A model generated the notes under the pieces. It was not told the origin of the DNA, did not search any database, and was given only the letters and a program-made list of their open reading frames with translations. 64,000 nt of DNA from Candidatus Gastranaerophilales bacterium (GTDB lineage Bacteria; Cyanobacteriota; Vampirovibrionia; Gastranaerophilales; Gastranaerophilaceae). Of the stretch, positions 1-64,000 are shown piece by piece (position 1 is the stretch's first letter; every line of letters begins with the position of its first letter). The position numbers and the translations under genes were made by a program. The stretch covers positions 1 through 64,000 of the forward strand of contig CALUQX010000007.1 in the NCBI GenBank assembly GCA_944323045.1, written 5' to 3'.

Positions 1-115
1 TCATAGTCAAAACCCGTCATCCCGCAACAGGATTGCGGCAATACACAGAGATTGTGACCTTGCGGGATCTCAAACAAGAATTTATAGTAAACCGGATTTA
101 CCAATCCGCCAACCA
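1..115 (+). repeat. Dispersed repeat R1, copy 1
   Basis: About 110 bp that recur, inverted and with only a few mismatches, at 38280-38389. It contains GC-richer words (cccgtcatcccgcaacagg, cttgcgggatctc) unlike the surrounding AT-rich DNA. There is no open frame of note. Function unknown; it behaves as a dispersed intergenic repeat. Confidence 0.85.
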
Positions 116-228
116 CGACACAAGCCAAAAACTTGTGCATAAGTCAATAGTCTTATTAAAACCTACTTAATAAATAGAATTTATGATAAATTAGTATTAT
201 AACAAAGAAAACATAAGGATAAAGAATT

Positions 229-1366
229 ATGCTAAATGATGAAGAATCAAATCAACAATTGAAGAACCACAAAATTCCTCTCCAAGGGGGAGGAAGAAAT
301 TTGTTGCCGAACGGAGTGAGGCTAGAAATTTCAGGAGGGGGGCGGACCAGTCCGCATTTATACACTGAGTGGCTGCTAAAGATGTCCAATCACCCCCACC
401 AAACTCAAAATCGTCACCCTGGAGGATTTTCGGAAGGGCGCCGTGTTTGCCGTGTGGCGCAAGAATTATTATCAACCAACGAATCATATTTTCCTCTCCA
501 GGGGGGAGGAAAAGAATTTGTTAGCGAATGTAATGAGCTTACAAATTCAGGAGGGGGTCAATTGTGTGCGTCCCACCAAAACGATTACGTCACCCTGAAC
601 TTGTTTCAGGGTCTAGCCAACGTGACAGTGGGCGACGACTTGAATAATAAAACAGCCGTCGCATTATTGACCCCTCACCAAGAAAGGCTAAACTCACAGT
701 GTTCGTCAAGCCTTTCTATCCTCTCCCGCAAGGGGCGAGGAGAACGTCATCCCGCAGCGGGTTGCGAGCAGAGGCACGAGTGCCCCACCATTCATGATGT
801 CGGGCTGAAGCCCGACCTATGTTTGAAACACTTTGTGCCCCCTCTCCCCTACCCTCTCCCTCGGAGGGGAGAGGGGGAAGTTGCGTTGACTGCTCAATGT
901 AACAACAGTTCACTGGTTACCGTTCACAGGTCACAGCGAACTAGCCTTGCCCGCACGTCTTTAGCAGTCACCCAGAGCATAAGAGTAGGCTACGCCTCCC
1001 CCCCTCCTCGGAATTGAAAATTCCGGTCCTCCCTCCAGGGGAGGACATGAAGAAACAGGCAATGTGGAAAAGCCCATGTTGTATGTTGTTGTAACTACTT
1101 AGTGCCCTAGCCCCCTAGTGCCTTAGTGCCTTTTATCAGTGAACCTGTTCGTCGAAACGACGGCACACTACTTTTCTGAGATCGCGCAATAAATGCGCGA
1201 TGACATGGGGGCGTTGCCTGATTCATGTAACCCACTTAGTCACTCAATCACCTAATCACTTAATCACTTCAAGTAATAACCGTTCACTGTTCACCGTTCA
1301 CAATTCACAGAGTACCTGTTCGTCGAAACGACGGCACCCTACTTTTCTGCGCCCTACAGGTATAAA
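229..1366. repeat. Gene-free mosaic of short dispersed repeats
   Basis: No credible gene. The stretch is a patchwork of short GC-rich units that recur in this window. Units are: cctctccaaggggga...caggagggg (near 275-345, 485-558, 840-880, 1000-1046); a 33-bp unit at 797-829 identical to 23703-23735, with a 7-bp hairpin GTCGGGC/GCCCGAC; gttcactgttcaccgttcac with a cgtcgaaacgacg hairpin (895-945, 1140-1160, 1275-1345); cacctaatcacttaatcac (1240-1270); and agatcgcgcaataaatgcgcgatgacatg (1178-1206). Long frames across it read through these repeats and are not proteins. Confidence 0.8.
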
Positions 1367-1380
1367 AGCGGACAAGTCCG

Positions 1381-1809
1381 CTACACAAGGCGGCTTTTTA
1401 ATTCGTTTTTGAAAGTTTCATTTTTTTCTGCATATTCTTTGAGAAATGCATACAACTGCAAAAATCTTTTGTACAATTCATCGGATAAAATATGTTCCAT
1501 TTTACATGCATTTTCAGAAGCTTCTTCTTCGTTAAGCAGTAAAATATCTTTGAAAAAAGCTGTCATAGATTTGTGTTTCTCCAGAATAGAATGCGCAAGT
1601 TTTTCGCCTTCTGCAGTTAATGTGATAGGGGCATATGGCTCATAATTTATAAGCTTTTTTTGTGCAAGCTGAATGAGCGCTGCAGTTACAGATGCCTTTT
1701 TTACATTCAGAGCAGCAGAAATTCCGGTTACTTTTGCATGCCCGTTTTTCAATACCTGATTGTAAATTTCTTCCAGATAATCTTCCTGACTGTAAGACAA
1801 ATTTTCCAT
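1381..1809 (-). CDS. DtxR/MntR-family metal-dependent repressor
   Basis: 142 residues, the usual length of MntR-type regulators without the SH3-like domain. The N-terminal winged helix (about 1-65) opens with SYSQEDYLEEIYNQ, the family signature. A helical dimerisation/metal domain follows, with H-E residues (ILEKHKSMTAFF, then CKMEHILSDE) as likely Mn/Fe ligands. The family represses metal uptake genes when metal-loaded; the targets are not visible here. A TATAAT at 1817-1822 (minus) ends 7 nt before the ATG, so the mRNA may be leaderless. The last codons and stop run into a dispersed-repeat hairpin (AGCGGAC aa GTCCGCT, 1367-1382), so the native C-terminus may have been altered. The family call is firm; the metal is not decided. 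Confidence 0.85.
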   Translation of the reverse strand: MENLSYSQEDYLEEIYNQVLKNGHAKVTGISAALNVKKASVTAALIQLAQKKLINYEPYAPITLTAEGEKLAHSILEKHKSMTAFFKDILLLNEEEASENACKMEHILSDELYKRFLQLYAFLKEYAEKNETFKNELKSRLV

Positions 1810-1816
1810 AAATTTT

Positions 1817-1822
1817 ATTATA
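1817..1822 (-). promoter_or_regulatory. -10 box of the DtxR-family gene
   Basis: TATAAT ending 7 nt before the ATG at 1809, with no Shine-Dalgarno between. It overlaps the stop codon of the upstream glycosyltransferase gene. Confidence 0.45.
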
Positions 1823-2834
1823 CCTTGTATTCAACCAATATTTTATTTGTAATATCTTCTGCTGTGATTTTCAGACAGTCTAATGTTTTGCAGGTAGTCT
1901 GACGGTGTTCCCATAGACACGGTTTTATCGGGCAATTATCAGATGCTTTCACCGGTGTGACGAATTCTGCCTGCGGAATCAGTTTTTTATCATCAGTTGG
2001 TCCAAAAATAACAAAAGTTCTTGTCTTTAGCGCCACCGCAACATGTAATGGTGCAGAATCCGAACAGATAAACACTTCTGCCTTTGCAATAAGTTCTGCC
2101 AAATCATGCAGACTTTTGGTTTTGCCAAAACAGTCTTCATAATTATTTTCCTGCCCGTTTGCTTTTAGATATCGGCGAATTGTTTCAATACACTCCGTAT
2201 CATCAGGACCGCCGGCGAGAATTACGTGTTTTCCTTTTTCAATAAGCAGATTAGCAGTCTGCGCCCAGACATCGGCACTGATTGTTTTTATCATGCCTTT
2301 TTGAACACTCAATTTGCTAACCCCCGGATGTATTAAAACAGTATTAGGAGTTTTCTTTTGCGGCTGAACATTTATTTCGGGAAGAGGTGTTTTGTAACCA
2401 GTGACAGGCGTAACCAGTGCGTGATACATATCACAGGCATATTGATTTTTATTCAGCGGAACAGCTTTTGTTAGAAGTATGCGGCTTAATTTCCCTGTGT
2501 CATAACCGTAGCGTTCTTTTATTCCGGTAAGCGCAAGCAGCAGTGCTATCATTTTATTTCCGCCTGAGGAAATTACCATATCAAATTTTCCGCTGCGGGC
2601 TTTGAAAATCAATTTTAACAATTCAAAATACCTGTTTTTGCCTTTCACATCTATCAAAAACAAGTCATCAATGATATCTGTTAAATCTTTGACACTTTTA
2701 CTTCTAGGCTCCAGTGCCAGAGTTATCTTTGCGTCTGGAAATTCTTTTTTTAGTGATATTAATGCCGGCAGAAAGAAAATTTCATCGCCGATGCCGCCAA
2801 AGTTTATTGCAAGTATTTTTTTTATGTTTCGCAT
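1818..2834 (-). CDS. Glycosyltransferase family 9 (heptosyltransferase-like)
   Basis: 338 residues with two Rossmann domains of the GT-B/GT9 type. The N-terminus KKILAINFGGIGDEIFFLPA is the nucleotide-sugar GT9 start (usual form G.iGD.i...P). The C-terminal part has FICSDSAPLHVAVALKTRTF followed by FGPTDDKK, the donor-binding GT9 motif. The family adds heptose or related sugars to LPS core, which fits kdsA in this window. A longer frame starts at 2885 but would overlap the divergent comM start. ATG 2834 lies exactly 6 nt after a minus-strand TATAAT, so I chose it. The acceptor sugar is not known. Confidence 0.85.
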   Translation of the reverse strand: MRNIKKILAINFGGIGDEIFFLPALISLKKEFPDAKITLALEPRSKSVKDLTDIIDDLFLIDVKGKNRYFELLKLIFKARSGKFDMVISSGGNKMIALLLALTGIKERYGYDTGKLSRILLTKAVPLNKNQYACDMYHALVTPVTGYKTPLPEINVQPQKKTPNTVLIHPGVSKLSVQKGMIKTISADVWAQTANLLIEKGKHVILAGGPDDTECIETIRRYLKANGQENNYEDCFGKTKSLHDLAELIAKAEVFICSDSAPLHVAVALKTRTFVIFGPTDDKKLIPQAEFVTPVKASDNCPIKPCLWEHRQTTCKTLDCLKITAEDITNKILVEYKV

Positions 2835-2840
2835 ACAGAT

Positions 2841-2846
2841 ATTATA
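2841..2846 (-). promoter_or_regulatory. -10 box of the GT9 gene
   Basis: TATAAT on the minus strand ending 6 nt before ATG 2834, predicting a leaderless transcript. It sits back-to-back with the comM promoter. Confidence 0.5.
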
Positions 2847-2862
2847 ACCCAAAAATTTGTAG

Positions 2863-2868
2863 TATAAT
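2863..2868 (+). promoter_or_regulatory. -10 box of comM
   Basis: TATAAT ending 6 nt before ATG 2875, with no Shine-Dalgarno. The transcript is probably leaderless. Confidence 0.5.
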
Positions 2869-2874
2869 AACTTT

Positions 2875-4416
2875 ATGGTAAACAAAGTTACAACAGCAAC
2901 GGTAATCGGTTTAAACGCCTATAAAGTGGAAGTAGAAATAGATACAAACAATTCTCTGCCTGCGATTTCAATTGTGGGGCTGCCGGATGTTGCGGTTAAT
3001 GAGGCGCGTGATCGTGTGCGTTCTGCTGTAAAAAATTCCGGTTTTACATTTCCTCAGCGAAAAGTTATTGTTAACCTTGCGCCTGCTGATTTGAAAAAAG
3101 AGGGAACAAATTTTGACCTGCCGATAGCTGTTGGTATTCTTGTAGAAGAAGAGATTATTGATGAACAGGCGGTTAAGGATTATGCATTTATTGGTGAATT
3201 GTCGCTTGACGGAATGATTAGAGAGGTTAGCGGCGTGTTGTCGCTTGTTCTTGGATTAAAAGAAATGGGAGTGAAAAATGTTATTGTGCCTGAAAAAAAT
3301 GCAAAAGAAGCCGCACTTGTTGAAGGAATTAACGTCTATGGCGCAAAATATCTTCGCGATGTTGCCGAACATTTTTGTTCCAACCCGTTGACGCCTACAA
3401 TTGTGGATATAAACAACTATCTTAATGAAAACAGTCAGGAAGAATATTTATATGATTTTAAAGATGTTAAAGGTCAGCAGAAGGCTAAAAAAGCACTGGA
3501 AATTGCGGCAGCAGGCGGGCATAATATTTTAATGGTCGGCTCACCCGGTTCGGGTAAAACATTGATGGCAAAATGTTTCCCGTCAATTTTACCGCCGCTT
3601 GAACTTCAGGAAGCTCTTGAACTAACAAAAATTTATAGTGTAAGCGGGTTATTGCCTCCTGATGAACCTTTAATGACTAAACGCCCGTTTCGTCCTGTGC
3701 ACCATAAAGCATCTGCAAACGGAATTGTCGGCGGAGGAACCAATCCCAAACCCGGAGAAATTACGCTAGCGCACCGCGGAGTTTTGTTTCTTGATGAAAT
3801 GGTAGAATTTCCGAGAAATGTATTAGAAGTTTTGCGCCAGCCGCTTGAAGATGGCGAAGTAGTAATTACACGTTCCAAATTATCCGTGAAATATCCCGCA
3901 AAATTCATGCTACTCGGAGCAATGAATCCTTGTCCTTGCGGGTACCTCGGAGATAAAGAAAAACAGTGCACCTGTACTGAATTTCAGATAAACAGGTATT
4001 TATCAAAGCTGTCCGGTCCGCTGCTGGACAGAATTGATTTACAAATTGATGTTCCGCGTCTTACTTCTGAAGAACTGATTAATTCCAAAACACAGGAAGA
4101 ACCGTCTGCAGAAATTCGGAAACGTGTTGTTAAAGCCAGAAAAATTCAATATAATCGCTATAAAGATGAGGGGATTTTGACAAATTCCGAACTTACCCCG
4201 AAACTTGTAAAAAAATACTGCCAGCTTGATTCAAAATGCGAGGAACTTATGCGTGTTGCGGCTGTTAAATATCAGCTATCAGGACGCCGCTATGATAGAG
4301 TTTTGAAACTTGCGCGTACTATTGCTGATTTAAACGAATCCGAAATGATTACTGTTGTACATTTGACTCAAGCCTTGCAGTATAGAATGTTAAATATTCC
4401 AGCTATGGGAAATTAG
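2875..4416 (+). CDS. comM: ComM/YifB family Mg-chelatase-like AAA+ ATPase
   Basis: 513 residues, full length for the family. The N-terminal Lon-protease-like domain (1-165) carries SIVGLPDVAVNEARDRV. The AAA+ core has Walker A GSPGSGKT (222-229) and Walker B VLFLDEM (about 304-310). A cysteine cluster (NPCPCGYLGDKEKQC) follows, then the Mg-chelatase C-terminal domain with SGRRYDRVLKLARTIADL. ComM is a hexameric branch-migration helicase that helps integrate transforming DNA. With comF and the PilMN/PilO genes nearby, this supports natural competence. Monocistronic; the next gene is convergent. Confidence 0.93.
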   Translation: MVNKVTTATVIGLNAYKVEVEIDTNNSLPAISIVGLPDVAVNEARDRVRSAVKNSGFTFPQRKVIVNLAPADLKKEGTNFDLPIAVGILVEEEIIDEQAVKDYAFIGELSLDGMIREVSGVLSLVLGLKEMGVKNVIVPEKNAKEAALVEGINVYGAKYLRDVAEHFCSNPLTPTIVDINNYLNENSQEEYLYDFKDVKGQQKAKKALEIAAAGGHNILMVGSPGSGKTLMAKCFPSILPPLELQEALELTKIYSVSGLLPPDEPLMTKRPFRPVHHKASANGIVGGGTNPKPGEITLAHRGVLFLDEMVEFPRNVLEVLRQPLEDGEVVITRSKLSVKYPAKFMLLGAMNPCPCGYLGDKEKQCTCTEFQINRYLSKLSGPLLDRIDLQIDVPRLTSEELINSKTQEEPSAEIRKRVVKARKIQYNRYKDEGILTNSELTPKLVKKYCQLDSKCEELMRVAAVKYQLSGRRYDRVLKLARTIADLNESEMITVVHLTQALQYRMLNIPAMGN

Positions 4417-4484
4417 AATTTAAGCAAAATCAGTAATGATACCAGAAAACTTATGCTTTTAAATTCAATGCTAAAGTCCTTGCT

Positions 4485-5015
4485 TTAGCTGACCCAGCCG
4501 AGAAGTCCGGCGACAATACCTGCCAGTGCAGAAATTCCAAGATAAAACAACGGGTCGCGTTTTTCAATCAGGCTTAAGACAAATAAAATTACCAGTAAAA
4601 ACATGCCCAAAACATTTGTACTGTTTACAAACATATCTACCCCGACAGCCGCAAGCAGTGCGCATCCTGCAGGTTTTAGGGTGTAGATTATTGAGCGGAC
4701 ATATGTATTCTGTTTGAACTGTTCAAGAAGTCTTGAGATTATCAATACAAGTATAAATGAAGGCAGAACAATTGATGCAGTTGCAATCATTGAACCGATG
4801 ATGCCAGCAGTTTTGAAGCCTGCAAAAGTCGCAACATTTATCCCGATAGGTCCCGGAGTAATTGATGAGACTGCTATCATATCTGTCAGTTGTTTTGCTG
4901 TATACCAGTGTCTGAATTCCGCAATATGATATAAGAAAGGCAGTGTTGCGTAACCGCCGCCAAATGATAATAGTCCGATATGGAAGAATTCAAAAAACAA
5001 CTGTGCTAAAATCAT
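4485..5015 (-). CDS. chrA: Chromate transporter half-protein (CHR family), second gene
   Basis: 176 residues, a single CHR domain and so one half of a split (short-chain) ChrA pair. It starts with the family motif GGGYATLPFL, followed by TPGPIGINVATFAGFK, and has about 5-6 hydrophobic helices. Short CHR proteins act as heterodimers in the inner membrane and export chromate or related anions; the real substrate here is unproven. The start overlaps the stop of the partner gene by 4 nt, which shows translational coupling. Confidence 0.87.
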   Translation of the reverse strand: MILAQLFFEFFHIGLLSFGGGYATLPFLYHIAEFRHWYTAKQLTDMIAVSSITPGPIGINVATFAGFKTAGIIGSMIATASIVLPSFILVLIISRLLEQFKQNTYVRSIIYTLKPAGCALLAAVGVDMFVNSTNVLGMFLLVILFVLSLIEKRDPLFYLGISALAGIVAGLLGWVS

Positions 5016-5593
5016 GACTCGTCATCCTCACTAATTTCAGCAACCTTTGCTGCTTCTACACGACGCTTACTTTCTCTGAATATCCCGAGAAAAATAGCTG
5101 CAACAATCAAAATACCGGGTGAAACTTTACAACAAGCTGACAGTATAAATACAAAGAAAAATACCCAGCTTGTGTATTTATCAACAATACTTTTCATCCA
5201 CATTTCTTTGACAGCAAGAAAAATCAGCATTAAAACACCTATTCCCACGCCCCAAAAAATGCTTTGAATAAATTTTAATCCTACAATTTCATCAAGCATT
5301 TTAGCGATAATTACAATAGCAAGAAAAGATGGCGCAACAATACCTAACATTGCAGCAACAGCTCCCCAAAATCCCATCAATTTATATCCGACAAAAGCCG
5401 ACATATTAACTGCGATTACTCCGGGAACACTTTGCCCCAGCGCATAATATTCACAAAGCTCTTCATTGTCAACCCAATCTCTCTTATCAACCAGTTCCGA
5501 TTGTAATAAAGGTAATATTACATAACCGCCTCCGAGCAGTAATGTACCGACTTTGAAAAAAGTTTTGAAAATATTATAAAAAGTCTTTTCCAT
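5012..5593 (-). CDS. chrA: Chromate transporter half-protein (CHR family), first gene
   Basis: 193 residues, the other half of the pair. It shows GTLLLGGGYVILPLL and QSVPGVIAVNMSAFVGYK, the same two motifs as its partner, and about five transmembrane helices, with a charged cytosolic tail. Its ATG lies 2 nt after the atpC stop, so it is transcribed and possibly translated with the ATP synthase beta/epsilon genes. That is an unusual setting for an ion transporter. Confidence 0.87.
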   Translation of the reverse strand: MEKTFYNIFKTFFKVGTLLLGGGYVILPLLQSELVDKRDWVDNEELCEYYALGQSVPGVIAVNMSAFVGYKLMGFWGAVAAMLGIVAPSFLAIVIIAKMLDEIVGLKFIQSIFWGVGIGVLMLIFLAVKEMWMKSIVDKYTSWVFFFVFILSACCKVSPGILIVAAIFLGIFRESKRRVEAAKVAEISEDDES

Positions 5594-5595
5594 GA

Positions 5596-5988
5596 TTATT
5601 TATTAAATGTAGCTTTTAATCTTGCCATTGCCCTTGCAACTGCAGCCTCTGCACGTTTAGCATCAAGTGCGGCATCAGCTTCAGCCAGTCTTGCCTGTGC
5701 TCTTTCCAGTGCAGCTTTCGCACGGGTAACATCAATATCATCACTACATTCTGCGGTATTTGTAAGGATTAGTGCTTCATTGTCTTTAAACTGAAAGACA
5801 CCGCCCATTGTTGTGAAATATTTGTCATGCCCGTCTTTGACAACTTTTGTTACACCAATATCAAGAGATGCCATTAAAGGAACGTGATTTTTCAAGACAC
5901 CAAATTCACCGTCTGTGCCTTTTGTGTATATTTCATCAACATTGTCATCAAATACAACTTTTTCATGCGTGATTATTTTTAAATGCAT
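5596..5988 (-). CDS. atpC: F1 ATP synthase epsilon subunit
   Basis: 130 residues. The N-terminal beta-sandwich (about 1-85) carries GEFGVLKNHVPLMASL, and an alanine-rich two-helix C-terminal domain follows (ERAQARLAEADAALDAKRAE), which in the family inhibits ATP hydrolysis. It sits 32 nt downstream of atpD. No other ATP synthase gene is in the window, so beta and epsilon form their own cluster as in cyanobacteria and chloroplasts (there named atpB-atpE). Confidence 0.95.
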   Translation of the reverse strand: MHLKIITHEKVVFDDNVDEIYTKGTDGEFGVLKNHVPLMASLDIGVTKVVKDGHDKYFTTMGGVFQFKDNEALILTNTAECSDDIDVTRAKAALERAQARLAEADAALDAKRAEAAVARAMARLKATFNK

Positions 5989-6020
5989 TATTATACCTTT
6001 TCAAATTATTATTTTACGGA

Positions 6021-7482
<1,462 letters not shown>

Positions 7483-7558
7483 TTAACTATTTTTTTCGCG
7501 CTATACATCATTTAGAGGTGATTTTTTTATCCTGCGGAAGTTATAATATATTTTAATT

Positions 7559-8263
7559 ATGAATATTTTTCAAAAAATTATTTACGCAATACTTGCAAGA
7601 AAAGAAAAATCTTTGAAAATAAGATTGGACAAGCATTTTAAAAGAAGTTCGCAAAACTCGACTTCTAAAACAGTCATGTCCTCAACGGCAACACTCACTC
7701 TGACTTCCGAAACTTTAAAGAATGCGCAGCTTGTAAAAGAAAATGTAGCAGCTATTGTCAAAAAATATGGCATTAATCCGCTGGAATTACTGGAATTTAT
7801 TAAAAGTAAAGGTACCCCGATTTACCGTCCGCTCAATGCAGATAAATTTTTGAGTTTGATAGGTGAAGAAGAAGGGTTTATTGTGGAGCAGCATGGGGTG
7901 GATGCCTTGTTATTAAATATTTTTACGGGACGCGGCATAAGTTTCAAATCTGTACCGATGTTTGTCATGCGTGAAGGAAATATTGACCCGTATTATTTTT
8001 TACACCATTTTTACCGCTGGTATGCAATGAAATACAGCCTTCCGGGATTTGACTATAAGGCGCAGAAACTTTTGAAAATTTCTTTGAAAAATTCCAATGA
8101 TAAGCGTCTGAAAAATTTAAATCTTGATGACATGCTAGCCCTTAAAGAAGCCATTGCACGTGACAATGAAGCAAGTGATTTTGTAATCGGGCTTGCAAAG
8201 CACAAAGACGGCTCAAAACAGGTTCTCAAAAAAATGCAGCAAGATGGCGGTGCAAACATTTAG
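7559..8263 (+). CDS. Conserved-looking hypothetical protein
   Basis: 234 residues, not recognised. The first 45 residues are basic and Ser/Thr-rich and lack a clear signal peptide. The rest looks globular and mostly helical, with an aromatic patch (PYYFLHHFYRWYAMKY, about 142-157) and a Lys-rich C-terminus. TATAAT at 7542-7547 gives a short leader of about 5 nt. It is 19 nt upstream of comF, but comF has its own -10 inside that gap, so a shared function is uncertain. Confidence 0.75.
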   Translation: MNIFQKIIYAILARKEKSLKIRLDKHFKRSSQNSTSKTVMSSTATLTLTSETLKNAQLVKENVAAIVKKYGINPLELLEFIKSKGTPIYRPLNADKFLSLIGEEEGFIVEQHGVDALLLNIFTGRGISFKSVPMFVMREGNIDPYYFLHHFYRWYAMKYSLPGFDYKAQKLLKISLKNSNDKRLKNLNLDDMLALKEAIARDNEASDFVIGLAKHKDGSKQVLKKMQQDGGANI

Positions 8264-8270
8264 CCCGTGC

Positions 8271-8276
8271 TATAAT
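8271..8276 (+). promoter_or_regulatory. Extended -10 of comF
   Basis: TGC-TATAAT ending 6 nt before ATG 8283, just after the stop of the upstream gene. The transcript is probably leaderless. Confidence 0.5.
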
Positions 8277-8282
8277 ATATTT

Positions 8283-8930
8283 ATGAAAGACTTTTTCTTA
8301 TCGCTTTTAGACTGGATTTATAAAAAGAAATGTTATTTTTGCAAGAGTTCGAAAGAATGCGTAAAAATGTGTTCAAATTGTTATGCAGAGCTTGAACATC
8401 TTCCGTTAACTCCGCAAAGAATTGTTGAAGGCAAAAAGGTATACTGTGCCGGAATTTACTCAAAAAATCTGCAAAAATTAATCCGTGGCTTAAAATATCA
8501 CAACCAAAGAGATTTAGCATATTATCTCGCAAAATTTATGTGCGAGTACTGGTCTGAAATTACAGATAACAGAATCTTTGAAGTCGTGCCTGTTCCGATT
8601 TATCCAAAGCGCGAAAAGCAGAGAAAATACAATCATATGACACTTGTTGCAGAAGAATTCTGTAAGTTAACCGGTTACACTATAAACACAAATCTGATAA
8701 CAAGAATAAAAAATACAAAACCGCAGTACAATCTTAAAAAGCATGAACGTGTTCAAAATCTAGCCGGTGCTTTTAAAGTTTGCAAAGAGAATTATCAAGG
8801 CAAAACATTGTTATTGCTCGATGATATTTGCACAACAGGTGCTACTTTTGAAGAAATGATAAAAGAATTGAAAAAATCCGGTATTCAGAATATAATATGT
8901 TTTGCGGCAACTACCCCGTTTGGTGAATAA
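8283..8930 (+). CDS. comF: ComF-family phosphoribosyltransferase-like protein
   Basis: 215 residues. The N-terminal zinc finger has CYFC and CSNC pairs (about residues 15-35), and a type I PRTase fold follows. Its PRPP-loop signature LLLLDDICTTGATFEEM lies near the C-terminus, and the ComF-typical RKYNHMTLVAEEF and TKPQYNLKKHERVQNLAGAF precede it. ComF helps single-stranded DNA entry in naturally competent bacteria. An upstream in-frame ATG (8193) would overlap the preceding gene by 71 nt. ATG 8283 follows the TATAAT by 6 nt and is preferred. Confidence 0.92.
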   Translation: MKDFFLSLLDWIYKKKCYFCKSSKECVKMCSNCYAELEHLPLTPQRIVEGKKVYCAGIYSKNLQKLIRGLKYHNQRDLAYYLAKFMCEYWSEITDNRIFEVVPVPIYPKREKQRKYNHMTLVAEEFCKLTGYTINTNLITRIKNTKPQYNLKKHERVQNLAGAFKVCKENYQGKTLLLLDDICTTGATFEEMIKELKKSGIQNIICFAATTPFGE

Positions 8931-8931
8931 A

Positions 8932-9246
8932 ATGATTTTAAAAGCATTTTCAATATACTTACAAAAACACAAAGAAGAAATTATAAACAGCAGGACAACA
9001 GCAACAAAACTTCTATGCAATTGGATAAGGCTTGTTATTAATAAAAATCCTAAAAATCACGTTGATAAAATAGTTCATAAAGAAATCATGCTTGCGGAAA
9101 ACAAGGTCGGAGATTTTTTGATTACCGGCAAATCGGAAAGCGGGCGTGTTCTGGTTAAAGCATTGTATAATTATGCGTTGAGTTATGAACATTATTTATT
9201 AAGCAAATGGCTAAATGATAAATTACCTGAAGATTTTACCGGTTAG
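8932..9246 (+). CDS. Small hypothetical protein
   Basis: 104 residues starting one base after the comF stop. Not recognised; predicted helical and basic in its N-terminal half (YLQKHKEEIINSR), with no signal peptide or membrane segment. The tight spacing implies co-transcription with comF. An alternative start at 8902 would overlap comF. Confidence 0.65.
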   Translation: MILKAFSIYLQKHKEEIINSRTTATKLLCNWIRLVINKNPKNHVDKIVHKEIMLAENKVGDFLITGKSESGRVLVKALYNYALSYEHYLLSKWLNDKLPEDFTG

Positions 9247-9337
9247 TTTTTTTCAAATTACCTTGTCGGCGGATTTTATTTATTTTTTTCAAATCTAAAA
9301 TAGTTTTGAAAAAAGATATTAAAATTGGAGTGTAGAC

Positions 9338-10195
9338 ATGAAGAGTATAATTTATCAATCACCGGTATGCGAACTTAAAGAACTAAACAACCTTTTTATT
9401 GAACTTACTGCAAAAAATTGTAATCAGAGATGCAAACATTGTTATATTGATTTTCCGCTGAATAAAAATGTGAAAGATTTTATATCAGTTGATCTTATAA
9501 AAGAGGCTCTTAATGATACTGCAAATCAAAATATTCAATGTATTTATCTAACCGGGGCTGAACCTATGACACATCCGGAGTTTAATGCGATTTTGCGATT
9601 GTGCCTCAAACGTACAAATGTGTGTATATTTACAAATGGTACTTTTATTAACGAAAAGAAAGCACGATTTTTAAAACGAGTTGAGGATGAGAGCAATTTT
9701 GAAATCATTTTCAAACTGAGTATTGATCATTATAATGAAGTAAAGAGTGATGACTTGCGTGGGCGAGGATCTTACAGACAGGTGCTGCATGCTGTTAAAA
9801 GTCTTGTAAAATACGGATTCAATCCGATTTTATGCGTGACAAATTATTATAAAGAAGATGAAACAGTTTTGCGTGAAGAGTTTTTAAAATTATGCGAAAA
9901 AATCGGGTTTCAGGCGGATAATTCTAATATAAATATTAACGAATACTATGATAAAAATGCTGTAAATGACTTACCGGAAAAGGCAGAATGGAACGGTTTA
10001 GACTGCGAATACGGCAGAATTCTCACAGCAAAGGGCGTATATACATGTCCATTTCTTGCGAATGATCACCGCGGCAGGTGCGGCAGCAATTTCAAAGATT
10101 TTTCAGATAAAACAGCTTTAGAAACAAATTTCTGTGCGACATGTATTAATAATAAAAATCCGTTTTTCGGCATTAATTACAAATTATTTGAATAA
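9338..10195 (+). CDS. Radical SAM protein with SPASM-like C-terminus
   Basis: 285 residues. The [4Fe-4S]-SAM motif is CNQRCKHC (C-x3-C-x2-C, about residues 24-31), with the GAEPMTHP turn (about 75-82) typical of the fold. The C-terminal part has extra cysteines (DCEYGRI, YTCPF, GRCGS, FCATC) arranged like a SPASM/twitch auxiliary-cluster domain. Such enzymes modify peptides or activate partner enzymes. No precursor peptide was seen within about 100 bp on either side, so the substrate is unknown. The start is ATG 9338 after an ATTGGAGTGTAG ribosome site. Confidence 0.85.
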   Translation: MKSIIYQSPVCELKELNNLFIELTAKNCNQRCKHCYIDFPLNKNVKDFISVDLIKEALNDTANQNIQCIYLTGAEPMTHPEFNAILRLCLKRTNVCIFTNGTFINEKKARFLKRVEDESNFEIIFKLSIDHYNEVKSDDLRGRGSYRQVLHAVKSLVKYGFNPILCVTNYYKEDETVLREEFLKLCEKIGFQADNSNININEYYDKNAVNDLPEKAEWNGLDCEYGRILTAKGVYTCPFLANDHRGRCGSNFKDFSDKTALETNFCATCINNKNPFFGINYKLFE

Positions 10196-10199
10196 CTTA

Positions 10200-10889
10200 T
10201 TATTTTGCCTTTTTTTCAAGATCAGGCGGTGCATCCTGTGCTCCCTGATCTTGCTGTTGGGAGGCTGATGCGTTTGCCGCTGCAGCGACATCGGCATCTG
10301 TTTTTTGTGAATACAGTTTCAGACCGCATTTAATCAATAATATTGTTTTATCTTTTTCGTATGGAATAATTTCTATATTAGATATTTCCAGAAAATGTTC
10401 GTGTTTATATAAATCTCTCAAAAAAGCCTGAAAATGTTTATAATCTGCAATCATTTCAAGGCTAAGTGTGCAGACATTATATTTACTTGATGCATTTTTG
10501 ACAAATTTATCATCAGCAGGGTTGTAATCATATTTAACAGCACGTGTTTTTATAGAATTATCACGTATCATTTTTAAGATATCGCCAAAAGCCTCTGACA
10601 TTATAGTTTCGGCATCCAGTCCGCTTTCTATTGGTTTGTAGAAGGCTTTTACCGGATTATCTTTTTTCTCTGCATTTTTCTTTATGGAATCTTTTAATTC
10701 TTCAAGTTTTTTTTGATTTTCTTCAATTGATTTTGATTGGGTAGAAATTTCTGAATTTACTTTAACAAAATCTTTAACTTTAGGCACAAGTCCGTTAATC
10801 AGAACTCCGGCGATTAGCAAGCCGAGTACTAAGACCATTATTGGTAATTGTAATTTTTTTGCGTAAAGTATAAGTGTATTTTTATCCAT
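10200..10889 (-). CDS. PilO-like type IV pilus inner-membrane protein
   Basis: 229 residues. There is one membrane helix near the N-terminus (about 14-35), then a coiled coil (about 42-70, SIEENQKKLEELKDSIKKN), then a compact alpha/beta domain. A Gln/Ala-rich tail (ASASQQQDQGAQD) ends it. This is the PilO layout: cytoplasmic stub, helix, coiled coil, periplasmic ferredoxin-like domain. It lies 27 nt downstream of the PilM-PilN fusion, as expected for PilO. A TTG at 10892 is possible, but ATG 10889 fits the AAGGAA site better. Sequence-level identity to PilO is weak, so this rests on layout and context. Confidence 0.7.
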   Translation of the reverse strand: MDKNTLILYAKKLQLPIMVLVLGLLIAGVLINGLVPKVKDFVKVNSEISTQSKSIEENQKKLEELKDSIKKNAEKKDNPVKAFYKPIESGLDAETIMSEAFGDILKMIRDNSIKTRAVKYDYNPADDKFVKNASSKYNVCTLSLEMIADYKHFQAFLRDLYKHEHFLEISNIEIIPYEKDKTILLIKCGLKLYSQKTDADVAAAANASASQQQDQGAQDAPPDLEKKAK

Positions 10890-10916
10890 CAAATAAATTC
10901 CTTTTATTTATAAATT

Positions 10917-12674
10917 TTATAAAGGCAGAGTTTTTGGTACTGCCGGGTTTGTTTTTTCAGCGGGTTTTGCAGCCGGAGTTTTAGCAGGCTGTTGATTGTT
11001 GTTTGCCGGAGCTGCCTGTTGTTTTCCGTTTGGAGCCTGACCGTTTGCGGCAGCATTTTCGCCGGAGGCAGCATTAGCAATTTCTGTAAGTTCAGCTTCT
11101 GTCATATTAGTTATTTCAAATATATAACTTTGTTGAGAATTTTCAACTGCATCATCAATGTCATTTGTTGCCATTTCCAATCTGTAGAGACGCAATTTGG
11201 TGTTTATTAAAGAATCCTTCAGGTTTCTATAGAATGTGTAAACATCTTCTACATTTGTTGATGCACCTTTAATATCAATTTTGCCGTCTTTATGCGTGAA
11301 GAAATAAGTTATCCACAACCCTTTGGGCACAGATTCACCAAGCGCACTGTAAGCCATGAGTTTTGCGCGGTTATGTTTCAGGGTTTCCTGAATTTCGCGT
11401 TTGACATCAAAAGATTCAAGCTGTGCCTCTTCATCCGAATAAGTTTTTACCTGTGCTTCAAGCTGTTTTGCCTGTTCGTTCAGCCCGTCGAGTTTTGTTT
11501 GAAGTTTACCGGTAAAAATAGGCAGTGCTACTGTTAGGGCAAGTATTGGCACCAGAATTATTCCAATGACTATTCCAACGATTTTTAAAGCAGCCTGCGG
11601 GGTTATTTCAAATTCTTTTTCGCCTATACGTATCTTAACCGGAGAATCATCATCTACAACACCTGTTGTGGCAAAGTTGTTCATAAATTCCATTTGTAAA
11701 GGCAGGTTTGACATTTGTGAAACGCCGATACCTAAAGCTTCAAGAGTAATATTTGCGGCTTTGTCACTTAATATTTCCAAACTTGTCGGAATAAATTCGT
11801 CTTTTCTGTAAGTATTGTTTTCTAAAAATCCGATTTGACCGGTTACCCGTGAAATTCTTGAAGATAATATTTCTGCACTTACTAAATCAGTGTCTGAAAT
11901 TATATATAAAGAATCTGCCGGATAATTCATCAATGCAAGCTGTAAAGATGAAGATATTGCATTATATATTTCTTCGCCTTCATATGACCTTATAGCGAGT
12001 GGTTCTTCATAATAATCAATAAGTTTTGAGCCTTGCATTGAGCAGATAGAATAACCGTTTATGCTTACGATTATCAAATTCCAAGGACGTGTGTCCTGCA
12101 TGAATTCTGATGCTAATCCAGAAAAATACAGGGCATTTATTGTGGATGTTAATGAGACATTAACACTGATAAGAGTTGCCCCTATTTCAGTGAGTGCTGT
12201 TTTTATGTTTTCTACAACATCTTTTTGCAAAGCTGAGTAGAATACTTTTCTGCTGTCACCGCTGGTAGGTGTATTTGCATCTGTCCAGCCTATTAGCGGG
12301 TCATGCCGCTTAAATGTATATGTTTGTTCAGCTTCAGAAATAAGAACTTCATTAATTGCGTCATCACCCAGTATCAACGGCAGAGTATTACTGCTAAAAA
12401 GCACCACAGGCAAATTCAATACAATATTACAATGAGTACTGATATTCAGTTCCTCAAAAATATCTTTTACTGCTGTTTTAAATTCTTCATAATCTGCAAT
12501 CTCACGCTGCGATTCATTGTATTCAAGAGGGCGGTTTGAATATGCCGTAATCATTTTGGCAGAAGTATCAACTTTAATTACTTCAAGCCCTACCCTCGGC
12601 GAAACTGACATATAAACAGTTTCTTTGCTTCCTATACCTAATTGTACCAGTATATCATTAATATCTATATTCAT
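10917..12674 (-). CDS. PilM-PilN fusion-type pilus assembly protein
   Basis: 585 residues. Residues 1 to about 330 look like the actin-like PilM fold (VGLEVIKVD, then NIVLNLPVVLFSS and ALQKDVVENIKTALTEIG). A single strong membrane helix follows at about 362-390, then a coiled coil (LDGLNEQAKQLEAQVKTY) and a PilN-like domain with GLWITYFFTHKDGKIDIKG and VYTFYRNLKDSL. The Ala/Pro/Asn-rich tail is probably unstructured. In most type IV pilus systems PilM (cytoplasmic) and PilN (membrane) are separate and bind each other; here they appear as one chain. PilO follows. The minus-strand upstream region carries no obvious ribosome site. Confidence 0.75.
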   Translation of the reverse strand: MNIDINDILVQLGIGSKETVYMSVSPRVGLEVIKVDTSAKMITAYSNRPLEYNESQREIADYEEFKTAVKDIFEELNISTHCNIVLNLPVVLFSSNTLPLILGDDAINEVLISEAEQTYTFKRHDPLIGWTDANTPTSGDSRKVFYSALQKDVVENIKTALTEIGATLISVNVSLTSTINALYFSGLASEFMQDTRPWNLIIVSINGYSICSMQGSKLIDYYEEPLAIRSYEGEEIYNAISSSLQLALMNYPADSLYIISDTDLVSAEILSSRISRVTGQIGFLENNTYRKDEFIPTSLEILSDKAANITLEALGIGVSQMSNLPLQMEFMNNFATTGVVDDDSPVKIRIGEKEFEITPQAALKIVGIVIGIILVPILALTVALPIFTGKLQTKLDGLNEQAKQLEAQVKTYSDEEAQLESFDVKREIQETLKHNRAKLMAYSALGESVPKGLWITYFFTHKDGKIDIKGASTNVEDVYTFYRNLKDSLINTKLRLYRLEMATNDIDDAVENSQQSYIFEITNMTEAELTEIANAASGENAAANGQAPNGKQQAAPANNNQQPAKTPAAKPAEKTNPAVPKTLPL

Positions 12675-12787
12675 AAATTTTTTTTCTTATTCTATTTACT
12701 CAATTATTCTTTTATTATACAATATATTTTGAAAACAAAACAATTTTAACATAAATTTACACTAAACGTAGGAGATAATCTGTAAAA

Positions 12788-13696
12788 GTGAAAGAGATTA
12801 TAGAAAAAATTAAACAATTAAAAGAAGAGAAAAAAGCTGTTATACTGGCACATTGTTACCAGAATGCCGAAATAGATGAGGTTGCGGATTATGTTGGAGA
12901 TTCGCTATATCTCAGTCAGATGGCAGCAAAAACTGATGCTGAAATTATTTTATTTGCCGGAGTATATTTTATGGCACAGACAGCAAAAATACTTTGCCCT
13001 GATAAAAAAGTTCTTTTGCCGAGATTAGAATCAGGATGTCTTATGGCAGATATGATAAATTTAAAACAGTTAAGAGAATTTAAATCTAAAAACCCCAATA
13101 TACCTGTTGTATGTTATATAAATTCAACTGCAGAGGTTAAATCCGAATGTGACATCTGCTGTACAAGCTCCAATGCATTAAAAATTGTGGAAAGTCTTAA
13201 GGCACCGAAAGTTCTGTTTCTACCGGACACATATCTTGGCAAATGGGTAGAAAGCAAGTTAAATAATGTAGAAGTTATTACTTATCCGGGTTTCTGTCCG
13301 ACACATTTGAGAATTCGTCCAGAAGATATTCTAGAAGCCAGAAAAAAATATCCAAACGCTAAAGTACTGGCACATCCGGAATGTCATCAATCTGTAACCT
13401 CGCTTGCTGACTACGTTGGCAGTACAACAGGTATTATGAAATTTGCAGCAGAGCATGACGATAAACAATTCATTATTGCAACAGAAAAAGGTGTTGTTGA
13501 CCGTCTCAAACGGGATTATCCTGACAAAGAATTTATTCTCATTAAAGATAATATTATCTGTCAGAATATGAAATGGCACACGCTTACAGATGTCTTGCAT
13601 GCCTTACAAAATGAAGAGCATGAAATTTCTGTTGACAAGGACATCAGAGAAAAAGCACTAAAATGTATTGACCGCATGCTTGAGGTGTCAAAATAA
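12788..13696 (+). CDS. nadA: Quinolinate synthase A
   Basis: 302 residues, a typical NadA. It condenses iminoaspartate with dihydroxyacetone phosphate to quinolinate in NAD synthesis. Family motifs seen are VILAHCYQNAEIDEVADYVG, ESGCLMADM, PGFCPTHLRI and AHPECHQSVTSLADYVGST. The three conserved cysteines for the [4Fe-4S] cluster are those at GCLMAD, CDICC and HPECH or nearby. The start is GTG, preceded by AGGAG at 12770-12774. nadB and nadC are not in the window. The stop overlaps the rlmB start by one base (TAATG). Confidence 0.96.
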   Translation: MKEIIEKIKQLKEEKKAVILAHCYQNAEIDEVADYVGDSLYLSQMAAKTDAEIILFAGVYFMAQTAKILCPDKKVLLPRLESGCLMADMINLKQLREFKSKNPNIPVVCYINSTAEVKSECDICCTSSNALKIVESLKAPKVLFLPDTYLGKWVESKLNNVEVITYPGFCPTHLRIRPEDILEARKKYPNAKVLAHPECHQSVTSLADYVGSTTGIMKFAAEHDDKQFIIATEKGVVDRLKRDYPDKEFILIKDNIICQNMKWHTLTDVLHALQNEEHEISVDKDIREKALKCIDRMLEVSK

Positions 13697-14436
13697 TGGA
13701 TGACATAATCTTTGGTAAAAATTCTGTTCTGGAAGCGTTGAGTACCGGTAAACGCGAAATTAATAAAATTCTTATTGCAAACAACATACATTCCGATGCT
13801 AAACTGAATAAAATAAAAGATCTGGCGCGGGAAAAAGGTATTGTTTTTCAATTCGTTGCAAAAGAAAAATTCCAGCCATACGCAGAATTTAATCATCAGG
13901 GAGTAATCGCGCAAATCTCTCCGATAAAATATACTGACTTAGACGAATTTTTAGAACAAAATCATCAAAATTCTTCACTCGTAATCCTTGACGGAGTCGA
14001 AGATCCGCACAATCTCGGTGCCATTATCAGAACATGTGTCTGCGCCGGAGTTTCAGGCATCATAATACCTTCACGCCGCAATGTACAGGTTAATTCCGTT
14101 GTCGAAAAAACAAGTGCAGGTGCCATAAATCATATTCCGATAATAAAAGTCAATAGCCTTATTAACGCAATTCAAAAATTAAAAAATAGCGACTGGTGGA
14201 TAATTGCCGCTGATGCTCATGCAAATGATAATTATTTTGATATCAATTATTGTAATATGAACTTTGCAGTAATTATGGGCGCTGAACATGCTGGCGTTTC
14301 AAAATCGCTTTTGAAAAATTCAGACTTTATAGTAAAAATACCTATGGCAAATAATTTTAACTCCTTAAATGTATCAAATGCGCTTAGTGCTATTCTGTTT
14401 GAAACAGTAAGACAAAAAATTAAGCAAAGTAAATAA
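13696..14436 (+). CDS. rlmB: TrmH/SPOUT-family rRNA 2'-O-methyltransferase (RlmB type)
   Basis: 246 residues. An N-terminal substrate-binding domain (1-75, IIFGKNSVLEAL) precedes a SPOUT knot domain with the three family motifs: LDGVEDPHNLGAIIRT, then FAVIMGAEHAGVSKSLL, then VKIPMANNFNSLNVSNALS. The family methylates a ribose in 23S rRNA (Gm2251 in E. coli) using SAM. It is translationally coupled to nadA by a 1-nt overlap. RlmB versus another TrmH-like target cannot be settled from sequence alone. Confidence 0.9.
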   Translation: MDDIIFGKNSVLEALSTGKREINKILIANNIHSDAKLNKIKDLAREKGIVFQFVAKEKFQPYAEFNHQGVIAQISPIKYTDLDEFLEQNHQNSSLVILDGVEDPHNLGAIIRTCVCAGVSGIIIPSRRNVQVNSVVEKTSAGAINHIPIIKVNSLINAIQKLKNSDWWIIAADAHANDNYFDINYCNMNFAVIMGAEHAGVSKSLLKNSDFIVKIPMANNFNSLNVSNALSAILFETVRQKIKQSK

Positions 14437-14487
14437 TTGACATTCTCTTTATAATTTAGATAATATACTATATAGGGAGCACAACAA

Positions 14488-15501
14488 ATGAAAAAAGTAA
14501 TAGAACAATTCGGGTTGTTGTCAGATGAGATATCAGATGAAAATGTCAATTTTCATCAGCTTCAAATTGATCAGGACGAAGCTGACGGCGAAGATGTTTT
14601 GCATTCAGTAGAAGACCCTAAAATTCAAGAAAACTTGACTTCTGTAAATGCAGATGACAGTGTGAAAATATATCTTCAGCAGATAGGAAAAATCCCCATG
14701 CTTTCTGCCGAACAAGAACTTGAAATAGCCAAAAAAATACGCGATAATAACGACACTTTTGCAAAAGATATACTGGTAAACGCTAATCTAAGACTTGTTG
14801 TAAGCATTGCCAAAAGATATATCGGCAGAGGACTTTCATTTCTGGATTTGATTCAGGAAGGTAATGTAGGTTTGATTAAAGCCGCCGGCAGATTTGATTA
14901 CACAAAAGGTTATAAATTTTCTACATATGCAACCTGGTGGATTCAACAGGCAATATCACGTGCTATTGCTGACAAGGCAAGAATTATCAGGCTGCCTATC
15001 CATATGATTGAATCCCTAAGTAAAATCCGTCGTGCAACCCTTGATTTGACAACTGAACTCGGTCATACCCCGACAAAACAGGAAATAGCATATAGATTAG
15101 GCGTGTCTGTAAATAAACTTACAGCAATTATTAAAGCCGCGCAATCTACAATAAGTATGGACACTCCAACAGGTTCTGACGAAGATGCAACTGCAAAAAT
15201 TTCTGATTTTATTGTAGATGAGGCTACAATTGCCCCGGAAAGCAGAGTCTCACAGGAAAATTTGTTCGATGATATAAGAAAAATTCTTAACCAGTTAAGT
15301 CAGAAAGAGCGCGATGTTCTAATCCTGCGTTATGGTCTGGATAATCAGGGCGAGAGAAAAACTCTGGATGAAATAGGCTCTCAATACGGTGTATCAAGAG
15401 AACGAATAAGGCAAATAGAAAATCGCGCAATGTCTAAGCTTAAAAAGTTGTGCAAAAATAAAAAACTGGCACTCGGCTTAAAAACTTACTTTAACGCTTA
15501 A
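14488..15501 (+). CDS. rpoD: Sigma-70 factor of the RpoD/SigA type
   Basis: 337 residues. An acidic N-terminus of about 55 residues takes the place of region 1.1. Region 1.2 is DSVKIYLQQIGKIPMLS. Region 2 includes NLRLVVSIAKRYIGRGLSFL and FSTYATWWIQQAISRAIADK. Region 3 has RLPIHMIESLSKI, and region 4.2 has TLDEIGSQYGVSRERIRQIE. This is the closer of the two sigma factors here to a primary sigma, though short for one. The ATG follows TATAGGGAGCACAACAA with a clear Shine-Dalgarno. Predicted -10 elements across the window (TATAAT, TGnTATAAT) match what region 2.4/3.0 of such a factor reads. Confidence 0.93.
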   Translation: MKKVIEQFGLLSDEISDENVNFHQLQIDQDEADGEDVLHSVEDPKIQENLTSVNADDSVKIYLQQIGKIPMLSAEQELEIAKKIRDNNDTFAKDILVNANLRLVVSIAKRYIGRGLSFLDLIQEGNVGLIKAAGRFDYTKGYKFSTYATWWIQQAISRAIADKARIIRLPIHMIESLSKIRRATLDLTTELGHTPTKQEIAYRLGVSVNKLTAIIKAAQSTISMDTPTGSDEDATAKISDFIVDEATIAPESRVSQENLFDDIRKILNQLSQKERDVLILRYGLDNQGERKTLDEIGSQYGVSRERIRQIENRAMSKLKKLCKNKKLALGLKTYFNA

Positions 15502-15555
15502 AATAAAACTGATAAGATTGTATTCTCATCCCTCGGCATAAATACTATTTTATGC

Positions 15556-15561
15556 TAATAT
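15556..15561 (+). promoter_or_regulatory. Extended -10 of the histidine kinase gene
   Basis: TGC-TAATAT ending 6 nt before ATG 15568, with no Shine-Dalgarno. Confidence 0.45.
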
Positions 15562-15567
15562 ATAGAC

Positions 15568-17229
15568 ATGAAGAAATTTGATTTTCTAAACCAATTTAGG
15601 GATGCTGTGTTTGTTGTAAATAACCACTTTGACGTTGTTTACAAAAACAATACTTTCAAAAAAATATTTAAAGATTTTTCAAGTCTGAAAAAGTTTTCGC
15701 ACGGCATGAATTTTGATATCTGTCCGCTTAACAGCGAAAATATTGCCACATATTCGCCTGTGTATCATGCCATAACATCTTCTGAAAATTTTTTCGCTTT
15801 TGTTTCGTTTACCTTTGATAATAATCAGAAAAAATATTACGATTTAACTGCAGTTAAAAAATCAAAATATACAATAATTTTTCTGACAGATGTGACTGCA
15901 TCTATTGAAAGTCAAAGCTTTCAGCGTCATAACAGTGAACTCAAAGAACAAAATAGAAATCTGGAAGAGGAAAACGAAGATTTATTAAAAATTAAACAAA
16001 AAGCACAGTCTCAAGCAATTAGAATTGCCTTGATTAATAAAGTTTCAAATATAATAAGAGAGTCCATGGATATCTCTACAATTCTTCAATCTGCATTGAA
16101 AGAACTGGCTATTATGTTCGGGGCATATCGCGCTTATTATGCAGCTTTCAGTCAGGACAGATTCTTTATGGAAGAGGTATACGGCGAAAAGGACGAATTA
16201 TCTGGTGAAAAGTCTTTTCAACTTGACGATTTGACATATGAGCGCGTGATGCGCAAAAAAATCTCTGTAAGTAATTGTCTGCGTGAATATGTAAATGCTG
16301 CTCCATTTAAACAGTCCGTCCAAAGAGTGATTGTGCCCGTTTATCATATGCAGAAATTAAAAGGAATTATTGTACTGCTTAGCCACCAGAAAAAAGAACT
16401 GAATGAAGAATTAGAGATTCTGGAAGCAATATCCGCGCAGCTTTCAAACGCTATTACAAGGGCTGAACTTTATAACAAAAATCTCCAAACAGTAAATGAA
16501 TTGAAAAACACTTTAAAAGAACTTAAAGAAACTCAAATTCAGTTAATTAATTCTGAAAAAATGGCGTCGCTCGGTCAGCTTGTAGCAGGTGTGGCACACG
16601 AAATAAATACCCCGACCGCCTCAATTAAATCAAACAACGCAATTGCCGCAAAGCTGCTTGTGCAGATAGAAGACGCTGAATTGCATGATATGCTTAAAGA
16701 GCTAAATGATATTGATCGCGAAGCTATTCAGAGAATAAGTAATATCGTAACCTCACTTAAAAAATTCGTCCGGCTTGATGAAGCAGAACTGCAAGAAGCA
16801 GACATAAATAAGGAATTGGATTTGACTCTGGATTTGATTAGACACGAGACTAAAAACCGGATTCAAATCGTAAAGAATTATGGTGAAATCCCCGTCATTA
16901 GATGCTTTCCAAACATGCTTAATCAGGTGTTTACTAACATTTTAATCAACGCATGCCAGGCGATTGAGGGAGAAGGAACAATTACAATAACAACTGAATA
17001 TAAGAATGACAAATTGATAGTAAAGATTAAAGATACGGGTAAAGGAATCCCCGCAAACCGTCTGGACAAGATATTTACAGCCGGATATACTACAAAAGGA
17101 GTAGGAGTTGGAACCGGATTGGGGTTAGCAATATGCACTAAGATAATAGAGAAGCATGGCGGTGAAATCAGCGTAAACAGTGAGGAAGGCAAGGGCAGCG
17201 AGTTTATTATTACTATCTTTGGTAAGTAG
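15568..17229 (+). CDS. Soluble sensor histidine kinase (PAS-like, coiled coil, GAF, HisKA, HATPase)
   Basis: 553 residues with no membrane helix, so a cytoplasmic sensor. It has an N-terminal PAS-like fold (1-110), a coiled coil (about 125-155), and a GAF-like domain (about 165-310). A second coiled coil leads to HisKA with the phospho-acceptor in VAGVAHEINTPTASI (His about 344). The ATPase has N box NILINACQAI, G1 DTGKGIP (about 489-495) and G2 GTGLGLAI. The H-box HEINTP resembles cyanobacterial and delta-proteobacterial kinases. No response regulator is adjacent, so it is an orphan. The signal is unknown. Confidence 0.92.
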   Translation: MKKFDFLNQFRDAVFVVNNHFDVVYKNNTFKKIFKDFSSLKKFSHGMNFDICPLNSENIATYSPVYHAITSSENFFAFVSFTFDNNQKKYYDLTAVKKSKYTIIFLTDVTASIESQSFQRHNSELKEQNRNLEEENEDLLKIKQKAQSQAIRIALINKVSNIIRESMDISTILQSALKELAIMFGAYRAYYAAFSQDRFFMEEVYGEKDELSGEKSFQLDDLTYERVMRKKISVSNCLREYVNAAPFKQSVQRVIVPVYHMQKLKGIIVLLSHQKKELNEELEILEAISAQLSNAITRAELYNKNLQTVNELKNTLKELKETQIQLINSEKMASLGQLVAGVAHEINTPTASIKSNNAIAAKLLVQIEDAELHDMLKELNDIDREAIQRISNIVTSLKKFVRLDEAELQEADINKELDLTLDLIRHETKNRIQIVKNYGEIPVIRCFPNMLNQVFTNILINACQAIEGEGTITITTEYKNDKLIVKIKDTGKGIPANRLDKIFTAGYTTKGVGVGTGLGLAICTKIIEKHGGEISVNSEEGKGSEFIITIFGK

Positions 17230-17564
17230 CATATGTTAAGTTTTGTTGCAATATGCGCCTTGCTATTTTTGAATGACACTTATGTTTAATTAAACAAACA
17301 TCGAAATTTTACAAATAATCCATTCAGTGCAAGACAAGTCAAAAAAAATATGCTATATTTATAGTATAAAGTGTTTAAATTACCCTTATACATCACGTAG
17401 TCAATAAATATAAATACTTTATGAGGCAATATCAGTAAAAGAATTTTAATTGTAACAAAAAATTCATAATATGTAGGTAAAAAGACAATAATTTATTCTA
17501 AATATTTTTATTATATACATAAGTGTGATTGTAGAATATTTTATTGTAGTGTCGGAGGAAAATA
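17230..17564. other. 335-bp AT-rich intergenic stretch
   Basis: No gene or RNA is recognised. It holds a palindrome TGTTTAATTAAACA near 17283 and several TATA-rich words, but no convincing -35/-10 pair. It must contain the promoter or leader of the HEAT gene, whose own ribosome site (GTCGGAGGAAAATA) lies at its right end. Confidence 0.6.
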
Positions 17565-18422
17565 ATGACAATTAGTGTAAACAGCAAAAAGAAACAGGTC
17601 AAAAAATCATTTGACGAATTACTAATGGATTTGAAAACTAGCAATTCAGAAAAAGTAAGATACAATGCAGCCCGTGTGTTAGGTGAAATGGGCGATTCTA
17701 AAGCTGTTGAACCGTTAATTGACGTATTGAAACATGACAAAAACGGTTCTGTTCGTCTTTATGCAGCAAGAGCACTCGGTGAACTCGGTGATTCAAAAGC
17801 TACAGTTCATTTGATTGAATCTTTGCGTGAAGACAGAAATGTTGACGTAAGAGTCCGTGCCGCAAGAGCATTAGGTCGTTTGGGCGGTGAAATTGTTGTT
17901 GAACCGCTTGTAGAAGCGCTTAATGACGAAAATCCGCAGGTATGCATTACTGCAACTGATGCTTTAATTGAAATTGGTGATGTTGCAACAGATGCTTTAA
18001 TCGCATCTCTTGATCATGAAAAAGTTAATGTACGCTGCGATGCTACAAGAGCATTGGGCGAAATAGGTAATAAAAAAGCTGTTGAAAAAGTTATCAATAT
18101 GTTGTATGACGAATGGGTTAACGTAAGAATTTATGCAGTTACTTCTCTTGGTAAATTAAATGATACAAAAGCAGTACCGGCATTAATCGACGTTATGAAA
18201 AACCGTTCAGAAAATGAATTAGTCAGAGCAGGTGCTGCTGCTGCACTCGGTGTACTTCGTGACCAGAGAGCACTTCTTCCGTTAAGAGAATTAATTATGG
18301 AAGCCGAAGAACTGGGTGAATTAGAAGATACAGCATTGAAATCATTCAAAAAAATTATGGCTGCAAACTGGCAATCAATTCCGGGCGCTACAGCTCAGAA
18401 AAAGCCGGCTGCAACATTCTAA
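17565..18422 (+). CDS. HEAT-repeat protein (PBS-lyase-like repeats)
   Basis: 285 residues made of about seven 31-residue HEAT repeats with the pattern VR..AARALGE.GD..AV.PLI..L. Examples are VRYNAARVLGEMGDSKAVEP and VRLYAARALGELGDSKAT. Such repeats form a curved helical scaffold for protein binding. In cyanobacteria the same repeat type occurs in phycobilin lyases, but no pigment genes are here, so a scaffold or regulatory role is more likely. A strong GGAGG site and a strong terminator suggest a well-expressed single gene. Confidence 0.9.
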   Translation: MTISVNSKKKQVKKSFDELLMDLKTSNSEKVRYNAARVLGEMGDSKAVEPLIDVLKHDKNGSVRLYAARALGELGDSKATVHLIESLREDRNVDVRVRAARALGRLGGEIVVEPLVEALNDENPQVCITATDALIEIGDVATDALIASLDHEKVNVRCDATRALGEIGNKKAVEKVINMLYDEWVNVRIYAVTSLGKLNDTKAVPALIDVMKNRSENELVRAGAAAALGVLRDQRALLPLRELIMEAEELGELEDTALKSFKKIMAANWQSIPGATAQKKPAATF

Positions 18423-18486
18423 AATAAGCTCCTTAAAAGTGATTACTATATGATTAGTTTGAGTTATTGTTTTTAGTTTTTGTGTG

Positions 18487-18513
18487 AAACCGTTGGAATA
18501 TCCAACGGTTTTT
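18487..18513 (+). terminator. Rho-independent terminator of the HEAT gene
   Basis: Perfect 11-bp stem AAACCGTTGGA/TCCAACGGTTT with an ATA loop and a following T run, 65 nt after the stop. Confidence 0.9.
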
Positions 18514-18578
18514 CTTTATTTGTAAAAATTTGCCGTTAGATATGTTAAGGTTACATTTTGTTTTTTAGCTGATTGTGA

Positions 18579-18584
18579 TATAAT
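18579..18584 (+). promoter_or_regulatory. Extended -10 of the TPR gene
   Basis: TGA-TATAAT followed by TCAGGT and ATG 18591. The same 15-nt TATAATTCAGGTATG arrangement is found before kdsA at 51739. Confidence 0.5.
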
Positions 18585-18590
18585 TCAGGT

Positions 18591-19517
18591 ATGAAAAAAT
18601 TATTACTCGCGAGCTTATTTTTATCAATAATATTTTTACCTTGCAGAGCCGATGAAGTTACTGAGGATTTTTTGGATATAGCGGCGGATTACTGCGTTCA
18701 GGGGAATTATGCCGAAGCGGTTAATTATGTAAATAAGGCAATTGCGCATGAACCTGATAATCCGGATCTGGTAACTATTAAAAATGGAATATATCGTATT
18801 CAAGATCCTACAGCACAATCGTATCTGACAGAAAATAATCCGCAGGTTAAAGCAGCAGAAGAATTTAGAAAAGCAGGTAATGAAGAAAAAGAAATGCAGG
18901 CTCTGTTAGCCGGTGCAGAAGCTAAAAATCCTTGGGCAACATATTATCTGGCAGAATTTTACCGTAAGAAAAAACAATTTAATACAGCATTAAATTATTA
19001 CGACAAAACGCTTGAATTGAAGCAGGGGTTTGCGCAGTGTTACCTCGGGATAACACTTACATTAATTGAGATGAATAATTACGAAGCTGCAATGAATGCC
19101 ATTGCATACTATCTGGACAGGTGCCCGAAATCAGATTTGGGATACGCTTTGCGCGCGGACATAAATTTGCATCTGAAAAATTACGTTGATGCTGAAGCGG
19201 ATATAATTACTGCCCTGTCTATATCCAATGATATTGATTATCAACTTCTGGAGGGAGAAATTCTGTATCACCGCGGAAGTTATAAAGCTGCTAAAGAAAA
19301 ATTAGAAAAATTAACCCAAACTGTCAAAACTGCTGAATTATACAAATACTTAGGGCTGTGTGACTATCAGTTAAAAGATTATAATAATGCTCTTCTAAAT
19401 TTGAATAATTCAATCATCCTATCTGATGACGACATAGAGGTTAAAAACAAATATAATGAAGTAAAAGATAAATTGACAAACGGAACACAAAATGACCAGA
19501 AAAAAATACAGGAATAA
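18591..19517 (+). CDS. Exported TPR-repeat protein
   Basis: 308 residues. It has a signal peptide (1-20, cut likely after PCRA), then tetratricopeptide repeats: NYAEAVNYVNKAIAHEPDNP, QFNTALNYYDKTLELKQGF, and further copies to the end. It is probably periplasmic and protein-binding. Its last 26 nt overlap the start of the phosphoesterase gene, so the two are likely co-translated. No specific function is recognised. Confidence 0.85.
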   Translation: MKKLLLASLFLSIIFLPCRADEVTEDFLDIAADYCVQGNYAEAVNYVNKAIAHEPDNPDLVTIKNGIYRIQDPTAQSYLTENNPQVKAAEEFRKAGNEEKEMQALLAGAEAKNPWATYYLAEFYRKKKQFNTALNYYDKTLELKQGFAQCYLGITLTLIEMNNYEAAMNAIAYYLDRCPKSDLGYALRADINLHLKNYVDAEADIITALSISNDIDYQLLEGEILYHRGSYKAAKEKLEKLTQTVKTAELYKYLGLCDYQLKDYNNALLNLNNSIILSDDDIEVKNKYNEVKDKLTNGTQNDQKKIQE

Positions 19518-20469
19518 AGAAAGTACTGCTGTGAGAATTAAAAATTGGACTATATCAATAGTGCTTGCTGTAATAATGTTTTGCGGGCTGCAAAGCTACA
19601 GCGCATCAAGTTTAAAGTTTGCACAGGTGAGCGATGTTCATTTTTCTACCGGCACAGCCAATACTACATATAAACTTACCGGAGAATCTTCTAAACTTCT
19701 TGACGATGCAATAGCACAGATTAATGAAATTCCGAACATAAATTTTGTTATGTTTACCGGAGACCAGATTGATAAATCTTTTGAAAAAGAATTATCAGCA
19801 TTTTTGCCGCACGCAGAAAAATTAACTTACCCGTGGTATATTGCTTTTGGCAATCATGATACATGTATCGGCGGGTATTTAACACCGGCTGTATATTTGA
19901 GTCTTGTAAGGGAACACAACAAAAATTTCACTTATACAACTTCGTATTACTCATTTGTTCCGCAAAAAGGGTATAAAGTTATTGTGCTTGATACCATAAT
20001 TCGAGACAGAATAACGGCAACCGGAGAGATTGGCGATGAGCAGCTCGTCTGGCTCGATGAACAGATTAAAAATTCACCAAAAGATACTATATTAATCTTT
20101 ATGCATGTCCCGATTCTGGAGCCTTATAACAGCCCGAGTCACAGATTGTTAAATGCTGATGCCGTTGAAACTGTTTTGCGAAAATATAAAAATCCAATAG
20201 CCGTATTTCAGGGACATTACCACGGAGCCAAAATCACACAAAAAGATAATATTTTATATGTGAGCACTCCGGCACTTGTAAGTTATCCGAATGCGTTTAG
20301 AATAATTAATGTGACAAATTACCGCAATAGAGTTGTGTTTGATATAAAAACTAAAGAAACACGTTTGCTGAACCTGCAGAAACTTGCTAAGATTTTAGTA
20401 TTCGGTACTACAATATATGCCGGTGAAGAAAAAGATCAAAATGGAATTTATGTAATTAAGAAGAAATAA
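19492..20469 (+). CDS. Membrane-anchored calcineurin-like metallophosphoesterase
   Basis: 325 residues. A basic N-terminus and hydrophobic helix (about 17-38) act as signal anchor. The metallophosphoesterase motifs follow in order: QVSDVHFS (DxH), FTGDQIDK (GD), FGNHDT (GNHD), MHVPIL (H) and GHYHGA (GHxH). All metal ligands are present, so it is probably an active di-metal phosphodiesterase or phosphatase facing the periplasm. The substrate is unknown. It overlaps the upstream TPR gene by 26 nt and is followed 15 nt later by the MBL gene. Confidence 0.9.
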   Translation: MTRKKYRNKESTAVRIKNWTISIVLAVIMFCGLQSYSASSLKFAQVSDVHFSTGTANTTYKLTGESSKLLDDAIAQINEIPNINFVMFTGDQIDKSFEKELSAFLPHAEKLTYPWYIAFGNHDTCIGGYLTPAVYLSLVREHNKNFTYTTSYYSFVPQKGYKVIVLDTIIRDRITATGEIGDEQLVWLDEQIKNSPKDTILIFMHVPILEPYNSPSHRLLNADAVETVLRKYKNPIAVFQGHYHGAKITQKDNILYVSTPALVSYPNAFRIINVTNYRNRVVFDIKTKETRLLNLQKLAKILVFGTTIYAGEEKDQNGIYVIKKK

Positions 20470-20484
20470 CCTGAGGAGCAAGAG

Positions 20485-21411
20485 ATGAGTGATTTTAAAA
20501 TAAAATTTAGAGGTGTAAGAGGCAGCTATCCTATAGCAAACAGCAATTATCTTCAATATGGCGGCAATACGTCATGCGTTGAGGTGAATGTAAACGGTCA
20601 TCTTATTATACTGGATGCTGGAACAGGACTTATTGATGTTGGTAATGATTTGATGGAAAAATATATATCTTCAGGTGTAACCCCTGAGGAGCGTACGCCA
20701 ATAAATGCGACTGTTTTAATTTCTCACATACATCAGGATCATATTCAGGGATTTACATTTTTCAGACCTTTACATATTCCGACAAGCCGGATAAATGTAT
20801 TTGGAAATGTAAGTTACGAAGAGACATTATCTGATGAACTTGCACATCTTTTATTTGGCAAATCATTCCCTCTGGATCTGGGGGATATCGCAGGCAATTT
20901 AAATATTCATGATATTACCGACACAGATGGAATTATATTGCGCCACGGAAGTGACCCTATTATAAAAAGAATTGAGCGCGATGAGGATAAAATTCCTCAA
21001 GGTGATGATGTTCTGATTACCTGCTACCGTTCATATGCACATCCGCAAGAAGGCGTTATTATATACAAAGTTGCATATAAAGATAAAACACTTGTTTATG
21101 CAACGGATAAAGAAAGTTATCTCGGCGGAGATAAGAAACTTGCCAATTTTGCCCGCGGCTGCAATGTCATAATCCATGATGCGCAATATACAACCGAAGA
21201 TTATCTGAATTCATTCGTTCCAAAACAGGGGTACGGACACTCCACATTTGATATGGCAATTGAGTGCCAGAAACAGGTCGGTGCAGAAAAACTTATTTTC
21301 TTCCACTTTGACCCAACATATGATGACAACAAGTTAAATATCATTAAAGAACACTATAGCGCCCTTGAAAATGTTCAACTTGCATATGAAGGGTTGGAAA
21401 TAGAACTGTAA
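20485..21411 (+). CDS. MBL-fold metallohydrolase
   Basis: 308 residues of the metallo-beta-lactamase superfamily, without a signal peptide. It has VRGSYPI and YGGNTSCVEV, then HIHQDHIQGF (HxHxDH metal site), a mid Asp/His region and GYGHSTFDMA near the C-terminus. The opening and the GGNTSC motif are typical of RNase Z/PhnP-like and cyclic-phosphodiesterase-like MBL proteins. The ribosome site CTGAGGAGCAAGAG precedes ATG. The substrate cannot be assigned. Confidence 0.88.
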   Translation: MSDFKIKFRGVRGSYPIANSNYLQYGGNTSCVEVNVNGHLIILDAGTGLIDVGNDLMEKYISSGVTPEERTPINATVLISHIHQDHIQGFTFFRPLHIPTSRINVFGNVSYEETLSDELAHLLFGKSFPLDLGDIAGNLNIHDITDTDGIILRHGSDPIIKRIERDEDKIPQGDDVLITCYRSYAHPQEGVIIYKVAYKDKTLVYATDKESYLGGDKKLANFARGCNVIIHDAQYTTEDYLNSFVPKQGYGHSTFDMAIECQKQVGAEKLIFFHFDPTYDDNKLNIIKEHYSALENVQLAYEGLEIEL

Positions 21412-21488
21412 ATCAGCATATAATATTAATGCATTTAACCTGACTTCCGCATTTATTATGTGCACGACGAAATTAGAAACGCGAAATT

Positions 21489-22058
21489 ATGAAAAAGTTA
21501 TTAGTTATAGCATTAATATTCATAAGTGTACTGGTATCAGGTTACAGAAAACCGGATATTTATGTTATAGATGCACATAAAAACGGTGCTAAACATAATG
21601 ACTGGGGGCTGCGTTATTTAAATGAAAAATGTTATTATGCGGCGATTCAGGAGTTTAAGATTGCCATTAGTTTGAATCCAGATACTCAGGCGACATCAAC
21701 TTATTATAACAATCTCGGTGAAACTTATATGATAATAGGTTATCCGGATTGGGCTCAGGACTGTTTCGAACGCGCGATTACCCAGTACAGTTTAAATTTT
21801 AAATACTATCAGAATCTGGCAAAGTGTCTTAAGGCGCGTGGACTTGTACCTATGAAGATACAGGAATACAGTCAGGAAGGTTCACCACTGAATAAGATAA
21901 TGCTGGGACTTTTGTATATAGAAAATGGTGATGCCCGCCGCGGGGTAATCATACTGGATGAATTTGCGATGTCGGAGCCGGATCTCGTGATTACCGTTGC
22001 CGTGAAAGCATATATAAAAGAACTGGTTAAACAAATAAACAGCTCTCAGAATTTGTAG
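21489..22058 (+). CDS. Exported TPR-like protein
   Basis: 189 residues with an N-terminal hydrophobic signal (1-18) and a TPR block (CYYAAIQEFKIAISLNPDTQ, then YNNLGETYMIIGYPDWAQD). It resembles the other TPR gene 3 kb upstream in size and type of repeat and may be periplasmic. It has no good ribosome site. Function unknown. Confidence 0.78.
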   Translation: MKKLLVIALIFISVLVSGYRKPDIYVIDAHKNGAKHNDWGLRYLNEKCYYAAIQEFKIAISLNPDTQATSTYYNNLGETYMIIGYPDWAQDCFERAITQYSLNFKYYQNLAKCLKARGLVPMKIQEYSQEGSPLNKIMLGLLYIENGDARRGVIILDEFAMSEPDLVITVAVKAYIKELVKQINSSQNL

Positions 22059-22136
22059 AAGGATGAGAATAAGTATGCAGTAGTGACACGGACATTTTGA
22101 CTCTACCGCGCGAATGTCTTTATAACTATTAAACTA

Positions 22137-22346
22137 TTAATCAAATTTTGTTAATTTTGCAACTGTTGTATTAAGTACTTTTGCTATTTCTATTAATGTA
22201 TCCAGTGAGGGTTTGGAAAATGCTACTTCAATTTTTCCAACGAAATTGAGTGACATATTTAGTTTTTCTGCCAGTTGTTCCTGTGTTAAGCCTAGCTCTT
22301 TCCTTCGTTTTTTAATATTTTTACCAAGTTTATAATAAAAATCCAT
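22137..22346 (-). CDS. Small XRE-family HTH regulator
   Basis: 69 residues, one Cro/CI helix-turn-helix (GKNIKKRRKELGLTQEQLAE, then LNFVGKIEVAFSKPSLDTL). It is divergent from prepilin A, 99 bp apart, and four TACGTA/T boxes lie between the two start codons; the first overlaps its own start. This suggests self-repression and control of prepilin A. Confidence 0.88.
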   Translation of the reverse strand: MDFYYKLGKNIKKRRKELGLTQEQLAEKLNMSLNFVGKIEVAFSKPSLDTLIEIAKVLNTTVAKLTKFD

Positions 22347-22398
22347 ACGTACAGTCTATACGTAAATTTTTGTAAATTATACGTTCTGTCAGTACGTA
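22346..22398. promoter_or_regulatory. Putative operator array, four TACGT(A/T) boxes
   Basis: Boxes at 22346-22351, 22359-22364, 22379-22384 and 22393-22398. They form two pairs with 13- and 14-nt periodicity in the XRE-prepilin A divergent region. The last box sits just upstream of an extended -10 (TGC-TAATAT, 22406-22411) for prepilin A. Confidence 0.6.
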
Positions 22399-22445
22399 AA
22401 TATGCTAATATATACTCGTAATAAATTTAACGGGAGAATGAAAAT

Positions 22446-23582
22446 ATGAATACAAAAAATACTGAAGCAATAGCTCAGACATATTCCAGAAACAACGGTA
22501 CTCACCCTACTCACTTCACTAACTTAATCACTTCCCCGAAAGCCGCGTTTACCCTTGCAGAGGTCTTAATCACCCTTGCAATCATCGGCGTAGTTGCGGC
22601 GATAACGATACCAAGCCTTGTTAAGAACTACAACGAAAAGGCATGGGGCACAGCAAAAGATGTCTTTGAAAAACGTCTTGAGGTTGCCGCAAAACAATTA
22701 AATACTGAAGAAAAGTTAGCTGGTTATTCTTCAACCATGGATTTTGTAAATGAGCTAAAAAATAAAATAAAGATAACGAAAGTTTGTGATAGCAGCGAAT
22801 TAACCAAGTGTTTTGCAAAAACAATAACAACAGCGAATAATATTGTCTATGATACAGAAACAGATTTGGCGCAATTGACAAAAGAAGACTGGGGCACAGG
22901 CACAGTTGGCGTACAGTTTGCGAATGGCGTGAATGCTCTAATTTCTTATAATCCAAATACAACACAAGACCCATATAACAATCAGTTTGCCGCCTCAGCA
23001 GAGAGTATGGCGATAATATATGATGTGAGCGGATACAAGAATCCGAATGTATTGGGCAAGGATATCAATGTGAATGCAAATGTAAAGCCGCTGGATTGCT
23101 TGATAAAGCCTGACTTAGTCGGCGGAATGTGTATAACAAAGATATTAGCACCTGGAACAGGTTATAGTCCAATGACAAAGGCAGAATGTGAAGAGATTGC
23201 AGATGCAGGCTATGGAAATAATAAATCATATTGTGGCTGTGTTACAAGCGACTACTGGGCAGGCGCAGTGAAGGCATGCGGTGGAATAAACAACATGCCA
23301 ACTCAAGATCAGCTAACCCAGTTAGCAAATTACATCTACAACACCGATAGAGTAAGTTCAGGACTAACAAGCGCCTTAGCAATGGACACAGAGAAAGCCT
23401 CTCAATTCCTCTCAGCCTCCCCATATTCTGATAGTTTCACTGTTTGGGCCGGTCCAGATCTTAATCAGGGCATAGCGTATTACCGCAGCTTTAACTCTAC
23501 CTCTACACGCGATTACGACAGCAGCGGCTACTGGACCTACCGCAGCGCCAGTTCCGTACTCGCGCTGTGCGTGACCCAGTAA
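22446..23582 (+). CDS. Prepilin A, type IV pilin-like protein with variable C-terminal tail
   Basis: 378 residues. A long 33-residue leader rich in Thr/His/Pro/Asn precedes the class III pilin signal AAFTLAEVLITLAIIGVVAA, with cleavage before the F and Glu at +5. The mid part carries Cys pairs and a second conserved block (YWAGAVKACGG.NNMPT, DTEKA.QFLSASP) shared with prepilin B. The last 35 residues are GC-rich and mostly C-ending codons, ending LALCV like lectin-fold/DUF1566 tails. It is a likely surface adhesin-like minor pilin. Ribosome site GGGAGA. Confidence 0.88.
   Translation: MNTKNTEAIAQTYSRNNGTHPTHFTNLITSPKAAFTLAEVLITLAIIGVVAAITIPSLVKNYNEKAWGTAKDVFEKRLEVAAKQLNTEEKLAGYSSTMDFVNELKNKIKITKVCDSSELTKCFAKTITTANNIVYDTETDLAQLTKEDWGTGTVGVQFANGVNALISYNPNTTQDPYNNQFAASAESMAIIYDVSGYKNPNVLGKDINVNANVKPLDCLIKPDLVGGMCITKILAPGTGYSPMTKAECEEIADAGYGNNKSYCGCVTSDYWAGAVKACGGINNMPTQDQLTQLANYIYNTDRVSSGLTSALAMDTEKASQFLSASPYSDSFTVWAGPDLNQGIAYYRSFNSTSTRDYDSSGYWTYRSASSVLALCVTQ
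23475..23579 (+). other. Candidate DGR-type variable region, prepilin A tail
   Basis: From AYYR to the stop, 21 of 33 codons counted from the second Tyr end in C (TAC, CGC, AGC, GAC, GGC, ACC). The rest of the gene prefers A/T-ending codons. Aligned with prepilin B, invariant positions (A Y x R x F x S x x T R ... L A x C V) alternate with differing ones. This is the pattern left when AAC codons of a template are mutated at adenines. No template or reverse transcriptase is in the window. Confidence 0.55.
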
Positions 23583-23831
23583 GAGGCAGACTCGTAGGAT
23601 GCGTCGTTTCGACGCACCTTTTGAGATTCCGCAAGGCGTCAATTCAGGTGTACCGCGTCAGACACGTAGGGTGGGCAAAGCGGAGCGTGCCCACCATTTA
23701 TAATGTCGGGCTGAAGCCCGACCTATGTTTGAAACCCTGATTTACCTCTCCAAGGGGGAGGTCACAACACTTAACGAACGTATGTGAGTTTAGTGTTGTG
23801 GGTGGGGGTTGGTTATATGTTTCTAGCATTT

Positions 23832-23989
23832 TTTGACCCCTCACCAAGTATTGACATTACCTGTACTTCTTTAGCGGTCACCCAAAGTGTAAAAGCGGAC
23901 TTGTCTGCCCCGCAAGGTGCGAGGAAAAAGTTGGTGTTGCCTGATTCATGTAACAACAGTTCACTGTTCACCGGTCACCGGTCACTGAG
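23832..23989 (+). repeat. 158-bp direct repeat, copy 1
   Basis: Nearly identical to 24040-24197 (offset 208 bp). Runs from TTTGACCCCTCACCAAG to CACCGGTCACTGAG. Confidence 0.9.
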
Positions 23990-24039
23990 AAGCGGTGCGT
24001 CGAAACGACAGCACCCTACGGCTCTCTTTGCACGCATTA

Positions 24040-24197
24040 TTTGACCCCTCACCAAGTATTGACATTGCCTGTACTTCTTTAGCGGTCACCCAAAGTGTAA
24101 AAGCGGACTTGTCTGCCCCGCAAGGTGCGAGGAAAAAGTTGGTGTTGCCTGATTCATGTAACAACAGTTCACTGTTCACCGGTCACCGGTCACTGAG
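24040..24197 (+). repeat. 158-bp direct repeat, copy 2
   Basis: Second copy; differs from copy 1 by only a base or two (for example acattAcc/acattGcc). Confidence 0.9.
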
Positions 24198-24296
24198 CCC
24201 AAAGTGTAAAAGCGGACTTGTCCGCCCCGCAAGGGGCGAGGAAAAAGTTGGTGTTGCCTGATTCATGTAACAACAGTTCACTGTTCACCGGTCACT
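24198..24296 (+). repeat. Partial third copy of the direct repeat
   Basis: Begins at CCCAAAGTGTAAAAGCGG, joined directly to copy 2, and continues through CACTGTTCACCGGTCAC with a few changes (gtccgccccgcaagggg). Confidence 0.88.
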
Positions 24297-24351
24297 ATAA
24301 TTTCCCTCCTTATTCCCCTTAAGCCGTAAGTGAGGTGAATTATACTTATGG

Positions 24352-24357
24352 TATAAT
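24352..24357 (+). promoter_or_regulatory. Extended -10 of rsmI
   Basis: TGG-TATAAT ending 6 nt before ATG 24364; probably leaderless. Confidence 0.5.
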
Positions 24358-24363
24358 GTATTT

Positions 24364-25188
24364 ATGAAAGAATATGATTTTTACATAGTACCAACACCTA
24401 TCGGAAACCTCGGTGATATCACACTGCGCGCTCTGGAGATACTTAAAAAAGTCGACATAATCGCTTGTGAAGATATGCGCGTCACCCAAAAACTCCTTAA
24501 TCATTTTGATATAAAAACAAAATGTATTTCATATCACAAGTTTAACGAAAAAGAACGTATCGAAAAGTTTCTAGAAATTCTTGCAGAAGGTAAAAAAATT
24601 GCACTGGTATCTGATGCTGGCACTCCTTTGTTTTGTGACCCCGGAGCTATTATTGTTGAAGAATTAAGAAAGCATGGATTCACTCTCACTTCTCTGCCCG
24701 GGGCAAATGCCGTTGTTACATTTCTTTCTCAAGTCGCACGCGACGGTGAAGATTTTATATTTGTTGGATTTTTGCCAAAAACTAAAGACAAAATTGAAAA
24801 TATTTTAATAAAATATAAAAATACAGATATTGTTTTTTATGATTCGCCAAACAGGATTCTGAATACTCTGGAAATTATTCAGTCATGCCGGAACACCCCA
24901 AAAGTCGCTGTTGCAAGAGAATTAACCAAAATTTTTGAAGAAATTGTCGTGGATTCATGCGAGAATACCATTAATCATTTTAAAAATAATATCGTTAAGG
25001 GTGAAATTGCCGCTCTCGTTTTTCGTGACAAAACTTCAAATTCCGAAATTAATTTAGATGAAAAAATCGCTGCTCTGAAAAAGAAGAATTTTAAGGCAAA
25101 AGAAATAGCAGCAATACTTTCAGCACTTTATAACCTTAATAAAAATGACGTGTATAAAAAAATTATTGAAGATTTATGTAAAAATTAA
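24364..25188 (+). CDS. rsmI: 16S rRNA (cytidine1402-2'-O)-methyltransferase
   Basis: 274 residues, full length. It carries the tetrapyrrole-methylase fold with YIVPTPIGNLGDITLRALE at the N-terminus, ACEDMRVTQKLL, then LVSDAGTPLFCDPG and SLPGANAVVTF. It methylates C1402 of 16S rRNA with SAM. A lysine-rich C-terminal domain completes it. It begins directly after the repeat cluster with its own promoter. Confidence 0.96.
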   Translation: MKEYDFYIVPTPIGNLGDITLRALEILKKVDIIACEDMRVTQKLLNHFDIKTKCISYHKFNEKERIEKFLEILAEGKKIALVSDAGTPLFCDPGAIIVEELRKHGFTLTSLPGANAVVTFLSQVARDGEDFIFVGFLPKTKDKIENILIKYKNTDIVFYDSPNRILNTLEIIQSCRNTPKVAVARELTKIFEEIVVDSCENTINHFKNNIVKGEIAALVFRDKTSNSEINLDEKIAALKKKNFKAKEIAAILSALYNLNKNDVYKKIIEDLCKN

Positions 25189-25273
25189 TTTACTTGTTTT
25201 TACTTTTAAAAATTTGATGATATAATGTTTTTATAGGAATAGACAGAAATAAAGTTGTAAGGACAAGATTTTC

Positions 25274-27190
25274 TTGAGGTTATTATCAAACAAGTTATAT
25301 AAAAAAATAGTTATAATATTGACACTGGCAATAATTACATTCCCTGCAACAACTTATGCTGCACAGGATTTTTGGGGTGAAAGTGATACCCCTTCAACAA
25401 CAGTTGAAGAATTCGATGAAAGTTCTATTAAAACAACCAGAACAATCAAAGCTGTCGAACTCCACGGGCTTAATGTCATAAAACCTGATATTGTCATGCA
25501 AAAAATTCATTTGCATAAAGGTGATACCTACAACAAAGAAACTTTAATGAATGACTTGAAAGGCATATATGATCTCGGTTTCTTTTCCGAAAACATGAAA
25601 GCTATTCCTGTTACAAATGCCGACGGCACCGTGACTCTAAAAATAATTTTGGAAGAAAATGCCCCGATAACAGATTTTACAATCGAAGGCAACACTGTTG
25701 TATCTACAGAAGAAATTCTTGAATGCCTTTTGCCTATGAAAGGTAAACCGCAAAATATCGAAGAAATTAACAGCGCAATTGTAAAAATTCAGAATTTATA
25801 CACACAAAAAGGCTACATCCTTGCACGCGTTGATTCTGTAACCGATGACCCTGACGGTACTGTAAACATTGGTATTAAAGAGGGTACAATCGATAAAATA
25901 ATGATTGCGGGCAACGAAAAAACAAAAGATTATATTATTGAACGTAATATCCTGACAGAACCGGGTGTAGTCTATAATGAAAATCAAATAAAAGAAGATC
26001 TCGTCCGTTTGTATGCAACTCAAGCGTTCAAAGATGTAACACGTGAAATTGAACCAAGTACAGACAATCCTGATGCATACGATATTACAATAAAAGTAGA
26101 AGAACAAAGAACTGCCAACCTCTCAATAGGCGGCGGTATTGATACGGTTACCGGTCTGTTCGGGTCTGTCGGTATCGCAGATAACAACTTCAAAGGTCGC
26201 AATGAACGCCTTGCATTGAATGTATTGGCAGGTACCGGTGTTATTCTGAACGATGCTTCTATTAAAAGACGTATGAATTTGCAGGCTGAATTAAGCTACT
26301 ACAAACCGTATTTCTTTAATGCAGATACATCATTATTAAGTAAAATTTACTACAGAGATTTCGGCAGCTATCAGGTGCCACTGGCAATTGAACGCCGTCT
26401 CGGCGCAGAAATGACCGTTGCGCACAGAATGAAAACTAACAAACATATAACCTCAACATTCTCACTCGGGGTTGAAAATGTTCACGTTTCAGAAGGTGAT
26501 TTCGGAAAAATTGCAAGTCTTTACAACAGATATAATGTTCCTATTACAGAACGTGCAAAACAACTTGACGGCGGTCTGTTCCTATCATTAAGTCCTGCCA
26601 TGATATTTGATACACGTGACAGCAATACTGTTACAAGAAAAGGTACAATGGCAAGCTTGAGATTTGATGAAGAAATAGGGCTTGACGGTTTTGACAAAAC
26701 GCACGGAAAACTTACCGGTATGATTAAACAGTATATTCCTGTCGGTAAAAAATCATCATTATCCTTCACAGCAAAAGGCGGCGGCAAAATCCACGGGGAT
26801 GAAATGCCTGATGTAATGGCTTACCGCTTAGGTGGTCCATACACTATCCGCGGGTTCAAAATGAGCGGTGTCGGTACCGGTGATGCATTCATAATGGGGT
26901 CTGCAGAATTTGCAACACCTATTCCATTTTTGGATAAAACTAAAATCAAATTCCTTAACAACTTGAGATTTACTGTATTCTTAGATGCAGGTAAAATATT
27001 CAACAACACTGTCAGCGATACTTTGTATGACAGACCGGGTTATGCAGTATCAGCCGGTATCGGGTTGAAACTATATATACCTGGCATGGGACCGTTGTCT
27101 ATCGACTATGGTATTCCGCTTACCAATCCGGGTGAAAACGGTAACGAAAACGGTTACTTCACATTTGGTGTTGGTGATTTGATGTACTAA
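25274..27190 (+). CDS. bamA: Outer-membrane assembly protein, Omp85/BamA family
   Basis: 638 residues. A signal peptide (1-29) precedes three POTRA domains (about 55-300: IKAVELHGLNVIKPDIVMQ, ITDFTIEGNTVVSTEEIL, IDKIMIAGNEKTKDYI). The beta-barrel domain includes YRLGGPYTIRGF (the conserved L6 RGF motif) and GPLSIDYGIPL near the end. Cyanobacterial Omp85 also has three POTRA domains, unlike five in E. coli BamA. It inserts outer-membrane proteins. The start is TTG after TAAGGAC. The Skp-like gene follows 26 nt later, a classic pairing. Confidence 0.94.
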   Translation: MRLLSNKLYKKIVIILTLAIITFPATTYAAQDFWGESDTPSTTVEEFDESSIKTTRTIKAVELHGLNVIKPDIVMQKIHLHKGDTYNKETLMNDLKGIYDLGFFSENMKAIPVTNADGTVTLKIILEENAPITDFTIEGNTVVSTEEILECLLPMKGKPQNIEEINSAIVKIQNLYTQKGYILARVDSVTDDPDGTVNIGIKEGTIDKIMIAGNEKTKDYIIERNILTEPGVVYNENQIKEDLVRLYATQAFKDVTREIEPSTDNPDAYDITIKVEEQRTANLSIGGGIDTVTGLFGSVGIADNNFKGRNERLALNVLAGTGVILNDASIKRRMNLQAELSYYKPYFFNADTSLLSKIYYRDFGSYQVPLAIERRLGAEMTVAHRMKTNKHITSTFSLGVENVHVSEGDFGKIASLYNRYNVPITERAKQLDGGLFLSLSPAMIFDTRDSNTVTRKGTMASLRFDEEIGLDGFDKTHGKLTGMIKQYIPVGKKSSLSFTAKGGGKIHGDEMPDVMAYRLGGPYTIRGFKMSGVGTGDAFIMGSAEFATPIPFLDKTKIKFLNNLRFTVFLDAGKIFNNTVSDTLYDRPGYAVSAGIGLKLYIPGMGPLSIDYGIPLTNPGENGNENGYFTFGVGDLMY

Positions 27191-27216
27191 TTAAAAAATA
27201 AACTACAGGAGGGTTT

Positions 27217-27666
27217 ATGAAAAATTTGAAATTAGCAGCAGTTACTTTAGGTATTATTTTACTCGGAAGTCAGGCACTTGCCGGAGGAGTAGGATATATT
27301 AACCCGCAAAAAGTTCAAAACGGCTATCCTTTAGCTCAATCAGCTATCAAAGAAATTGATGCAAAAAGTCTTGAAATTCAACAGTTTATGATTGACAAAG
27401 AAAAACAGTACAAAGCTTTGAGCACACCTGTTCAAAAACAAAACTTTGAAGAATCAACTGCTAAAGAATTAAAAGCCAAAGAAGATGCATTAATTAAACT
27501 TCGTGCACAAAAAGAAGAAATGATTTTTAACAAAATACAGGCAGCTGCAAAACAAGTTCTTGTAGAACAAAAATTGGATGCCATTGTTGACTACAGAACA
27601 ATCTTTGTCGGCGGTGTGGACGTTACAGATTTAGTTATTCAAAAATTAAAAAGCGGTCAAATCTAA
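27217..27666 (+). CDS. OmpH/Skp-like periplasmic chaperone
   Basis: 149 residues: signal peptide (1-22, ALA-GG), then VGYINPQKVQNGYPLAQSA, the OmpH start motif, then a helical arm (60-110) that forms the Skp tentacle, and a C-terminal strand. It carries unfolded outer-membrane proteins to BamA. It has an excellent CAGGAGGG ribosome site, and an attenuator-like terminator overlaps the stop codon. Confidence 0.9.
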   Translation: MKNLKLAAVTLGIILLGSQALAGGVGYINPQKVQNGYPLAQSAIKEIDAKSLEIQQFMIDKEKQYKALSTPVQKQNFEESTAKELKAKEDALIKLRAQKEEMIFNKIQAAAKQVLVEQKLDAIVDYRTIFVGGVDVTDLVIQKLKSGQI

Positions 27667-27684
27667 GGTTTGACCTGCTTTTTT
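27651..27684 (+). terminator. Terminator overlapping the Skp stop codon
   Basis: GGTCAAA/TTTGACC stem (27655-27661, 27669-27675) extended by AAGC/GCTT with one bulge, followed by six T. It sits between the Skp gene and udp. Confidence 0.8.
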
Positions 27685-27709
27685 ACAATACATAAAAGGA
27701 CGAAAGGCA

Positions 27710-28480
27710 ATGAATTATTCACAAAACGGTGAACAATATCATATTGGTTTGAAACAGGGTGATGCCGGTAAATATGTTATATTACCGGGAGATCCAAAAC
27801 GCTGTTCAAAAATAGCCAAATACTTTGACAATGCAGAACTGGTTGCTGACAACCGTGAATTTACAACTTATACCGGATACTTAAACGGCGAAAAAGTGAG
27901 TGTAACATCAACCGGTATAGGCGGAGCTTCAGCAGCCATAGCATTGGAAGAACTTGTGAATGTCGGCGCCGATACATTCATCAGAGTGGGCACCTGCGGC
28001 GGCATTGCTACAAATGTCAAAGGCGGTGATATTGTCATTGCAACAGGGGCAATACGGATGGAAGGCACAAGCAAAGAATATGCCCCGATTGAATTCCCGG
28101 CTGTTGCTGATATTGATATTATCAACGCATTAACACAAGCCGCTGAAAATGCAGGAGAAACTTATCACAGAGGTGTTGTACAGTGCAAAGATTCTTTCTA
28201 CGGGCAGCATTCACCGGAGAAAATGCCTGTCAGCTACGAACTTACTAACAAGTGGGAAGCATGGAAGCGCATGGGCTGTCTTGCGTCAGAAATGGAGTCT
28301 GCCGCATTATTCATCGTTTCTAGCTTTTTAAAAGTAAAAACAGGCTCTGTATTCCTTACAGTTGCAAATCAGGAAAGAGAAAAAGCAGGGTTGGAAAATC
28401 CCGTTGTTCATGATACAGATAAAGCAATAAGAGTTGCGATAGAGGCTATAAAAATCCTAATAGATAAAAACAAGGAGTAA
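27710..28480 (+). CDS. udp: Uridine phosphorylase
   Basis: 256 residues, NP-I family. Motifs are [42 protein letters not shown] and [12 protein letters not shown] (ribose and base binding). It splits uridine with phosphate for pyrimidine salvage. ATG follows AAAGGACGAAAGGCA. It is followed 2 nt later by the DUF4177-like gene. Confidence 0.94.
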
Positions 28481-28482
28481 TT

Positions 28483-29958
28483 ATGTTTAATAAAAAAATG
28501 CAATACGTCATAAAAACCTGTTCAAGTGAAAATGTTCAGGAACTTCAGAATCTGCTTAATGAAATGTCCATGAATGGATGGGAATTATACAGCATGCACG
28601 AAGTTGAATCTGATGACGGATTTCAGTACAATTGTATTTTTATGATGGAAGCTCCTGATTATGAACATAGCAGCAATTCTGATATCGTAAACATTTCTTC
28701 CTTTAAAAGCCAGATGGAAAAAATGCTTTCGCCAAAACTAACGCCATATGAACAGTGCCTTGAAATTCAAAGTAAAATAAGAGAACAAAAAAACAAAATT
28801 GCACGTATAAAGCAGGATTTGGAAGGCGAAGCCCCTGCGTCCGCAGGAAGAAAAAAACTCAATGACAAAATATCCGCTGGATTAAAAGAACTTGACGAAC
28901 TCAAGGCAAAGCTGTCCCGCGCAACTTCTCCTGATGAAATGTATTCAAAATTACAGACTGAAAAACTGGGGATTTATCTCAGTGAAGAACTTCTGGGCTA
29001 TGTTGATCCTGAACAGGATATCAGCGAAGAAGAACTGGTTGCAGAAACTGTAAAATCAAGATTGAAACTCACAGAAGAACTCGGGTTTGTAATACCGAAA
29101 ATTATTTTTCAGGATGATGAACAACTGAATCCTTATGAGTTTGCCATAAGAATACGCGGATTGGATGTGTATAAGGCGCTTGTTTACCCTAACCACGTTA
29201 TGTATTTTACGGATGATATTCATCTTGATAAAAAAGATAAAAATGTCATTAAAGATGTTGATTTTATCACAGGTAAAGAAATTGTCTGGATAGATAAAAA
29301 TCAGGCTAAAGATTTCTGGGAAACAGGGCTTTCCGGCAGTCAATATATTGCGCGCGCACTGGAATTTGCCGCTGTCAAATATGTGGATGACCTGCTTGAT
29401 TACAATGAATTGGACAAATATATTGATGTAGTAAGCAAAAAGAATGCCTTCCTTGTTGAAAATCTAATTCCTGATTACATTTCACTTTCAGATTTAAGAT
29501 TTATTTTAACAAGCCTTATAACAGAAAGAATTTCTATCAAAGATATAACATTCATTTTCGAAAAAATGAATGATTATGCAGAAGACAATGTGCGCATAGA
29601 TATTTTGAAAAAAATACGTCTGGCACTCTCTCGCCAGATATGCCGGAGTTTTGCGGATGAAAACGGTGTGATAAGCGCTATAGAAATATCTGAAGATTCT
29701 TTGGATGCATTGACTGCAGATGACTACATTGAAGGCGATGAAGTGGTAAGAATTGATGCAGATTTTGCAGAAGAACTGGCTGATAAAATAGCCAATGAAG
29801 CCCGCGAATACAATATGGAATTAATTAAATTGATAGTTCCGATTGATTATAGACAACTTGTATTCACTATACTCAACAACTATCTGAATAATATTGTAGT
29901 GCTGGCGAGAGAAGAAATAAGCTGCAATTGTCAGGTAGAAATTTTATCAGAAGTCTAG
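28483..29958 (+). CDS. DUF4177-like N-terminus, otherwise unknown protein
   Basis: 491 residues. Residues 1-55 resemble the DUF4177 fold (MQYVIKTCSSENVQELQNLLNEM.MNGWELYSMHEVE). A coiled coil runs at about 92-145 (IREQKNKIARIKQDLEGE). The rest is acidic and looks alpha/beta. No catalytic motif was recognised. Its start lies 2 nt after the udp stop with an AAGGAG site, so it is part of the same transcript. Confidence 0.8.
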   Translation: MFNKKMQYVIKTCSSENVQELQNLLNEMSMNGWELYSMHEVESDDGFQYNCIFMMEAPDYEHSSNSDIVNISSFKSQMEKMLSPKLTPYEQCLEIQSKIREQKNKIARIKQDLEGEAPASAGRKKLNDKISAGLKELDELKAKLSRATSPDEMYSKLQTEKLGIYLSEELLGYVDPEQDISEEELVAETVKSRLKLTEELGFVIPKIIFQDDEQLNPYEFAIRIRGLDVYKALVYPNHVMYFTDDIHLDKKDKNVIKDVDFITGKEIVWIDKNQAKDFWETGLSGSQYIARALEFAAVKYVDDLLDYNELDKYIDVVSKKNAFLVENLIPDYISLSDLRFILTSLITERISIKDITFIFEKMNDYAEDNVRIDILKKIRLALSRQICRSFADENGVISAIEISEDSLDALTADDYIEGDEVVRIDADFAEELADKIANEAREYNMELIKLIVPIDYRQLVFTILNNYLNNIVVLAREEISCNCQVEILSEV

Positions 29959-29991
29959 CAAAAAAATTTATGTTCGGGGTTTAAAAATAAT

Positions 29992-31956
29992 ATGAAATTG
30001 TATGGAATAAACAGCTATAATACCAGACAGAATCCTGTGTTCACAGAACGCCCGAAAGGTGAGAAAATACAGGAATTCAAAGATACATGTAACGAGGCAT
30101 TTGATTATCTGGGAATTAAAAACAGGGCAATAATTTTACATGGCTCATGCTTTCCATCCTCCGGTCCTGACATCGGGCTAGGCTCTCCGTATTCAAATGA
30201 TGCACAGGATTTGACCAAAGAATTCATGATATACGGATTCAATGCGATGCAGCTTGGACCAACCGGAGAAATTTCAAGTTTTGATATTTCTCCATATGCT
30301 TCAAAAGTTTTTGCTAAAAACCCGCTGTTTATTAACTTTAAAGAACTTACCAAACCTGAATATGCCTGTATTCTATCTAAAGAAACCTACGATAATATTA
30401 CAGACCTGCATAAAGTAAAAGGTAAAAATTATAACTACTCAAACTTTTTAGAAGCTTTTGAAAATACTGACATCGCGCTAGAAGAAGCCTATACAACATT
30501 TAAAATCCGCCTTATGTCAAAAGACAGGAACGCAATAGCTTTGAACAGAGAATTCACCCAGTTTAAAGAAAAATCAAAAGATTGGCTGGTAAAAGACGGT
30601 ATTTTTAAAATTCTATCCAAAATGAACGGAACAGATGATTTCAATGAATGGGAAAATCAACTGGATGCAAATTTAATCTCAAGACTGGAAAAGGGAGATA
30701 GAGTTGCTGTAAAACGCTACAACCAGATAGTTAACCGTTCTAAAGACAAAATCGAAAAAAACAGCTTTACACAGTTTTTGATAGATAAACAAATAAAGGC
30801 AAATAAAGAATTTCGTAAAGCAAATAATTTTGTGTATATAAATGATTTGCTCGTAGGCTGTTCAAAAGCCGATGTGTGGGCAAACCGTGATGCATTCTTA
30901 GAAGATTATGAAATAGGCTGTGAATACGGCGGTAAAGACAATTGCCCGCAAGCATGGGCATTACCTGTGTTAAATCCGAAGAGATTGTTTAAACAGGATG
31001 GTTCTCTGGATATAGCCGGACAGTTTTTAAAGAAAAAATTGGAATCTGCACTGGAATACTGTGAAAATGTCCGTATTGACCACGCAATGGGACTTGTAGA
31101 CCCGTGGATTTATGAAAAAGACAGTGTTTATACATCCAACGGGGTTGTCCGCAGTATCAAAGGTAATTATATGTCTAACCTGCCGCATATAGATCCAGAA
31201 GGCAACTACAGAAATATTTTAGACAGAATCGTTCTGCCTACACTGGCGGAAAGAGGCGTTAAACCTGAAGACGCTGTCTGGGAAGATTTAGGCAGTCAGA
31301 CAGACGTATTTAAAGAAATATATTATAATAAATGCCATTTGCCGGGTATTACCCAGCTTGAATGGAAACAAGGCGAAAAAGCCGGTCGTAATGATACTAC
31401 AATTATAGGTTCACACGATTCTAATCCGGTACGTCTAATGGATCTTAATAGCTGGAATAAAGATTACCTTGCCGGATTCCTAAAACCAGACCCAGCCAAA
31501 CGTCAGGAACACGATGAATTTTTACAGTCTATCAAAACTAATCCGACAGAACTGGTTAAGGCAAAATTTGTTGAGCTGTTTAGAAGCAGCAAAAATATCC
31601 AGATAAGCTTTGCTGACTTCTTCGGAATAGATAAACGCTATAATGTTCCTGGTGAAATGAACAAAACTAACTGGAAACTTCGCATAAATAATAACTATAT
31701 AGATACATATTACAAAAATCTGTCAAGCGATAATCCAACAGTCCCTAACATACCTGAATTGCTTGCTGATGCTGTACAGTCCAAGATTGACATGACAGTA
31801 GCAAAGAAAAATGACAGCAACCAGCAGGAAGCCGCTGAACTCAGAGAACAATTAAATGCGGAAAAACAACCTTTAATTCAGCACCTTAAGGAACTGGCAG
31901 CATTTTTGAAGAAACCGGAACCAGAACAAGACAACAATCTGGATTTAGTTGCATAA
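29992..31956 (+). CDS. malQ: GH77 4-alpha-glucanotransferase (amylomaltase), divergent
   Basis: 654 residues. Family motifs are HGSCFPSSGPDIGLGSPYSN near the N-terminus, NVRIDHAMGL (catalytic Asp, about 365), WEDLG (acid/base Glu, about 429), and GSHDSNPVRLM (transition-state Asp). GH77 enzymes shuffle alpha-1,4-glucan chains in glycogen or maltodextrin use, fitting glgA at 57-58.5 kb. The N-terminus adds SYNTRQNPVFTERPKG, a short aromatic-containing leader of the type seen in several unknown genes here. The C-terminal 40 residues look like a coiled coil. Confidence 0.9.
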   Translation: MKLYGINSYNTRQNPVFTERPKGEKIQEFKDTCNEAFDYLGIKNRAIILHGSCFPSSGPDIGLGSPYSNDAQDLTKEFMIYGFNAMQLGPTGEISSFDISPYASKVFAKNPLFINFKELTKPEYACILSKETYDNITDLHKVKGKNYNYSNFLEAFENTDIALEEAYTTFKIRLMSKDRNAIALNREFTQFKEKSKDWLVKDGIFKILSKMNGTDDFNEWENQLDANLISRLEKGDRVAVKRYNQIVNRSKDKIEKNSFTQFLIDKQIKANKEFRKANNFVYINDLLVGCSKADVWANRDAFLEDYEIGCEYGGKDNCPQAWALPVLNPKRLFKQDGSLDIAGQFLKKKLESALEYCENVRIDHAMGLVDPWIYEKDSVYTSNGVVRSIKGNYMSNLPHIDPEGNYRNILDRIVLPTLAERGVKPEDAVWEDLGSQTDVFKEIYYNKCHLPGITQLEWKQGEKAGRNDTTIIGSHDSNPVRLMDLNSWNKDYLAGFLKPDPAKRQEHDEFLQSIKTNPTELVKAKFVELFRSSKNIQISFADFFGIDKRYNVPGEMNKTNWKLRINNNYIDTYYKNLSSDNPTVPNIPELLADAVQSKIDMTVAKKNDSNQQEAAELREQLNAEKQPLIQHLKELAAFLKKPEPEQDNNLDLVA

Positions 31957-31977
31957 ATCAGGTATTTATACAAGCGG

Positions 31978-32412
31978 TCAATTAGTCAGATAATCAATCA
32001 GCGCTCTAATACCGAGTTTATAGCTGTCTATTCCAAAACCGCAAATCTGCCCTATACAAACCGGTGCAATTAGTGATATATGCCTGAATTCTTCCCGTGC
32101 ATGTATATTTGTCATGTGTATTTCAACAACTTTAGCATTAACAGCATTTATTGCATCTCTTATTGCTACACTTGTATGAGTGTAAGCCCCAGCATTTAAT
32201 ACAATACCATCATAGTCATTGCGGCTTTTTTGAATCTTTTCAACAATCTCACCCTCAATATTACTCTGCCAGCAATCAAGCTCTATATTAAGCTTCCGCG
32301 CGAACTCTTTTAAGCTGGTTTCTAACTGTTCAAGTGTCACATGCCCGTATTTTTCAGGTTCTCGCAGCCCCAGCATGTTCATATTTACGCCATTTATAAC
32401 AAGTATTTTCAT
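31978..32412 (-). CDS. aroQ: 3-dehydroquinate dehydratase, type II
   Basis: 144 residues. It begins ILVINGVNMNMLGLREPEKYG, then YDGIVLNAGAYTHTSVAIRD, then VEIHMTNIHAREEFRH, the type II active-site segments with catalytic Tyr, Asn and His. It dehydrates 3-dehydroquinate in the shikimate pathway. It has a good GAGGTGAGG site and is convergent with malQ. Confidence 0.96.
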   Translation of the reverse strand: MKILVINGVNMNMLGLREPEKYGHVTLEQLETSLKEFARKLNIELDCWQSNIEGEIVEKIQKSRNDYDGIVLNAGAYTHTSVAIRDAINAVNAKVVEIHMTNIHAREEFRHISLIAPVCIGQICGFGIDSYKLGIRALIDYLTN

Positions 32413-32517
32413 GCCTCACCTCAAAACAATTATAATATAAAATCAAGGAATTGTAAATTTTTATTAATTTTTTGACAGTAAATGTAACATTTTTTTCATG
32501 CTTGCTTTATCATGCAT

Positions 32518-32588
32518 GTACAAACTATCCCCAAATCTCCTCCCAAGATTATTGTTCAAAGTCATACGAATCCGTATGACTTTTTTTT
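32518..32588 (+). ncRNA. Candidate small RNA with a CCUCCC loop
   Basis: About 70-nt unit between aroQ and a minus-strand gene. The first hairpin is AATCT/AGATT (32534-32538, 32546-32550) displaying loop CCTCCCA, complementary to Shine-Dalgarno sequences. The second is an 11-bp terminator AAAGTCATACG/CGTATGACTTT (32558-32583) with eight T. TTGACA at 32472-32477 might be a -35, but a good -10 at the right distance is lacking. No ORF is present. The layout resembles sRNAs with C-rich loops such as cyanobacterial Yfr1, which is a comparison and not an assignment. Confidence 0.5.
32558..32588 (+). terminator. Strong rho-independent terminator
   Basis: AAAGTCATACG (32558-32568), loop AATC, CGTATGACTTT and a run of T. 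No protein gene on the plus strand ends nearby, so it most likely ends a small RNA. Confidence 0.85.
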
Positions 32589-32633
32589 ATGAACGAAAGG
32601 AAACAATATATACAAAAATAATAATAGTAATTA

Positions 32634-32885
32634 TTATTCGTAAGTGATTTTGGAAGATACTTCTGCAACAATTCTTGCTATATCAGCCCCTCCAATTGCA
32701 ACTTCAAGAATCAGAGGTGAATGTATTAAAACAGTTTCTCTATATTCCATAGTATCAACATCTATTATATTAAATTCAATAAAGTCCTCGCCGGCATAAA
32801 TGAGTTTTCCGTACTCTCCCCCTGTCGCCCAGCGTATAAACATATATTGATTTTCATGTTCCTTTAACTTTTCTAATAGTCTCAT
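32634..32885 (-). CDS. Small protein, possibly Sm-like fold
   Basis: 83 residues from ATG 32885 (a TTG just upstream is possible). A short helix (1-14) is followed by strands YMFIRWATGG, YGKLIYAGEDFIEFNIID and ETVLIHSPLILEV. The G-x-L-x-x-x-G-x-D-F-I-x-F pattern resembles the Sm1 motif of LSm/Hfq-like and YuzF-like small beta-barrels. It is not recognised as a named family. It lies next to the candidate sRNA but is separated from it and convergent with it. Confidence 0.6.
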   Translation of the reverse strand: MRLLEKLKEHENQYMFIRWATGGEYGKLIYAGEDFIEFNIIDVDTMEYRETVLIHSPLILEVAIGGADIARIVAEVSSKITYE

Positions 32886-32999
32886 CAATTAATACCTACA
32901 TCCTCTACAATAATATTTTATTCATTTTTTGCTTAAAGTCAACTTTTTAAAGAGTCTGACATCATATATTGTTACAGCTTATTTCAAACGTGATAAATA

Positions 33000-33647
33000 C
33001 TAGATATTAAAGCTTTTTCGGGCACCTTCTTCGTGATAGAAACCGCCGCCGCATATGGTTTCAACAACTTTAAGTACAAATTCACGCGGGGCATCAAGCT
33101 GATTTAGATAGAAATCCCTGTTCGTTAAATGACGGATTTTCATAACACAATTCTGGTTAGTTTCAGCCGGTACAAACAAAGAGGCAACTTCGTTATCCAG
33201 AAGTCTGACCATTTCTTCGTCATGGTCATTAACCCCCTTCATAAGTTCATTATAGCTGCCTTTAATCGCCATAATTCGACCGGAGAATATATGTTGACCG
33301 TTTTCCCTGTAAAGCGCCTGCGGCTGAAAATTACATCTGGTAGTAAAGCTCATTTTGTGCCATAAAATGTTTATAATAACAATAGATTTTTGCGGGTCAG
33401 TGTCCACATAAATATTCTGTGTCGTAACACCGCGTGAAGAAAAAGCTTCTTTTAAAGTCTCAGCAACCGCCTGCAAATTGTCAATCATTCTCAAAAATAT
33501 TTCATTTGTATTGACAGTCGCACGCTGGTAATCCAAAAACTGCTTGTACATATGAGCGGAAACAAGGCTTACCCTCTCCTGCAGCAAGGCTGATTTTCTC
33601 GCTGAAGTTTCAGAATTATCAAAGCTTTCGAAGTTATTATTTAACAA
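33000..33647 (-). CDS. Hypothetical protein
   Basis: 215 residues, not recognised, no signal peptide or membrane helix. The first 95 residues are helical (ARKSALLQERVSLVSAHMYKQF, then a long amphipathic helix). Then comes a beta-rich part (SIVIINILWHKMSFTTRCNF) with two cysteines. A GGGFYHEEGARKSF end looks structured. A single gene, with a 160-bp gap on its upstream side. Confidence 0.65.
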   Translation of the reverse strand: MLNNNFESFDNSETSARKSALLQERVSLVSAHMYKQFLDYQRATVNTNEIFLRMIDNLQAVAETLKEAFSSRGVTTQNIYVDTDPQKSIVIINILWHKMSFTTRCNFQPQALYRENGQHIFSGRIMAIKGSYNELMKGVNDHDEEMVRLLDNEVASLFVPAETNQNCVMKIRHLTNRDFYLNQLDAPREFVLKVVETICGGGFYHEEGARKSFNI

Positions 33648-33807
33648 TTTAGGAATCCTTTTTTGTATACCATATTTTAATAATAAACATGAAATTATGT
33701 AAAGATTATAATCATATTTTTTACAAAATGGAATACAGGCAAAAGATGATTTTGTTAAAATAAACTAACTAATGAGAATATAGCTTTAACCTGCTCTTTC
33801 CTCTGCA

Positions 33808-34773
33808 TTAAAAACGCAGAAGAACCTTTAAAACATCTTTTTCTTTATTTTTTTCAAAAGCTTCAATTGCATCATCAGCATTATATGTTGCGGATATCAG
33901 CGGAGAAAAATCTATACGTTCATTTTTCAAAAGACGTAATGCTGCTCCGAATTGTCCGCAGCGAGAGCCCAGTACTGTTATTTCATCAATAACAATCGGC
34001 GCGAGATTGAATTCTTTTGATGCTGCAACTGTGCTTTTTAAAACAAGTACACCACGCGGCTTAGTAAGCGCCAGTGCTGTTTCAAAACCGGAAATTGAAC
34101 CGGTTGCTTCAACTACCACATCATACTTTTTCTCAATCGCAAAATCATTCAGTAAATAAGTTTGAACGCCTTGAGCTTTGGCAATATCCAGTTTGTTTTG
34201 ATGTTTGCCGACAAGTATAACATCAATATTTTGAGCATTAAGCGTCAAAGCTGTTATAAGTCCTAGTTTGCCGTCTCCTAAAACGACAACTTTTTCAAAC
34301 GGCTTGATATGGAGCTGCTCTGTAATTTCACAGGCGGCGGCAAGCGGTTCCACAAAAACAGCCTGTTCATCAGTGACATTTTCAGGAACTTCAAAAAGCA
34401 CTTCTAAAGGCATAGTCATATATTCAGCAAAACATCCGTCTTTTCTCCAAATACCGAGTGTGTGACGGTTTGGACAGTGACGATACAATTTTTCAGCACA
34501 ATAAGGACAATCCGGCTCTTTACAGCCATAAGAAATTTCTGAAACAACACGTTTTCCAAGCAGTGATTGATCCTCATCATTAATCTCTTCAACAATACCA
34601 ACAGCTTCATGCCCCAGAATGCCAACATAACCCATATACCCCTTTGTTATCTCGTAATCTGTGTTGCATATCCCTGCCAGTGTTATTCTAATCAATGCTT
34701 CACCCTTTTTCGGGACTGGTTTCTGATAATCATTAACCAGTTTAAGTTGTTTATCAAATACTACTGCTTTCAT
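33808..34773 (-). CDS. Zinc-dependent alcohol dehydrogenase (MDR superfamily)
   Basis: 321 residues. Catalytic Zn ligands are in GICNTDYE (Cys) and GHEAVGIVEE (His/Glu). The structural Zn lobe is CKEPDCPYCAEKLYRHC. The Rossmann domain has VVLGDGKLGLITAL, whose glycine pattern is slightly changed (G-x-G-x-x-G kept). It resembles threonine/sorbitol dehydrogenase-like MDR enzymes; substrate unknown. RBS AAGGAGAAATGGC. Confidence 0.9.
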   Translation of the reverse strand: MKAVVFDKQLKLVNDYQKPVPKKGEALIRITLAGICNTDYEITKGYMGYVGILGHEAVGIVEEINDEDQSLLGKRVVSEISYGCKEPDCPYCAEKLYRHCPNRHTLGIWRKDGCFAEYMTMPLEVLFEVPENVTDEQAVFVEPLAAACEITEQLHIKPFEKVVVLGDGKLGLITALTLNAQNIDVILVGKHQNKLDIAKAQGVQTYLLNDFAIEKKYDVVVEATGSISGFETALALTKPRGVLVLKSTVAASKEFNLAPIVIDEITVLGSRCGQFGAALRLLKNERIDFSPLISATYNADDAIEAFEKNKEKDVLKVLLRF

Positions 34774-35161
34774 GCCATTTCTCCTTATTTACCCGACAAT
34801 TGTAACATAAAAACAAAATCTCCTCCAAATAAAGGATTAAATACTAAAAGTTATAGTTTATCTTATTAATATAAATCCAACTTGAAAACTAAATATTTTA
34901 TCCGCATTTTGTAAAAAAAACTTATAAAAACTTTAAACGGGCATGCCCAAAACTTAACAGTTTTAAACAGTATTACAAAATGTAACCAAAATTTAAGAAA
35001 TATTAAATTAGGCTGAAATCATGATGCCTACATGGTTTCAGGGGTAAAATAAACGGGAGGAAAACTTATAAATAAAAAAATAGTTGTCCACACATGACAG
35101 TTAATGTAAAATTAACATATACTTAGTTTTTAAGTGTTTCTTGTAGAGGGTAAGATGATTT
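34774..35161. other. 388-bp AT-rich intergenic stretch before pipY
   Basis: No gene recognised. It holds a palindrome GGGCATGCCC near 34939 and an apparent ribosome site AACGGGAGGAAAAC near 35053 that is not followed by a usable start codon with an open frame. pipX, the usual cyanobacterial partner of pipY, is not present. Confidence 0.55.
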
Positions 35162-35830
35162 ATGCAAGACACAATTAAACAAAATCTTATACAAATACAA
35201 GAAGAAATCGCACCTTATAATCCGAATATTATTGCAGTGACGAAATACTTTGACGGAAATGCCATTATTTCTGCATATAATGCAGGTATAAGAGACTTTG
35301 CAGAATCCAGAGCAGTTGAAGCCATTGAAAAAATCAATAGTCTGCCTGATGAAGTAAAACAAAATTCACATTTTCACTTTATCGGACACCTTCAAACTAA
35401 TAAAGTCAAAAAAGTCGTAGCACATTTTGATTTTATCCATTCTGTAGATTCGCTAAAACTCGCTCAATGTATTTCAGAAGAAGCTGAAAAGATAAACAAA
35501 GTTCAAAACATATTCCTGCAGTTGAACAATGCAAATGAAGAACAGAAATTCGGTTTTTCAAAAGCAGAACTGTTTGCGAACTTCGCAGATATCATAAGGC
35601 TTTCACATATAAAAGTCCTCGGGCTTATGAATATGGCGCCGATAAATGCAGAAGAAAAAGTTCTGGAAACATTATTCAGCGATGTTCAAAGTACACAGGA
35701 CACTTTGAACAAAGACTTCCACTGTAATATGCAAGAATTGTCCATGGGGATGAGTCAGGATTACAAAATTGCAGCAAGATGCGGATCAACAATGCTAAGA
35801 ATAGGCAGAAAATTATTCAACAAAATCTAA
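35162..35830 (+). CDS. pipY: YggS/PipY-family PLP-binding protein
   Basis: 222 residues, the PLP-binding COG0325 fold. The PLP lysine is in NIIAVTKYF, followed by HFHFIGHLQTNKV. Near the end are LSMGMSQDYKIAARCGSTMLRIGRKLF, the phosphate-binding signature. The family keeps PLP balance. It is followed 49 nt later by sepF, the order seen in cyanobacteria (pipX-pipY-sepF) and Firmicutes (ylmE-ylmF). Confidence 0.93.
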   Translation: MQDTIKQNLIQIQEEIAPYNPNIIAVTKYFDGNAIISAYNAGIRDFAESRAVEAIEKINSLPDEVKQNSHFHFIGHLQTNKVKKVVAHFDFIHSVDSLKLAQCISEEAEKINKVQNIFLQLNNANEEQKFGFSKAELFANFADIIRLSHIKVLGLMNMAPINAEEKVLETLFSDVQSTQDTLNKDFHCNMQELSMGMSQDYKIAARCGSTMLRIGRKLFNKI

Positions 35831-35879
35831 GTAGTAACAGGTAAAATAAAGGTAAGATAATTAAACGGAGGAAATAACG

Positions 35880-36380
35880 GTGGCAGTAGTAACAGACAAA
35901 ATTAAATCAGTAGTAGACTTTTTAGTAAAAGGATTTGAACCAAGAGAGACCATATTTGACGATATGGCACAGGAAATTGAAGGCGATTATGAAGTTCAGG
36001 ACAATCTGGCAATCGATCCTGCATATTCTTTTACACCTAAAATGGACAAAACAAACGATCTGAAAGTAATTAATCATCCAAATTACAAAGGATATGAAGT
36101 AATGGTAATTGAACCGCGTTCATTCAAAGATGCTGCTACTATTGCACAACACCTTAAAGATAGAAAAACAGTTGTTCTGAATCTGCATTTGCTTGATAAA
36201 GAACAATCACAAAGAACAATAGACTTTGTATGTGGAGCTGCCCACGCACTTAATGGCAACCCGCAAAAAGTCGGCGACTTAGTTTTTGTATTTACCCCGA
36301 GCAATGTAACTTTATCAGTAGACATTAACACAACAGAAAATAAATTTAATGACTCATTGTGGAGAGCACCTCTGCAATAA
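35880..36380 (+). CDS. sepF: Cell division protein SepF
   Basis: 166 residues with a GTG start after ACGGAGGAAATAAC. The N-terminal amphipathic segment (IKSVVDFLVKGFE) is a membrane-binding helix, and the linker follows. The C-terminal SepF core (about 75-155) has YEVMVIEPRSFKDAATIAQHL and RTIDFVCGAAHALNG. It tethers FtsZ to the membrane. Confidence 0.93.
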   Translation: MAVVTDKIKSVVDFLVKGFEPRETIFDDMAQEIEGDYEVQDNLAIDPAYSFTPKMDKTNDLKVINHPNYKGYEVMVIEPRSFKDAATIAQHLKDRKTVVLNLHLLDKEQSQRTIDFVCGAAHALNGNPQKVGDLVFVFTPSNVTLSVDINTTENKFNDSLWRAPLQ

Positions 36381-36415
36381 GCCATGGGAATAGAGAAGAA
36401 GAGATAGTTAAATAC

Positions 36416-36444
36416 AAGAGGTGGAATTTTCACCTCTTTTTTTT
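36416..36444 (+). terminator. Terminator of sepF
   Basis: AAGAGGTG/CACCTCTT stem with loop GAATTTT, then a T run. Confidence 0.88.
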
Positions 36445-37004
36445 AAGAATTTGCGTACAGACAAAGGTAGGCGTAACCTACTCTTACACTTTGGGTGACT
36501 GCTGAAGAAGTTATTCGTAGGGTGCCGTCGTTTCGACGCACCGGTTCTCTGTGAATTGTGAACGGTGACCAGTGAACGGTTGTTACAAAAGTGATTAAGT
36601 GACTGGGTGATTAAGTGATTAAGCGGGTTACATGAATCAGGCAACGCCACCATGTCATCGCGCAGCGGATTGCGAGCAGAGGGCGCAGGGCGCACACGGC
36701 GGCGTGGAGCCGGCGGAGCAGCCCGCAGACCCGTTTATTGCGAGCAACCAAGCAGTTGCGCGATCTCAGAAACAGAAGTTACTAAGGCACTGAGGCACTA
36801 AGTAGTTAATAAAAATAAGGCAACGCTTGAATCTTGCTTTGCCTCATTTTGAAATCCTCTTAATCACCTAATCACTTTAAAACAGAGATCGCGCAACCTG
36901 TGCGCGATGACATGTAAAAAAATCAGGCAACATGGGATATCCACATTGCCTGATTAATTGTAAATACTTTACTCACGTTACTCACTGCACTCACGTTACC
37001 CACT
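36445..37004. repeat. Repeat cluster downstream of prepilin B
   Basis: About 560 bp with no credible gene. Units shared with the other clusters: gtagggtgccgtcgtttcgacgcacc (36518-36544), the gttcacaattcac/gaacggtgaccagtgaacgg unit inverted (36545-36585), gtgattaagtgactgggtgattaagtg (36590-36620), gatcgcgcaacctgtgcgcgatgacatg (36886-36914) and gaatcttgctttgcctc-type words. GC-rich core at 36680-36730. Confidence 0.78.
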
Positions 37005-37033
37005 CAACTAAGAGGACAAAGTCCTCTTAGTTG
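37005..37033 (-). other. 13-bp perfect hairpin at the prepilin B stop
   Basis: CAACTAAGAGGAC (37005-37017), loop AAA, GTCCTCTTAGTTG (37021-37033). It covers the last codon and the stop. No T run follows, so it is not a typical terminator. A hairpin directly after the variable region is a known requirement in diversity-generating retroelements. Confidence 0.75.
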
Positions 37034-38163
37034 TCCACACAAACCGCGAGCTTGTAGCTGTAGTTGCGGCCGTCGTTGAGCCAGCGCGTGAGGATAGAGC
37101 GGAAGTCGCGGCCGTACGCGCCATTGCTGCTGCGCTCTTCCCCAGACCAAACATAGAAGCATCCAGAAGATGAACCTGGGGAGGCTGAGAGGAATTGAGC
37201 TGCTTTCTCTGTATCTAAGGTTGCATAGGTTACACTTGTTCCGCCGTTTATGCTGTCTGTATTATATACATACTTAGCTAGGTCTATTAATTGCGATTCT
37301 GTTGGCATGTTTTTTGTTCCTCCGCAAGCTTTCACTGCACCTGCCCAATAATCATCGTCATAGAAACATTCACTTATTTCTAAGTCTCCCTTCTGTTCTT
37401 CACATTGTTCTTTGGTTAATGGTCCATAACCGCCATTCTGTGGTCCTAGTATCTGGCTTATGCAAAATCCTAATTCTTCTTCTGGCAACAAACATCCTGT
37501 TACTCCTGCAAGTTGGGTTACATTTGTGTTATGGGCGATGTCTTTGCCATTCATATTCGGGTTCTTATTGCCTGACACATCATACAGAATCGCCATGCTT
37601 GCTGCTGTCGCCGCAAATGTATTATTAAATGGTTCCTGTGTTGTATTCGGGTTATATGCAATAATTGCGTTGACTCCGTTTGCAAATTGTACTGCCACTG
37701 TATCCGTATCCCAATCATCCTGACCAAGTGATGCGGCGTTTTTGATTGTGGACATATCAATTGGGTCTTCGCCCTCGTTCCATATCACTTCTTTGTTAAA
37801 ACACTTTGTAATATTGTTATTGTCGCATACTCTTGTAATCTTTATGTACTTCTTTAATTCGTTTACAAAATCCATTGTCGAACTGTAGCCTGCAAGCTTT
37901 TCCTCTGTGTTCATTTGGCGAGTTGCGACTTCAAGGCGTTTTTCAAAGACATCTTTTGCGGTTAACCATGCATGCTCATTGTAGTTCTTAACGAGACTTG
38001 GTATCGTTATCGCTGCCACTACGCCGATGATTGCCAGCGTTATGAGGGTTTCGGCGAGCGTGAAAGCGTTGGCGCGCGTGAGGAAGTGAGTGCTGTGAGT
38101 AAAGTGAGTAGCGTGGTTTCTTTGATTAGGCTTTACACTTGCTTCTTTTGTGTTGTTTTTCAT
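37027..38163 (-). CDS. Prepilin B, type IV pilin-like protein with variable C-terminal tail
   Basis: 378 residues. Long leader (about 32 residues, with THFTHSTHFLTRANA) then AFTLAETLITLAIIGVVAA, the prepilin signal. The body closely parallels prepilin A (DVFEKRLEVA, NTEEKLAGYSSTMDFVNELK, YWAGAVKACGGTKNMPT). The tail (from VWSG, residue 338) differs from A at many positions and is built mostly of C-ending codons. It lacks an adjacent regulator and is flanked by repeat clusters on both sides. Confidence 0.88.
   Translation of the reverse strand: MKNNTKEASVKPNQRNHATHFTHSTHFLTRANAFTLAETLITLAIIGVVAAITIPSLVKNYNEHAWLTAKDVFEKRLEVATRQMNTEEKLAGYSSTMDFVNELKKYIKITRVCDNNNITKCFNKEVIWNEGEDPIDMSTIKNAASLGQDDWDTDTVAVQFANGVNAIIAYNPNTTQEPFNNTFAATAASMAILYDVSGNKNPNMNGKDIAHNTNVTQLAGVTGCLLPEEELGFCISQILGPQNGGYGPLTKEQCEEQKGDLEISECFYDDDYWAGAVKACGGTKNMPTESQLIDLAKYVYNTDSINGGTSVTYATLDTEKAAQFLSASPGSSSGCFYVWSGEERSSNGAYGRDFRSILTRWLNDGRNYSYKLAVCVDN
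37030..37134 (-). other. Candidate DGR-type variable region, prepilin B tail
   Basis: 25 of 35 codons end in C (CGC, AGC, GGC, TAC, GAC, TTC, CTC, AAC). The tail shares A-Y-x-R-x-F-x-S-x-x-T-R and L-A-x-C-V with prepilin A and differs between these points. A 13-bp hairpin follows directly. Confidence 0.57.
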
Positions 38164-38640
38164 TGTTTTAATTCTCCTTTTTCTGTCTTATAATTATATT
38201 TTTATATTTATTCTTATTTATAATCCACCTTTTGGTGGGTTATATGTTTTTTACAAGTTCTTCAACTTGTGTTGTTTCTGGCGGATTGGTAAATCCGGTC
38301 TACTGTAAATTTTTGTTTGAGATCCCGCAAGGTCACAATCTCTGTGGATTGCCGCAATCCTGTTGCGGGATGACGGGTTTTGACTATGACATGATTTTGT
38401 AATGTGCCGGAAAGCCTTGCTGGGCTTAGAGTTTGGCACCCCCCCCCCCGCAAAACTCAGTATTCATGCGGGTTTTAGCCCTGTTGCATGGCGCAAAAGT
38501 AAGTGGGGTGAGGATTGTGAGTGGAGTGAGTTCCGTTTGAAGGGATTTACCAATATTGCGGTGGGCACGCTCCGCTTTCCATTCCATACAGGCTGCATCA
38601 GTGCGCAAATCCGCTTTGCCCACCCTACGGATATTGTTGA
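38164..38640. repeat. Repeat cluster upstream of prepilin B
   Basis: Left part (38164-38250) is the AT-rich leader of prepilin B. From 38280 it holds the inverted R1 copy, then an 11-nt C run (38439-38449), then a gtgggcacgctccgctttcc/gctttgcccaccctacgg unit (38560-38630) also seen at 23668-23695. Frames across it are not supported as genes. Confidence 0.75.
38280..38389 (-). repeat. Dispersed repeat R1, inverted copy
   Basis: Reverse complement of 1-115 with only a few mismatches. Confidence 0.87.
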
Positions 38641-38769
38641 GGTGGAAACCCAAAACTACATTTTGTTCTTTTCGTTCCTGCAAACTTCCAGCCATACAAA
38701 TCCTCTGTGTTTGTCTGTTCATATTTCTATTATTACATATGTCTCTAAATTTTTCAAGTCCCCCTTTAG

Positions 38770-38802
38770 CAAATAAACTAAAAAGCCCCTCGTCGGGGCT
38801 TT
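38770..38802 (-). terminator. Terminator of the 95-residue gene
   Basis: Minus strand AAAGCCCC, loop GACGA, GGGGCTTT followed by TTAGTTTATTT. Confidence 0.8.
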
Positions 38803-38847
38803 CTATCTAATGTAGACAATGAAATATTAAATCCGTGTTTATTAATT

Positions 38848-39135
38848 CTAAAAATGCATATCAAAGCTTGGCGGCATTCCGTTCATCTTTTCATCTTCCA
38901 TACGCATTGCAGAACCTATTGTAAAGCTTTCTGCAAACAATTTATTTATCTGATAATTGATATCGCCATTGAATACGTTTTCGTTTTCTTCCAAAAACTT
39001 AAACAATGGATCAGCAGGAGATTTTGCAAGATTACCGAGAGTTTCCCCTGCAAGTTTCAGTGTTCTTTCCGGTACTTTTACATTCATACCGAAAGGTTTA
39101 TATGGGCGATTAAATGATGCACCTGCTTCTGTCAT
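38848..39135 (-). CDS. Small hypothetical protein
   Basis: 95 residues, not recognised. The N-terminus reads ASFNRPYKPFGMNVKV with two aromatic-x-(x)-G-like bits, followed by amphipathic helices and a Met-rich end. It has no signal peptide. It has its own terminator and lies 104 bp downstream of the HNH-like gene on the same strand. Confidence 0.65.
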   Translation of the reverse strand: MTEAGASFNRPYKPFGMNVKVPERTLKLAGETLGNLAKSPADPLFKFLEENENVFNGDINYQINKLFAESFTIGSAMRMEDEKMNGMPPSFDMHF

Positions 39136-39239
39136 ATCCGTTACTTCCTTATCGACTTTATTTAATTACACTTATTTATTCGGCATAATTCTGTCAAAAG
39201 TTTAGAAGTTTGGTTATTATTTTTACAAATGTTAATATT

Positions 39240-40622
39240 TTATTTAAATTTTGAGGTGTCTATTTTTCGTCCGCTTTCTTTTGTAAAGGTGTCAATCATT
39301 TTAAAGAACACTTCACGCGGCAGATTTTTCCGTTTGACTTCCTGCCATATGTCCATAAAATAGCGCTGCTGGTCAGAATGTTTAAATTGTTCGATAAAAT
39401 GATGCATATCTTCACTGGAGCGGTTGTTGTTGTCCCGTCCACAGGCAAGCGCGTAATTGCTCAGCGAATCAGCGCCGCCGAGTGATTTCGGCTGCATATG
39501 TTCGATTGTTGCCAGAGACGGTCTAAGCATATTGTAGCCGATAGCGTCTGACGCTGAATTTTCGTGTTTTGTTATAAATGAATTTACACTTGTCTGGGAA
39601 TTTGGCAGTCTGCTTACTATCTCATCTATTTTTTTGCGCAAAGCTTCATCCGGCATACCTTCCAGCGCTTCATTCAGGTCATACCTGAATGCTTTGTTAC
39701 TGAATTTGACTTTTACCGGCTGTCTGTCTATTGTTTTAATTGCGGTATCGCATAAATTTAACAGGTCTTTTCTGTTCAAAATTTCGCCATAACGTGCTAT
39801 TTGATTAATCAACAATTTTTGCAGATAAACTTTGTCGACCATCATATTACTAACATCTCTGGTTTCAGTCATTGAAAGTATTTTTGAAACAAATTTGCCA
39901 TTTAAAGGTGTATCTTTTGATTTGAAAATAGGATGCGTAAGCGGCTCTGCCAGTTTCAAGATTCTTGTCGCCAGATATTCATCTTTTATAGTATCACTTA
40001 TTCTTCCTATTTTGTAGGAAAATTCTTTTCCGCTGAACTCATCGGGGATGTATTCTTTTTCTTCTAATCTGTAGCGGGAAATTTTCATTAATTTATTGAA
40101 TTTAGTTTTCCAGCCGCGCGGAAGTTCGTCACCGAGTGCTGAAAGTTCTTTTAAAATCGGTTTTTGTTCTTTTAAGAGTTCTTTATTAGCTTCCGGATAG
40201 AGTCTTTTTATTGCTTCTGATAGTCTTATATTAGGAGAATCAAAAGCCATCAGGGTAATTCTTTTCAGGGCTTCTTTTTCTGTTGGATGCAGATAGTCGA
40301 GGTAATTGAACATTTCTTGTACAAAATTTTTAATTGGACCGGAGAAAATACCGCTGTTTTTCAGTCTGCCTGCTACTTTGTTGCTAAGCATAGGGCGCCC
40401 GCAATACAGGCAATGGATAGGTCTGATGTTAGCAATACTGCGAAAATCACCGGCGCTGCGCAAAATACCGAATGACGGCTGGGTTTTTACAAAAGTATCT
40501 TTAGGCGGCTGCACTCCTGCAAAGGCTATTCTGCTGTCTGCATAATCTTTGCGTGCGGCTGCCGGCTGGCTTTTATATTGAAATATATTTGATGTGAGTA
40601 CCCCTAATATCTTCATATTCAT
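39240..40622 (-). CDS. Large protein with zinc knuckle and HNH-like motif
   Basis: 460 residues. The N-terminal 50 residues are low-complexity with SRIAFAGVQ and QPSFGIL bits. A CLYCG pair at about 72 may be half of a zinc site. The C-terminal 120 residues contain SLATIEHMQPKSLGGADSLSNYALACGRDNNNRS, which fits an HNH-nuclease core (E-H, then N, then N). The middle is helical and unrecognised. It could be a nuclease or a degenerate, non-catalytic HNH fold; no mobile-element genes adjoin it. Confidence 0.7.
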   Translation of the reverse strand: MNMKILGVLTSNIFQYKSQPAAARKDYADSRIAFAGVQPPKDTFVKTQPSFGILRSAGDFRSIANIRPIHCLYCGRPMLSNKVAGRLKNSGIFSGPIKNFVQEMFNYLDYLHPTEKEALKRITLMAFDSPNIRLSEAIKRLYPEANKELLKEQKPILKELSALGDELPRGWKTKFNKLMKISRYRLEEKEYIPDEFSGKEFSYKIGRISDTIKDEYLATRILKLAEPLTHPIFKSKDTPLNGKFVSKILSMTETRDVSNMMVDKVYLQKLLINQIARYGEILNRKDLLNLCDTAIKTIDRQPVKVKFSNKAFRYDLNEALEGMPDEALRKKIDEIVSRLPNSQTSVNSFITKHENSASDAIGYNMLRPSLATIEHMQPKSLGGADSLSNYALACGRDNNNRSSEDMHHFIEQFKHSDQQRYFMDIWQEVKRKNLPREVFFKMIDTFTKESGRKIDTSKFK

Positions 40623-40633
40623 ATAAACTCTCT

Positions 40634-40679
40634 AATAAAAAAATTTGCCGGTTTGTAAAGAAATATTACCGGCAAATTT
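40634..40679 (-). terminator. Terminator of the tsaB operon
   Basis: Minus strand AAATTTGCCGGT, 15-nt loop, ACCGGCAAATTT followed by TTTTATT. Confidence 0.88.
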
Positions 40680-40733
40680 GAAATTTTTCGTATTTGAAAA
40701 CTGCCGAAAAGCCATAGATGCCAACTGTATCGC

Positions 40734-41348
40734 TTAACCCATTGGAGGCGGCTGAATATAAAGCGGGAGGAGTTCTCCCCAGTTGCCGGAGGCGTCATTT
40801 ATTCTTTCTTCCGCCAGTTCTGTAAGAATTTCACCAAGCGGATAAGAGCCCTTTTGATATGAAATTCCGCCCAGCAGCGGCTGCAGTTTGTCATCTGTAA
40901 TCACTTCATACTTATCTGATTGTACAAGCTGTTGCACCTTTTCAAGCGGCAGTGCACCTTTTACTTCGCTATCGCACCACACATACGCCATATTTTTTCG
41001 GGCGTCAAGCGCTACTAAAGGATTTTTATCCGCAAGTTTCGATAATATTTCAAGTGAAGATATTCCGATAGTTTTGCAATTCAATTGCTGTGCCATTACT
41101 CTTGCAACTGTTGTACAGGCACGTATTCCTGTAAAACTTCCGGGACCTATATTTATGGCTATTAAATCAACATCGTCAGGTTTTACACTGTTTTTTGCCA
41201 TAATGTCGCGCAGTGTTGAAATCAAAAATGCAGAATGGTATTTTGTATCTGTATTTTCAACAACATCTGAAACAAGTATTCTGCCGTCTTTTTTTAATAC
41301 AGCATACATTTTATCCAAACAGGTATCAAAAGCTAATATCGTTGTCAT
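40734..41348 (-). CDS. tsaB: tRNA t6A synthesis protein TsaB
   Basis: 204 residues of the actin-like ASKHA fold. Starts ILAFDTCLDKMYAVL, then NIGPGSFTGIRACTTVARVMA, the TsaB/TsaD signature. TsaB pairs with TsaD to place threonylcarbamoyl on A37 of tRNAs. It is last in the yebC-GGDEF-tsaE-tsaB run. TsaD and TsaC are not in the window. It ends in a short Pro-rich tail. Confidence 0.92.
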   Translation of the reverse strand: MTTILAFDTCLDKMYAVLKKDGRILVSDVVENTDTKYHSAFLISTLRDIMAKNSVKPDDVDLIAINIGPGSFTGIRACTTVARVMAQQLNCKTIGISSLEILSKLADKNPLVALDARKNMAYVWCDSEVKGALPLEKVQQLVQSDKYEVITDDKLQPLLGGISYQKGSYPLGEILTELAEERINDASGNWGELLPLYIQPPPMG

Positions 41349-41368
41349 ATTTATCCTTTCTGCAACGC

Positions 41369-41845
41369 TTATTCAGTCAGCAAATTTTTTAAGCGTTCAA
41401 CAATTTTTTTTGATTTTTCGCCAACACCTTCAAATTCATAAATTCTGGCGTCATCATCAGAATAAGTCACATTTATTTTCAGGTGGTCAAAAGGAATTTC
41501 ATCCTGAGAGAATTCAGCCCATTCCACAAAAGTTAGCTGCTGTCCTTCTGAGTATTCACGGAGTTCATCCAGAATTGTGCTTACGCCTTCGTTTTCAAGT
41601 CTGTATAAATCAAAATGATAAACAGGTATTTTGCCGCTGTGGTATTCATTAAGGATTACAAAACTCGGGCTTGTGACTTTTTCTTTTACCTCAAGTGCAT
41701 CTGCTGCAAGTTTTACGAAAGCTGTTTTGCCGGCGCCTATTTCCCCGTAAAGGCTTACAAAGCAGCCCTCAGTAACTGTTTGGGCAAACGCTTGTGCTAA
41801 TTTTTTTGTATCATCTAATGTTTTGCATGTTTTACTGAATCTCAT
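41369..41845 (-). CDS. tsaE: tRNA t6A synthesis ATPase TsaE
   Basis: 158 residues. P-loop GEIGAGKTAFVK (Walker A), then VTSPSFVILNEY, then HFDLYRLE and VEWAEF, all TsaE hallmarks. It is the ATPase that resets the TsaBD complex. It overlaps the preceding GGDEF gene by 14 nt, which implies translational coupling. Confidence 0.95.
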   Translation of the reverse strand: MRFSKTCKTLDDTKKLAQAFAQTVTEGCFVSLYGEIGAGKTAFVKLAADALEVKEKVTSPSFVILNEYHSGKIPVYHFDLYRLENEGVSTILDELREYSEGQQLTFVEWAEFSQDEIPFDHLKINVTYSDDDARIYEFEGVGEKSKKIVERLKNLLTE

Positions 41846-43202
41846 AAACCACTACCTTATTTCTTCCGCTAGATTTAGCCTGATAAAGTGCTTCATCAGC
41901 TTTTTGGAGCAACTCTGCATCTTCATCATTATTATTTAATTGATAAACGCCAAGGCTGATTGTAACCTTAATAGTTTTGGTCACACTATCTGCTACAATC
42001 TTTGAAATATCAATAGATTTACGCTCAACAGCCTTTCTTAACCTTTCGGCAACTATTTTTGCAGCATCAATCTGTGTGAATGGCAGCAATACAGTAAATT
42101 CTTCGCCGCCATAGCGTCCTGCAATATCATATTCACGAAGTTGTGATTTTATTATATGTGCAACAGTTTTTAGCACAAGGTCGCCGGCTGCATGTCCGTA
42201 GGTATCGTTAACGTTTTTGAAAAAGTCTATATCAATCATAATTGCACATAGTGCATTATTTTTACGCTTTGCTCCAGAAACTTCCTGTTTGATACGTTCT
42301 TCTAACTGGCGGCGGTTGTAGAATCCAGTTAGTGCATCAAGTGTTGCGTGTTTAAGAATTTCCGCGTATACATTTGCCCTGTCTATTGTTGTTGCGGCTT
42401 GATTCGTGAGCTGTTCTATATATTCGACTTCTTTTTCATTAAGTTTGCCTTCTGTACTTTTAGCTACAACGCAGCCGATTAATTTTCCTTCTGTTACGAG
42501 TGGAAACAGACCGGTCTTTTTATCGGCAGTCATTACGCAATCTGAATTCGGCGTCAAAACACTCAAAAGTCCCAGAATTTTTTCATCGCGGCAGGAATTA
42601 GGCCAGCACAAATTGTAGGTTTCGTTTTCTTCATCTCTGAGGAAAATGTAAATCAAATGATTTGAAACAAACTTGTCAATCATTTCGCCGATGAGTGGAA
42701 TTATATAACTCAATTCATATTGTGTTTCTATGATTTTGGCAATATTTTTCATAGAGTCGTGGAATTCAACATTTTTCTGCATCTTGTCTGAAAGTATAAC
42801 ATTTTGAATTTTGAGTGAAATTATATATGCCGCAATATCAAGAAAGTTAAGGAGATTTTCTGTATCTATAAAACTCACATCGATTCTGAGCATTCCGATA
42901 ATTTGAGAACCTTTATACAGTCCGTAATACAGGATTTTGTTATCTTCAAGGCAAGTTTTAGATTTGAGTTGTTCAAAATGAGAATACAGTGATGCGGCTG
43001 TAGATTTAGTGCAAATTTCTTCTATATACAGCCAGTTTTTTGAAAAGTCGCGCAAACTTTTGGTCGTATCATCAAAGATATAAATATCAAGTCCGTTTAT
43101 GCCGAAATTTTGCACAAGAAAATCAGATAACGCAGTAATAATACTCTTTGCGCTAAAAGTATCATTAAATATAGTCAAAAGATTTTTAATTTTTTCCTGC
43201 AT
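41832..43202 (-). CDS. Diguanylate cyclase with GAF-like sensor regions
   Basis: 456 residues, cytoplasmic. Two GAF-like blocks (about 1-135 and 145-280) precede a GGDEF domain (about 290-450) with active site RYGGEEFTVLLPF (about residue 361) and DALTGFYNRRQLEERI at its start. All catalytic residues look intact, so it should make c-di-GMP. The inhibitory RxxD site is not clear. It is fused into a tRNA-modification operon: 1-nt overlap with yebC and 14-nt overlap with tsaE. Confidence 0.93.
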   Translation of the reverse strand: MQEKIKNLLTIFNDTFSAKSIITALSDFLVQNFGINGLDIYIFDDTTKSLRDFSKNWLYIEEICTKSTAASLYSHFEQLKSKTCLEDNKILYYGLYKGSQIIGMLRIDVSFIDTENLLNFLDIAAYIISLKIQNVILSDKMQKNVEFHDSMKNIAKIIETQYELSYIIPLIGEMIDKFVSNHLIYIFLRDEENETYNLCWPNSCRDEKILGLLSVLTPNSDCVMTADKKTGLFPLVTEGKLIGCVVAKSTEGKLNEKEVEYIEQLTNQAATTIDRANVYAEILKHATLDALTGFYNRRQLEERIKQEVSGAKRKNNALCAIMIDIDFFKNVNDTYGHAAGDLVLKTVAHIIKSQLREYDIAGRYGGEEFTVLLPFTQIDAAKIVAERLRKAVERKSIDISKIVADSVTKTIKVTISLGVYQLNNNDEDAELLQKADEALYQAKSSGRNKVVVYEIQ

Positions 43203-43951
43203 TATCCCTCTAATTTTTGCAAAATATCATCTGAAATATCAAAATTTGCATAAACATTTTGCACATCATCGTGTTCTTCCAGTTTTTCCAGCAGTTTCAT
43301 TACCTGTCCTGCAACATTTTCATCAGTAACTTCTACTGTATTTTGCGGGATTCTTGTGAGTTCAGCGGTTGTGCTTTTGAATCCTTCTTTTTCCAGTCCT
43401 TCGACAACCTTCTGGAAATTTTCAACTGATGTAAGAACTTTATATTCATCATCTTCTTCAGTTATATCTTCTGCATCAAGATTAATTGCGGCTTCAAAGA
43501 GTTTTTCATAATCAACGGATTTTTCAAATGAAATAACGCCTTTTTGGTCGAACATCCAGCCTACACAACCTGTAGCCCCGAGACTTCCGTTGTATTTTGT
43601 AAAGTAACTTCTTATATCACCTGCAGTGCGGTTTCTGTTATCTGTCATTGCCTCAACAACAACAGCAACGCCGCCTGCTGCATAACCTTCATAAATTAAT
43701 TCTTCATAGTTTTCAGATGCACCTGCGCCTGCCCCTTTTTCAATTGCTCGTTTAATATTGTCGTTTGGCAGACCTGCGGCTTTTGCTTTTTCTATTGCAG
43801 TTCTAAGTCTGAAATTTCCTGCAGGATCAGCCCCGCCAAGTCTTGCTGCAACTATTAGTTCTCTTGAATATTTCTGGAACACAACAGCGCGTTGTGAATC
43901 CACTTTTGCTTTTTTATGTTTAATGGTTGACCACTTTGAGTGTCCTGACAT
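43202..43951 (-). CDS. yebC: YebC/PmpR-family protein
   Basis: 249 residues, full length, beginning MSGHSKWSTIKHKKAKVD and containing GGADPAGNFRLRTAIEKAKA and GYAAGGVAVVVEAMTDNRNRT, the family's fixed motifs. Members act as transcription regulators or, as found for YebC2 types, help ribosomes through proline stretches. RBS AAAGGAGAAAAAC. Confidence 0.95.
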   Translation of the reverse strand: MSGHSKWSTIKHKKAKVDSQRAVVFQKYSRELIVAARLGGADPAGNFRLRTAIEKAKAAGLPNDNIKRAIEKGAGAGASENYEELIYEGYAAGGVAVVVEAMTDNRNRTAGDIRSYFTKYNGSLGATGCVGWMFDQKGVISFEKSVDYEKLFEAAINLDAEDITEEDDEYKVLTSVENFQKVVEGLEKEGFKSTTAELTRIPQNTVEVTDENVAGQVMKLLEKLEEHDDVQNVYANFDISDDILQKLEG

Positions 43952-44004
43952 GTTTTTCTCCTTTTTACTTTTTCTCTAATTAAATTGTAGCACGAACAAA
44001 AACT

Positions 44005-44036
44005 ATATAAAAAATTCCGGTTGGTTAACCGGAATT
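44005..44036 (-). terminator. Terminator of the second sigma gene
   Basis: 10-bp perfect stem AATTCCGGTT/AACCGGAATT with a 4-nt loop. Minus-strand continuation TTTTATATAG. Confidence 0.7.
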
Positions 44037-44073
44037 AAGCACATATGTAATAATTTTGATGTAAAAAAATGGT

Positions 44074-44985
44074 CTAATCCATATAACAGGACAGGACTTC
44101 CTGTCCGAGTGCAGAAATACGCATTTTTTTCAGTGCGCGTAATTCTGTCTGGCGTATACATTCTTTTGTAACGCCGTAAATATTGCCTATTTCTTCAAGT
44201 GTTCTTCTTGTTGTATCGTCAAGTCCGTAACGCATTTTTACTACAGCCTGTTCGCGTTCTTTTAATGTTGAAACAACACTCAAGATATCTTTTTTCAAGC
44301 CTTCGTATTCAACTGTTGCAACAACTGAGGCGTTTTCGTCTTCAATAATATCAGCAAAACTCATGTCTTTGCCGTCACTGTTTTCAAAACCGCTTTCTAA
44401 TGAAATGCTCTTGCTGTAGGCTGATAAAAATGTTTCTATTTTATCGTTATCAATATTCATACGTTTTGCGACATCTTCATTCTTAACCTGGCTGTTGCTT
44501 TCTTTTTCCATCTGGGATTTAACTTTAGAAAATTTAGAAAGTGTTTCCTGAATATAAACAGGAATTTTCATGCAGTGAGACTGTTCTGATATTGCCTTGA
44601 ACATTGATTGTTTAATCCACCAGCTTGCATATGTGGCGAATTTGTAACCAAGTTTGTAATTAAACTTTTCTGCGGCAATCATCAACCCGAGGTTGCCTTC
44701 CTGAATCAGGTCAACCATTGGCAGTTTAGACATATGTATTGCTTTTTTAGCAATAATAATAACAAGTTTAAGGTTGGATTGAATAAGCTGTTTTTTAGCG
44801 TCTTCATCACCTTCTTTTGCGCGTCTGGCAAGCTCTCTTTCTTCTGCTGCAGTAAGCTGCGGGTAATTTGAAATTTCTCTGATGTATCCGGCTAAATCAC
44901 TATTTGTGTTTGCTTCTAATACTTCGTATTTGGCTGGATTTGAGGACTCTGTTTTTTTCATTCTAATCGGGGCATTCTTACTCAT
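44074..44985 (-). CDS. Second sigma-70 factor, group 2/3
   Basis: 303 residues. Region 1.2 is reduced (LAGYIREISNYPQLTAAEE). Region 2 has NLKLVIIIAKKAIHMSKLPMVDLIQEG and FATYASWWIKQSMFKAI. Region 4.2 reads TLEEIGNIYGVTKECIRQTE, where the usual SRERIRQIE is changed (TKECIRQTE), so -35 recognition may differ from the factor at 14.5 kb. A canonical promoter and a leader of about 90 nt precede it, unlike most genes here. It is probably an alternative sigma factor; regulon unknown. Confidence 0.9.
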   Translation of the reverse strand: MSKNAPIRMKKTESSNPAKYEVLEANTNSDLAGYIREISNYPQLTAAEERELARRAKEGDEDAKKQLIQSNLKLVIIIAKKAIHMSKLPMVDLIQEGNLGLMIAAEKFNYKLGYKFATYASWWIKQSMFKAISEQSHCMKIPVYIQETLSKFSKVKSQMEKESNSQVKNEDVAKRMNIDNDKIETFLSAYSKSISLESGFENSDGKDMSFADIIEDENASVVATVEYEGLKKDILSVVSTLKEREQAVVKMRYGLDDTTRRTLEEIGNIYGVTKECIRQTELRALKKMRISALGQEVLSCYMD

Positions 44986-45084
44986 AGACTTCTAACTCCT
45001 TCTCTTCTTGTTCAGATTTGAGACGTACACGATATTTTAGGACAACGGGAAATGTATATATTGAAAATGCATCTTTATATAAAT

Positions 45085-45113
45085 AGTATATACTATAATA
45101 TATACTTTGTCAA
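45085..45113 (-). promoter_or_regulatory. Promoter of the second sigma gene
   Basis: Minus strand TTGACA, 17-nt spacer, TATACT. Start predicted near 45078, leaving a leader of about 93 nt with AGGAG before ATG 44985. Confidence 0.75.
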
Positions 45114-45212
45114 CCCTTTTGTAAAGTTATATTACAGATTGAAAGAAAAATTATATAACAGCCGCTTTATGCGCTTACAAATTTGTGCTATATTTATTGT
45201 CAGGAGGAAATT

Positions 45213-45704
45213 ATGAAAAAGAAAGTAATAATTATATTGAGTTTGTTGCTGGTGGCTGTGTGCACAACAGTCGGCTGGGGATTTGCAAACGGAGCATTTA
45301 ATCCGGCTGGCATGTCGCCGTCAGAATATAAAATAGGGATACCGTATTATGAAGCTATGCAGTCTGACAAACCTGCCATTGTCCTTTTTTACACTGACTG
45401 GTGCGGTTACTGCAAAAAATTTATGCCTAAATTCAAAATCATTAACAAGTTATACAAGGATGATTTTAACTTTGTAATGTTGAATGGTGAGGCTGAAAAT
45501 AATCAGAAACTTGTCTCTGAAGTTGCATTAACAGGTCTTCCGACACTATACATTTTTGACCCGAAATATGACAACCGTGTTCATCTCAACAATGGTATTT
45601 ATATGGATTTGAAAAAGCTGCGTGCAGAACTTGACAGATATTTAATGATAAGAGAAAAACTGGATTCTGCTCAGGGCTGTACTTGTACAGAGCCGCAAAA
45701 ATAG
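45213..45704 (+). CDS. Membrane-anchored thioredoxin-like protein
   Basis: 163 residues. An N-terminal hydrophobic anchor (about 5-25) is followed by a thioredoxin fold with FYTDWCGYCKKFMPKF (active CGYC) and the cis-Pro in ALTGLPTLYIF. It is probably a periplasm-facing thiol oxidoreductase, comparable to TxlA/HCF164 or DsbE-like proteins. The tail ends CTCTEPQK with two extra cysteines. Chosen start ATG 45213 has CAGGAGG; the longer frame from 45183 lacks one. Confidence 0.88.
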   Translation: MKKKVIIILSLLLVAVCTTVGWGFANGAFNPAGMSPSEYKIGIPYYEAMQSDKPAIVLFYTDWCGYCKKFMPKFKIINKLYKDDFNFVMLNGEAENNQKLVSEVALTGLPTLYIFDPKYDNRVHLNNGIYMDLKKLRAELDRYLMIREKLDSAQGCTCTEPQK

Positions 45705-45847
45705 TCAAAAAAAAAGACCTTGGTATTCAAGGCCTATCCGTTTAAATAAGAAGAGAGAGCTTTATATTTATATAAAGTATCGGTGGAGACAAAAATTGCT
45801 AAAAACAGGCGATTTATTAAGAAATATTAAGAAGATTTTTATAAATT

Positions 45848-46627
45848 ATGAAAGACGTACAGAATTTAAAAGATACACGCGAAGTTGATATTCAAAAAGT
45901 AGGTATAAAACACCTTGATTTGCCTCTGATTATCCAGCGAAAAAACAATTCCAATCAGATAGTATGCGCAAAAGCACGTGTTAGTGTTTCCTTGCCGCGG
46001 GATTACAAAGGAACTCATATGTCCCGATTTGTAGAAGTTTTGACCGAATGGCAGCACAAAAACCTGCTTGGTGTTGATATCAAAGGATGTCTTGAAAAAA
46101 TTATAACTAATCTGGACGCGCAAAGCGGCGAATTACAGTTTAAGTTCAAATACTTCATCGACAAAAAATCTCCTGTTACAGGAAATATTGCCCCTATGAG
46201 TTATGAATGCACATTTGAAGGCAGAATAGAAAAAGGCAATTACAAATTTATCCTCGGTGTTGTAGTTCCGGTTACAACGCTCTGTCCGTGTTCAAAAGAA
46301 ATATCAGACAACGGGGCGCACAACCAGCGGGCATTTATTTCTGTAAAAGTTTCTTACGACGAAAGCGAACAAATCTGGCTGGAGGATCTTATTGCATTGA
46401 TAGAAAGCTGTGCCTCCTGTGAAGTTTATCCGCTTTTGAAACGTGAAGACGAAAAATACGTTACTGAAAAAGCCTGGGGAAATCCTAAATTTGTGGAAGA
46501 TGTTCTGCGTGATGTTGTTGTAAAACTGCGCAAGCACCCTGTAGTAAATGAATTTGAAGTTGAATGTGAAGCATTTGAAAGTATTCACAACCATTCAGCG
46601 TGGGCTTATCAAAAAGAAGTGAAATAA
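45848..46627 (+). CDS. folE2: GTP cyclohydrolase IB (FolE2)
   Basis: 259 residues. Family motifs are KDTREVDIQKVGIKHLDLPL, HMSRFVEVL, and CPCSKEISDNGAHNQR with the metal cysteine, ending near HNHSAWAY. It opens GTP to dihydroneopterin triphosphate, the first step to folate or queuosine precursors. folP lies about 1.2 kb downstream on the other strand. The ribosome site before ATG is weak. Confidence 0.95.
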   Translation: MKDVQNLKDTREVDIQKVGIKHLDLPLIIQRKNNSNQIVCAKARVSVSLPRDYKGTHMSRFVEVLTEWQHKNLLGVDIKGCLEKIITNLDAQSGELQFKFKYFIDKKSPVTGNIAPMSYECTFEGRIEKGNYKFILGVVVPVTTLCPCSKEISDNGAHNQRAFISVKVSYDESEQIWLEDLIALIESCASCEVYPLLKREDEKYVTEKAWGNPKFVEDVLRDVVVKLRKHPVVNEFEVECEAFESIHNHSAWAYQKEVK

Positions 46628-46638
46628 TTGAATTGAGG

Positions 46639-46661
46639 GGGCGGCGCCTTCGGCGCCGCCC
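46639..46661. terminator. Very GC-rich hairpin between folE2 and prepilin C
   Basis: GGGCGGCGCC, TTC, GGCGCCGCCC: a 10-bp perfect stem closed by a C(TTCG)G tetraloop. It lies between convergent genes and probably ends both transcripts, although neither side has a T run. Confidence 0.6.
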
Positions 46662-46674
46662 GCAAATAAAAAAC

Positions 46675-47466
46675 TTAATTATCGGAACATTTATGTTTAC
46701 CGTCCCAGCTTAAATCGTCGCAGTGCAGATAATCCATGTTTTCATTTTCAATAACCCATGCCGTACAGCTATAACCGTTTGTTATATGATGACCGTTGTT
46801 TCGTTTGCAATATTCATTAAAGCCATTATATCCTTTAGCATCTCTGGTACCCATAGGGGTGACACTACCGTCTTTAGAATATACAAATAAAAAAACATCC
46901 TTTCCCTGTGTATTAGGTTCTTTAATTCCATTTATATCAACAAATATTTGTCCGCATACATTTTGCAGTATTTTACTTTCTCCATATACCTGTGTGCAGT
47001 CTGCAGAAATGACTGTAGCGCCACGAATCATGCTGCCATCAGCCAGAACAATACGAGTTGCCCAATTGCCATATTCTTGTCCGTCCAATGTATATCTTTT
47101 TTGAAGTAATCCGCAGCCGGTTTCAACATCTTCACACTGATCGATTACTTTTAAATTTTCAGAGATTCGATGCATCATAAATGCTTGCTTTTCACGTTGT
47201 GCATCTATTTCTTCTTGCGGCGTATCTTCTGGATATTCTTTGTCCCCAGCTAAAGACAAACCCCATGTATTTATTTCGCCATGCTGAACAACCGACAGCC
47301 GCAGGGCATTATTCAGGACGGAATGCATTTTCTTTAATTGTGTTACAGTAGCACGTACCTGATGTTTTTGAATCAGGGAAGGAATCGTTATTGCTGCGAC
47401 AATGCCGATTATTGCAAGCGTTATTAGCACTTCGGCAAGTGTAAATGCGGATAATCTTTTTTCCAT
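46675..47466 (-). CDS. Prepilin C, type IV pilin-like protein
   Basis: 263 residues. A short 7-residue leader MEKRLSA precedes FTLAEVLITLAIIGIVAA. The C-terminal part has several cysteines (DCTQVYG, NVCGQIF, EYCKRN, YSCTAWV, LHCDDLS, HKCSDN) and DVFLFVYSKDGSVTPMG, typical of this lineage's pilin-like proteins. It lacks the C-ending-codon tail of prepilins A and B. An XRE regulator is divergent from it, as at prepilin A. Confidence 0.88.
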   Translation of the reverse strand: MEKRLSAFTLAEVLITLAIIGIVAAITIPSLIQKHQVRATVTQLKKMHSVLNNALRLSVVQHGEINTWGLSLAGDKEYPEDTPQEEIDAQREKQAFMMHRISENLKVIDQCEDVETGCGLLQKRYTLDGQEYGNWATRIVLADGSMIRGATVISADCTQVYGESKILQNVCGQIFVDINGIKEPNTQGKDVFLFVYSKDGSVTPMGTRDAKGYNGFNEYCKRNNGHHITNGYSCTAWVIENENMDYLHCDDLSWDGKHKCSDN

Positions 47467-47551
47467 ATAGCTCTCCTTTCATATTTTGGATTATTTCAAA
47501 CAAATATTGTTTATAATCTTTATTTTGTGTTATATAAACTACAATAATTTT

Positions 47552-47580
47552 ACTATATACCATTGTTGTGCTTTTGTCAA
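47552..47580 (-). promoter_or_regulatory. Promoter of prepilin C
   Basis: Minus strand TTGACA, 17-nt spacer, TATAGT. Start near 47545, leader about 79 nt with GGAGAG before the ATG. It overlaps the divergent regulator's promoter. Confidence 0.75.
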
Positions 47581-47591
47581 TCATTTATTAT
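47563..47591 (+). promoter_or_regulatory. Promoter of the divergent XRE gene
   Basis: TTGTTG, 17-nt spacer, TATTAT ending 6 nt before ATG 47598. It overlaps the prepilin C promoter, so one bound protein would block both. Confidence 0.5.
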
Positions 47592-47597
47592 TTAAAA

Positions 47598-47825
47598 ATG
47601 AATGACGAAGAATTTCTAAAAAAATTAGGACACAATATAAAAATCCTGCGTACACTGCGCGGTCTCTCGCAAGAAGATATTATGGGGGAATTGAATATTG
47701 ACAGGGCGTATTACAGCAGACTGGAATGCGGTAAGGCAAACTGTTCAATTCTTTATCTTAGAAAAATTGCTCAGGTTCTAAATGTTGATTTAGGTAAACT
47801 TTTAAACTTAAACATTGAGATTTAG
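47598..47825 (+). CDS. Small XRE-family HTH regulator
   Basis: 75 residues: FLKKLGHNIKILRTLRGLSQEDIM and the recognition helix DRAYYSRLECGKANCS. It is divergent from prepilin C. Chosen start ATG 47598; the frame from 47568 would run into the promoter. Its last 18 nt overlap the convergent folP 3' end. Confidence 0.87.
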   Translation: MNDEEFLKKLGHNIKILRTLRGLSQEDIMGELNIDRAYYSRLECGKANCSILYLRKIAQVLNVDLGKLLNLNIEI

Positions 47826-48944
47826 TAATTCTCTATGCAATTTTACATTATGCACTCTTATATAATCAACTTTTCGCTCAACGGCAAGTGTATTCAATGC
47901 AACCGTAAATATGTCCTTTGTCAAATTATCTTCATCCGGCATATTCAACAAACTTTTCCTTGAAACACCGAGCATTACCGGACAGTCAAGTCCGTATAAC
48001 TCCTCAATGCGGCGGATAATTTCAAAATTGTCTTCTCTTGTCTTACCAAATCCGATACCGGGATCTACTATAATATTTTCCGCATTCACGCCGGCTGCAA
48101 CAGCATATTCTATTCGTTTTCTCAGGTCAAGATAAATCTCATCCATTAAACAATCATAATGCGGCGCTATCTGCATGTTTTCAGGAGTTCCTTTTGTATG
48201 TTGAATTATCACTTTTACACCGCTTTGGGCTATGACTTCAGCCATTTTTTCATCATATTCAAGCCCTGAAACATCATTTATAATTTGAGTTCCGGCATTA
48301 ATACATTCCTGTGCAACCTTTGCCGAGCGCGTATCTATACTTATTGGTATTTCAATATTTTGCTCTTGTATAAATTCTAAAACAGGTAAAAGTTTTTCTA
48401 ACTGATTTTCTGCACTAACAGGATTTGAAAACGGCTTTGTCGATTCTGCACCGATGTCAATTATATCAGCCCCGTCATTAACCATTTCGGATAAATGTTC
48501 ACAGGCTTTATCTATATCAAAATACATTCCGCCGTCGGAAAATGAATTCTCTGTAATATTTAAAATCCCGACAATTTTTGTCCTGCTGATGTGTTGTCCG
48601 GTTGTAAAAGTTTTTATCTGTTCACCAAGATTTTTTAATCCAAAAGGCTGGCACTGTAATTTTTCAGCTATTTTAAATAGTTGGGAAATACTGCCGCCAA
48701 GTATACAGTCAGATTTTTCAACCCTGCCGGTAATTGTTTCTCTATGTGTTGCACAGTCTGCACCAACAGTCAGGGCGGTTTGTTTCAGGATGTTTGCCTG
48801 TGCCACAGATAAATTATATATTTTTATATTTTGATAACAGAATTTGTTACATGCGCGATGCACATAAGATTTGTCGAACCCTATATTTTCAAGTTCGGTC
48901 TGTATATCAGAATATACAATACTTTTCAAAATAAAATCGTGCAT
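47808..48944 (-). CDS. folP: Dihydropteroate synthase with N-terminal extension
   Basis: 378 residues. The TIM-barrel DHPS domain starts near residue 120 with VGILNITENSFSDGG, then ADIIDIGAESTKPFS, then NDVSGLEYDEKM, and ENIIVDPGIGFGKTREDN. It joins pABA to dihydropterin pyrophosphate. The first 115 residues form an extra domain not needed for DHPS, as in some clostridial-type FolP. A minus-strand TGC-TACATT ends 6 nt before the ATG. Confidence 0.92.
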   Translation of the reverse strand: MHDFILKSIVYSDIQTELENIGFDKSYVHRACNKFCYQNIKIYNLSVAQANILKQTALTVGADCATHRETITGRVEKSDCILGGSISQLFKIAEKLQCQPFGLKNLGEQIKTFTTGQHISRTKIVGILNITENSFSDGGMYFDIDKACEHLSEMVNDGADIIDIGAESTKPFSNPVSAENQLEKLLPVLEFIQEQNIEIPISIDTRSAKVAQECINAGTQIINDVSGLEYDEKMAEVIAQSGVKVIIQHTKGTPENMQIAPHYDCLMDEIYLDLRKRIEYAVAAGVNAENIIVDPGIGFGKTREDNFEIIRRIEELYGLDCPVMLGVSRKSLLNMPDEDNLTKDIFTVALNTLAVERKVDYIRVHNVKLHRELLNLNV

Positions 48945-48950
48945 ACAATA

Positions 48951-48956
48951 AATGTA
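48951..48956 (-). promoter_or_regulatory. Extended -10 of folP
   Basis: TGC-TACATT ending 6 nt before ATG 48944, without Shine-Dalgarno. Confidence 0.4.
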
Positions 48957-48994
48957 GCACGATTTAAGTATATAAACAAGTTAAATTATAAATA

Positions 48995-49531
48995 TTAAGC
49001 TGCACTGGAATAATTATCGGAATCAGGGATAGCCATTCTCATAAATTTATCAGATCTGTCCTGAACTCCGTTAACAACTTTTTTAGTCATATTGCCAACG
49101 CCTGTTACGAATACAAAGAATGCAACAGCGCCGCCGATAAGACCTGCTGTACGTTTGTAGACTCCGCTTTCTAAAATAGGTTTGATAAAGCGGTTAGCTT
49201 TGACTGTGTGTCCCCAGTCAATAATTGCATCAGTAAAGCGTTTTGCGTTTTTTGAAAGTCCTGCCCAGAGTCCTTTTGCTTCCTGTCCGGTTTTTTGTGC
49301 AAATTGTAGTGCTTCTTTAGTTTCGGCGGACACATTTCTCATTTTTTGAGTGTCAAATCCGAATTGTTTGAATGTTTTCCATGCACCTGTACGAGAGGCT
49401 GTTGCGGTTGCTGCAGAAGTACCGGTTACTGCCGCAACTTCAGAGGTGGTGACTTTTTTCTGGTCATCATCTTTGCCGTTGCGTCCGGCATAAGCTATGT
49501 TATTGTTGTAATTAACAGCATCGACTTTCAT
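48995..49531 (-). CDS. Unknown membrane protein with aromatic-x-G N-terminus
   Basis: 178 residues from ATG 49531 (an earlier ATG at 49543 abuts the AGGA site). The N-terminus reads MKVDAVNYNNNIAYAGRNGKDD. Middle part is Thr/Ala-rich and helical. One membrane helix near the C-terminus (TAGLIGGAVAFFVFVTGVG). No signal peptide and no known family. It is downstream of a similar gene at 49556. Confidence 0.7.
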   Translation of the reverse strand: MKVDAVNYNNNIAYAGRNGKDDDQKKVTTSEVAAVTGTSAATATASRTGAWKTFKQFGFDTQKMRNVSAETKEALQFAQKTGQEAKGLWAGLSKNAKRFTDAIIDWGHTVKANRFIKPILESGVYKRTAGLIGGAVAFFVFVTGVGNMTKKVVNGVQDRSDKFMRMAIPDSDNYSSAA

Positions 49532-49555
49532 TTGCACACACATCCTGTTTTTAGT

Positions 49556-50377
49556 TTATGCTTTAGCATGCTCTGCTTGAACTGTTTCCACTCCGGCTGT
49601 AACGCCTCCGCTTACTCCGAAGAAGTTTGCAATGACAGATTTTACTTTTTCGCCAGTGAGTTTGGAAAATCTTTCTTTAGCCGCATTTGTAAAGTTTGTG
49701 ATTTTTTCAAATGTATTACCTACAAATTTAGCACCGCGTTTATATAAATCTTTATTTTTAAGATTATCAACAAATTGGTTTAACCTTTGAGCTGCATTAG
49801 TATCATTTAATCGTTCACCAATATTAGATGCTGCGCCGGAAATTCTTTCGCCGACTTTACCTTTTTTCATAGCATCTGATACCAGTCCGAATCCGGCAGT
49901 GAAAGGTTTGGAGATTTCTTTAGCGATATTTTTTGCGATAGGGCTTTTAACTATATTTTCACCGACTTTCATAGTACCGAGAGTTGCCCATTTCATAGAC
50001 ACAAAACCCATTGCAATACTAATTGCACCTAAAATAATTTTACCGGCTGTTTTAATTGGTTTTCCCATTTTGGAATTGCCGACCATATCTTCAACATTGG
50101 TAAGCGTTTCTTCTACATTGCGTTTAGCATTGTTTAAAAAATCTTTTTGTTCTTCGTATTTTGCTTTTTCATTGATAGGGTCGGAAACATTTTCTTTTGA
50201 GAATTCATTAGCAACATCATTTGTATCAGTTATATCAACAACATCACCGTATTCATCCGTAGAAGGTACATCCTCCCAATCCGGAGCGGATGGTTTATGT
50301 TGCGTATTCATAACAATAATTCTCGGATTGTTGCCGAATGATGCAGAATTTTTTGAAATACCGGAAATGTTTAACAT
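49556..50377 (-). CDS. Unknown membrane protein with aromatic-x-G N-terminus
   Basis: 273 residues. It opens MLNISGISKNSASFGNNPRIIV. An acidic linker (residues 30-75) leads to an amphipathic helix, then a membrane segment (AGKIILGAISIAMGFVSMKW), then long basic amphipathic helices to the end. No known family. It is 24 nt upstream of the 48995-49531 gene and resembles it in composition, so they may be partners. Confidence 0.7.
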   Translation of the reverse strand: MLNISGISKNSASFGNNPRIIVMNTQHKPSAPDWEDVPSTDEYGDVVDITDTNDVANEFSKENVSDPINEKAKYEEQKDFLNNAKRNVEETLTNVEDMVGNSKMGKPIKTAGKIILGAISIAMGFVSMKWATLGTMKVGENIVKSPIAKNIAKEISKPFTAGFGLVSDAMKKGKVGERISGAASNIGERLNDTNAAQRLNQFVDNLKNKDLYKRGAKFVGNTFEKITNFTNAAKERFSKLTGEKVKSVIANFFGVSGGVTAGVETVQAEHAKA

Positions 50378-50513
50378 ATTTTCACCACTACCTTCTAATA
50401 CTGATTTGCATTAACTATAAGACCACTAAAAAATATTTATTGCTAGTTACACAAATAATATTAAGAAATATTTACAAAATACACTACCTTCATTTATATT
50501 ATTTCACATGATA

Positions 50514-51455
50514 TCAATTTTGTAAAGATGTAAAAGAATATTTTGAGCCCTGATGTGAATTTCTCTTAATAAATTCTCTGTCGATTTTATTAAGGCAGTC
50601 GAGTTTTTTACCGAGCCAGCGCGGGGCTATGAGGTTCTTTTTTAAGCCGTTTCCTGCAAGCCTGTGGATAGAGGTTTGCGGCGGCAGATATTCCAGAAAG
50701 TCGCATACTGTATTTACGTAATCCTCTTCGCTCATAAAAGCAATTTTGCCGTTGTTGTAGAGGTCTGCAAGTTTTGTGTTTTCGAGAGCACAAAGCATGT
50801 GGATTTTAACCCCGTCAACTTTTAATTCCGCGAGTTTTTGTGCGGTCTGCATCATTTCATCATGTGTTTCCCACAAACCTAAGATAACGTGTACGCATAC
50901 ATTAATGCCTTTTTCTTTTGTTTTTTCATATGCTTTCAAAAAGCAGTCAAAATCGTGACCGCGATTAATTTTTTTTAGTGTCTTGTCATGAATTGACTGT
51001 AATCCGTATTCAATCCATGTGTAATAATCGTCTTTATACCCTGCTATTAGCGAGAGTTTCTCATCATCCACACAGTCAGGTCTTGTGCCGATTGAAATGC
51101 CGACAATTTTGTCATTATTGAGGGCGGAGTTATATATTTTTTCAAGTTCGTTTACCGGTTTGTAAGTATTTGAAAACGCCTGAAAATAGGACATGAATTT
51201 TTCAGCTTTAAAGCGGGTAGAAAGAGTTTTAATCCCTTCTTCAATCTGTTGTTCTATAGATAAGAGATTTGAATGTGCCTGCGAAAAGCTGCCGCCGTCA
51301 TCGCAAAAAATACATCCGCCTTGTGATATAGTTCCGTCTCTGTTCGGACAGGAAAATCCGGCATCAAGTGTTATTTTATAAACTTTTGCACCGAACTTTT
51401 CTTTTAAGAGCCGGCTAAACTGATTATAGCGTTTATTATCTCCGTAAGTGCACAT
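50514..51455 (-). CDS. Radical SAM protein, YhcC/TIGR01212 family
   Basis: 313 residues. It opens with YGDNKRYNQFSRLLKEKFGAKVYKI then DAGFSCPNRDGTISQGGCIFC, the family's spaced cysteine cluster. GISIGTRPDCV, IEYGLQSIHDKTLKKINRGHD and VCVHVILGLWETHDE follow, as in YhcC. Function in the family is not firmly known. ATG 51455 is preferred over TTG 51461, which directly abuts the stop of the zinc-ribbon gene upstream. Confidence 0.92.
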   Translation of the reverse strand: MCTYGDNKRYNQFSRLLKEKFGAKVYKITLDAGFSCPNRDGTISQGGCIFCDDGGSFSQAHSNLLSIEQQIEEGIKTLSTRFKAEKFMSYFQAFSNTYKPVNELEKIYNSALNNDKIVGISIGTRPDCVDDEKLSLIAGYKDDYYTWIEYGLQSIHDKTLKKINRGHDFDCFLKAYEKTKEKGINVCVHVILGLWETHDEMMQTAQKLAELKVDGVKIHMLCALENTKLADLYNNGKIAFMSEEDYVNTVCDFLEYLPPQTSIHRLAGNGLKKNLIAPRWLGKKLDCLNKIDREFIKRNSHQGSKYSFTSLQN

Positions 51456-51461
51456 AACCAA

Positions 51462-51629
51462 TTAGGCATTGTCTTTTTCTTCAATTATCGGATAAACATA
51501 GTGTTCACCGCAATTAGGGCATACAACTTCCTGCTGTTTGCCTTCCTCAAGCTGTGCAACTTCAAACAGTGTTCTGCATCCAGATTGTACACATCTAATT
51601 GCCCATGTTGGTCTTATTAATCTTGCCAT
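51462..51629 (-). CDS. Small zinc-ribbon protein
   Basis: 55 residues, with a good GAGGGAATAAA ribosome site. Sequence begins MARLIRPTWAIRCVQSGC and later has VVCPNCGEHYVYP: two cysteine pairs (C-x4-C and C-x2-C) for one zinc. The following radical SAM gene starts within a few nt, so they are co-transcribed. Not recognised as a named family. Confidence 0.75.
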   Translation of the reverse strand: MARLIRPTWAIRCVQSGCRTLFEVAQLEEGKQQEVVCPNCGEHYVYPIIEEKDNA

Positions 51630-51738
51630 TTTATTCCCTCACTTGTTTTTCTATACATAATTAATATACCACAAACTTTTAACCGAAACAAGTGGATATC
51701 CAATGCTTTGTTAACTTGTATTTAAATTTGTTTTTTGT

Positions 51739-51744
51739 TATAAT
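51739..51744 (+). promoter_or_regulatory. Extended -10 of kdsA
   Basis: TGT-TATAAT, then TCAGGT and ATG 51751: the same arrangement as at 18579. Confidence 0.5.
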
Positions 51745-51750
51745 TCAGGT

Positions 51751-52575
51751 ATGGAAAATGTAAAAACTATCAAACTTAAAAATTTTGAAATAGGCGGGGA
51801 TAAATTAACGATTTTAGCCGGTCCATGCGCAATTGAGAGTATGGAAATTCTTGATGAAACTGCAAAGGGCTTAAAAGAAATAACTAACCGCCTCGGTATA
51901 AATTTTGTATTCAAATCGTCTTTTGACAAAGCTAATCGCTCCTCTATTAATTCATTCCGCGGACCGGGTATGGAAAAAGGGCTAGAGATGCTTTCTGAAA
52001 TTAAGTCCAAATACGATTTGCCGGTTGTAACTGATATTCATACGCCGGATCAGGCAGAACCGGTTGCGCAGGTTGCAGATATAATACAAATTCCTGCATT
52101 CTTGTGCCGTCAGACAGATTTGCTTGTGGCTGCAGCAAAAACAGGTAAAATTGTTAACATTAAAAAAGGTCAGTTTCTGGCACCTGAACAAATGGGAACT
52201 TTAATAAAAAAAGTAGAAGATTCAGGCAATGATAAAATTCTGGTAACTGACAGAGGGGTAACTTTTGGTTATAACAACCTTGTTGTCGATTTCCGCGCTG
52301 TTCCGATTATGCAGTCATTCGGCTATCCGGTAGTGTTTGATGCAACGCACAGTGTACAGCTTCCGGGGGCTGGCGGAACCTGTTCAGGCGGCGACAGAAA
52401 ATTTGTTCCGGTACTTGCTAAAGCGGCTATGGCGGCAGGGGCAAATGTCTTATTCTTTGAGATTCATCCTGAGCCTGATTCAGCAAAATGCGACGGACCA
52501 AACATGATACCATTAAATAAAGCAGAAGAATTGTTTAAGATCTGCAAAGATATATTTGAACTTGTGAGAGCTTAA
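51751..52575 (+). CDS. kdsA: KDO-8-phosphate synthase
   Basis: 274 residues, full length. Motifs: LAGPCAIESMEI, FKSSFDKANRSSINSFRGPG, VTDIHTPDQAEPV, DATHSVQLPGAGGTCSGGD and FFEIHPEPDSAKCDGPNMIP. It joins PEP and arabinose-5-phosphate to make KDO-8-P, the sugar of the LPS inner core, so the organism has an LPS-bearing outer membrane. Confidence 0.97.
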   Translation: MENVKTIKLKNFEIGGDKLTILAGPCAIESMEILDETAKGLKEITNRLGINFVFKSSFDKANRSSINSFRGPGMEKGLEMLSEIKSKYDLPVVTDIHTPDQAEPVAQVADIIQIPAFLCRQTDLLVAAAKTGKIVNIKKGQFLAPEQMGTLIKKVEDSGNDKILVTDRGVTFGYNNLVVDFRAVPIMQSFGYPVVFDATHSVQLPGAGGTCSGGDRKFVPVLAKAAMAAGANVLFFEIHPEPDSAKCDGPNMIPLNKAEELFKICKDIFELVRA

Positions 52576-52577
52576 AA

Positions 52578-53201
52578 ATGATTGTTAAAACATATATTGC
52601 AGGACCTATTCAGGCAAATAATTATCTAGTGTATGATGAAACCTCTAAAGAAGCTGTTCTTATTGACTGTTCTGAAAAAAAACAGGAACTTCTGGACGAT
52701 ATCAAAAATCTCGGGTTGAATGTTAAATATATACTCCTGACTCACGGACATTTTGACCATGTTTTAGGCGTAAACGATATGCAAAAAGAACTTAATGCGC
52801 CGGCTTATGTCGACAGGTTAGATATTCCGCAGGTTGAAAATACATCGGCAATTATGGCTGCTTTTGGCATTCAGGTCGCTAAAAATCCTGAGATTACGCA
52901 TTTTCTTGATGAGAATGAAAATTTTACTATAGCCGATACAAAAATTAATATACTGAAAACTCCCGGACATACCGAAGGCGGGGTTTGTTACCTTATTGAC
53001 GACAAACTTTTTTCGGGCGATACTTTATTTTGTGAAAGTGTTGGAAGAACTGACCTTATGGGTGGAGATTTCAATAAACTACACAAAAGTGTTGTAGAAG
53101 TGCTTTTCAATCTTGATGAGGATATTACCGTATATCCGGGTCACGGACCGTCCACAACAATCGGGTATGAAAAGAAAAATAACGAAATTATACATTTTTA
53201 G
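52578..53201 (+). CDS. MBL-fold hydrolase, glyoxalase II-like
   Basis: 207 residues: HGHFDHVLG (THxHxDH metal site), then TPGHTEGGVCYLID, FSGDTLFCESVGRTDL, and VYPGHGPSTTIGYEKKNNEIIHF. This is the YcbL-like hydroxyacylglutathione hydrolase/thioesterase group. All seven metal ligands appear present. It begins 2 nt after kdsA and is followed 14 nt later by pheS. Confidence 0.9.
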   Translation: MIVKTYIAGPIQANNYLVYDETSKEAVLIDCSEKKQELLDDIKNLGLNVKYILLTHGHFDHVLGVNDMQKELNAPAYVDRLDIPQVENTSAIMAAFGIQVAKNPEITHFLDENENFTIADTKINILKTPGHTEGGVCYLIDDKLFSGDTLFCESVGRTDLMGGDFNKLHKSVVEVLFNLDEDITVYPGHGPSTTIGYEKKNNEIIHF

Positions 53202-53215
53202 CAGACGAGGAAATA

Positions 53216-54250
53216 ATGAAAGAACAATTAGAAAAAATTTATGCAAATGCAGCAGATGACCTTAATAATGCGTCATCAATCAGCGACATAGAAGAAATTA
53301 GAGCAAAGTATTTGAGCCGCAAAGGTGAATTTAATGAAATTAAAAAGAATCTAAAAAATTTATCTGACGAAGATAAACGCATCGTTGGCTCGCTTGCAAA
53401 CGAAATAACTCAGAAACTTGAATCTTCATTAAAAGCTAAGTATGATGAGTTTTATAAAAAAGAATTAAACGAAAAACTACAAAAAGAAAGAATTGATATA
53501 ACACTTCCGGGGAAATTCATCCCGCGCGGCAAAGTGCATCCGCTGACAGAAACAACAAATGAAATAGTTTCAATATTTCAGAGTCTGGGATTTTCTGTTG
53601 TTCCAGATGAACATTCACCTGAAGTTGAGACTGAATACTACAATTTTGATGCGCTTAATGTACCGAAAGACCACCCTGCACGCGATGTTCAGGACACTTT
53701 CTATACTGAAATTGCGTCAAATGTTGTGTTGAGAAGTCAGACATCAGGAGCACAAATCCATGCTATGGAAGGTAAAAACCCGCCAATCAGGGTAATTTCA
53801 CCGGGTAGAGTTTATAGAAACGAAAATATAAATGCCCGTAAAAACAACTTCTTTCATCAGATAGAAGGGCTTTATGTTGACAAAAACATAACATTCGGGG
53901 ATTTAAAAGGTGTTTTAAATGAATTTATAAGATTGTATTTTGGTGCAAGCCGCCCGACAAGATTCAGAAGCAGTTTCTTCCCGTTCACCGAACCGTCTGC
54001 TGAAATTGATGTTCAATGTATTATGTGTGAAGGCAAAGGCTGCAGAACTTGTTCCGGCACTGGCTGGCTTGAAATATTAGGTTCCGGCATGGTGGATCCT
54101 AATGTACTTAGAAATGTTGGCATTGATCCAGATGTATATTCTGGATTTGCCTTTGGCATGGGGGTAGAAAGACTCGCTATGCTGAAATATGCTATTGATG
54201 ATATTCGTCTGTTCTTCAACAACGACGAAAGATTCTTAAAGCAATTTTAA
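53216..54250 (+). CDS. pheS: Phenylalanyl-tRNA synthetase alpha chain
   Basis: 344 residues, normal length. N-terminal coiled coil (1-90), then class II motifs: HPLTETTNEIVSIFQSLGF, LRSQTSGAQIHAMEG, GRVYRNENINARKNNFFHQIEGLYVD and SGFAFGMGVERLAMLKY. A zinc-type insert (CIMCEGKGCRTCSGTGWLE) is seen as in many bacteria. It needs PheT, which is not adjacent here. RBS CGAGGAAATA. Confidence 0.96.
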   Translation: MKEQLEKIYANAADDLNNASSISDIEEIRAKYLSRKGEFNEIKKNLKNLSDEDKRIVGSLANEITQKLESSLKAKYDEFYKKELNEKLQKERIDITLPGKFIPRGKVHPLTETTNEIVSIFQSLGFSVVPDEHSPEVETEYYNFDALNVPKDHPARDVQDTFYTEIASNVVLRSQTSGAQIHAMEGKNPPIRVISPGRVYRNENINARKNNFFHQIEGLYVDKNITFGDLKGVLNEFIRLYFGASRPTRFRSSFFPFTEPSAEIDVQCIMCEGKGCRTCSGTGWLEILGSGMVDPNVLRNVGIDPDVYSGFAFGMGVERLAMLKYAIDDIRLFFNNDERFLKQF

Positions 54251-54293
54251 TTAGACTCCTTTCTGTCAATATTTTTGACTATTATTCTTTGTA

Positions 54294-54330
54294 AAAGGCG
54301 TTCTCAAATATTTGAAAACGCCTTTATTTT
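54294..54330 (+). terminator. Terminator of the kdsA-MBL-pheS operon
   Basis: AAAGGCGTT/AACGCCTTT stem enclosing a second CAAATATTTG palindrome, then ATTTTATAT. Confidence 0.82.
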
Positions 54331-54365
54331 ATATATAATCAAGCAAATTATCAACAAGTATTTAC

Positions 54366-54752
54366 TTAGCTTAATGCCATTAATGCTTTTACGGAACGTG
54401 CATTATCTCTTACTTCTTCATCAGAATGCATTTCTACAGTGTCTGACAAAATTTTAATAGCTTCAGTTTTGTCTTTTAGACCTAACAATTCATTAATAGT
54501 GCTCATCGCAACCATTGTTGAAAGGTCATTAATACCTTTACCTTTATGAGTAATTACAACTGCTAATGAATCATGGTCATTTTTCTTAACCAGTGCGCGA
54601 GAAGTCATTTCGCGAATCACATCCAGTGAAGAGTTTGTACCTATTTCTTCTAAAAGCTGGATAGATTCAGGGTCTTTATGATTGCCCAATCCTTCGATTA
54701 TATTGCTTACATTTTTTAAGTGTTTATTATTTTTAGCCATTAATGCTGTCAT
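54366..54752 (-). CDS. HEAT-like helical-repeat protein
   Basis: 128 residues made of about three helical pairs with HEAT-like spacing (DVIREMTSRALVKKND, LSTMVAMSTINELLGLKDKTEA, DEEVRDNARSVKALMAL). Cytoplasmic, no signal peptide. It starts 14 nt after the 54767-55294 gene with a strong GGGGAGG site, so the pair is coupled. Function unknown. Confidence 0.75.
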   Translation of the reverse strand: MTALMAKNNKHLKNVSNIIEGLGNHKDPESIQLLEEIGTNSSLDVIREMTSRALVKKNDHDSLAVVITHKGKGINDLSTMVAMSTINELLGLKDKTEAIKILSDTVEMHSDEEVRDNARSVKALMALS

Positions 54753-54766
54753 CTTCTACCTCCCCT

Positions 54767-55294
54767 TTAAGCTACCAGTTTTGCTGATTCTTCAGCTTTT
54801 GCTACTTCACCTGCAAGTAAAGGTTTAATTTCAGAAATTTTCATATTTTCAACCTGTTTTGCAGTTATTCCTTTTTCAAACATAGAATTAATTTTAGCTG
54901 CCACGTTTTCTTTTGCGTTAGAAACAGCGCCTTTGAAAGCATCTTTTAGCGGAGCAAAAGATATTTCAGTATCTCTCATTTTCTGCCATGTGTTAGTAAT
55001 GCCTTCTTTCATTCTTCTGCCGAATGCAGCTATAGATTCAATACCGGCTTGAATTTTTGAGCCTAAGTTTGTTAAAGAGCCGACAAGTGCACTTGCTTTT
55101 AATTTAGTTGCGCCAGTGAAAGCCGGTTCTTTTGGTTTAGATGTTTCGAAAACATCTGCTGTTAATACATTACCTTTGAATGTGTTTGCCGCAAACGGAT
55201 TAGAAACACTATTTGCAGGTCTTGCGACACTTGCTTCGTGTTTAGAAGTATTGAAGATACGTTCGCGAATGTTTGAAATTGATAAATTTGCCAT
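54767..55294 (-). CDS. Unknown protein with aromatic-x-G N-terminal motifs
   Basis: 175 residues. N-terminal segment is Ser/Asn/Lys-rich with ANTFKGNV and EPAFTGATK. The rest is amphipathic helix (IQAGIESIAAFGRRMKEGIT, FKGAVSNAKENVAAKINSMF) and ends AEESAKLVA. No signal peptide or membrane helix. The composition resembles the pair at 49-50.4 kb. RBS GAGAGGACTACAT. Confidence 0.72.
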   Translation of the reverse strand: MANLSISNIRERIFNTSKHEASVARPANSVSNPFAANTFKGNVLTADVFETSKPKEPAFTGATKLKASALVGSLTNLGSKIQAGIESIAAFGRRMKEGITNTWQKMRDTEISFAPLKDAFKGAVSNAKENVAAKINSMFEKGITAKQVENMKISEIKPLLAGEVAKAEESAKLVA

Positions 55295-55415
55295 ATGTAG
55301 TCCTCTCTTCTCTTTAATTTACATATCTAGAATAGCATTTCATTTTATAATTTGCTCAACCTTTTGGATGATTATTAAATGAAAATCTTATACTTTAGTT
55401 GCAGTTTTTCCATGG

Positions 55416-55421
55416 TATAAT
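55416..55421 (+). promoter_or_regulatory. Extended -10 of mazG
   Basis: TGG-TATAAT ending 6 nt before ATG 55428. Confidence 0.5.
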
Positions 55422-55427
55422 AATATT

Positions 55428-56192
55428 ATGGGATATGAAAATTTAGAGAAATTAATTGAAGTAGTAAAGAAACTGCGTTCGCCTGAAGGGTGCCAGTGGG
55501 ATAGAGCACAGACACACAAATCTTTGAAACCGAACATGCTTGAAGAGGCTTATGAGGCAGTTGATGCCATGGACAGCGGCGATATGAAACATTTGAAAGA
55601 AGAATTGGGTGATGTGCTTTTGCAGGTGGTGCTGCATGCACAGATTGCGGCGGATGAAAACGAATTTACAATTGAAGACGTGGCAAAGGGCTTGACTGAT
55701 AAACTTATTCACCGTCATCCGCATGTTTTCGGCAATACAAAAGTTAGTTCAACTCAAGATATTATAGATAATTGGGACAAACTTAAGCAGGAAGAGAAAA
55801 CTCACCGCAAATCGGCAATGGACGGTATTTCAAAATCTCAATCAGCATTGATGAGTGCTCAAAAAATCAGCAAAAAAGCTGTAAAATGCGGATTTGAATG
55901 GCCGGATGAAGATTCTTTATATGAATGCATAAATTCTGAATTTGAAGAATTTAAGGCTGCTGAAAATACCCAAAACCGTGAAAATATGGAAGAAGAGTTC
56001 GGTGATATTTTGTTTGCTGTGGTAAATCTTGCCAGGTGGAACAAAATTGATGCTGAACAGGCACTTTTAAAAGCAAACAAAAAATTCATGGCGCGTTTTC
56101 GTAAAATGGAAGAGCTTGCAGTAAAACCACTGAATGAATATTCTTTTGAAGAATATGATGCACTCTGGAAACAGGCGAAAGCCGCTGTGTAA
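55428..56192 (+). CDS. mazG: Nucleoside triphosphate pyrophosphohydrolase MazG
   Basis: 254 residues with two tandem MazG domains. N-terminal one has KLRSPEGCQWDRAQTHKSL, LEEAYEAVDAMD and EELGDVLLQVVLHAQIA. C-terminal one has EFEEFKAAENTQN and EEEFGDILFAVVNLARW. It hydrolyses NTPs to NMPs and pyrophosphate, clearing non-canonical nucleotides. Single gene with its own promoter. Confidence 0.95.
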   Translation: MGYENLEKLIEVVKKLRSPEGCQWDRAQTHKSLKPNMLEEAYEAVDAMDSGDMKHLKEELGDVLLQVVLHAQIAADENEFTIEDVAKGLTDKLIHRHPHVFGNTKVSSTQDIIDNWDKLKQEEKTHRKSAMDGISKSQSALMSAQKISKKAVKCGFEWPDEDSLYECINSEFEEFKAAENTQNRENMEEEFGDILFAVVNLARWNKIDAEQALLKANKKFMARFRKMEELAVKPLNEYSFEEYDALWKQAKAAV

Positions 56193-56301
56193 CTGTGTTT
56201 AGAATAAATGTAAAGAAATGTAACGTATGACTAACTCAAAAAAGCAATTTTCAAATCAAAAAATCCTTTATATAAATATACAGGAAAGAGGATTTAAGAT
56301 T

Positions 56302-56505
56302 ATGAAAGAACAGGAATTAAATACTTTAATGTCAGTAGTTTCAGATCCAATCAATAACGTATATAAAATCAATTCACGTAAGGATTTGGAAGAAATTCAA
56401 CGTATAATTCGTATCTTCAATATATCAAAAGAACAGCATAACAAACACACAATGCTTTCTATCAAAAATCTTGCCACTTTCAGATTAGTGTTGAGTAATA
56501 ATTAA
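56302..56505 (+). CDS. Small hypothetical protein
   Basis: 67 residues from ATG 56302, preceded by GGAAAGAGGAT. Contains INNVYKINSRKDLEEIQRIIRIF, probably two helices. Not recognised. An earlier ATG (56227) lacks a ribosome site. A terminator follows. Confidence 0.65.
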   Translation: MKEQELNTLMSVVSDPINNVYKINSRKDLEEIQRIIRIFNISKEQHNKHTMLSIKNLATFRLVLSNN

Positions 56506-56531
56506 TTTGATGCATACATAATAATTTTCAG

Positions 56532-56561
56532 GCTCCGCGAAAAACGGAGCTTTTGTTTTTT
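56532..56561 (+). terminator. Terminator of the 67-residue gene
   Basis: GCTCCG (56532-56537), loop CGAAAAA, CGGAGC (56545-56550), TTTTGTTTTTT. Confidence 0.88.
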
Positions 56562-56590
56562 AAATGGTTGCATTACTGATTAAAAAATAG

Positions 56591-57091
56591 TTATTCCTGA
56601 CTATTTTCCTCTTCATCAAGTTCCTCTTCAGCAGTCTTGTCAAAGAACATTTTACCGCCCAGAATAAGAAGTGCAGCGCCTAGTATGATCCCCATTACAT
56701 TAGATACACCAATACTGGATTTGAACTCAATAGTTTTATATTGCGGAAAAGCTTTCATATCAAGCAGTCTGTCTGCATGACGTCTGCAAATACGTCTGTT
56801 CGGACAAGATTCTATGACATATGGTTCTTTATTAACTTCCAGCGTCAATTCATAATACGCACGTTTGCCGCTGCCGCGGGCTGCCTGTACACGCCGCTCA
56901 CAGGTAATGTATTTGATATCAGAAAATTTGAATGTAATTTTATCTAAAGTTAAATGCAGGGCAGGGATGCTTGATGCCAAACTGCATAGATTTTGTTCTT
57001 TATTGCAGGCAAGATTTGTCTGGAGCATTCCCAGAAAAAATATACCGAGTCCTACCAAAAAGATGACTGATGCAATAATTTTTTTTGACAT
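56591..57091 (-). CDS. Unknown two-helix membrane protein
   Basis: 166 residues. Membrane helices at about 4-24 (IIASVIFLVGLGIFFLGML) and 131-152 (VMGIILGAALLILGGKMFF) enclose a domain with five or so cysteines (NLACNKEQNLC, YITCERRV, ESCPNRRICRRH), so disulfides outside the membrane are likely. Acidic cytoplasmic tail. It begins right after the glgA stop codon. Not recognised. Confidence 0.72.
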   Translation of the reverse strand: MSKKIIASVIFLVGLGIFFLGMLQTNLACNKEQNLCSLASSIPALHLTLDKITFKFSDIKYITCERRVQAARGSGKRAYYELTLEVNKEPYVIESCPNRRICRRHADRLLDMKAFPQYKTIEFKSSIGVSNVMGIILGAALLILGGKMFFDKTAEEELDEEENSQE

Positions 57092-58534
57092 TTATCCGAC
57101 AAGCTCCCTGTATAATGCCAGATATTTTTCGCTGCTTTTTGCCCACGAAAAATCGGCTTCCATTGCTGATTTTTGCATTGCATTAAATGTATACTTGTCT
57201 TTATAAACACCGAGAGCACAATTTATTGCCTGTAACATGTCCCAACCGTCATAGCGCCAGAATTTGAATCCTGTAGAATTATCCAGCGGATAACCTGTTA
57301 CAGTGTCTTCCAGCCCGCCGGTTGCTCTGACTACCGGCAATGCGCCGTAATGCATTGCAATAAGCTGGCTTAAGCCGCATGGCTCAAATTTTGAAGGCAT
57401 CAAGAAGAAATCTGCACCGGCATAAATCTGATTTGCCAATTCTGCCTTGTAGCCAATATAAGCACGGATGTTTGAGGAATTGTTAGAAAGCCATATCAAA
57501 AGATTTTCGTAATCCTGACTGCCGCTTCCCAAAAATACAAAGTCAGCCTCCAGTCCTTTTAATTCATTTTCAACCTGTCTGATTAAATCAATACCTTTTT
57601 GTTCCACAAGTCTTGATATAAAGCCTATTAGCGGGCGGTTCGGATTGTATTTCAGCCCGAAGAACTCGCAGACAGCTTTTTTGTTTTCTTCTTTATTTTG
57701 AAGTGATTTAGCATCGTAATTTTTTACAATAAATTTATCTTTTTTAGGGTTAAATACACTGTAATCAATGCCGTTAAGTATCCCGACAAGTTTATGCTGC
57801 GCCCCGCGCAGGGTGTAATCCATGCCTTCGCCGTATTCACCTGTCAGTATTTCGCGTGCATAAGTCGGTGACACTGCAATAACTTTATCTGCGTAATTTA
57901 TGGCGCCTTTCATCCAGTTGACCTTGCCGTAATGTTCACAGCCCCATTCGTTATAAACAATATCTTTGCGCATATTGGCAAAGTCCAATATATCTTCAAA
58001 CCAGACGCCTTGATACGCAAGATTGTGTATTTCAAAGACGGATTTCGTTTTTGACCAGAATTCATCAAACTTATAATTGCTATGCAAATATAAAGGCAGC
58101 ATTGCAGTATGCCAGTCGTTTGCATGAATTACATCGGCGCGGAAGTTCAATGCCTTAGCATATTCCATCACTGCCAGTGAAAACGCCACATATCTTTCGT
58201 GTTCATATCTGGTGTCAAGCCACTTCGGGTAAACATCTTTAAAACATGTGAAATACCAGTCATTATGTACAAAAAATACGTTAATATCCGTATCCGGCAG
58301 TTTACACATAAATAATCTGAATTTGTGCCCCTGATTGCCGAACATCAGCCACATTTCAGAATTTTCCAACTCTTTGATACCATATTTATTAACATCAATA
58401 CAACCGTGCAGCGGTGTAAAAATAGCTATTTCCGCATCTTTTTCCAGATATTTAGGCAGACTTCCAACAACATCTGCCAACCCGCCTGCCTTTGAAAATG
58501 GCGCTACCTCTGCTGATGCAAATAATATTTTCAT
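57092..58534 (-). CDS. glgA: Glycogen synthase
   Basis: 480 residues, GT5. KILFASAEVAPFSKAGGLADVVGSLPKYL at the N-terminus (K-x-G-G ADP-glucose site), then HANDWHTAMLPLYL, then GFISRLVEQKGIDLI and PSKFEPCGLSQLIAMHYGALPVVRATGGLEDTV. It extends alpha-1,4-glucan from ADP-glucose. With malQ it implies glycogen storage and remodelling. RBS AAGGAGAAAT. Confidence 0.96.
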   Translation of the reverse strand: MKILFASAEVAPFSKAGGLADVVGSLPKYLEKDAEIAIFTPLHGCIDVNKYGIKELENSEMWLMFGNQGHKFRLFMCKLPDTDINVFFVHNDWYFTCFKDVYPKWLDTRYEHERYVAFSLAVMEYAKALNFRADVIHANDWHTAMLPLYLHSNYKFDEFWSKTKSVFEIHNLAYQGVWFEDILDFANMRKDIVYNEWGCEHYGKVNWMKGAINYADKVIAVSPTYAREILTGEYGEGMDYTLRGAQHKLVGILNGIDYSVFNPKKDKFIVKNYDAKSLQNKEENKKAVCEFFGLKYNPNRPLIGFISRLVEQKGIDLIRQVENELKGLEADFVFLGSGSQDYENLLIWLSNNSSNIRAYIGYKAELANQIYAGADFFLMPSKFEPCGLSQLIAMHYGALPVVRATGGLEDTVTGYPLDNSTGFKFWRYDGWDMLQAINCALGVYKDKYTFNAMQKSAMEADFSWAKSSEKYLALYRELVG

Positions 58535-58576
58535 ATATTTCTCCTTATATTACGGATATTAAACTCATTTGTCCTT

Positions 58577-61500
58577 TTATGGCTTTTGTGCAGGCGAATT
58601 TTCATTATTCGGCTGGAGCTGGTCTAAATCCTGAATGCTGCCTTCTGCAAAAGCATTTTCTCCAGATGCCCCCTCTGCTCCTTCAGTTCCCTCTGTGCCT
58701 TCTGAAGATTCTTCCATGTCTTCGGCTTCGTAATGTGCCGGATCAAGGTCAAATTCAATGTTGATGCCTTTTTTCTGAGCCATATTTACAGCCTGTTCAA
58801 TACAAAGTTTGGCGCTGTCATATTGTTTCATAAACATAAGCACTTTAAACATATTGTATTTGAACAGCAAGATTAAATATTCATTTGCATAATCACTCTT
58901 TTCCAATTGAATGATTGCATTGTTTACAATACCGTAAGTAACATCATACTTTTTCATTCGTAAATTGTATTCGCTCAACAGATACCATGCAAAATACAGG
59001 ATATTTGTCATACCGTTTTCACTTGTTTCGCTGATTATGCGGTAGAAAATATTAACAGCTTTTGTATAGGATTCCATATCCATATAAGAAGACCCGATTA
59101 AAACATCACAGAACAGTTCAATCTGATGTAAATTGTTGTCTTTTGCCGTTAATTTTGCGATGTAAATTTCTTCAGCGAATTTAACTGGATCTGGACGGAG
59201 ATACATAAACGCTGACATAATATGATAAATTGCCGTTGCAAAGCGGTCATTTGGTGCAATTTCCATTTCAGGCAGTTCTGTTAACTGCCCGTGCAAAAGT
59301 TGTTCAAGCAGCGGAAATATCTTGTAAGATTCCGGTATTCCCTGCAAATCTGCACCTATCATATCCAGAAATTCCTGAACATTGCCGCTGAAATTTAATA
59401 CATTTGCTAAGGCTACAAACCCCACAGATCCGATTAACATATTTCTGAACTGTTCCGGTGTATATTCAGGCGGACGAAGTTTGTCCAGATTAGCTTCTTT
59501 CACAACGCTCATTACTTTGTAGCCTACATCCAGGCAGTCCTTTAGCGCTCCTATATTAAACAGTATTTCAATGTGGATAAATGACATCAGGAAGAAATAG
59601 TTGTTAAAATTAGAGGCATTTGGATCTAGAGATGTATTTGGCAGCAGGGACAGAACTTTATGCATAAGTTCAAGCGCCTTATGATAATTTCCTACATCAA
59701 GTGAGCCAAGAATCATTTTGTTACACAGTTCAATGATTTTGCCTGTTTCAGCGTCAGATCTTTCAAGATTGTCCAGTGTTATCTGGGCAATATCGGATGT
59801 TTTGCTCGGAATATATTGATACAGGTTGTTTGAAATTTTATCATACAATTCCATTTTATAATTTTCTATATTTTCAAAATTATCTTCATTGATTTTAGTT
59901 TCCATCATATCAATAATTTTGTTAGCACAATTCAAATATGCACTGAAATCACCCATTGAAAGGTCAATATCAGCCAGTTTTTCCCATTCTGCAAACTCTT
60001 TGTCGTAATCTTCTAAGAGATTATACAGATAAGCTTTTGTCGGGCTTGGCATTTCGTCTATAAATACTTTTTCAAACAGTTCATTTGCAACTTCTTTTAT
60101 CAATTCAGGCTTAACAGATTCTAGCAGATTCTGGCGCAGAAGGTTGTAGTTAGGGAAATAAATACAGTTGTTATACTGGTAAATATATCCCATTGACCCG
60201 AGTTTTTCTATAATTTCGTCAATATTTTCAAATCCGAGACTGTCAATTGTTGCAGTATCAATTCTTGTTCCTAAAAGCAGAATAGAGGCAAGGAATTTTA
60301 ATGTATCCGGTTCATCTTCAAGCAGATTCAAGCGGCGTTTCAAAAGTTTTGGCAGACTGGAAGGTATAATTATAGTTTTTGCTGTATCAAGTTCTATACT
60401 GTCTTCTGTAGCCCTGTACACTCCGGATTCCATCAAATATTGCAGTGCAAAGTCCAAAAACAGAATACTGCCGCAGGAATATTTTGCAATTCTATGGAAA
60501 TAGAAGTCATTTAGAATATTTTTATAATATTCTTTGTTTTCTTCAATCATTTTTTCAAACGGCGTCGGCTTTAATGCCATTTCCGTGTAATAAGGCTGTT
60601 CCAGCAAGAAATAGCAGTCTCTATGAAGTGAGAATGAACTTTCATAAGATATCAAATAGCTTATATCCAACTGGTCAAATGCAGCAAACAGATGTTTCAA
60701 TACATCATAAGAGCTTGCATCTATTTTTTCAAAGTTTTCAATAAAAATCAAACTGTTTGGAATAGCTTTCAATAACGTTAAGAAAATATCAAAATAAACA
60801 TACCGTGTATCTTCAGCATTAGTTGTGTTGCGTTTGGTAAACGTAATTAAATCCTTAACCATTGAATCAGGGTCTACTGATGCAAACATTGAAAAGTCAT
60901 TTTGTGAGAATAATTTTTGAGATACCGTATAACTGAAAATAGCAGAAACGAGTTCTCTAAAGAATGAATACGGCGAGTATTTCATTTCGTCATAACATGT
61001 GACACTAATAATATTGCTGTAAAGATTCAAATCATCAATTGTATTAATAATTTTCAGCGAATACGGCTTGTAAAGCTCCATTGTTTTGATAGCCAGTATT
61101 CCTTTAGGAACAGATTGGAGCCTGTTTATAACATGGTAAAATACGTCAATATTTTCTGTTCTGACAAAGTCAGCCTGAATTTCGCTGAATTTTATTGTTT
61201 CAATATCATAAATCGCGTCAGGGTCATATGGCGTATCCATTTTTCTCAATGCCATACCGTCGATTTTGTCCTGTTCTATAAGCATGTTCTGGACAAAGTT
61301 CGGTATTTCAACTTTTTCATTTTCTTCATCAGGAATTTGTTCTACTGTAATCAAGTCTTTTACGTTAACCTCGTAGAACATTTTCATTTCACCGTTAATC
61401 ATGACAGAATTCAATGGTGCAAATTCATAATCTTTCGAAAGTATATCCTGAACTTCTGAATCTGAAAGCACCTGAAACGCACTCAAAACTTTTTCTTCGG

Positions 61501-62143
61501 CGCCGCCTTTACCGTGAGATAACAGGTTGATGTTAAATCCTGAATCAATATTATACGGATCATCCTCAACAGAACGTTTCAAAAGAAACATATTGCATCG
61601 TACGGTTGCGTTTTTCTTCTTTGTAAGGCGCGCATTTGTTTTGGATATAAGATTCAATATCTCAACAGCGGCTGTAATTGCATTGTTAGCGGAACTTCCT
61701 ATTGTGTAATCCTTATCAAAACGGATTACATATGTGCTCCCGATTAATTGACGTCTCAAGCCTACTGATTTTGCGTAATCATAAATAATTTTATCCAGAT
61801 TAATTTTGAATTTATTAACGAGTTTTGCCGAACCCAGTAGAGTCCGCATGTCAGCCATATTTGGAAAGTCAATCGTCAGAATAACAAAATTGTCAGTGTT
61901 TGATTCATTCAGAATGACACTTTTTTCCAGAGAGAATCCGCAGTTTGCGCATTTCTTTTTAGCGGTTTGATTAACTTTTCCGCATTTGTTGCATTTGGTC
62001 ACAATGACATACCCGCATTTTTTGCAGGTACTTCCTTCGTTTACAGCCTTACAAACAGGGCATACGAGTTTAAGTACCTTTTTACAATTCGGGCAAACTA
62101 ATGCTTTATCATCAATTTCTAAACCACATTTTGGACATTCCAT
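58577..62143 (-). CDS. Large zinc-ribbon, cyclase-like, P-loop-remnant, TPR protein
   Basis: 1188 residues. Three N-terminal zinc ribbons (CxxC at 3, 17, 28, 40, 51, 65). Then residues about 75-265 resemble a class III nucleotide-cyclase fold (FVILTIDFPNMADMRTLLGS, NIDSGFNINLLSHGKGG) but without the expected metal aspartates that I can place with confidence. Residues about 300-660 look like a STAND/AAA core: NSLIFIENFEKID suggests Walker B, but no G-x-x-x-x-G-K-T Walker A was found. From about 700 helical TPR-like repeats follow, and an Asp/Glu/Gly-rich tail ends it. The order matches cyclase-ATPase-TPR proteins such as soluble adenylyl cyclase. I call it a probable degenerate, scaffold-type member. 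Confidence 0.78.
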   Translation of the reverse strand: MECPKCGLEIDDKALVCPNCKKVLKLVCPVCKAVNEGSTCKKCGYVIVTKCNKCGKVNQTAKKKCANCGFSLEKSVILNESNTDNFVILTIDFPNMADMRTLLGSAKLVNKFKINLDKIIYDYAKSVGLRRQLIGSTYVIRFDKDYTIGSSANNAITAAVEILNLISKTNARLTKKKNATVRCNMFLLKRSVEDDPYNIDSGFNINLLSHGKGGAEEKVLSAFQVLSDSEVQDILSKDYEFAPLNSVMINGEMKMFYEVNVKDLITVEQIPDEENEKVEIPNFVQNMLIEQDKIDGMALRKMDTPYDPDAIYDIETIKFSEIQADFVRTENIDVFYHVINRLQSVPKGILAIKTMELYKPYSLKIINTIDDLNLYSNIISVTCYDEMKYSPYSFFRELVSAIFSYTVSQKLFSQNDFSMFASVDPDSMVKDLITFTKRNTTNAEDTRYVYFDIFLTLLKAIPNSLIFIENFEKIDASSYDVLKHLFAAFDQLDISYLISYESSFSLHRDCYFLLEQPYYTEMALKPTPFEKMIEENKEYYKNILNDFYFHRIAKYSCGSILFLDFALQYLMESGVYRATEDSIELDTAKTIIIPSSLPKLLKRRLNLLEDEPDTLKFLASILLLGTRIDTATIDSLGFENIDEIIEKLGSMGYIYQYNNCIYFPNYNLLRQNLLESVKPELIKEVANELFEKVFIDEMPSPTKAYLYNLLEDYDKEFAEWEKLADIDLSMGDFSAYLNCANKIIDMMETKINEDNFENIENYKMELYDKISNNLYQYIPSKTSDIAQITLDNLERSDAETGKIIELCNKMILGSLDVGNYHKALELMHKVLSLLPNTSLDPNASNFNNYFFLMSFIHIEILFNIGALKDCLDVGYKVMSVVKEANLDKLRPPEYTPEQFRNMLIGSVGFVALANVLNFSGNVQEFLDMIGADLQGIPESYKIFPLLEQLLHGQLTELPEMEIAPNDRFATAIYHIMSAFMYLRPDPVKFAEEIYIAKLTAKDNNLHQIELFCDVLIGSSYMDMESYTKAVNIFYRIISETSENGMTNILYFAWYLLSEYNLRMKKYDVTYGIVNNAIIQLEKSDYANEYLILLFKYNMFKVLMFMKQYDSAKLCIEQAVNMAQKKGINIEFDLDPAHYEAEDMEESSEGTEGTEGAEGASGENAFAEGSIQDLDQLQPNNENSPAQKP

Positions 62144-62149
62144 AATGAA

Positions 62150-62155
62150 ATTATA
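62150..62155 (-). promoter_or_regulatory. Extended -10 of the 1188-residue gene
   Basis: Minus strand TGA-TATAAT ending 6 nt before ATG 62143. Confidence 0.5.
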
Positions 62156-62180
62156 TCACACTTTCTTAAACTGGCAAGAA

Positions 62181-63350
62181 CTATTCGTAGTGAATGCCTG
62201 CCTCTTTCATTCTTCTAATGCATTCTTTTATTGTCGGAACATCTTTTGTTAAGGCAACGCGGAAATAACCTTCGCCGCATCTGCCGTAACCATTGCCGGC
62301 AGGAACTACAACGTGAGCTTTTTCAAGCATCATTGTAACAAATTCTTCGCTGGTCATTCCTTTAGGTACAGGCAGCCATAGATAGAAGGTTGCTTTTGAA
62401 GGTTTAATATTCCAGCCAAGTTCTCTGAACCCTTCTTCTGCAGCGTCGCGGCGTTCCTGATACATTTTATTTAACTTATCAATTGTTGATTTGTCAATAT
62501 CAAAAGCAACTGTAGCAGCATCTTGAATAGCTTTGAATGTGCCGCTGTCAATGTTGTTTTTGATAGTTCCGAGCGCTTTAACGGCTTTTTCATTACCGCA
62601 GACAAATCCTACCCTCCATCCTGTCATATTGTAGGATTTTGAGTGGGAGTAGAATTCAACAGCTATATCTTTTGCGCCTTCTACCTGCAGCACAGAAGGT
62701 GCAACATAGCCGTCATAAGTCATTTCTGAATATGCCATATCTGAACAGAGTAAAATGTCATATTTTTTACAGAAATCAACAGCTTTTTTGAAAAATTCCA
62801 GATCAGCAACAGCGCCGGTCGGGTTATTCGGGTAATTCAAAAACATCAATTTTGATTTTTTTGCAATATCTTCAGGAATTTTGTCAAAATCAGGCAAATA
62901 TCCGTTTTCTTCCAATAAAGGCATTGCATAAGGAGTTCCGCCTGCAAAAATCGTTGCGTTTTTATAAACAGGATATCCTGGATCCGGCACTAAAGTGTAA
63001 TCGCCTTCATCAACAAATGCGAAAAATATGTGTGCAATAGCTTCTTTAGACCCGATATTTGCAAGCATTTCAGTATCCGGATTGAGTTCTACGCCAAAAC
63101 GTTTTTTCATCCACGCGCAGGCAGCTTTTCTAAATTTTTCAGTACCGTTGTATGGCGGATAATCGTGATTTTTCGGATTATCAATAGCTCTGTGCATTTC
63201 TTCAACAACAGGAGCAAGTGTCGGTGTATCAGGATCTCCGATACCAAGGCTTATAATATCAATACCTTTTGCCTTTGCTTCTGCTATTTTTCTGTCAATT
63301 TCCGCAAACAGGTACGGTGGAATTTTTTCTAAACGTTCTGAAACTTTCAT
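62181..63350 (-). CDS. dapL: LL-diaminopimelate aminotransferase
   Basis: 389 residues, PLP fold type I. Motifs: ISLGIGDPDTPTLAPVVEEM, YPPYNGTEKFRKA, NIGSKEAIAHIFFAF, FLNYPNNPTGAV, SHSKSYNMTGWRVGF (PLP Lys) and GYFRVALT. The whole matches the DapL group that makes LL-diaminopimelate directly from tetrahydrodipicolinate, the lysine/peptidoglycan route of cyanobacteria. Other class I aminotransferases are a less likely option. ATG 63350 has GGGAGAGAAG; the longer frame from 63476 lacks one. Confidence 0.85.
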   Translation of the reverse strand: MKVSERLEKIPPYLFAEIDRKIAEAKAKGIDIISLGIGDPDTPTLAPVVEEMHRAIDNPKNHDYPPYNGTEKFRKAACAWMKKRFGVELNPDTEMLANIGSKEAIAHIFFAFVDEGDYTLVPDPGYPVYKNATIFAGGTPYAMPLLEENGYLPDFDKIPEDIAKKSKLMFLNYPNNPTGAVADLEFFKKAVDFCKKYDILLCSDMAYSEMTYDGYVAPSVLQVEGAKDIAVEFYSHSKSYNMTGWRVGFVCGNEKAVKALGTIKNNIDSGTFKAIQDAATVAFDIDKSTIDKLNKMYQERRDAAEEGFRELGWNIKPSKATFYLWLPVPKGMTSEEFVTMMLEKAHVVVPAGNGYGRCGEGYFRVALTKDVPTIKECIRRMKEAGIHYE

Positions 63351-63442
63351 AACTTCTCTCCCATAATTTCTTTTCATAAGGCTAATTTTATGATAACATG
63401 AAAATAGATAAAAGTGAAACAATTTTAAAAGGTTTTTTATAA

Positions 63443-64000
63443 ATGAGTATAGTTGCCGATGACAATGATTTTGCAATAAAAAAGCATAACGGGAAAAATC
63501 CGGTTATTAAGGCTGAATCAATAGAATTTGATAAAAATTTTGAAAACTGTATCCGCCCGAAAAGTTTTGATACCTACATCGGTCAATCAGCGCTCAAAGA
63601 GACCCTCAAAATTTCCATTGCAGCGGCGAAAAAACGAGAACTTCCGCTGGATCACCTTTTATTTTACGGACCTCCGGGGCTTGGGAAAACCACTCTGGCA
63701 GGAGTTATTGCAGAACAAATGGGTGTTGAAATAAAAATCACCTCTGCACCGGCACTTGAACGTCCGCGTGATATTATCGGAATTTTAATGTCTCTCAAAG
63801 GCGGAGAAATTCTCTTTATTGATGAAATTCATCGCTTGAACAAAGTCGCAGAAGAAATTTTGTATCCGGCAATGGAAGACTTTTTTCTTGATATGACAAC
63901 AGGCAAAAGCCAGACAGTTAAGACATTACGTGTGCCGCTGCCAAAGTTTACGCTAATTGGTGCAACAACAAAAGCAGGAGAACTCTCAGGACCTTTGCGT
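63443..64000 (+). CDS. ruvB: Holliday junction helicase RuvB (runs off the window)
   Basis: First 186 codons present; the frame is open at the window end. Walker A GPPGLGKT (76-83), Walker [10 protein letters not shown] (about 125-133), sensor-type [15 protein letters not shown] non-conserved N-terminal segment of about 38 residues precedes [12 protein letters not shown]. RuvB drives branch migration with RuvA. ATG follows AAAAGG. Divergent from dapL. Confidence 0.95.

Follow-up and report, generated by a model that had tools for sequence, protein, structure and literature searches.

In the genome analysed here, that of a gut bacterium from a non-photosynthetic lineage related to cyanobacteria, about 10 % of the genes are very probably transcribed from sigma70-type promoters that give rise to leaderless mRNAs, the remainder being led by Shine-Dalgarno (SD) sequences. 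According to the proposed mechanism, a sigma70-type promoter, often with an extended -10 (TGnTATAAT), would be set so that the A of the start codon becomes +1. RNA polymerase would initiate at this A, following T at -1, to give a leaderless mRNA opening with AUG, and the ribosome would initiate on the 5'-terminal AUG with no SD interaction, while the remaining genes stay SD-led.

Probable promoters adjoining start codons in the window

The stretch of DNA analysed (the window) comprises bases 1-64000 of contig 7 in a 1.98-Mb genome and has a GC content of 37 %. The nearest matches of its kdsA are labelled Candidatus Gastranaerophilales or Melainabacteria, and the nearest relatives of the genome are Gastranaerophilales. 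The original prediction had placed a hexamer of the form TAnnnT exactly 6 nt before the ATG of 11 genes and 7 nt before that of a DtxR-type regulator, and every one of these 12 positions was confirmed in the sequence. The hexamers also read as claimed: TATAAT in nine cases (GT9, comM, comF, TPR, rsmI, kdsA, mazG, the 1188-residue gene and DtxR) and the variants TAATAT, TACATT and TATTAT at the kinase, folP and XRE genes, respectively. The TGn extension was found at eight genes, the number that had been reported (comF, kinase, TPR, rsmI, folP, kdsA, mazG and the 1188-residue gene). The features are as follows.

1817..1822, minus strand: -10-like TATAAT of the DtxR-type regulator, 7 nt upstream of the ATG at 1809; doubtful case
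2832..2834, minus strand: start codon of GT9, predicted mRNA +1
2841..2846, minus strand: -10 TATAAT of GT9 (glycosyltransferase 9), 6 nt upstream of the ATG at 2834
2863..2868, plus strand: -10 TATAAT of comM, 6 nt upstream of the ATG at 2875
2875..2877, plus strand: start codon of comM, predicted +1
8271..8276, plus strand: -10 of comF, TGc TATAAT, ATG at 8283
15556..15561, plus strand: -10 of the GAF histidine kinase gene, TGc TAATAT, ATG at 15568
18579..18584, plus strand: -10 of the TPR protein gene, TGa TATAAT, ATG at 18591
24352..24357, plus strand: -10 of rsmI, TGg TATAAT, ATG at 24364
47586..47591, plus strand: -10-like TATTAT of the XRE-type HTH gene, ATG at 47598; weakest among the spacing-6 sites
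48951..48956, minus strand: -10 of folP, TGc TACATT, ATG at 48944
51716..51721, plus strand: -35 TTGTAT of kdsA, 17 bp upstream of the -10
51739..51744, plus strand: -10 of kdsA, TGt TATAAT, ATG at 51751
55416..55421, plus strand: -10 of mazG, TGg TATAAT, ATG at 55428
62150..62155, minus strand: -10 of the 1188-residue zinc-ribbon gene, TGa TATAAT, ATG at 62143

The DtxR site is a weak case: the -10 and the GT9 stop codon overlap, the gene starts only 8 nt after GT9, and there is an AAGG 13 nt upstream. Among the relatives' loci examined, none contained an ortholog with a similar start. Pfam matches agreed with the gene names (iron-dependent repressor, glycosyltransferase 9, Mg-chelatase/ComM type, phosphoribosyltransferase, TPR, TP methylase, HTH, pterin-binding enzyme, DAHP-synthase family for KdsA, and MazG); the kinase carries a histidine kinase domain and a weak GAF match, and the 1188-residue protein a double zinc ribbon.

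Spacing, initiator base and Shine-Dalgarno sites across the genome

The spacing was evaluated in a 460-kb sample made up of the window and 396 kb of further stretches of the same genome. TATAAT-N6-ATG occurred 45 times, against about 15 (range 8-23) for each of the remaining spacings between 0 and 25 nt. No peak at spacing 6 was seen for GTG, TTG or CTG in this sample, the signal being confined to ATG. Simulated first-order Markov DNA contained 12.5±3.6 copies of TATAAT-N6-ATG, and the extended form TGnTATAAT-N6-ATG was observed 15 times versus 0.45 in such DNA. In the whole genome TATAAT preceded ATG 135 times at N6 versus 45 times at N9. The 6-nt enrichment, on which the original prediction had been staked, is present. 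Chance matches in an AT-rich genome would account for some sites, since at 37 % GC about 12-15 of the 45 are expected by chance, but such matches would not peak at spacing 6 only and before ATG only, exceed Markov DNA, reach 135 versus 45 in the whole genome or be conserved in orthologs. The probability that chance explains the signal is negligible, and for the set as a whole this explanation was ruled out by the spacing and Markov controls.

A simple purpose-made method of start and gene calling gave 356 ATG genes in the 460-kb sample, 36 of which had a strong -10 at spacing 6; spacings 3-5 and 7-11 gave 0-5 each. As estimated from these neighbouring spacings, about 2-3 of the 36 are chance sites, and the spacing-6 excess amounts to ~33 genes, or 9 % of the 356. 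Roughly 10 % of the genes thus appear to be of the leaderless type, and most of them would be first in their transcription units. Operon membership was deduced from intergenic gaps alone. By this measure none of the 90 starts lying up to 20 nt from a codirectional upstream gene was leaderless-type, and 16 of the 118 divergent starts were.

The claim that the spacing-6 genes lack SD sites held: of 34 strong cases whose gene position was classified, 0 contained the simple motif used for scoring. Its counterpart, that operon-internal genes have strong SD sites, held in part: the motif was detected in 52 of the 90 tight positions and not in the rest. In total, 171 SD-led ATG genes were scored in the 460-kb sample. 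In these genes most strong -10 boxes are found 15-35 nt upstream. When all genes are considered, few boxes occur at spacings 7-11, so the genome contains two layouts separated by a gap. A 16S rRNA gene was absent from the window genome when it was searched. The 16S rRNA 3' end of two relatives carries an intact anti-SD, GGATCACCTCCTTT, and therefore SD initiation should coexist with leaderless initiation.

The two layouts also differ in the base preceding the start codon. T was found at -1 in 33 of the 36 leaderless-type starts (92 %) versus 85 of the 171 SD starts (50 %; p about 1e-6). The usual initiator consists of a pyrimidine at -1 and a purine at +1 (the YR rule, PMC4782308), and the T-1 bias matches it if the A of ATG is +1. 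A replicate on 1.16 Mb from 80 species, the count of which contains the kdsA sites themselves, gave 136 TATAAT-N6-ATG versus 21-71 at other spacings, with T at -1 in 107 of the 136 N6 sites.

Conservation of the orthologous starts

The most complete promoter was that of kdsA. Across 80 species the ATG aligned near the protein start, TAnnnT lay exactly at -12 to -7 in 74/80, TTG at -35 to -33 with a 17-bp spacer in 68/80, and T at -1 in 80/80; at -6 to -2 the bases are poorly conserved and only their number is fixed. When the A of the kdsA ATG is counted as +1, the -35, the spacer, the -10 and T-1 all fall at textbook positions. Over all leaderless-type genes the -35 signal is weak, unlike the clear one at kdsA. 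The exceptional kdsA species show spacing 7 (L103, L107 and L121), spacing 9 (L124), or a -10 moved 19-24 nt upstream (L067 and L052). In the last two a leader with AGGAG (L067, between the -10 and ATG) or GAAGG (L052) is found, and these orthologs are likely natural switches from the leaderless to the SD-led layout.

Of 21 orthologous starts in five congeners, 19 kept spacing 6 and the other two had spacing 7. The GT9 site was kept at spacing 6 in all five and in G003. For comM and mazG four congeners had spacing 6 and one had spacing 7 (G224 and G285, respectively), and in G003 mazG has an SD leader instead. Despite divergent flanking sequences at the comF, kinase and TPR genes in the congeners, spacing 6 was retained, each of the G136 orthologs being at spacing 6. 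Spacing 6 was also found for rsmI in G224; the -10 of the 1188-residue gene is identical in G136, and the TATTAT site of the XRE gene is retained in L051.

Among wider relatives spacing 6 was found for comM in 16/26 (an SD-like motif instead in 5), for mazG in 12/27 (SD-like in 8) and for GT9 in 8/16 (SD-like in 1), and for folP TAnnnT stood at spacing 6 in 17/19; these ortholog counts, like those for kdsA and the congeners, are not independent because the relatives share ancestry. Since orthologs differ in having the spacing-6 or the SD layout, genes seem to move between the leaderless and SD layouts.

These alignments bear on the possibility that the starts were mis-called, i.e. that the box drives a leadered mRNA on which a later ATG, with an SD, serves as the start. 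Such an error could concern single poorly conserved genes, and no result favours it in general. Across species the called ATG keeps a fixed distance from the -10 and T-1, an ATG is found close to the protein start in the kdsA alignment of 80 species, and the orthologous starts of the congeners coincide at residue 1. As a general explanation mis-calling is highly improbable and was rejected in view of the conservation locked to the ATG.

A closer alternative is that some of these promoters produce very short leaders, with transcription starting 1-3 nt before the ATG, or with slippage yielding a mixture, so that the mRNAs would be nearly leaderless. Promoters commonly permit starts 6-8 nt past the -10, and the orthologs with spacing 7 (the three of kdsA, one of comM and one of mazG) would fit this reading. 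On the other hand, the peak is exactly at 6 with little excess at 7, and the T fixed at -1 beside A favours the A of the ATG as +1. Very short leaders are considered improbable, and truly leaderless mRNAs are the preferred reading. From the architecture, spacing, statistics, conservation and spread of the sites we infer that both transcription and translation start at the AUG. The exact spacing, the extended -10 and T-1 all support the mRNAs beginning at AUG that had been proposed for these genes, as do the absence of SD sites, the confinement of the signal to ATG, the location at first genes and the kdsA promoter conserved over 80 species.

Distribution among lineages and relation to known systems

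The distribution of the layout was assessed by counting exact TATAAT at N6 versus N9 in the same genomes, group sums being added by hand; counts so restricted would not register more degenerate forms of the signal. Six genomes of the window's genus gave N6/N9 of 850/280. By family the values were 65/40 (f2), 309/202 (f3), 213/95 (f6), 24/6 (f10), 36/10 (f14) and 20/19 (f4), and in the photosynthetic families f12 and f29, with ten genomes each, 456/453 and 188/162. Within the order, 187/91 was obtained for f2 (pooled with its earlier 65/40 set), 178/103 for f44, 609/462 for f41, 168/155 for f40 and 152/149 for f42. N6 was not enriched in G304, G309, G306 and G311, which belong to f40 and f42 of the same order, though sister families were enriched. 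The signal runs through the whole family; in the rest of the order it is weaker or missing, and within this one order the layout seems to differ in strength or to have been lost.

Photosystem reaction-centre genes (PF00124) were present in the tested f12, f29, f5 and f22 genomes, and none were found in the tested genomes of f2, f3, f4, f6, f10, f13, f14, f17 and f45. For families f6, f10 and f14, which lie outside the class and are PF00124-negative, the counts suggest N6 enrichment. The signal thus occurs in several, not all, non-photosynthetic lineages and is absent from the summed photosynthetic cyanobacteria. Tentatively, a leaderless class may have been stably inherited in several non-photosynthetic cyanobacterial relatives and lost or never gained in the photosynthetic class, although we would put this somewhat below an even chance. 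If true, the phylum would provide a natural experiment on how genes shift between leaderless and SD-led initiation, and also on the control of leaderless mRNAs in a gut lineage.

Comparable layouts are known from other bacteria. In Deinococcus radiodurans a -10 near the ORF was shown by experiment to be a promoter of leaderless mRNA with a spacing requirement (PMC12340547), and the TANNNT or '-10-motif' genes of Deinococcus-Thermus resemble those described here in having the -10 a few bp before the ORF and SD genes in the same genome (PMC12340547; PMC3160421). About 30-40 % of Deinococcus-Thermus genes are of the leaderless type versus about 10 % here, where the box is nearer to full TATAAT, often has TGn and, at kdsA, is accompanied by a conserved -35. 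In Actinobacteria, a distant high-GC lineage, leaderless genes also use GTG starts, whereas the signal here is at ATG only. Mycobacterium and other Actinobacteria likewise have transcripts that begin at the start codon, preceded by a TANNNT -10 (PMC3898074, PMC4633059). A survey of 953 bacterial genomes (Zheng 2011, PMC3160421) described a TA-led signal ~12 bp upstream, counted from the first T, in many groups, which is the same signal as here, and stated for many Cyanobacteria that they initiate neither from SD sites nor on leaderless mRNAs. The leaderless fraction estimated here resembles the 10-15 % of starts found by Cappable-seq in two other gut bacteria (PMC4782308).

The mechanism is already known, and the lineage is new to the leaderless class as far as could be found, no report linking leaderless mRNAs with Melainabacteria or Gastranaerophilales having been found in the open-licence literature. 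If the interpretation is correct, a largely uncultured gut lineage joins those with a substantial leaderless gene class, and the sequence by itself predicts where transcription begins in roughly one gene in ten. This would help to correct the start codons and promoters annotated in metagenome-assembled genomes of the lineage, and the kdsA, mazG and comM orthologs would represent natural leaderless/SD-led switches.

The divergent GT9/comM pair and the folP repeat

At 2832-2877 of the window, GT9 and comM have divergent leaderless-type promoters with 40 bp separating the start codons, and this arrangement is retained in the five congeners. The -10 of each overlaps the expected -35 region of the opposite promoter, so simultaneous occupancy of both would hardly be possible, and the two may form a mutually exclusive promoter pair.

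At the folP start (48936-48963, minus strand) a perfect inverted repeat, ATCGTGC-N14-GCACGAT, surrounds the -10 and the start codon. The pattern is present in a single copy in the genome. The arms AAATCGTGC/GCACGAT were found in 16 of 19 relatives, codons 2-3 (His-Asp) being thereby fixed, and in the three relatives without the left arm the -10 is still at spacing 6. If the folP mRNA is leaderless, the left arm is untranscribed, and the repeat is then more likely a DNA operator than an RNA hairpin. At their other ends, folP and the XRE-type HTH gene are convergent, and their 3' ends share 18 bp (window 47808-47825).
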